A stretch of 22,336 nt of DNA from a virus, in IMG/VR virus record IMGVR_UViG_3300003771_000014, positions 1-22,336 of that record; one strand, written 5' to 3'. Under the pieces are notes generated by a model. That model had not been told where the DNA came from, did no database searches, and worked only from the letters and a program-made list of their open reading frames with translations. This document shows, piece after piece, positions 1-22,336 of the stretch. Both the position numbers and the translations under genes were made by a program. Every line of letters begins with the position of its first letter. The stretch's first letter is position 1.

Positions 1-1004
1 GCCGCGGTACGGGCCTCAGCATCACGGAAGACAAGCTGCGCGTGAACCAGGCCCGCTTCCCGCTGGATCTGGGCGACGCCATGACGTCGATCCGCACGCC
101 CGTGGAATTCCGCCAGCTTGGCCGCCCCGCCGCGCAGAACCTGATGGATCGCTACGTCGATCAGTCGCTGCTCGTGCATATGGCCGGCGCCCGCGGCTTC
201 CACAACAACATCGAATGGGTGGTGCCGACCGAAGCCGATGCCGACTTCGGCGAAATCATGGTGAACCCCGTGCTGGCCCCGTCGAAGAACCGCCACTTCA
301 TCGCCGACGGCGATGCGGTGACCGGCTTCAAGGTGAACGGCGGCGAAGTCGACATCCAGTCCACCGACATCTTCAAGATGGACACGGTGGATTCGATGCG
401 CACGGTGCTCGATCAGATCCCGCTGCCGCCCCCGATTGTGCAGTTCGATGGCGACAAGGCCGCGACCGACTCGCCGCTGCGCGTGTGGATGATGTCGCCG
501 GCGCAGTACAACAAGTTCGCCGCCGATCCGGCCTTCCGCCAACTGCAGGCGTCGGCAATGGCGCGCGCCAGCCAAGCCGGACAGCATCCGCTGTTCCTGG
601 GCGAAGCCGGCCTGTGGAATGGCTTCCTGCTCATCAAGATGCCGCGCGCGATCCGCTTCTATGCGGGCGACGTCATCCGCTACTGCGGTAGCGCGAGCAG
701 CGAGAACGAATCGACCGCGACGGTGCCGGCCAGCTTCGGCACGCAGTTCGCCGTCGACCGCTCGGTGATTCTCGGTGGCCAGGCGATCGCAGAAGCGCTG
801 GCCAGTTCCGACAAGTCGGGCATCCCATTCTTCTGGTCGGAGAAGGAACTGGACCACGGCGACAAGGTGGAACTGCTGATCGGCGCGATTCGCGGCGTGT
901 CGAAGGTCCGCTTCGAAGTCGACACCGGCATGGGCAAGGAAATCACCGATTACGGCGTGACGGTGGTTGACACCGCCGTGCCGATCATCGGCGCCCGCAA
1001 CTGA
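1..1004 (+). CDS. Major capsid protein, N4gp56/DUF4043 type (5' end missing)
   Basis: The reading frame is open from base 3 and continues the family's N-terminal region (RGTGLSITEDKLRVNQARF), so the true start lies left of the window; the GTG at 42 is internal. The visible ~334 residues match my memory of the N4gp56/DUF4043 major capsid family, which forms the icosahedral shell of many podoviruses. Supporting segments are LGDAMTSIRTPVEFRQLGRP near the start, WMMSPAQYNKFAADPAFRQL in the middle and FAVDRSVILGGQAIAEAL near the end. The gene ends with tandem stops TGA TAG. The small capsid-associated gene, adaptor and tail genes follow, the usual head-to-tail order. The family call is from recognition, not a search. 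Portal and terminase are expected upstream. Confidence 0.88.
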   Translation, partial: RGTGLSITEDKLRVNQARFPLDLGDAMTSIRTPVEFRQLGRPAAQNLMDRYVDQSLLVHMAGARGFHNNIEWVVPTEADADFGEIMVNPVLAPSKNRHFIADGDAVTGFKVNGGEVDIQSTDIFKMDTVDSMRTVLDQIPLPPPIVQFDGDKAATDSPLRVWMMSPAQYNKFAADPAFRQLQASAMARASQAGQHPLFLGEAGLWNGFLLIKMPRAIRFYAGDVIRYCGSASSENESTATVPASFGTQFAVDRSVILGGQAIAEALASSDKSGIPFFWSEKELDHGDKVELLIGAIRGVSKVRFEVDTGMGKEITDYGVTVVDTAVPIIGARN

Positions 1005-1012
1005 TAGCGGAT

Positions 1013-1037
1013 GGGCCGGCCCCGCGCCGGCTCGTTT
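1013..1037 (+). terminator. GC-rich hairpin after the capsid gene (possible partial terminator)
   Basis: GCCGGC (1015-1020) pairs with GCCGGC (1026-1031) around loop CCCGC. A G-U and a G-C pair (1014/1032, 1013/1033) extend it to 8 bp. It is followed by CGTTTCCT, a weak T-rich stretch. Its place between the highly expressed capsid gene and the next gene suits an attenuator or mRNA 3'-end stabiliser. Whether it terminates is inference. Confidence 0.45.
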
Positions 1038-1067
1038 CCTCTCGATACAGGACACACAGGAGGCCAT

Positions 1068-1544
1068 ATGGCTATCGTGATCATCAATCAGTATCAGAAC
1101 CGCCAGTTCGGCGGCTTCTCGCCCTTCGGCAACCTCACGTCGCTGGCGTTTGCCATGCTGACCAACGCGGCCGGCATCGTCCAGAACGCCAATGCTGCCG
1201 GCGCACTCGCCGCCGGCGACGTTGTCGACCTGGGCCCGCTGCCTGAAGGCATGCGCCTGGAAGACGCGTCGGTCTTCGTGTCCACGGGCATGACCGCGAC
1301 CATCACCGGCTCGCTGGGCTTCAAGTACGAGGACGGCGTGGACGACGCGACCGTGCCGCAGGACGCTGCCTACTTCGGCGCGGGCATCGACCTGGCCGCG
1401 ACGGGCCGCAAGCGTGCCACCGGCGCCAAGCTGGTGTCGCTGCCGAAGCCGGCGCGCCTGATCTTGACCACCGCCGTGGCGGCCAACGCCAAGGCCAGCG
1501 ACATCAAGGTGCTGGTCACCGGCGAACTGTCCGGCAACCGCTGA
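1068..1544 (+). CDS. Small capsid-associated (decoration-type) phage protein
   Basis: A 158-aa protein directly after the major capsid gene. ATG 1068 was chosen because a strong ribosome site AGGAGG (1059-1064) sits just before it; the in-frame ATG at 1011 has none and would add an Arg/Gly-rich leader that overlaps the hairpin. The protein is beta-rich, with no signal peptide, membrane segment or cysteine. Segments such as GDVVDLGPLPEGMRLEDA, LGFKYEDGVDD and VPQDAAYFGAG match a small protein I recall next to DUF4043 capsids in other podoviruses. A decoration or head-stabilising role is inferred from position and size. It ends with TGA TAG, and the ten bases CTGATAGCGG at its end are identical to those ending the capsid gene. 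Confidence 0.75.
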   Translation: MAIVIINQYQNRQFGGFSPFGNLTSLAFAMLTNAAGIVQNANAAGALAAGDVVDLGPLPEGMRLEDASVFVSTGMTATITGSLGFKYEDGVDDATVPQDAAYFGAGIDLAATGRKRATGAKLVSLPKPARLILTTAVAANAKASDIKVLVTGELSGNR

Positions 1545-1561
1545 TAGCGGGCGCCATTGGC

Positions 1562-1584
1562 GCGGGCGGCCCAGTGCCGCCCGC
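1562..1584 (+). terminator. Perfect 9-bp GC hairpin between the capsid-associated and RyR-domain genes
   Basis: GCGGGCGGC (1562-1570) and GCCGCCCGC (1576-1584) form a perfect stem around loop CCAGT. No T-run follows. With the similar hairpin at 1013-1033 it brackets the 158-aa gene. Differential mRNA stability or partial read-through control in the late operon is plausible but inferred. Confidence 0.5.
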
Positions 1585-1611
1585 CCCGTCACGCAGGAGT
1601 AGGACACCTAT

Positions 1612-2478
1612 ATGAAAGTCATCATCATTGGCAGCGTGATTCACGCCGCGCTGAACGCCGCAATGTCCGCCCTGGCCGGTGCCGCGGTGGTCGAGTGGGA
1701 CGGCGCCGACGACGCGTACCGCGAGAAGGTGGTGGGCGCCGTGCAGTTCGCCATCGACAACCCCGATGTCACCCCGGAGCAGCAGCACGAGCAGTGGCGC
1801 GAAGCGCGCATCGCCGAAGGCTGGGCCTTGGCGGAAGCCCATGACGCGGAAAGGAAGCAGAGTCCGCTGCTGGTGCCCTACGCCGACCTGTCGCCGGAGC
1901 AGCGCACCAAAGACGCGCTGGTGCATCGACTCGTGCTGGTGCTGAAAGACATCCCGGATGCCGACGACGCCGTCGAGGCATTCCGCGCCAACCTGCCGCC
2001 GCCGGTGGAGCGTGCCGTACCGACTGGCGAATTTGCCGCTGTTGCGCTGGGCATCGGCGTGGGTGTGAAGTACATCGGCCGCCGGCCCGATTGGAGCGAC
2101 CGCATGTACGGCACCGGTCTGGTCTTCGTCACGGACCAGGTCCGCGCACTGCCGGAGGCTATCGCCCGCAAGCTGCTCCGGCATGCCGACCTGTTCGAGC
2201 GCGCCGATGTCGAGGCGGTTCTGGCGATGGGCACCGACGCCATCGGTACGGACGCCGACACCGCGAAGTTGCTGGAGCAGGGCAAGAAGCAGCAGCAACG
2301 GCAAGAGCGCGATCTAAACCAGATCCAGGACATGTACGACCAGATCGACCGTATGGACAAGGCCGGCCTGGTCGAGTTCGCCAAGGTGAACTACCGGCAG
2401 GACTTGCCCAAGAACGCGACGAAGGATGTCCTGCGCGCGCAGGTGAAGGGCTTCGTTGACCAGTTCGGGGTGGTATGA
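1612..2478 (+). CDS. RyR-domain phage head protein
   Basis: A 288-aa protein with ATG 1612 preceded by AGGAG (1595-1599) and AGGA (1601-1604). Residues ~55-108 look like a RyR domain (the ryanodine-receptor repeat fold also found in bacterial and phage proteins): HEQWREARIAEGWALAEAHD, then LLVPYADLSPEQRTKD. Residues ~153-198 (VKYIGRRPDWSDRMYGTGL, then LPEAIARKLLRHADLFERAD) resemble a small domain common in phage head-completion proteins. Residues 217-248 are Gln/Lys-rich and probably coiled coil. The C-terminus ~247-283 (MDKAGLVEFAKVNYRQDLPK...) has the pattern of a HeH/SAP-like helical module. Its TGA overlaps the next ATG (ATGA). Position between capsid and adaptor suggests a head-associated role; the ligand of the RyR domain is unknown. 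Confidence 0.75.
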   Translation: MKVIIIGSVIHAALNAAMSALAGAAVVEWDGADDAYREKVVGAVQFAIDNPDVTPEQQHEQWREARIAEGWALAEAHDAERKQSPLLVPYADLSPEQRTKDALVHRLVLVLKDIPDADDAVEAFRANLPPPVERAVPTGEFAAVALGIGVGVKYIGRRPDWSDRMYGTGLVFVTDQVRALPEAIARKLLRHADLFERADVEAVLAMGTDAIGTDADTAKLLEQGKKQQQRQERDLNQIQDMYDQIDRMDKAGLVEFAKVNYRQDLPKNATKDVLRAQVKGFVDQFGVV

Positions 2479-3152
2479 AGCTGGCCGAACTGATCCGCCG
2501 CGTGCGCGTTGACGGGAACGACAACGTCGCGCCGTACTTCTGGTCGGACGCGGACATCACCGCCTGGCTGAACGACGCCGTGGCGGAAGCCGCGGTGCGC
2601 GGCCGCCTCATCCACGAGAGCGAGGATGCCGCCGTTTGCCAGATTGCGGTGGAGGCGGAACGGTCGGCCTATCCCCTGCACGAAGCGCTGTTCGAACTGA
2701 CGTACGTTGGCTTCCTTGACGCTGGCGCATACCGGCCGCGCACGCTTCGCTTGGTGTCGACCGAGTGGCTGGATGCCAGCATCCGCGAATGGCGCACGTG
2801 CCGCGGCTATCCGCAGTACGCCGTCCAGTCGGACAAGGGCCTGCGCCTGGTGCCGATGCCGTCGGCGCCGGGCAAGCTGGTCCTTGAGGGGTACCGGCTG
2901 CCGCTGGTGGCCATGGACCTGCAGAAGAAGGACCAGGATGAACCGGAGATCGGGCCGGCGCACCACCCGCATCTGGTTTATTGGCCACTGCATCGCGGCT
3001 TCAGCATTCCCGATATGGAGGCCTTCGATGCACGGCGTGCGGGGGAGGCGGAGGCGGCATTCACTGCCTACTTCGGCTTCCGTCCCGATTCGGACCTGCG
3101 GCGCATCACGCGGGAGGATGTGCCGCATCACGTAGAGGCGTTCTGGCCATGA
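2475..3152 (+). CDS. Head-tail adaptor-like phage protein
   Basis: A 225-aa protein whose ATG overlaps the previous stop by four bases, indicating translational coupling. The N-terminus (MKLAELIRRVRVDG, then FWSDADITAWLNDAVAEAA) is a typical start for phage adaptor/connector proteins that sit under the portal. The middle is beta-rich (VSTEWLDASIREWRTCRGYP, then LRLVPMPSAPGKLVLEGYRL). The C-terminus is helical and acidic around MEAFDARRAGEAEAAFTAYF, then FRPDSDLRRI. I place it in the DUF6682-like adaptor group by resemblance only. Gene order after capsid-associated genes supports the connector role. It could instead be a tail-tube protein. Confidence 0.65.
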   Translation: MKLAELIRRVRVDGNDNVAPYFWSDADITAWLNDAVAEAAVRGRLIHESEDAAVCQIAVEAERSAYPLHEALFELTYVGFLDAGAYRPRTLRLVSTEWLDASIREWRTCRGYPQYAVQSDKGLRLVPMPSAPGKLVLEGYRLPLVAMDLQKKDQDEPEIGPAHHPHLVYWPLHRGFSIPDMEAFDARRAGEAEAAFTAYFGFRPDSDLRRITREDVPHHVEAFWP

Positions 3153-3373
3153 CAAAGCTGGCCGTTGACCTGAAAATCGGTGAGGTGCTGACCATCGGCA
3201 CGGCCACCGTGCGGCTGGAGAGGAAATCCGGCCAACTCGCGCGGCTGATGATCGTTGCCGACGAGCACACCCCAATCGTTACCCCCAAAGCAAGGCGGGA
3301 AGCCGCCGGCGAAGCGCGCATGAGTGCGCTCCAACCTGATATGGAGCCCACCTATGGCAAACACCCTGTATGA
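3149..3373 (+). CDS. 74-aa CsrA-like small protein
   Basis: ATG 3149 overlaps the previous TGA (ATGA). Residues 6-46 follow the CsrA/RsmA strand pattern: LKIGEVLTIG aligns with the CsrA segment around VGETLMIG, and VRLERKSGQLARLMIVADEH with the following strands including the central Gly and Arg. In my alignment the RNA-binding positions R6, R7 and R44 of E. coli CsrA become Leu, Lys and a non-Arg residue, so classical RNA binding may be altered or lost. The C-terminal ~28 residues (KARREAAGEARMSALQPDME...) are an added tail without a family match. It overlaps the next gene by 20 nt. Roles could be regulation of late mRNAs, or a CsrA fold reused in the virion. The similarity is by eye. Confidence 0.6.
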   Translation: MTKLAVDLKIGEVLTIGTATVRLERKSGQLARLMIVADEHTPIVTPKARREAAGEARMSALQPDMEPTYGKHPV

Positions 3374-3761
3374 CTACGCCCGCCAGCGCTTCCTGGAGGG
3401 TCAGCTTAACTGGCTGACCGACACCATCAAGGTGTACCTGGTCGACACCGGCGCCTATACGCCGCAGACGGCGGTCCACCAGTACCTGTCGGACATCCCG
3501 ACGTCGGCGCGTATCGCCGGCCCGGTCACGGTCACTTCCAAGACGACCACCGGTGGCGCGGCGGACGGTGCCGATATCACGTTCACGAGCGTGTCGGGCG
3601 CGAGTATCGAAGCGATCGTGATCTACAAGGATTCCGGTACCGAGTCGACCAGCCCGCTCATTGCTTACATCGACACGGCCACGGGTCTGCCAATCACGCC
3701 GAACGGTGGCGACATCATCGTCACTTGGGACAACGGCACCAACAAAATCTTCCGCGTCTAA
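3354..3761 (+). CDS. Conserved 135-aa phage structural protein
   Basis: ATG 3354 has GGAG (3343-3346) seven bases upstream; the in-frame ATG at 3324 lacks a ribosome site. The start lies within the end of the CsrA-like gene. The protein begins MANTLYDYARQRFLEG, followed by LNWLTDTIKVYLVDTGAYTP and HQYLSDIPTSARIAG. The C-terminus holds SIEAIVIYKDSGTES, LIAYIDTATGLPITPNGGD and IIVTWDNGTNKIFRV. I recognise this as a widespread small beta-rich protein of phage tail/structure modules, with no function known to me. No signal peptide or transmembrane segment is present. A virion role is inferred from location. Confidence 0.75.
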   Translation: MANTLYDYARQRFLEGQLNWLTDTIKVYLVDTGAYTPQTAVHQYLSDIPTSARIAGPVTVTSKTTTGGAADGADITFTSVSGASIEAIVIYKDSGTESTSPLIAYIDTATGLPITPNGGDIIVTWDNGTNKIFRV

Positions 3762-3787
3762 CGGCGCCCTGCGCAGGAGTGCATGCC

Positions 3788-4096
3788 ATGTCCGAGAGCA
3801 TGAAGCCACTACCCATCATCGTCGGTGTCAGCGGCATCGAACCGCGTAAGCAGGAGACCGCGCCCGCGACGCCGATCCCGTGGGGCCGTATTTGCGGCCT
3901 GCCGGCGTTCGAAATGTTCGTCTCGGAGAGCAGCGGGCGGCCGTTGGCCAACGTCGCCGATGCGATGCGCCCTTTCATGGCGGAGCAGATCGCGAAGCTG
4001 GGAGAGCAGGGGCTGTTTGACACCTACAGCCAGTGGCACAAGGAGAAAGGAATGTGGCCCGGAGAAACGTCGCTTGGGGAACTGGCTGATGCCTAA
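3788..4096 (+). CDS. Small phage protein of unknown function (102 aa)
   Basis: ATG 3788 follows AGGAG (3775-3779) at eight bases. The N-terminal third is Pro-rich and probably extended (IEPRKQETAPATPIPWGRIC); the rest is helical (ANVADAMRPFMAEQIAKLGE, then QGLFDTYSQWHKEKGMWPGE). I do not recognise a named family. The last eight bases overlap the start of the propeller gene, so the two may be co-translated. Adaptor, assembly-helper or chaperone roles for the next gene product are possible but unsupported by motifs. Confidence 0.7.
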   Translation: MSESMKPLPIIVGVSGIEPRKQETAPATPIPWGRICGLPAFEMFVSESSGRPLANVADAMRPFMAEQIAKLGEQGLFDTYSQWHKEKGMWPGETSLGELADA

Positions 4097-5339
4097 ACGA
4101 CTGGTCGGAATTTTCCAGAGCGAGGTAATCGCCGGGCGGATTTTGATGCTACGACAAGGTCTCGACCCGCTCGCGAAGTTGGATGTCAATCCGGAATACA
4201 ACGTCTCTGCAAATGGGAATTCGTTTGCGGTTGCCCCGGATGGAAGTGCAGCCGTTGCCGGCGCCAACGTGACTACCAACAACATGCGCTACTACGCGGA
4301 CCCGGCAAACCTTGGATCGTCTTTCGTTCCAACGGCCAGTTTCGCTGGTGGTGTCATATGCTGCGCGATCAGCTCGACGCTGTACGCATTTGGCGGTTCG
4401 TCGCCGTTCCTCTATGTATTCGATCGCGCAACGCACACGCTCAAGACTCTGAACACGACGGGCTTGGGGACAGTCTATGCGATGGACTTTTCACCGGATG
4501 GAACCAAGCTGGCGGTAACGCATGGGACCACGCCGTACGTTCGCATTTACAACACGTCGGACTGGTCCATAGTCAACGCGGCGACAGCAACGATCAATAC
4601 CCCATATGCCTGCTGCTTCTCTAAGGACAGTAGCAAGCTGGTGGTATTCACTACCAGTTCCCCTTTCGTCAACGTCTACAACCCCGCGACGGGTAGTCGT
4701 GATCAGGCGCTGACCTCAGCCGGATACGGTATCAACTCTGGCTCCGTGGGCACACGCGCCTTGCGGTCTCCTTTGGCGGGTGACAACCGCATTCTCTTCT
4801 GCGTGACAACTTCGGGCTGGCTTGCCACATTCGACACGGGCACCAGTGCGCTGACCCGCTGGGCTGGCCTAAGTCCGGATATTTCCTATGTCAACCACAT
4901 CGCTGTGGACCCCGACCCGGATGCCGACACGCTTTACGCTATCCATTACACGGGGAACGCCAGCCCGTCGCGCACGGTTACCCTATACAAAATCTCGACG
5001 GGCACGGCATATCCCAATACTCCGCCGATCTTGCGGAATCTGCTCTTAGGCAATAGCAACAATCCATACAATGTCGCGGGTATCGTCCTAACCGATGTGC
5101 ATACGCTCACTGGGACCGTGCGTAACATCAACAACGCGCCTGCTGCGCGGGTGGTACGTGCTTATAGCCGGACTACTGGCGAGCTTCTGGCGCAAACGAC
5201 GTCGGATGCGACCACAGGCAACTACACGCTGAAGGTGTACGACGCAGGACCGTACGACATCCAGTTCATGACGGCGGACGGAGAGCTGCTGAACGACCTG
5301 TTCTTCGCAAGGGCAGAGCCACAGGCAGTGAGCGGGTAA
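4089..5339 (+). CDS. Beta-propeller phage tail protein with C-terminal Ig/carboxypeptidase-regulatory-like domain
   Basis: ATG 4089 follows GGGGA (4076-4080) and overlaps the previous gene by eight bases; 416 aa. Repeated blade-like segments are visible: SFAVAPDGSAAVAG, YAMDFSPDGTKLAVTHG, YACCFSKDSSKLVVFTTSS and INHIAVDPDPDADTLYA-like stretches, each followed by a strand such as VRIYN or VNVYN, as in WD40/YVTN-type propellers. From ~residue 340 (LTGTVRNINNAPAARVVRAY, then ELLAQTTSDATTGNYTL) the sequence resembles the small beta domain seen at the C-terminus of many phage tail proteins. The gene is visibly more AT-rich than its neighbours, suggesting separate acquisition. A receptor-binding or tail-tip role is plausible but inferred. 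Confidence 0.72.
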   Translation: MPKRLVGIFQSEVIAGRILMLRQGLDPLAKLDVNPEYNVSANGNSFAVAPDGSAAVAGANVTTNNMRYYADPANLGSSFVPTASFAGGVICCAISSTLYAFGGSSPFLYVFDRATHTLKTLNTTGLGTVYAMDFSPDGTKLAVTHGTTPYVRIYNTSDWSIVNAATATINTPYACCFSKDSSKLVVFTTSSPFVNVYNPATGSRDQALTSAGYGINSGSVGTRALRSPLAGDNRILFCVTTSGWLATFDTGTSALTRWAGLSPDISYVNHIAVDPDPDADTLYAIHYTGNASPSRTVTLYKISTGTAYPNTPPILRNLLLGNSNNPYNVAGIVLTDVHTLTGTVRNINNAPAARVVRAYSRTTGELLAQTTSDATTGNYTLKVYDAGPYDIQFMTADGELLNDLFFARAEPQAVSG

Positions 5340-5342
5340 CGC

Positions 5343-8300
5343 ATGGCCGACTACGTGGCGCCGGCGGGGACGCTGAGCCCATCCTGGTCGGGCAAGAACG
5401 CCTATCGCGGCCCGGTCACCCGGCTTCACGCGTCCTGGGCAGGCTCACAGCAGACCATTACACCCGTTGGCTGGTCTTCACTGGTGCCCGGTGTCGCCGC
5501 GTTGGTGCCGCAGCAGGTCGCCAGGCCTGCCGGGCTCGATGCGTCTGCGTTCGGTCCTACCTGGGCACTCACGAGCCGGTTCAACTATCGGCCGCCTCAG
5601 TATCGGATCAATGGCGCGTGGGACGGTGCGCAGCGCTACACGCGGCCGACTGGCACGCTGAACGTCACCTTCGATAACGCCCTTGGCTACATCTCGCCAA
5701 ACGGCTATGACGCTTCCGACTTCGGCGCGACAACGGCTTTCGGCACGCAGTTCGTCCGGCCCGCGGGTATCGATCCGCTGGCCATGGGCACGGCGGTCTA
5801 TGCGCTCTTCAGCTACCAGTACGCGCCACCGCAGTGGACCATCACGGCTTCGTGGGTGGGCAAGGGCAATTACACGCCGCCGCGCAACACGTTGGACGGC
5901 GCCTGGACGCTGCCCATCGAAGCGAAGATTGTTGCGCTGACGGGATGGGTGGATGGCGCGATCGGGGGTGTCGGGCTCTACAACCGGACGCAGTACGCGA
6001 TTCCCGCCGGCCTCGCACCGGATGCCGTGCCAGCGCCGGCCGTCGCGAATGCTGCCCGCGCGCTGCTGCCCAGTGGCATCAACAGCTTGGCCCTTGGTGC
6101 GCAGGCGGTCAGTGCGGCCACGCGCAGGCTATCGCCGTCAGGTGTCAACCTGCTCAGCATCGGCGCGCTGACCGCGCAACTGCAGCACCGCCCGATCGCG
6201 CTGACGGGTTTCGACAGCCTGGCTGTGGCGAATACCTTGTCGGTGGCCAACCGGAACCGTTATGTGGCCGCGGGAAACATCGGCACCGCTGCGTACGGCA
6301 CGCCGTCGGTGGTCCTGTTCTCGCGCTATCTGCTGCAGACCGGCTTCGTTGCCACCGGATATGGTGCGGCGCGCGTGAGCCACGGCAAGCAAACCGTGCT
6401 GGTGCCCAGCATTGCGCCGCCCGCGCTGGGGACGGCATGGGTCAGCATGTCGCCGCGCATCATCGAGACAGCCGGCCGCGACACGGCGGCGGTTGCGATT
6501 CCGCTGGTGGGCGGCACACGCTACCTTGTGCCGCAGGGCATCGACGGTCTGGCATTCGGTACGCGGATCATCCCGGAATCGCAGACCGTGACCCCGCTGG
6601 GCTTCCGCGAGCAGTGGGGCCAGCAGGAGATCAAGAACCGCCTGACATACGCGGCCCCGAAGGGCTTCCAGTCCACCGGGCAGGAGGAATTCCGCTGGGG
6701 CCGCGCCAGCGTCTGGAACCTGCGGCAGTACGTCACCATGGTGTACGACCCAGACAGCGCGCTGAACCCGCCGCCCTGGTCGCAATGGACGCTGATCGAG
6801 AACCGGAACCGCGTAGTGGGCGCCTTCGGCGTGACGCCGCCGGCATGGGGCTACACGCAGATCGACAACAATGCCCGCGTGATCCAGCCAGCCGGCATGA
6901 ACCCGCCGGGCTACGCGGGTACCGATAAGGCTGGCATGGTGGCCTACGGCGTGCGCCGGCTGCCGATCGGCGGAGTGGAACCGCCGCTGATCTCGACGTG
7001 GCACGCCGTTTTCAATGCCGCGAAGGTGCTGGCGCCGCCCGGGGCAGCCACGGCACCTTTTGGCACGGCCGCGCTGGAGAACAATCGCCGGTACTTCGAC
7101 CGAATCGGCAACTTCGATTCGGCCACGATCGGCACCGCGTTCATCGACTTCGCCATTCGCACGCTGGCCATCGAGCCGTGGTACAGCATCGCGCCGCCGG
7201 ACGTGAGGCTGCCTGAGGTGAAGCTCTACACGCGGTACCTGGAGCCGCAGGGCACCGACATGCTCGGCGTCGGCCTGGCCGCGCTGTCCATGCACTTCAA
7301 CAAGATCGAGCCGAAGTGGGTGCATCGCGACCTAGTCGGCGAGCCGCGCGCATACAACGTGACGCCCGAGTTGCGCGGCTACGGCTGGAATTCCGAAGAG
7401 TTCGGCACCGCGTTTGTGCGCCTGCAGCGGCGGCCGGTGAAGGTCGACGGAACCAGCATGCAGTTGTTCGGCCAGGCGAAGATTGCCGACACGAAGCAGA
7501 CCATCACCGTGCCAGGCACGAACTTGGTGAAGCTGGGCGACAAGCTGGTGGTTACGAAGACCGGCGCGCCGCCGAACACGCCGCAGACCATCGAGGTGGA
7601 CACGTTGGTGAGTTCGGAGAGCCTATTCGGTACGCCGGGCCTGAACCAGTACGTGCTCTACACGATCGGTGTCATTCCGCCTGACACAGGCAAGCCGACG
7701 GTGCGCATCATGGGCGTCAACGTGGACGCGGGCATCAAGGTGGACGGGTACGGCACGCCGACGGTGGGTCTAAAGAACCGGGGCATTACCGTGCCGGCGT
7801 GGGATGACGCGCAGGTGTACGATCCGGGCCGACCCATCATGAGCCCACTGACTATCTGGGCGGTGAAGGAAGCACCGGCGCAGGCCAAGGCAAACCATCC
7901 GGTGGCCAACTTGCACTATGTGGGAGAAACGACGGTCTACCCGCCGGGCGAGCGCTTCGGCACGGCGCGGATCAGTACCTATCGGGGGATCTTGCAGCCC
8001 ACGACAGCAGGCAGCATGGCCATTTTCGGCGTCCAGAGCGTCTACCTGAAGCGCCGATATGTCGCGCCGGAAGGGCTGCAGGCGTATCGCATGGGCTGGG
8101 TGAACGTCGGGGACGGCCGGCAGACCCTTACCCAGTTCGGTGGCGCCGACTCAATGGTCACTGGCAGGCCGACCGTGGCGCGGGCCCCGTACACCGGGCC
8201 GCAGACCGTCGTGCCCGCGGGCATTGCATCGATGACGTTTGCGTCCACAAACTGGGTGTCGCCACTGCATCGCACATACCAGTTGGCGGGCATCAACGCG

Positions 8301-8663
8301 CTGGCGATGGGCAGTTCCCGCGGCGACTCGCCGTACCAGTGGCAAACGTTGCACGTCGGCCCGCCGATGCCGACCATTCCGGCGGGGATCTACGCAACGC
8401 AGTTCGGTACAACCTGGGTGTCGCTGCGCGTGCGCGGCCTGGAGGCAGTGGGTTTCGAGACGTTCAGCATGGAGTACGATCCGGCGCGCTTCGCCGATCG
8501 GCTCCGCGTGCGCAACGCCTTTGTGCCGCCGGGCCCGCCGGTGCGTGCAATCACGCCTGTAGGTGTGGACGCGCTGGGCGCCGCGGTGCCCAATGTGCGG
8601 CCAGGCGTCCACTACATCCGGCCGGATGGCGACGCCGACCAATACCGCAAAGGAGCCTTCTGA
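5343..8663 (+). CDS. 1106-aa tandem-repeat virion protein (fibre/appendage candidate)
   Basis: ATG 5343 lies three bases after the previous stop. The protein lacks a signal peptide and enzyme motifs and is built of degenerate repeats. The N-terminal ~200 residues alternate W-centred units (LSPSWSGKNAY, LHASWAG, INGAWDGAQRY, ITASWVGKGNY) with P-G-[I/L/F] units. From ~residue 222 there is a regular ~22-residue repeat of form R-[hydrophobic]-x-P-x-G-[I/F]-x3-[A/F]-[F/L]-G-x3-[V/A]; its Gly recurs at 222, 245, 267, 289, 311, 334, 378, 399 and 420. Looser copies continue to the end (for example RYVAPEGLQAYRMG and HYIRPDGDADQY). Such repeats suit an elongated beta-structured fibre or tail sheath. 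The last base of its stop begins the next ATG. The function is inferred from architecture and position. Confidence 0.72.
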   Translation: MADYVAPAGTLSPSWSGKNAYRGPVTRLHASWAGSQQTITPVGWSSLVPGVAALVPQQVARPAGLDASAFGPTWALTSRFNYRPPQYRINGAWDGAQRYTRPTGTLNVTFDNALGYISPNGYDASDFGATTAFGTQFVRPAGIDPLAMGTAVYALFSYQYAPPQWTITASWVGKGNYTPPRNTLDGAWTLPIEAKIVALTGWVDGAIGGVGLYNRTQYAIPAGLAPDAVPAPAVANAARALLPSGINSLALGAQAVSAATRRLSPSGVNLLSIGALTAQLQHRPIALTGFDSLAVANTLSVANRNRYVAAGNIGTAAYGTPSVVLFSRYLLQTGFVATGYGAARVSHGKQTVLVPSIAPPALGTAWVSMSPRIIETAGRDTAAVAIPLVGGTRYLVPQGIDGLAFGTRIIPESQTVTPLGFREQWGQQEIKNRLTYAAPKGFQSTGQEEFRWGRASVWNLRQYVTMVYDPDSALNPPPWSQWTLIENRNRVVGAFGVTPPAWGYTQIDNNARVIQPAGMNPPGYAGTDKAGMVAYGVRRLPIGGVEPPLISTWHAVFNAAKVLAPPGAATAPFGTAALENNRRYFDRIGNFDSATIGTAFIDFAIRTLAIEPWYSIAPPDVRLPEVKLYTRYLEPQGTDMLGVGLAALSMHFNKIEPKWVHRDLVGEPRAYNVTPELRGYGWNSEEFGTAFVRLQRRPVKVDGTSMQLFGQAKIADTKQTITVPGTNLVKLGDKLVVTKTGAPPNTPQTIEVDTLVSSESLFGTPGLNQYVLYTIGVIPPDTGKPTVRIMGVNVDAGIKVDGYGTPTVGLKNRGITVPAWDDAQVYDPGRPIMSPLTIWAVKEAPAQAKANHPVANLHYVGETTVYPPGERFGTARISTYRGILQPTTAGSMAIFGVQSVYLKRRYVAPEGLQAYRMGWVNVGDGRQTLTQFGGADSMVTGRPTVARAPYTGPQTVVPAGIASMTFASTNWVSPLHRTYQLAGINALAMGSSRGDSPYQWQTLHVGPPMPTIPAGIYATQFGTTWVSLRVRGLEAVGFETFSMEYDPARFADRLRVRNAFVPPGPPVRAITPVGVDALGAAVPNVRPGVHYIRPDGDADQYRKGAF
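6006..6617 (+). repeat. Regular ~22-residue protein repeat (about nine units)
   Basis: This is the best-preserved stretch of repeats in the 1106-aa protein (residues ~222-425). Spacing of the conserved Gly is 21-23 residues through most of it. Units include LLPSGINSLALGAQAVSAAT, LSPSGVNLLSIGALTAQLQH and YLVPQGIDGLAFGTRI. The DNA of the units has diverged, so this is an old protein repeat rather than recent DNA duplication. Confidence 0.75.
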
Positions 8664-9853
8664 TGGCCGGAACTTCCCTGATGCCGCTTGCGGGAATCAA
8701 CACTGTGGCCGAAGACGCGGCGCTGAAGCAGGGCGGCGACAATCCGAAGCTGTATCTGCGCGATGCGCTGAACGTGGACCTGACGCCTGCCGGCAAGGCG
8801 AGCCTCCGCCCTAGCACGCGCCGAGTTTCCGACCAGCCGTTTCGTGCTATCTGGCAAAGCCCGCTGCATGGCGACGCCTTTGGCGCGCTGGGAGACCAGT
8901 GGGGCAGGCTGAACACCGGCGATTGGTCCTTGGAACCACTGGCGCGAGTCGGCGACGGCGATGTGTCGCATGAGGTGCTGAACAACCTGGTGTGCGTCGC
9001 CGGCCCCGCGGGCATCTTCGCCTTCAACGGCCAGCGCGCCGAGCGGATGGCGCTGGAGACGCCGGCGGCGCCGCTGGTCCTGGCCGGGCAGGGTGCGCTC
9101 AGCAAGGGCACCTACGGCGCGGCCGTCGCGTGGTTGCGCGGGCAACTGGAATCGGCTCCCTCAGCCATCGCGTTCGCTGACGTGGACGACAGCGGCGGGC
9201 TGGAGATTACGCTGCCCATGTGCCTTGACGCGAGCGTGACGGGTGCGCGGCTCTACCTGACCCGTGCGAACGGCGGTGAGCTGCTGCTGGCCGGAGACTA
9301 CCCAGTCGGCGCAGCGCCGATCGCCATGCCGACGCTGCCCGAACTAGGGCGGCCGTCGCAGTTCCGCAACCTGTCGCCGATGCCGACCGGAAAATTCCTG
9401 AAGTACTGGCGTGGCCGGCTGGTGACTGCCCGCGCCAACGTCCTGCGGTTTTCCGAGGCGCTGGCCTATCACCTGCACGACGAGCGCTATGGGTTCGTCC
9501 AGATGCCGCAGCGCATCACCTTCGTGCAGCCGGTGGACGGCGGCATCTGGGTGGGGCAGGTGGATCACGTGGCGTTCCTTGCCGGTACCGAGCCCGGGAA
9601 CATTTCCATCTCGCGCCGGCAGTCGCGGGCGCCGGTGCCCGGCAGCGCCATCCTGGTGGCGGCGGAGATCGTCGGCACCAATGCGTCGCCGGACGGATCG
9701 CCCGTGGTCGTCTGGCTGGCAGAAAACGGCTATGTCATGGGCACCAGTTCCGGCGCGATCGCCGAAGTGCATGCGTCGGTGCTCGCCGGCATCACCGGCC
9801 GGGCCGGAACCTCTGTAGTGCTGGATCGCCGTCTGCTGACGGCAGTAACCTGA
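8663..9853 (+). CDS. Propeller-like phage structural protein (396 aa)
   Basis: ATG 8663 shares one base with the previous TGA and is preceded by AGGAG (8651-8655). The N-terminus MAGTSLMPLAGINTVAEDAA followed by LYLRDALNVDLTPAGKASLR is a form I recall in phage structural proteins that list site/value blades. Blade-like strands recur: AIWQSPLHGDAFGALGDQW, NNLVCVAGPAGIFAFNGQRA, RLVTARANVLRFSEAL, GGIWVGQVDHVAFLAG and VVVWLAENGYVMGTSSGAI. No membrane segment or signal peptide is seen. It is probably a tail or tail-associated protein working with the repeat protein upstream. The family name is unknown to me. Confidence 0.68.
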   Translation: MAGTSLMPLAGINTVAEDAALKQGGDNPKLYLRDALNVDLTPAGKASLRPSTRRVSDQPFRAIWQSPLHGDAFGALGDQWGRLNTGDWSLEPLARVGDGDVSHEVLNNLVCVAGPAGIFAFNGQRAERMALETPAAPLVLAGQGALSKGTYGAAVAWLRGQLESAPSAIAFADVDDSGGLEITLPMCLDASVTGARLYLTRANGGELLLAGDYPVGAAPIAMPTLPELGRPSQFRNLSPMPTGKFLKYWRGRLVTARANVLRFSEALAYHLHDERYGFVQMPQRITFVQPVDGGIWVGQVDHVAFLAGTEPGNISISRRQSRAPVPGSAILVAAEIVGTNASPDGSPVVVWLAENGYVMGTSSGAIAEVHASVLAGITGRAGTSVVLDRRLLTAVT

Positions 9854-9922
9854 ACCATCCCGATCGTCCGGGTCTTCAATCGCTGCGCATGAGTGCGGCA
9901 TAGGAAAACTGGAGTGAAACCT

Positions 9923-10513
9923 ATGCAACGCATTAGCAATGCCCTGCGCATCGAAATGGCCACCGCCCTGGCGGCCGGCAATTTCAACGTCACCGAAGCC
10001 GGCATCGTCTTCCCGCAGCTTTCGGCCCTGGCCGGCGGCGAGTACTTCGGCCGTGTCAACGGCGCCGAGTGGGAAAAGGAAGGCGACAACCTCATCCCGA
10101 CCGAGGGACTGGCGCACATCCTGAACGTCGCGCTGGGTGGCAAGGCCAAGGCGTCGTGCTTCCTGGCGCTGTTCTCCGGCAGCGCCGTGCCGGCCGCCAA
10201 CTGGACGGCGGCCAACTTCGCCGCGGTGGCGTCGGAAATCACCAGCCTGACCGAGGGCTACACCAGCGCGACGCGGCCGGCGTGGACGCCTGTCGACACC
10301 GCCACCGGCTCCATCGACAATATGGCCGCAGTGGCGTCGGTGACGATTGCGACGGCCTCGCAACTCAACGTCAACGGCGCCGCGCTGCTGACCAACAGCA
10401 CCAAGGGCGGCACCACCGGCGCGCTGGTGTCGGCATCCAAGTACGCCGCCACCCGGGTGTTCCAGAACGGCGACACGTACGATATCGGCTATCGGCTGAA
10501 TCTGACCGTCTAA
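9923..10513 (+). CDS. Conserved phage tail-type structural protein (196 aa)
   Basis: ATG 9923 follows GGAG (9911-9914) at eight bases; the ATG at 9893 has no ribosome site. Residues ~59-135 (NLIPTEGLAHILNVALGGKA, then CFLALFSGSAVPAANWTAAN and ATRPAWTPVDTATGSIDN) match a widespread beta-rich phage protein whose copies often start near the LVPTEGL motif. The extra ~55 residues here form an N-terminal extension. The C-terminus (VFQNGDTYDIGYRLNLTV) is the family's usual last strand. The gene sits after a 69-base gap, one of the few in the operon. Its exact virion location is unknown. Confidence 0.72.
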   Translation: MQRISNALRIEMATALAAGNFNVTEAGIVFPQLSALAGGEYFGRVNGAEWEKEGDNLIPTEGLAHILNVALGGKAKASCFLALFSGSAVPAANWTAANFAAVASEITSLTEGYTSATRPAWTPVDTATGSIDNMAAVASVTIATASQLNVNGAALLTNSTKGGTTGALVSASKYAATRVFQNGDTYDIGYRLNLTV

Positions 10514-10516
10514 GCG

Positions 10517-13114
10517 ATGCTGTCGCCGCGCCCCTACGGACGCTTCGCGGAGGATGCAGAGCTATCCGCTGTCGATGCCGCCGCCGTCGAGCTGCTGGCC
10601 AGGAACCTGACGAACTTCAAGCAGGCGTCTGATCTCGCCAACTTGAAGCGTGTCATGGACCTGCCCAGCGGCCGGCAGGCGGTGGCAACCGACATGGGCG
10701 GGGTCTTCCGGATCTTGATCCTGGAGCGTCATGAGCACCCGGAACACCAGTTCGAAGGCGTGGCCGAGACCAATATCCCCATGCTGTTCTGCGGCGTCGT
10801 CACGAGGGCGCAGGTGCTCGCGCAGGGGGAGGGCGTTGGTCTGAAGCTGACCGAGCAGACGCGGCGCCGGCTGGTGGCGTACAGCGGCGCCGCGGAACTG
10901 CCGCCCAAGGATGTCGCGCTTCAGCGGTTCAAAATCGAGTACGAAGCGCGCTTCCAGTACTTCCGGCCGACCGAACCGGGCATCTACACGTTCACCCAGT
11001 ACGTGAAGCACCGCCCGACCTGGTACAGCGGCGCCATGGCGGAAGTCATGCAGGTGGCTGGCGGCTACGGGCGCCAGAATCTGCAGGATCTGCCCGAGGA
11101 CAAAGTTGAGCGCGCGCGCATGTTGATCCCAGAGAGCTACATGGGTCTGGTGCGCCAGGAGCTTGGCAACGTCAGGCTGCCTGGATACAGCGGCTTTCCC
11201 GACCGGGAAGGGCAGTTCAAGTGCGAATACGGTGCCAGCCAATGCAACAACGTCGCATTCGACACGTCCGGCGGCGCGTGGCTGCTTCAGGTGAATGCGC
11301 GCGGCGTCTATGCGATGCCGCTGCCGGTCGTGCCCGCGACCACCACCGCGGCGTTTCGCCGGTACGTCATGGACGTGGGCGACGGCGAGCTGCTGAAGCT
11401 GCTCGATCGCTTCGGCGGCATGCCAACGGGCGAAGGTTTCCCGCAGTCCGAGAGCGATTTCGAGGCGTGGCGCCGGGCCGGCGTGATCATTCAGGTGTGC
11501 GATACCGCGGATTTCTACAGTTTCAGCGCGATGTATTCGGCGGGCGGCTGGGCGATGAACCGCAGCGGCACTGAGGGCTTCAATACCTGCTGGGGCTACG
11601 ACGGCGCCGGCCTGATGCAGGTGCATGCCTACAAGATGAACTTGTACCTGGCGCCAGCGCCGGAACAGGGGCGGCTGCGCAACACGTGGGAATACGACCA
11701 CCCAGAGGACGCGCGCAGGCTCAATGGCTACCTGTCGAAAATCTACGAGGCCTTGACCGCGGGCACCGCGCGTGAACTGGCCATCAAGTACAAGATTCGC
11801 CGTGTGCCGGTCGGCGAGATTCTGGCGCGGGCGCAGAGCAGCAGCGGCTCCGATCTGGACTACTGGGACAACCTCGAACTGCCGCCCATCGCGGCGCACG
11901 CTGGCCGTGTTTCGCGCGTTGGCACGGGGCCGTTCTACTGGCTGTCGAAGAACCCGGAGTCTTGCATCCGGCTGAAGTTCCCGGAACTGAAGGGGCAGGG
12001 CTGCGAGTCGTTCATCCACGTGTCGCCGGACTATATGGGCGATCCGGTGAGGTGCGACACCATTGTCTTCGGCTGCTATGTCGAGGATCAGTTGCGCGTG
12101 ATCAAGTACTTCTACGACGAACGAAAGCTCAAGCGAGAGACGCAGAGCACCTTCGAGAAGAACATGATTGTGGGCCAGTGGGAGAAGACGGAAACCACTG
12201 GCAACAGTGGCTTGATGGGCAACTTCTACACCACCGATTTTGACGACCGGCAGGACCAGCCGCCCGTTACAACGCGCACCAATATCGTTGGAACGGACAT
12301 GGGCTATGGCAACGTCATGTACCGCACACCGGAGATTTTTTCGCGCTTGGGCACTGTAAGTCGGGCCCGCTATTACATGCACCGAACGACGGTGGATACC
12401 ACCCAATCGTTTAGCATCGATGTGGCGGCGCTGGTGCCGGTGTTTGAGCGTGACTGCATCCTGTACGCCTATCAGGACCACACGGCGGGCCGCACCCGGT
12501 CGGAAGAGACGTCCCAAGGGGCTGTGGCTGACCCGACGTCCTATCAGCTATGGTGCTATGACAGTATCTTCCACTACTTGGGCACCACATTAAACAATTG
12601 CCGCGGCGATCCGCCGTCGATTAACGGGGTGCCCGTCTACGTCGATAGCCTGCTCTACACCCCTACCGAGGTAAGCGACTTTGCCGAAAGCGGCAACTGG
12701 CTGAACCTTCCTGGTGGCGGGTTCCTTGATGTGACCAGCATCTGCGGGCCGTACACCGCGCGCGGATCGCCGCACAACGCCAACGGCGTGACCATCGGCG
12801 GCGAGGCGCCGGGATTCAATCCGTACTCGAACACCGTGAAGTACCCGGACACTAGTTCCGGGCAACTCAGCGTGAGCCTGGCCGTGGCCGGCGCCACGGT
12901 GGCCAGTCGCGATATGCCGCACACCTGGTACTGGGGCTTCTCGCCAGCGGACGATTTCTATTTCTACCGTGACGCCGTGCATAACGCGATCGGCGACACC
13001 GACTACGCCAGCATTTACGAGACAGCGCCGGACGGGCTGCGCCGGCGCTGGGGGTACACGACGCTGGCGGACAACAAGACCGCGCACCACTTCATAGGGG
13101 TCATCAATGAGTAA
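10517..13114 (+). CDS. Large phage virion structural protein (865 aa)
   Basis: ATG 10517 lies three bases after the previous stop with no clear ribosome site, so initiation probably depends on coupling. The first ~220 residues are mixed helix/strand (RNLTNFKQASDLANLKRVMD, IYTFTQYVKHRPTWYSGAMA). The central part is rich in aromatic residues and Gly (YSAGGWAMNRSGTEGFNTCW), with about a dozen cysteines over the whole protein. No catalytic motif, signal peptide or transmembrane segment is evident. Codons between about 12240 and 12680 are less GC-rich than the rest, hinting at mosaic origin. It overlaps the next gene by eight bases. I do not recognise a named family; a tail or baseplate-like structural role is inferred from context. 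Confidence 0.65.
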   Translation: MLSPRPYGRFAEDAELSAVDAAAVELLARNLTNFKQASDLANLKRVMDLPSGRQAVATDMGGVFRILILERHEHPEHQFEGVAETNIPMLFCGVVTRAQVLAQGEGVGLKLTEQTRRRLVAYSGAAELPPKDVALQRFKIEYEARFQYFRPTEPGIYTFTQYVKHRPTWYSGAMAEVMQVAGGYGRQNLQDLPEDKVERARMLIPESYMGLVRQELGNVRLPGYSGFPDREGQFKCEYGASQCNNVAFDTSGGAWLLQVNARGVYAMPLPVVPATTTAAFRRYVMDVGDGELLKLLDRFGGMPTGEGFPQSESDFEAWRRAGVIIQVCDTADFYSFSAMYSAGGWAMNRSGTEGFNTCWGYDGAGLMQVHAYKMNLYLAPAPEQGRLRNTWEYDHPEDARRLNGYLSKIYEALTAGTARELAIKYKIRRVPVGEILARAQSSSGSDLDYWDNLELPPIAAHAGRVSRVGTGPFYWLSKNPESCIRLKFPELKGQGCESFIHVSPDYMGDPVRCDTIVFGCYVEDQLRVIKYFYDERKLKRETQSTFEKNMIVGQWEKTETTGNSGLMGNFYTTDFDDRQDQPPVTTRTNIVGTDMGYGNVMYRTPEIFSRLGTVSRARYYMHRTTVDTTQSFSIDVAALVPVFERDCILYAYQDHTAGRTRSEETSQGAVADPTSYQLWCYDSIFHYLGTTLNNCRGDPPSINGVPVYVDSLLYTPTEVSDFAESGNWLNLPGGGFLDVTSICGPYTARGSPHNANGVTIGGEAPGFNPYSNTVKYPDTSSGQLSVSLAVAGATVASRDMPHTWYWGFSPADDFYFYRDAVHNAIGDTDYASIYETAPDGLRRRWGYTTLADNKTAHHFIGVINE

Positions 13115-14273
13115 ATACCGCGACGATTCGAACGACACGGCCGTGGCAAGGGACTCGGTCTGGATCGGCCTGAAGGCCATTACGGAGGGCACGGCGAAGA
13201 TCACCGAAACAGTGCTGTTCGGCCTGCTGGTGCTCCACGCCGACGCGGCCGTCGCGGCGGACCAGGTTATCGACCGCCCAGCGCACATGCTGACGGATCA
13301 GGCGCGGGTCATCGACGCCGCAAGCGATCACCTGCACGCGCGGCTGCTCATAGCCGAATCCATCGCGATCGGCGAGCGCATCACCAGCACCCTGCGGGTC
13401 ATGCACGGCGACAGCGCCGGTGCCACCGATGTGGTTGTCGATCGCGTGCGAGGCCTGGCCGTAGACGGCGCGCGCGTAGGCGAAGAGGTGCTGGCCAGCC
13501 GTCGCGTGCGCACGCTCGTGACGGACACCGCGCGCGCCGGCGACAGCACCGGCCAGGCCACGGCCGTGCTGGTGGTCGACACGGCCACGATCGGCGAGGA
13601 CGCCACCGGGCGGCTGCGCGCCCGAGCACTGCTGGTGGATACAGCCGCGCTGGCCGATGAAGTTACGGACGGCCATCAGGCAGTTGCGCCGCTGCTGATC
13701 GATACCGCGCGCGTGGCGGCCGTGGTGGTCGACCGCCTCGCGGCGCGTGACCTGGTTTCCGACTTGGCGTTGATCGAGGACGCCTCGGTGGGCGGCGACC
13801 AGAGTTCCGGGCAGGCATGGACGGCCAACGTAGATAGCTGGGCCATGAGCCGATATGCGCCATACACGTTCACCTCGCTGGCGGTGATCGACGGCCGGCT
13901 CTATGGGCTGGCGCCGGATGGTGTCTACGCGCTGGATGGCGGCGAGGAACCAGTGTCTGGCGCACTCGTGACCGGCAAGATTGACCTGAGCAAGGGCACG
14001 CTGGTCCATCCGGTGGCGGCCTACCTGGAATACGAACTGGACGCGGATGGGACGGCCGTCATGGACGTGACCACCACGCAGAGCGGCGTGCAGGCGGACA
14101 CCTACAGCTACCCGCTGGAGCGGGAGCCGGCTGCCGTGCTGACCAACGGGCGCTTCAAGTTCGGCCGCGGCTTGCGCGGGCGGCACTTCAGCTTCGCCCT
14201 GCGCCTGACGGGCAAGTACGCCTATATCAATGACCTGCGCGTCGAATCGGCGCCGACCAAAAGGGGAGTGTGA
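13107..14273 (+). CDS. Asp-led tandem-repeat virion protein with C-terminal beta domain (388 aa)
   Basis: ATG 13107 lies within the end of the previous gene, after AGGGG (13096-13100). Residues ~46-230 are about ten tandem units of 18-21 residues beginning D-[T/S]-A-x-[V/I/A]-[G/A]-[D/E] and ending L-[L/V]-[V/T/I]; unit starts fall at residues 46, 64, 84, 102, 120, 140, 158, 178, 199 and 219. The C-terminal ~150 residues (LAVIDGRLYGLAPDGVYALD, KIDLSKGTLVHPVAAYLEYE, GRGLRGRHFSFALRLTGKYA) form a beta domain I recall from podovirus tail proteins. It is probably a shaft or fibre-like protein with a globular end. Its TGA overlaps the next ATG. Confidence 0.72.
   Translation: MSKYRDDSNDTAVARDSVWIGLKAITEGTAKITETVLFGLLVLHADAAVAADQVIDRPAHMLTDQARVIDAASDHLHARLLIAESIAIGERITSTLRVMHGDSAGATDVVVDRVRGLAVDGARVGEEVLASRRVRTLVTDTARAGDSTGQATAVLVVDTATIGEDATGRLRARALLVDTAALADEVTDGHQAVAPLLIDTARVAAVVVDRLAARDLVSDLALIEDASVGGDQSSGQAWTANVDSWAMSRYAPYTFTSLAVIDGRLYGLAPDGVYALDGGEEPVSGALVTGKIDLSKGTLVHPVAAYLEYELDADGTAVMDVTTTQSGVQADTYSYPLEREPAAVLTNGRFKFGRGLRGRHFSFALRLTGKYAYINDLRVESAPTKRGV
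13242..13802 (+). repeat. About ten tandem 18-21-residue Asp-led repeats
   Basis: The repeats are visible in the protein of the 388-aa gene, for example DTARAGDSTGQATAVLVV, DTATIGEDATGRLRARALLV and DTAALADEVTDGHQAVAPLL. The Asp recurs at 18-21-residue intervals (one unit has Glu). Ala/Val/Asp dominate, and Pro is nearly absent. The DNA copies share GAC-AC(C/G)-GC starts but have diverged. Confidence 0.75.
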
Positions 14274-16165
14274 TGGGTATCGCACCAGACAGCATCCTTG
14301 GCGTGGCGGTGGATACCGTCACCGAGAAAATCAGCAGCTTGGACAGCCTGGCGCGCACGTACAGCACGCAACTGAGCCAGGCGCTTGCCCAGATCGGCGA
14401 CATCACCGTGGCCGACGTGCCGGCGCCAACGCGCCCGGATGCGCCCGTCGCCGCGCCGCCGCCCGTATCGCTGGACAACCAGCCGACCTACAACCCGTCG
14501 CCGCTGGTGCTGCCGGACGCGCCGGGCGGCCTGAGCATTGACGACCTGCTGAAGGATCTGGACGTCGTCGATATGGACGACATGCCTGACGCGCCGACCA
14601 TGATCCCCGTCGACATCCCCGATGCGCCGAGCATGGCGGTGATCCAGGTGCCAGAGCGGCCGGACATCGACACGAAGGTGGAGATTCCCGACCCGCCCAA
14701 GATCGACATGCCGGAAATGGAGGCGCTGGAGAAGATCACGCTACCGGATTTCGTTTTTCCGGACCTGCCGACCTTCGACGCGACGCCGCCGGACGCCAGC
14801 GGCATCACGGTTCCGAATGTCTTCATCAACTGGGCAGAGCCGGTCTATGCGTCCGAGGTGCTGGACGAACTGCAGGCCACGGTGAAGGCGATGATGGCCG
14901 GCGGCACTGGCCTGCCGGCGCCGATCGAGGCCGAGCTGTTCGCCCGCGCGAGGGAGCGCGACAGCGGCGAGACGTCGCGGCAGGTGCAGGAGGCGGTGGA
15001 TACATGGGCCGGCCGCAATTTCTCAATGCCGCCGGGCATGCTGGCCAAGCAGGTCGACGTGGCGCGCGAAGTGGGCAGGCTGAAGGCCGCGGAACTGAAC
15101 CGCGATATCCTGGTGCAGGCCGCGACGTGGGAAATCGAGAACCTGCGCTTCGCGGTCCAGCAGGGCCTGGCACTCGAACAGTTGACTGAGAACATGCACG
15201 AGAACACGGCCAAGCGCCTGTTCGAGGTTGCCCGCTTCCACGCGGAAAGCCAGATCAACGTGTTCAACGCGCAGGTCAGCCTCTTCAACGCCCAGAACGC
15301 CGCCTTCCAGACGCTGGCGCAGGTGTACCGCACCAAGCTGGACGCGGCCATTTCGAAGCTCACCGCCTACAAGACCGCGGTGGAGGGGCAGGTGGCGCTG
15401 GGCCAGATCAACCAGCAGCGCGTGGACGTGTTTAAGGCGAAGCTGCAGGCGGTGCAGTCCAACGTCGAGGTGTACAAGGCGCTCATGCAGGGCGCATCGG
15501 TGCGCGCGGACACGATCAAGAACCAGTTCGACGCGTACCGGGCCGACGTGCAGGCCTATGCCGAGCAGATCGGCGCCGAGAAGGTGAAGTTCGACGCCTA
15601 CGAAGCCCGCCTGAAGGGTGAATCGGCCAAGGCCGACGTTCTGGATTCTCAGGCCCGCGCTTACGCGTCGACCATCCAAGGGCTGGCCAACAAAGCGGAC
15701 ATCAAGGTGAAGGGCGTTCAGATCAAGATGGAGGCGGCGCGCACCAAGGTGTCGAAGTTCCTAGCCGACGTCGATGCGTACAAGGCTGCCTTGCAGGCAA
15801 ACCTCAGCAACGTGCAGTACGGCACGTCCGCGTTTCAGGCGCAGGTGGAGGCCTGGCGCGCCGGCGCCAGCGCCAACGTGGCCAATGCCGAGATGCAGAG
15901 CCGTTTCGCCGACATGAACAGCCGGACCAACATCGCGTACGCGGAAATGCAGATCAGCGAGTACACCGCGAAGATGCAGAACGCTGTGCAGCAGGCTCAG
16001 ATCGCACTGGAAGCGGCCAAGGCGCTCGGGCAGTACACCGCTCAGCTTGCCGCGGGAGCTATGTCGGCAGCGCACGTGTCGGCAAGCATCAGCGGATCCG
16101 GCAGCGCCAGTTCATCGGAAAGCAACAGCACGAGCACGTCGACCAGCTATAGCTATCAATACTAG
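14273..16165 (+). CDS. Long helical phage structural protein with Pro/Asp linker and Ser tail (630 aa)
   Basis: ATG 14273 was preferred over the adjacent GTG 14270 because GGGGAG (14263-14268) is already close; it overlaps the previous stop by one base. Residues ~50-180 are Pro/Asp-rich with repeated PDAP/IPD/PDI motifs (MPDAPTMIPVDIPDAPSMAV) and probably extended. Residues ~190-600 are nearly all helical and rich in Ala, Gln, Lys and Glu (FNAQVSLFNAQNAAFQTLAQ; VYKALMQGASVRADTIKNQF), resembling long coiled-coil virion or ejection proteins. The last ~25 residues are almost all Ser/Thr/Tyr. No signal peptide or transmembrane segment is seen. It is the last + strand structural gene before the accessory cassette. 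An internal virion or tail role is inferred. Confidence 0.7.
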   Translation: MGIAPDSILGVAVDTVTEKISSLDSLARTYSTQLSQALAQIGDITVADVPAPTRPDAPVAAPPPVSLDNQPTYNPSPLVLPDAPGGLSIDDLLKDLDVVDMDDMPDAPTMIPVDIPDAPSMAVIQVPERPDIDTKVEIPDPPKIDMPEMEALEKITLPDFVFPDLPTFDATPPDASGITVPNVFINWAEPVYASEVLDELQATVKAMMAGGTGLPAPIEAELFARARERDSGETSRQVQEAVDTWAGRNFSMPPGMLAKQVDVAREVGRLKAAELNRDILVQAATWEIENLRFAVQQGLALEQLTENMHENTAKRLFEVARFHAESQINVFNAQVSLFNAQNAAFQTLAQVYRTKLDAAISKLTAYKTAVEGQVALGQINQQRVDVFKAKLQAVQSNVEVYKALMQGASVRADTIKNQFDAYRADVQAYAEQIGAEKVKFDAYEARLKGESAKADVLDSQARAYASTIQGLANKADIKVKGVQIKMEAARTKVSKFLADVDAYKAALQANLSNVQYGTSAFQAQVEAWRAGASANVANAEMQSRFADMNSRTNIAYAEMQISEYTAKMQNAVQQAQIALEAAKALGQYTAQLAAGAMSAAHVSASISGSGSASSSESNSTSTSTSYSYQY

Positions 16166-16186
16166 GTCGGATGCGCGAATAATCCG

Positions 16187-16450
16187 TCAAGCTTGCAGTG
16201 GTCCGAGCAACATGTCGATAGCTATTCGTCCCCGTTGTAGGCAGGCCAGTTCCGCAGCGTCATACGAGCCGTATGGGCTCCATTGGCCAAATGGTCCCAA
16301 AATTCGAGTGCCACGGTGCACATCCTCGACATTTACTTCGTAGCCCCAGTGTCCTCCTGGCAGCGCCGTATTCGTTGCCTCGCGATAGATGCGCATGCGT
16401 AGCACTAGTCCACGATACATCTGCACGGACGTGCTTGATGGATCTTTCAT
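16187..16450 (-). CDS. Small accessory protein, YRG/GR..ID family member 1 (87 aa)
   Basis: Start ATG 16450 was chosen because AAGGTG lies just upstream and the N-terminus then aligns with its relatives; the longer ATG at 16516 adds an unlike leader. Near the start is YRGLVLRMRIYREATN, in the middle WGYEVNVEDVHRGTR, and at the end AELACLQRGRIAIDMLLG. This layout (Y[K/R]G, strands, a helix with A..A...GR..ID) is shared with the genes at 17365-17637 and 19661-19939. It is a probable ~80-residue alpha/beta domain of a type I associate with Burkholderia/Cupriavidus/Ralstonia genomes; function unknown. It converges on the 630-aa phage gene with only 21 bases between them. Confidence 0.62.
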   Translation of the reverse strand: MKDPSSTSVQMYRGLVLRMRIYREATNTALPGGHWGYEVNVEDVHRGTRILGPFGQWSPYGSYDAAELACLQRGRIAIDMLLGPLQA

Positions 16451-16767
16451 ACGGCACCTTGATTGTGTCGGCTGACGCAGCAGCGGGGCCAGCGTCGCAC
16501 AAGCGTGCGACACCACCTAATGGTGCGCGCGAATACACGCGAATGATGTCGGTAAGTGTCCTACGATGGCCGCAAGGGCGGGTGCATGGAGCCCGGAACA
16601 ATAAAAGCGCGTACGACCGGGAAAACGCCGGAGAGCGGGTGACGCTTCTAAACGAGAGTGCGGGACGCCGGCGAGAGGTGTGCTGAGTCTGGCAATGTCG
16701 ACTGCAGCGGGTGTACTGTTGTGCTACGCATCTGAGGTACGCGCTGCACCTCGCGAAGGCAACGGTA
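16451..16767. other. Intergenic region without a convincing gene
   Basis: About 317 bases. Open frames here on either strand lack ribosome sites and protein-like composition. The only clear structure is the inverted repeat at 16494-16511. The - strand portion next to 16450 must contain the leader of the 87-aa gene, but I see no good -35/-10 pair. Confidence 0.5.
16494..16511. promoter_or_regulatory. Perfect 7-bp inverted repeat upstream of the 87-aa gene
   Basis: GTCGCAC (16494-16500) and GTGCGAC (16505-16511) are perfect inverted repeats around AAGC. The centre lies ~52 bases before the - strand ATG at 16450. An operator or leader hairpin is possible; no T-run follows on either strand, so a terminator is unlikely. 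Confidence 0.4.
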
Positions 16768-17199
16768 CTAGCAGCCGTTTTGTTGCTGCTCGTCTCGGAT
16801 GTTTCGGTGGATCTTTCGCAAGGCACGGAGCGCGTGGGGATCATTCGGTTGTTCCATCGTGGCGTCAACAGATCTGGCTTGATTAGCCAGTGCTTCGCAC
16901 ACCACGGCGTGGGATTGTCCTACACCAGAGTCGCCCTTGCTTCTGGCTTCATGATCGCGCATCGTCTTCCGCTCCAATGCGCTTTCAGACAGGAAGTTCG
17001 ATTCATCTTCACGCACGTGCTCGCTCTTTCCAAGGACCGATACGCTGCCTCGGAGAGAGCCCTTAGCGATACCGTAGCCATCTGGGCATGCCGAATCTTC
17101 GGTGTAAAGCGTCTTGCCACTGCCTTCGCAACGTAATGCATGCGCGGAAGAAGCAATTGCTAGCATCATGCCAAGCAGCGTTGGCCTGACAATTGTCAT
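16768..17199 (-). CDS. Secreted small Cys-containing protein (143 aa, DUF4124-like style)
   Basis: ATG 17199 was chosen because it begins directly with a signal peptide, MTIVRPTLLGMMLAIASSAH followed by A, with a probable AHA cleavage site near residue 21; the ATG at 17253 would place 18 Pro-rich residues before it. The mature part starts RCEGSGKTLYTEDSACPDGY, typical of beta-proteobacterial small periplasmic proteins, and ends with a helical segment (ALRALRKIHRNIRDEQQQNG) and a final Cys. Cysteines are at 24, 38, 101 and 143, which could form two disulphides. The ribosome site is weak. The DUF4124 resemblance is from memory and limited to the N-terminal GKTLYTE part. A periplasmic location is expected; function unknown. 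Confidence 0.6.
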   Translation of the reverse strand: MTIVRPTLLGMMLAIASSAHALRCEGSGKTLYTEDSACPDGYGIAKGSLRGSVSVLGKSEHVREDESNFLSESALERKTMRDHEARSKGDSGVGQSHAVVCEALANQARSVDATMEQPNDPHALRALRKIHRNIRDEQQQNGC

Positions 17200-17364
17200 G
17201 TTAATTTTTGGTGGGTGTAGGGGCGGCGCTGGGTGTGTCGGAGCGCGCGACATTGCGTGAATTAACGTCGGAGTAGGAGGCGTGCTGATTGATGGTGTAA
17301 GTTTGAGTGGGTATCCGAGAGGATTTCGGCGAACGCCGCTACTGCATCAGCATTCCTCGCCGCC

Positions 17365-17637
17365 TCAACCTAGTCCCTGAATAACGTCCACAGCAAACCG
17401 GCCATAGTGGAAGGCCGCCTGCTCTGCAGCCTCGCGCGTGAAGTAGTCATCCTCTTGGTCGAAAGACTCGCAGAACATGCGATCGTCCTTATCCGCCGTG
17501 TAGCGAACGGCCATCACGTAGTCCCACTTTGGCCCGGGGAGACGGCGAGGAATCGGCACTGTGGAAACTTCGAACGCAACGACATGTATGTACATGCCGC
17601 GGTAGCCTTCGCATTTCCAACTTATTGATGACCGCAT
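17365..17637 (-). CDS. Small accessory protein, YRG/GR..VD family member 2 (90 aa)
   Basis: ATG 17637 is preceded by GAGGA at about seven bases. The protein contains GYRGMYIHVVAFEV near residue 11, WDYVMAVRYTADKDD in the middle and DDYFTREAAEQAAFHYGRFA followed by VDVIQGLG at the end. It has the same order of motifs as the genes at 16187-16450 and 19661-19939, and is the clearest member because FTREAAEQAAFHYGR is the usual helix of this family type. It is likely cytoplasmic: no signal peptide or transmembrane segment. Function unknown. It stands ~165 bases upstream, on the same strand, of the secreted-protein gene. Confidence 0.68.
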   Translation of the reverse strand: MRSSISWKCEGYRGMYIHVVAFEVSTVPIPRRLPGPKWDYVMAVRYTADKDDRMFCESFDQEDDYFTREAAEQAAFHYGRFAVDVIQGLG

Positions 17638-17741
17638 TGTGAATCCTCGTCAATCGATCTACGCCCGCGCAAAGGAACATCGGGGTTGCAGGCAGCGGGG
17701 TACGCGGATCCCTACACGAGGAGCCGTCATTTGCGACCATT

Positions 17742-17969
17742 CTAGTTTTGAATGGCCAGCCTTGCCAGCGCAGCCATCATTACCAACAAGGACATCGAAT
17801 AGCTAACTGTGCTCAGCAAGCGGAGCGCTCTGCTTGGTGTTTCGCGTCGCCGTTGGCGCCGCTCGAAAAGCTGCGAGAGGGCAAAAAGGAAGAAACTGGA
17901 AAGGTACACAGCAAACAAGCGCTTCTCCCCGCAGATGGGTGGATGCCAACAGTCAAAAGGCTCAGTCAA
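17742..17969 (-). CDS. Possible two-helix small membrane protein (75 aa, uncertain start)
   Basis: The frame contains two hydrophobic segments, LFAVYLSSFFLFALSQLF and LLSTVSYSMSLLVMMAALAR, separated by a strongly basic loop (ERRQRRRETPSR). By the positive-inside rule the loop would be cytoplasmic, with both ends outside, unlike class II holins. The only start supported by length is TTG 17969 with no good ribosome site, and the frame is open further upstream without an ATG. It may be a degraded or mis-started gene. A holin role is not supported. Confidence 0.38.
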   Translation of the reverse strand: MTEPFDCWHPPICGEKRLFAVYLSSFFLFALSQLFERRQRRRETPSRALRLLSTVSYSMSLLVMMAALARLAIQN

Positions 17970-18163
17970 TTTCGGCCTGTAATGACGAAACCGCCTGTGA
18001 AGGGGATGGCATTGGGACAGAAGCGCCCCGTAGAAGCGAGCTTTTGCTCCAGGTGTCGTGGGCTCGAAGAGCCTGCCCGGTCAGTTATACGGAGCTTCTC
18101 TACCGCCGTCAACCTAATGCGACCAACGATGTTTGAAAGCTGCTTGTGGAGCACCACATTCGC

Positions 18164-18190
18164 CTATGCTCATTGCATAGACGTCTTTTT
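18164..18190 (+). promoter_or_regulatory. Hairpin plus T-run just before the 82-aa gene
   Basis: CTATGC (18164-18169) pairs with GCATAG (18175-18180) around TCATT. ACG and then TCTTTTT (18184-18190) follow, directly before the ribosome site of the next gene. It looks like a weak terminator or attenuator, or an operator. No convincing + strand gene lies in the ~235 bases before it (17970-18204). Confidence 0.4.
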
Positions 18191-18204
18191 CACGAGGAGG
18201 GGTC

Positions 18205-18453
18205 ATGGAAAGAGTCATGAAGAACAAGGCGGAAGTTCGGGCGATGGTCCGCGCGGCGCAGGACCAGATCTCGGTGTGCGCAGGAACCTGCTTCGGAGAC
18301 GTATGTTGGCACCCCGCAGACCCAGATGGTTGCAATTGGTCCATTTCAACAATCGAAGGCGATGCTGGTGGTGCGTGCCTGCAGGCGCTGAAGCCTCACA
18401 TCGACGAATTACGCAAGCGCTTTAACATCCGCGAAGAGGCCGAGCGGCAGTGA
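18205..18453 (+). CDS. Cys-rich 82-aa accessory protein
   Basis: ATG 18205 follows a strong ribosome site GAGGAGG (18194-18200), the best in the cassette. The N-terminus is a basic/Ala helix (MKNKAEVRAMVRAAQDQISV). Cysteines are at residues 25, 29, 34, 43 and 58 (CAGTCFGDVCWHPADPDGCN), a spacing that could bind a metal or form disulphides, though there is no signal peptide. The C-terminal helix is LQALKPHIDELRKRFNIREE. I do not recognise the family. It is the only well-supported + strand gene of the cassette and faces infA, with hairpins at 18459-18480 and 18607-18630 between them. Confidence 0.62.
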   Translation: MERVMKNKAEVRAMVRAAQDQISVCAGTCFGDVCWHPADPDGCNWSISTIEGDAGGACLQALKPHIDELRKRFNIREEAERQ

Positions 18454-18458
18454 AAACC

Positions 18459-18480
18459 ATCGCCTCCGCTGACAGGCGAT
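18459..18480. terminator. 7-bp hairpin after the 82-aa gene
   Basis: ATCGCCT (18459-18465) pairs perfectly with AGGCGAT (18474-18480) around CCGCTGAC, six bases after the + strand stop. On the - strand the stem is followed by GGTTTT, a better T-run than on the + strand. It may act as a back-up terminator for infA as well as an end for the 82-aa gene. Confidence 0.45.
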
Positions 18481-18606
18481 TTGAGCGCGCAGATCGGCGT
18501 CGCATTGGATGCAAGTCAACGCCGCTCCGGCTCTTGCTCGACTGGCCCCAGTGCCCGCCGCCGGCACCGACAAAGATCGAGCCTTACTGATCTTCAATGC
18601 AATCAG

Positions 18607-18630
18607 AAAAGGCTCCGCAAAGCGGAGCTT
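18607..18630 (-). terminator. Bidirectional-type rho-independent terminator downstream of infA
   Basis: GCTCCGC (18612-18618) pairs with GCGGAGC (18622-18628) around AAA. On the - strand the stem is followed by C and then TTTT (complement of 18607-18610), about 60 bases after the infA stop. On the + strand it is followed by TTCTT. The convergent genes on either side agree with use in both directions. Confidence 0.72.
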
Positions 18631-18691
18631 CTTCTGGGCGCGAGAGCGTAGGTTAGTAGTGAGGCCGCCCGCAAAGCACAAACCACTGTCC

Positions 18692-18913
18692 TCAGTTCTT
18701 GTGCCGATAGTTGATACGTCCCTTTGTCAGATCATACGGGGACATCTCAAGGGTGACGCGGTCACCGGCCAGCACGCGGATGCGGTTCTTCTTCAGTCGT
18801 CCGGACGAATAGGCCCAGACCTCAAATCCATTCTCAAGGATGACCCGAAATCGGTTGTCGGGTAAGACCTCCGAGACCTTGCCGCCGAATTCCACCAGTT
18901 CTTCTTTCGCCAT
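18692..18913 (-). CDS. infA: Translation initiation factor IF-1
   Basis: A 73-aa protein, the normal length of IF-1, whose OB fold binds the 30S A site and helps IF-2 and IF-3 start translation. The start [18 protein letters not shown] and the segments [40 protein letters not shown] and [11 protein letters not shown] follow the family along its whole length; against E. coli IF-1 recalled from memory, more than half the positions look identical. ATG 18913 follows AAAGGAG at five bases. The MAKEEL...YDLTKGRIN pattern resembles the second IF-1 copy found in beta-proteobacteria. It lies 35 bases after a small gene on the same strand and ends before a terminator. An IF-1 gene inside a phage late region is unusual. 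Confidence 0.93.
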
Positions 18914-18948
18914 GACTTCTCCTTTGAAGGCTATACGGTAATGACCGG

Positions 18949-19245
18949 CTACGAGCTGTACACGTGCGTCGGCAGGGACGAAGGCATACACGCAACGGCA
19001 CTTTGACCGGCTCGACGAGCCGCGTATTTGGCCTTTTCTTCTGAACGATGCGTCGCGTGCCGCATCGAGACGTTGGCGATAACGCGTTCGGCGCCGCTTC
19101 TGTACTCGGAGATCGTATAGTTCGCGAACCAAACGCCTGGCTCTTGCTGGATTGGGTACACCGATACGGTGAACGGATTGTTGCTGCGATTCAAATTTAT
19201 TTGCCTGCTTTGAGGCGTTCGATGAAAGGACGACGCGAGGTGCAT
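18949..19245 (-). CDS. Small protein upstream of infA, possible divergent family member (98 aa)
   Basis: ATG 19245 has a modest ribosome site (AGGCG) at about five bases; the alternative TTG 19260 has none. The core [20 protein letters not shown] followed by [17 protein letters not shown] is strand-rich, and [18 protein letters not shown] is a helix in the place of the A..A...GR..VD helix of the other three small genes, but the YKG motif and the Asp are missing. It is probably co-transcribed with infA, 35 bases downstream. The last ~13 residues ([14 protein letters not shown]) look irregular and could mark a recent frameshift at the 3' end. Function unknown. Confidence 0.55.
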
Positions 19246-19440
19246 GGCTCGCCTAGTCAAGGAACGTGATTGCGATGCTGGTCAGTGTCGCGCACCGCGC
19301 TAATGCGCAGGCGGAGAAACTGATGCGTGATTGACCGTGCTTGCGCAATTCGCCGTGCCAGTACGTGCGCGAGGGTTGCGGAGCGGATATGCCGCGGGTC
19401 GATTCAGGTTTGCGGGCGACCTTCGCCCGGAGGAAATCGG

Positions 19441-19614
19441 ATGTACATCCGAATGGCCGCGGATATTGTTGTACTGTTGGTGTCTCGCGGCCTGCGTCAT
19501 GTGGCGACTAACATCGCCATGCGCGGGGGAACAGCAATTCTACATCATTCGGGCCAACTCCGCTGGAGTTATGCTCTGCGCCGAAATGATGAGATAGCCA
19601 GAAGTTGCGTTTAG
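19441..19614 (+). CDS. Possible 57-aa protein or frameshifted remnant
   Basis: ATG 19441 is preceded by a very good ribosome site GGAGGA (19429-19434). The product starts MYIRMAADIVVLLVSRGL but then looks irregular. An overlapping frame ending at 19597 gives a more protein-like sequence (ILLYCWCLAACVMWRLTSPC, then GEQQFYIIRANSAGVMLCAE) resembling a short membrane-anchored or exported peptide, but has no start of its own near the ribosome site. A frameshift just after the start would reconcile the two. The 195 bases to its left (19246-19440) show no other gene. Confidence 0.3.
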   Translation: MYIRMAADIVVLLVSRGLRHVATNIAMRGGTAILHHSGQLRWSYALRRNDEIARSCV

Positions 19615-19622
19615 CGTTACTG

Positions 19623-19655
19623 CAGTGCGCTGCACGGGGCTTTCTTGCAGCACTG
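19623..19655. terminator. Imperfect long hairpin between converging frames
   Basis: CAGTGC (19623-19628) and TGCA (19631-19634) pair with TGCA (19646-19649) and GCACTG (19650-19655): ten base pairs with a two-base bulge. It sits six bases past the stop of the - strand 92-aa gene. There is no long T-run, so termination is uncertain. Confidence 0.4.
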
Positions 19656-19660
19656 GATCA

Positions 19661-19939
19661 TCAGCGTCGCGTACGCCTCATCGTGAAAGTATCGATGATG
19701 CCTTGCCCGCCGAGGACGGCTGCTCGCTTCGCATTCCCAATACTGTCCCATTGGTCTGCCAACAGCGGAAAGATCTGTGCAGCGTCTGCGGTGGGGTCCA
19801 TACCCTCCTCGCAAATGACGACAGAAATGTTATACGCGCGGTCAGGCCGTCGCTCGTACCATTCGCGACGCGTTTCGGTCTTGTAGACTAGCGGGTATAT
19901 GTCGAACCCTTTGTAGTTCGAACTGGGTGCATCATCCAT
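19661..19939 (-). CDS. Small accessory protein, YKG/G..ID family member 3 (92 aa)
   Basis: ATG 19939 follows GGAG at six bases. The start MDDAPSSNYKGFDIYPLVYK gives the typical Y-K-G-[F/Y]-[D/E]-I opening of this small-protein family. The middle is RAYNISVVICEEGMDP, and the end is IGNAKRAAVLGGQGIIDTFT, where GQ replaces GR. The order of motifs equals that of the genes at 16187-16450 and 17365-17637. There is no signal peptide or transmembrane segment. Function unknown. It is the first - strand gene of the cassette, with ~420 bases of apparently empty DNA before the phage operon resumes. Confidence 0.66.
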   Translation of the reverse strand: MDDAPSSNYKGFDIYPLVYKTETRREWYERRPDRAYNISVVICEEGMDPTADAAQIFPLLADQWDSIGNAKRAAVLGGQGIIDTFTMRRTRR

Positions 19940-20150
19940 GAGCGTCTCCGTGAGCTTGCTGTCTCACTCTACGCTCTATTTCGTGTCTGCTGCCTGTTTA
20001 TTTTCGAAGATCGACTGCATTTCGATGTCCTCTCGGTTGCGAGGCAAGGGCAGACTGATGGCCTGGAAATTTGGTGCGGGCGCCCTGGGCGTCGTCCATT
20101 GCGTCATCGCAGCTAGGAAGATCTCGCCATCCGCCCGGGTTGAATCCGCG

Positions 20151-20162
20151 GCCTAGCTAGGC
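20151..20162. repeat. Perfect 12-bp palindrome GCCTAGCTAGGC
   Basis: The sequence equals its own reverse complement over twelve bases and contains two CTAG tetramers, which are uncommon in this DNA. It lies in the gene-free stretch at the right edge of the cassette. It could be a regulator or recombinase site, or chance. Confidence 0.4.
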
Positions 20163-20324
20163 TGTCGGATATGTCCCGTAAAGTTGCGGCATTAGCCATC
20201 GCTAGTCGAATCGCTTGGCGCTGCTCATAGCAGTGAATTTGCATTTTTTGCCTCTGATTTTGGTCCCGTCAGCGGACTCTATGTCACCACCCCTGTAGGG
20301 CTGGCCCCGCGGAAGTAGGGCACG

Positions 20325-20342
20325 GAATATCAGTCGATATTC
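20325..20342 (+). promoter_or_regulatory. 7-bp inverted repeat in the leader of the 616-aa gene
   Basis: GAATATC (20325-20331) and GATATTC (20336-20342) are perfect inverted repeats around AGTC, directly before the ribosome site AGGGGG (20347-20352). It is AT-rich in GC-rich DNA. A leader hairpin or operator controlling the resumed phage operon is plausible. Confidence 0.45.
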
Positions 20343-20358
20343 TTTCAGGGGGCTTGCC

Positions 20359-22209
20359 ATGCATGGATTCAGGAAGGGCGCCAAATCGCCCAAGGCGCAG
20401 AACTATGCCGGCGGCGGCGAGGTTCAAGGGCCAGGCACGGGCACGTCCGATGATGTGCCAGCCACGGTCCCCAATGGCAGCTATGTTATGCCGGCCGACT
20501 CCGCCGAGCAGATCGGCAGCGACAGGCTGGCAGCGATGGGCAAAGGCGCCCAGGTCGACGTGAACCTCAGCAATGGTGAGAACGTGCTGCCGCCCGAGCA
20601 GGTGCATGCCATCGGCGTCCAGGCGCTTGACGCCATGAAGGGCGCTACCCATACGCTGGCTGGGCCGGCACGCTTGGGCTTCGCTGCCCAGCCGCAGACG
20701 GGTGGCAAGCCTGAACTGTTCTTCGCCGATGGCGGCGTGGTCGATGATCCGAAGAAGCCGCGCGGCCTTACCGCCGTGCCCGCCGCGCCTGCTGTCGATC
20801 CGACGGTGGCCGCAGCGATTTCGCAGCCGGTGACGACATACCCGGCAGACCCTCGCGCATCGACGGCCAACCCAGCCGCGCCGACATCGCCGACCCCCGC
20901 GCGCGCCGCGGCGCCGGCGGCAGCACCGACGCCGGCAGCGGCCTCGCAATCGTCCTTCGGGTTCGTGCCGCAGATGCGGACGGAAGGGTCCGGCTGGCGC
21001 ACGGACTCGGTGCTGCGCGGCACCGGCGACGACGTGGCCAGCCAGTGGGGCAACGGCGAATATGCGCGCGGTCTGGGCACGCTGGTTCGCGGCACAGCCG
21101 CGGTAGTGCCGGCGGCGCTCGCGGACGCCAGCGAAGACCTGTACAACGTGGCCGGCCGGCCGCTGGCGAACTTCGGTAGTGGGCTGCTTGGCCTTGACCA
21201 GCAAGCCGCTGCCGCACCGACACCCAAGGCGCCGGCGGCCAGCCCAGCCTCAACCGGGGCGCGCGCTGGTGCATCCGCGCAAGCACCTGTGCCGGCGGCC
21301 GCCGCGCAAGGCACGCCGCCGGCAGCCCCCGCGCCCGCGCAGGCGGGCAATGGCTTCTCTCCGACCGGCGTTGCTGGCGTCGTGGGACGGCGCGAGGCGA
21401 ACGGCACATATGCGTTCACGAACGATGCAAACACCGTCGCGGGCGCAGCGGGCGGCAACCTGGGATTCAAGGGCGCCGGAGGGACCGTCAGCACGGTACC
21501 TGCCCTGGCCGCCAGCGTGCCCAGCACTGGCGCCGGCTTTGCGCCGGAAGGATTCCCCGCGTACTTCGAAGCTGGCCGCAGTGACGACGCGCGCACCAGG
21601 GCGCTGGCCGCCGCATCGACGCCCTATCGCGGTTCCCCGAATGGCCAGCTCACTGCCAGCCAACTGCGGGTGCTGGCCGGCCTGCAGGAGAACGACGACA
21701 GGACCGCACTCGCCCGCGAGCAAAACGTCTCGGGCATCGCGCGTGAGCAGATCCAGCAGCAGGGCGCCAACCAGCGCGCCGTGGTGCAGGAGATGGGCCA
21801 GAACGCTCGTTTCGCTGCCAGCAACGCGCTGGATCAGCAGCGCACCGCGTCCGACGTCGAAGCGCGCGGCTTCCAGACCCGCAGCGCCCAACGCATGGAG
21901 AAGCTGTACCAGCAATACGACGCGGCAAAGCCGGAAGAGCGCAGCGCCATCGCCGAGCAGATCCGGGTGCTGACGGGCAAGGAAGCGCCGAATCGCTTCA
22001 CGGTCGTGCCCGGTGGCCAGGAATACGACCCGCAGGCCATGTCGGTGGTCACCCGTCCGTCGCGCGTGCTCAACAACCAGACCGGTCAATTCATGGACCA
22101 GTCGACTGCTGCGGCGGCCCCGGGGGCTCCGCAGATCGGCAGCGTGCGCGGTGGCTACAAGTTCAAGGGCGGTAGTCCTGCCGAACAGAAGAATTGGGAG
22201 AAGGTTTAA
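20359..22209 (+). CDS. Ala/Pro-rich phage virion (internal/ejection-associated) protein (616 aa)
   Basis: ATG 20359 follows AGGGGG at about six bases. Residues ~17-48 (GGGEVQGPGTGTSDDVPATV, then PNGSYVMPADS) and ~68-90 (VNLSNGENVLPPEQVHAIGV) form a domain I recall at the N-terminus of podovirus virion proteins encoded before the giant internal protein; LFFADGGVVDD (~120-130) closes it. Two Ala/Pro-rich linkers follow (~150-215 and ~285-345), then a Gln/Arg/Glu-rich helical part (~430-540). The C-terminal segment GSVRGGYKFKGGSPAEQKNW followed by EKV is the usual ending of this family. Its TAA overlaps the next ATG by one base. A role in the virion interior or DNA delivery is inferred from neighbours. 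Confidence 0.72.
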   Translation: MHGFRKGAKSPKAQNYAGGGEVQGPGTGTSDDVPATVPNGSYVMPADSAEQIGSDRLAAMGKGAQVDVNLSNGENVLPPEQVHAIGVQALDAMKGATHTLAGPARLGFAAQPQTGGKPELFFADGGVVDDPKKPRGLTAVPAAPAVDPTVAAAISQPVTTYPADPRASTANPAAPTSPTPARAAAPAAAPTPAAASQSSFGFVPQMRTEGSGWRTDSVLRGTGDDVASQWGNGEYARGLGTLVRGTAAVVPAALADASEDLYNVAGRPLANFGSGLLGLDQQAAAAPTPKAPAASPASTGARAGASAQAPVPAAAAQGTPPAAPAPAQAGNGFSPTGVAGVVGRREANGTYAFTNDANTVAGAAGGNLGFKGAGGTVSTVPALAASVPSTGAGFAPEGFPAYFEAGRSDDARTRALAAASTPYRGSPNGQLTASQLRVLAGLQENDDRTALAREQNVSGIAREQIQQQGANQRAVVQEMGQNARFAASNALDQQRTASDVEARGFQTRSAQRMEKLYQQYDAAKPEERSAIAEQIRVLTGKEAPNRFTVVPGGQEYDPQAMSVVTRPSRVLNNQTGQFMDQSTAAAAPGAPQIGSVRGGYKFKGGSPAEQKNWEKV

Positions 22210-22336
22210 TGTCCGATCCGAAGCCGTGGGAAGACTTTGCGCAACAACCGGCCGGTAGCGGCGCACCGAAGGCAGCACCAAAGCCTTGGGAAGAATTCGG
22301 CGGTACCACGCAGCCGGAAGGAAAGGGCGTGCTGGG
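22209..22336 (+). CDS. Start of a large internal-virion/ejection protein with PWE[D/E]F repeats (3' end missing)
   Basis: ATG 22209 overlaps the previous stop by one base, and the frame is open to the window edge (42 complete codons). The peptide starts MSDPKPWEDFAQQP and repeats the motif as APKPWEEFGGTTQPEG. Such short PW[E/A][D/E][F/Y] repeats open very large podovirus proteins that are often injected with the DNA and may carry lytic transglycosylase or other domains further on. The identity of the remaining protein cannot be seen here. Confidence 0.7.
   Translation, partial: MSDPKPWEDFAQQPAGSGAPKAAPKPWEEFGGTTQPEGKGVL

Follow-up and report, generated by a model that had tools for sequence, protein, structure and literature searches.

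The virus record analysed here (IMGVR_UViG_3300003771_000014, a 22-kb record taken in its full length of 22,336 nucleotides and called the window below) carries a gene for a CsrA-like protein among its head genes, which raises the question of what such a protein does there. Earlier work has interpreted the csrA-like genes of phages either as 'morons' that manipulate the host or as genes that suppress CRISPR expression. We consider it fairly probable that the protein is a phage-owned CsrA-type regulator of altered specificity, which would open RNA switches on late structural genes. Here we present the fold of the protein, the position of its gene, an RNA element, the covariation of this element with the start region of the following gene and its co-occurrence with the CsrA-like gene, all of which were computed in this analysis.

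The gene is located at 3149..3373 on the plus strand, and the ORF list and translation agree with the original prediction in giving a product of 74 aa (MTKLAVDLKIGEVLTIGTATVRLERKSGQLARLMIVADEHTPIVTPKARREAAGEARMSALQPDMEPTYGKHPV). Residues 3-58 match phrog_8397, 'CsrA-like regulator' (E 4.9e-19), and both profile and structure matches were obtained. As had been noted before, the gene overlaps both neighbours, sharing 4 nt (ATGA, 3149-3152) with the ORF upstream and 20 nt with the ORF downstream (ATG at 3354). Its direct upstream neighbour is a head-tail adaptor gene (2475..3152, plus strand; phrog_399, E 1.6e-53; Pfam SU10_adaptor, PF24175, E 5.4e-25). Downstream follows a phrog_644 gene (3354..3761, plus strand; E 4.8e-52), which is 79-91% identical in the aligned relatives and whose product has an AlphaFold2 model of low confidence. 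It is a putative target of the CsrA-like protein, as are a phrog_11163 gene (3788..4096, plus strand; E 1.2e-19, reading frame checked) and a phrog_8123 gene (9923..10513, plus strand; E 5.4e-88). The window from position 1 to about 7,370, i.e. ~7.4 kb around the CsrA-like gene, is identical to IMG/VR contig 3300005511_000073, and part of this region is ~77% identical at the DNA level to F116-like Pseudomonas phages. The gene upstream of the adaptor gene (1612-2478) has a RyR domain match (PF02026, E 1.1e-8). An ORF on the minus strand (18695-18913), opposite to the structural genes, matches translation initiation factor IF-1 (PF01176, E 8.6e-22); the 4 kb from ~16.2 to 20.3 kb are free of long plus-strand genes.

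The CsrA strand pattern seen in the product by the original prediction is borne out, with one deletion ahead of the second conserved strand pair. Single-sequence searches of the window protein against Pfam, NCBIfam and PDB gave no matches, and PF02599 was not matched at its cut-off; since the single-sequence searches came up empty, the link to CsrA is visible only via the family profile. With a profile of 37 relatives, a type of search suggested together with the original prediction, the best PDB matches are seven CsrA/RsmA/RsmE chains (best E 1.5e-6). Profile-profile comparison with CsrA gave E 6.6e-6 for the group of the window and E 2.8e-10 for the slot-A group defined below, whose members match PF02599, several of them above the cut-off. 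The AlphaFold2 monomer model (pTM 0.49) has strands at residues 13-16, 19-25 and 31-36 and a low-confidence helix at residues 49-59. The CsrA sheet is not missing from this model, as its 14 best PDB matches are CsrA/RsmA/RsmE structures (probability 0.97-1.00, with weak E-values). Profiles and model together indicate that the window protein has the CsrA fold and that its match to CsrA is not a product of chance. Pfam FlbT, a flagellin mRNA regulator, is also matched by 12 of the 37 relatives (best E 4.8e-4, alignment A3).

In E. coli CsrA, R6 and R44 are required for RNA binding. The loss of RNA-contact arginines described in the original prediction is seen in the alignment, where R6 is replaced by L, R44 by T and R7 by K; positions 5-6-7 read D-L-K in the window protein and T-R-R in CsrA. 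All family members have D/E at position 5; position 6 is taken by I/L/M/V and position 7 almost always by K/R, and a nearly invariant KSG[QK]xAR motif occurs in place of CsrA HREEIY. The C-terminal REEIY/HREEIY helix sequence is absent from the aligned window protein. Because the fold is that of CsrA but the RNA-contact residues differ, the protein is placed in the CsrA superfamily, outside CsrA proper. The extra C-terminal tail is present as predicted, and the codons for its part ARMSAL lie over RNA element site a (see below). A CsrA fold with the RNA-contact arginines missing would also suit a decoy, the second idea of the original prediction, which blocks host CsrA by forming mixed dimers with it. 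This is scarcely credible, given that no feature found hints at a host CsrA partner, that the RNA element is left unexplained, and that the family also occurs in phage DC1, whose hosts reportedly lack csrA (PMC7366521).

The protein family was known beforehand, being annotated in F116/Bcep22-like phages, and phrog_8397 is matched by 37 of the 37 scanned relatives. Named members are F116 p47, DC1 gp46, Parlo gp62, LASTA gp20 and Pavtok gp9. The family has been labelled a moron (PMC9144972, PMC10269572) and a suppressor of CRISPR expression (PMC8450108). In the fetched loci the gene is always located within the head gene run, mostly in one of two fixed slots. Slot A is directly 5' of the major capsid gene and is found in phages of Burkholderia, Erwinia, Klebsiella and Serratia, in some Pseudomonas phages and in many metagenomic ones. 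Slot B, between the adaptor gene and phrog_644, is occupied in F116, 8P, the window and relatives, and in a few contigs the CsrA-like gene is several kb away from phrog_644. The genome contig scan delivered only two bacterial relatives of the protein; tblastn matches in Gordonia phages, which are on the strand opposite to annotated genes, were rejected as chance. Near the prophage copy on contig C166 of Pseudomonas sp. A-1 (G002) a canonical CsrA match scores 92.9 bits; two CsrA matches that are weaker and adjacent to each other, with 45 and 30.5 bits, are on the opposite strand. With automatic start choice, a GTG or TTG start is apparent in 15 of 52 distinct family copies from IMG/VR and genome loci, for example in the slot-A copies L034, L041, L042, L045 and L047; with such starts, translation of the regulator would be only weakly initiated.

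A candidate target of the protein is found in the leaders of late genes. In slot-A phages the gap of ~100 nt between the gene and the capsid start contains repeated GCGCAGGA(N)GUGC, which can fold into a small hairpin whose loop is A[G/A/U]GA. The element, defined as the small hairpin GCGC-A[G/U/A]GA-GUGC by a pattern derived after inspection of the leaders, occurs in the window at sites a, b and c, all on the sense strand. Site a (GCGC-AUGA-GUGC, GCGCAUGAGUGC; 3316..3327, plus strand) is 38 nt 5' of the phrog_644 start, and site b (GCGC-AGGA-GUGC, GCGCAGGAGUGC; 3771..3782, plus strand) is an exact match 17 nt 5' of the phrog_11163 start, with a likely Shine-Dalgarno (AGGAG) inside the hairpin. 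Site c (GCGC-AUGA-GUGC, GCGCAUGAGUGC; 9885..9896, plus strand) is 38 nt 5' of the phrog_8123 start. F116 and 8P have the element at places equivalent to those of the window, and the place of site b is also occupied in other relatives. Strict matches number 3 in the window (0.07 expected), 3 in F116 (0.47 expected), 4 in 8P (0.13 expected; the fourth is located elsewhere), 2 in DC1 (0.07 expected; one is in the capsid leader) and 1 in Itty13 (0.13 expected; capsid leader). When the pattern was relaxed slightly, a site was present in 38 of the 40 distinct capsid leaders and in 14 of the 15 distinct phrog_644 leaders. A motif search of the window with two mismatches gave 6 matches against 6.4 expected, which is chance level, and for this reason only strict matches together with their position were used. 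A search of the window with GCGCANGANGTGC gave chance matches only, the reason being a fifth base imposed on the loop; the version with a four-base loop recovered the sites. At gathering thresholds, Rfam gave no match in the window and six loci.

Site a is within the 3' end of the CsrA-like gene in the branch of the window. Its RNA is read in another frame in L033 and L035 (AHEC) and lies outside the gene in L040 and L099; because relatives shift the frame or place the element outside the gene, what is conserved is the RNA. In slot-A capsid leaders a sigma-70-like pattern (TTGCA, about 17 nt, ATAATC) was seen by eye to recur 5' of the element, e.g. just upstream of it in L059 and L041, and the capsid gene may thus have its own transcript starting shortly 5' of the hairpin.

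Canonical CsrA recognizes GGA within a hairpin loop, and AGGA loops are present in many elements. The hairpins could accordingly be bound by host CsrA/RsmA or by a canonical phage RsmM, with the CsrA-like protein as antagonist or unrelated, and F116 does encode a second, canonical RsmA-like protein in its early region. This reading is distinctly unlikely. Many loops are AUGA or AAGA, the element tracks the CsrA-like gene (see below), and other PF02599 matches were found neither in the window record nor in most of the searched records with the CsrA-like gene. In addition, DC1 has the element although chromosomal csrA is reportedly missing from Burkholderia cepacia and B. cenocepacia (PMC7366521). 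Loops that are often AUGA or AAGA, where GGA is expected for canonical CsrA, favour the altered specificity envisaged in the original prediction. GGA loops are associated with R or K at residue 44 (26/5 against 3/18, p 7e-7 uncorrected); co-evolution of this residue with the loop is not claimed because there is only one supported independent change.

The association of gene and element was examined in loci fetched by phrog_644, independently of either. Among the 49 distinct leaders, 30 have both, 16 neither, 3 the gene only and none the element only (Fisher p 2.9e-10, relatedness ignored); some gene-positive loci served for discovery as well as test, and the gene-negative set was not used for discovery. 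None of the 16 gene-negative contigs has a phrog_8397-type profile match (the same profile matched in 4 of 9 contigs in another search). No copy of GCGCANGAGTGC was found in the 12 gene-negative contigs searched, and each of 20 contigs chosen for gene or element has 1-5 copies. As site a adjoins the gene, a single deletion could take both, and therefore site c, which is separated from the gene by ~6 kb, was used as control. It is present in 7 of 8 gene-positive phages and in 0 of 11 gene-negative ones, which share the same downstream gene (p 1.6e-4, relatedness ignored). Site a is retained where the CsrA-like gene is 3.3-4.8 kb distant; it is missing at three gene-positive phrog_644 loci, and site c is missing in one gene-positive phage. 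On the phrog_644 tree, gene and element each change 8 times, and a tree-aware test has 4 supported independent pairs, all of them concordant but too few to reach significance (p 0.125).

Six capsid loci at which the element initially seemed to stand without the gene are not counted as exceptions. L199 and L205 have a diverged CsrA-like match elsewhere on the contig, L192 has an apparent diverged ORF beside the capsid gene (by eye), and L181, L198 and L212 are fragments (5.6-14.5 kb), so that a missing gene is uninformative there. The diverged CsrA-like ORF of the L205 contig (G091; L308 1429-1614, minus strand) has an EEKSGRS motif, and this phage, in which GCGCATGAGTGC occurs five times and the capsid leader contains the element, possibly represents a third gene-element arrangement.

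The constant position of the gene in the head gene run, together with one peptide of the related JC1 gp47 in purified virions, called unconfirmed by its authors (PMC9144972), would fit a protein that has borrowed the CsrA fold for a minor role in the virion or in assembly, the elements then being processing or stability hairpins of late mRNA. Such a role is very improbable, as it leaves the absence of the element from gene-negative phages unexplained, including the absence 6 kb away. Since phages with the CsrA-like protein also have matching hairpins 5' of capsid and other late genes, the protein is probably a translational switch of the phage for its virion genes. Of the functions considered in the original prediction, an altered-specificity regulator of late mRNAs is favoured by the co-occurrence of the gene with a hairpin before late structural genes.

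At most sites a longer hairpin is also possible, formed by the 3' half of the element and the start region of the following gene. At site a this long hairpin (3316..3358, plus strand) pairs the GGAG and AUG of phrog_644 (-19.3 kcal/mol, z -3.4 against dinucleotide shuffles, as for all z values). At site c it covers the phrog_8123 start (9892..9934, plus strand; -15.5 kcal/mol) with the AUG paired, and its energy alone is not unusual (z -1.7). With the small hairpin forced, the AUG is predicted to be unpaired with a probability of 0.63 instead of 0.06 at site a and, a small change, of 0.13 instead of 0.03 at site c; in capsid leaders the predicted change in start accessibility is mixed, with little in some. 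RNAalifold on MAFFT leader alignments recovered chiefly the small hairpin because the spacing of the distal arm varies, and for this reason covariation was assessed by exchanging arms among phages. In the 38 capsid leaders own arms pair at -15.9 and swapped arms at -11.5 kcal/mol (p 2e-4); the values for the 14 phrog_644 leaders are -11.8 and -10.2 kcal/mol (p 0.004). Compensating changes thus keep the complementarity between element and start. The optional loop base shows four pair types among the 19 leaders where it pairs in the best duplex.

In the proposed mechanism the CsrA-like protein would recognize the small hairpin GCGC-ANGA-GUGC 5' of late structural genes. As long as the protein is absent, the element would pair through its 3' half with the ribosome-binding or start region of the next gene, and the long hairpin would lower translation. 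Binding would stabilize the small hairpin, disrupt the long one and expose the start, so that translation would rise for phrog_644 (site a), phrog_8123 (site c) and, in slot-A relatives, the major capsid gene. At site b binding would more likely repress, because the likely Shine-Dalgarno sits in the small hairpin. The loss of R6 and R44 speaks against this mechanism, as do the few gene-positive loci lacking site a or c and the small or mixed accessibility changes at site c and in capsid leaders. Both the direct binding of protein to element and the direction of control are what we infer here.

The same protein-RNA pair might work in the opposite direction, as a feedback repressor which binds the element and restrains the late structural genes until sufficient protein has accumulated. 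Canonical CsrA mostly represses, the CsrA-like gene is co-transcribed with its putative targets, and the position of the likely Shine-Dalgarno at site b would suit repression. This is possible but rather unlikely: at sites a and c and in capsid leaders the element is located about 34-65 nt 5' of the start, mostly beyond the ribosome footprint, and the long hairpin covers the start already without any protein. The chief competitors of the proposed opening of late gene starts by the phage protein are this feedback repression and a recognition of the hairpins by host CsrA.

We incline, if only slightly, to regard protein and element as a self-contained post-transcriptional system of the phage, in which a CsrA fold re-tuned to ANGA in place of GGA would serve the phage's own switches, which would set translation of the capsid gene in one lineage and of several other late structural genes in another. 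If this is true, a widespread group of csrA-like genes controls the phage's own virion genes, the phage bringing both the protein and its RNA targets as a small host-independent protein-RNA switch. An annotation without tested function would become a testable regulon, and the family would provide a natural series of CsrA-fold proteins with altered loop specificity. The cognate RNA element looks new, while the protein family is already known; neither the element nor a late structural regulon was found in the literature searched, in which subscription journals were thinly covered.

Among known systems, the closest is phrog_8397 'CsrA-like regulator' itself, which has the same protein family and gene neighbourhood as the window gene; the papers found mention neither RNA element nor late regulon for it. 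CsrA/RsmA/RsmE proteins (PF02599) share the fold, the strand order and the G-E...I-G core, and the proposed target is likewise a small RNA hairpin with a purine-rich loop. They differ from the window protein in R6 and R44, both lost here, in R7, here K, and in HREEIY, here replaced by KSG[QK]xAR, and their GGA loops contrast with the frequent AUGA/AAGA loops of the elements described here. F116 gp24, a canonical phage CsrA of the RsmM type and 55% identical to E. coli CsrA (PMC7366521), is likewise phage-borne and of the same superfamily, but keeps TRR and HR and is encoded in the early region near the repressor. The csrA homologue PTXU04_00028, whose knockdown leads to small plaques (PMC11879866), also is a phage protein without the C-terminal helix sequence; unlike the window protein it keeps TRR and HR, and its gene adjoins the holin gene. 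As no such RNA element was found in the 50 kb searched of that phage, the knockdown is not taken as evidence for the proposed mechanism. Closest in mode of action is E. coli ymdA, which CsrA activates by opening a sequestering hairpin, just as binding is proposed here to hold such a hairpin open. At ymdA a host protein acts on a host target, whereas in the system proposed here a phage protein would act on phage targets.
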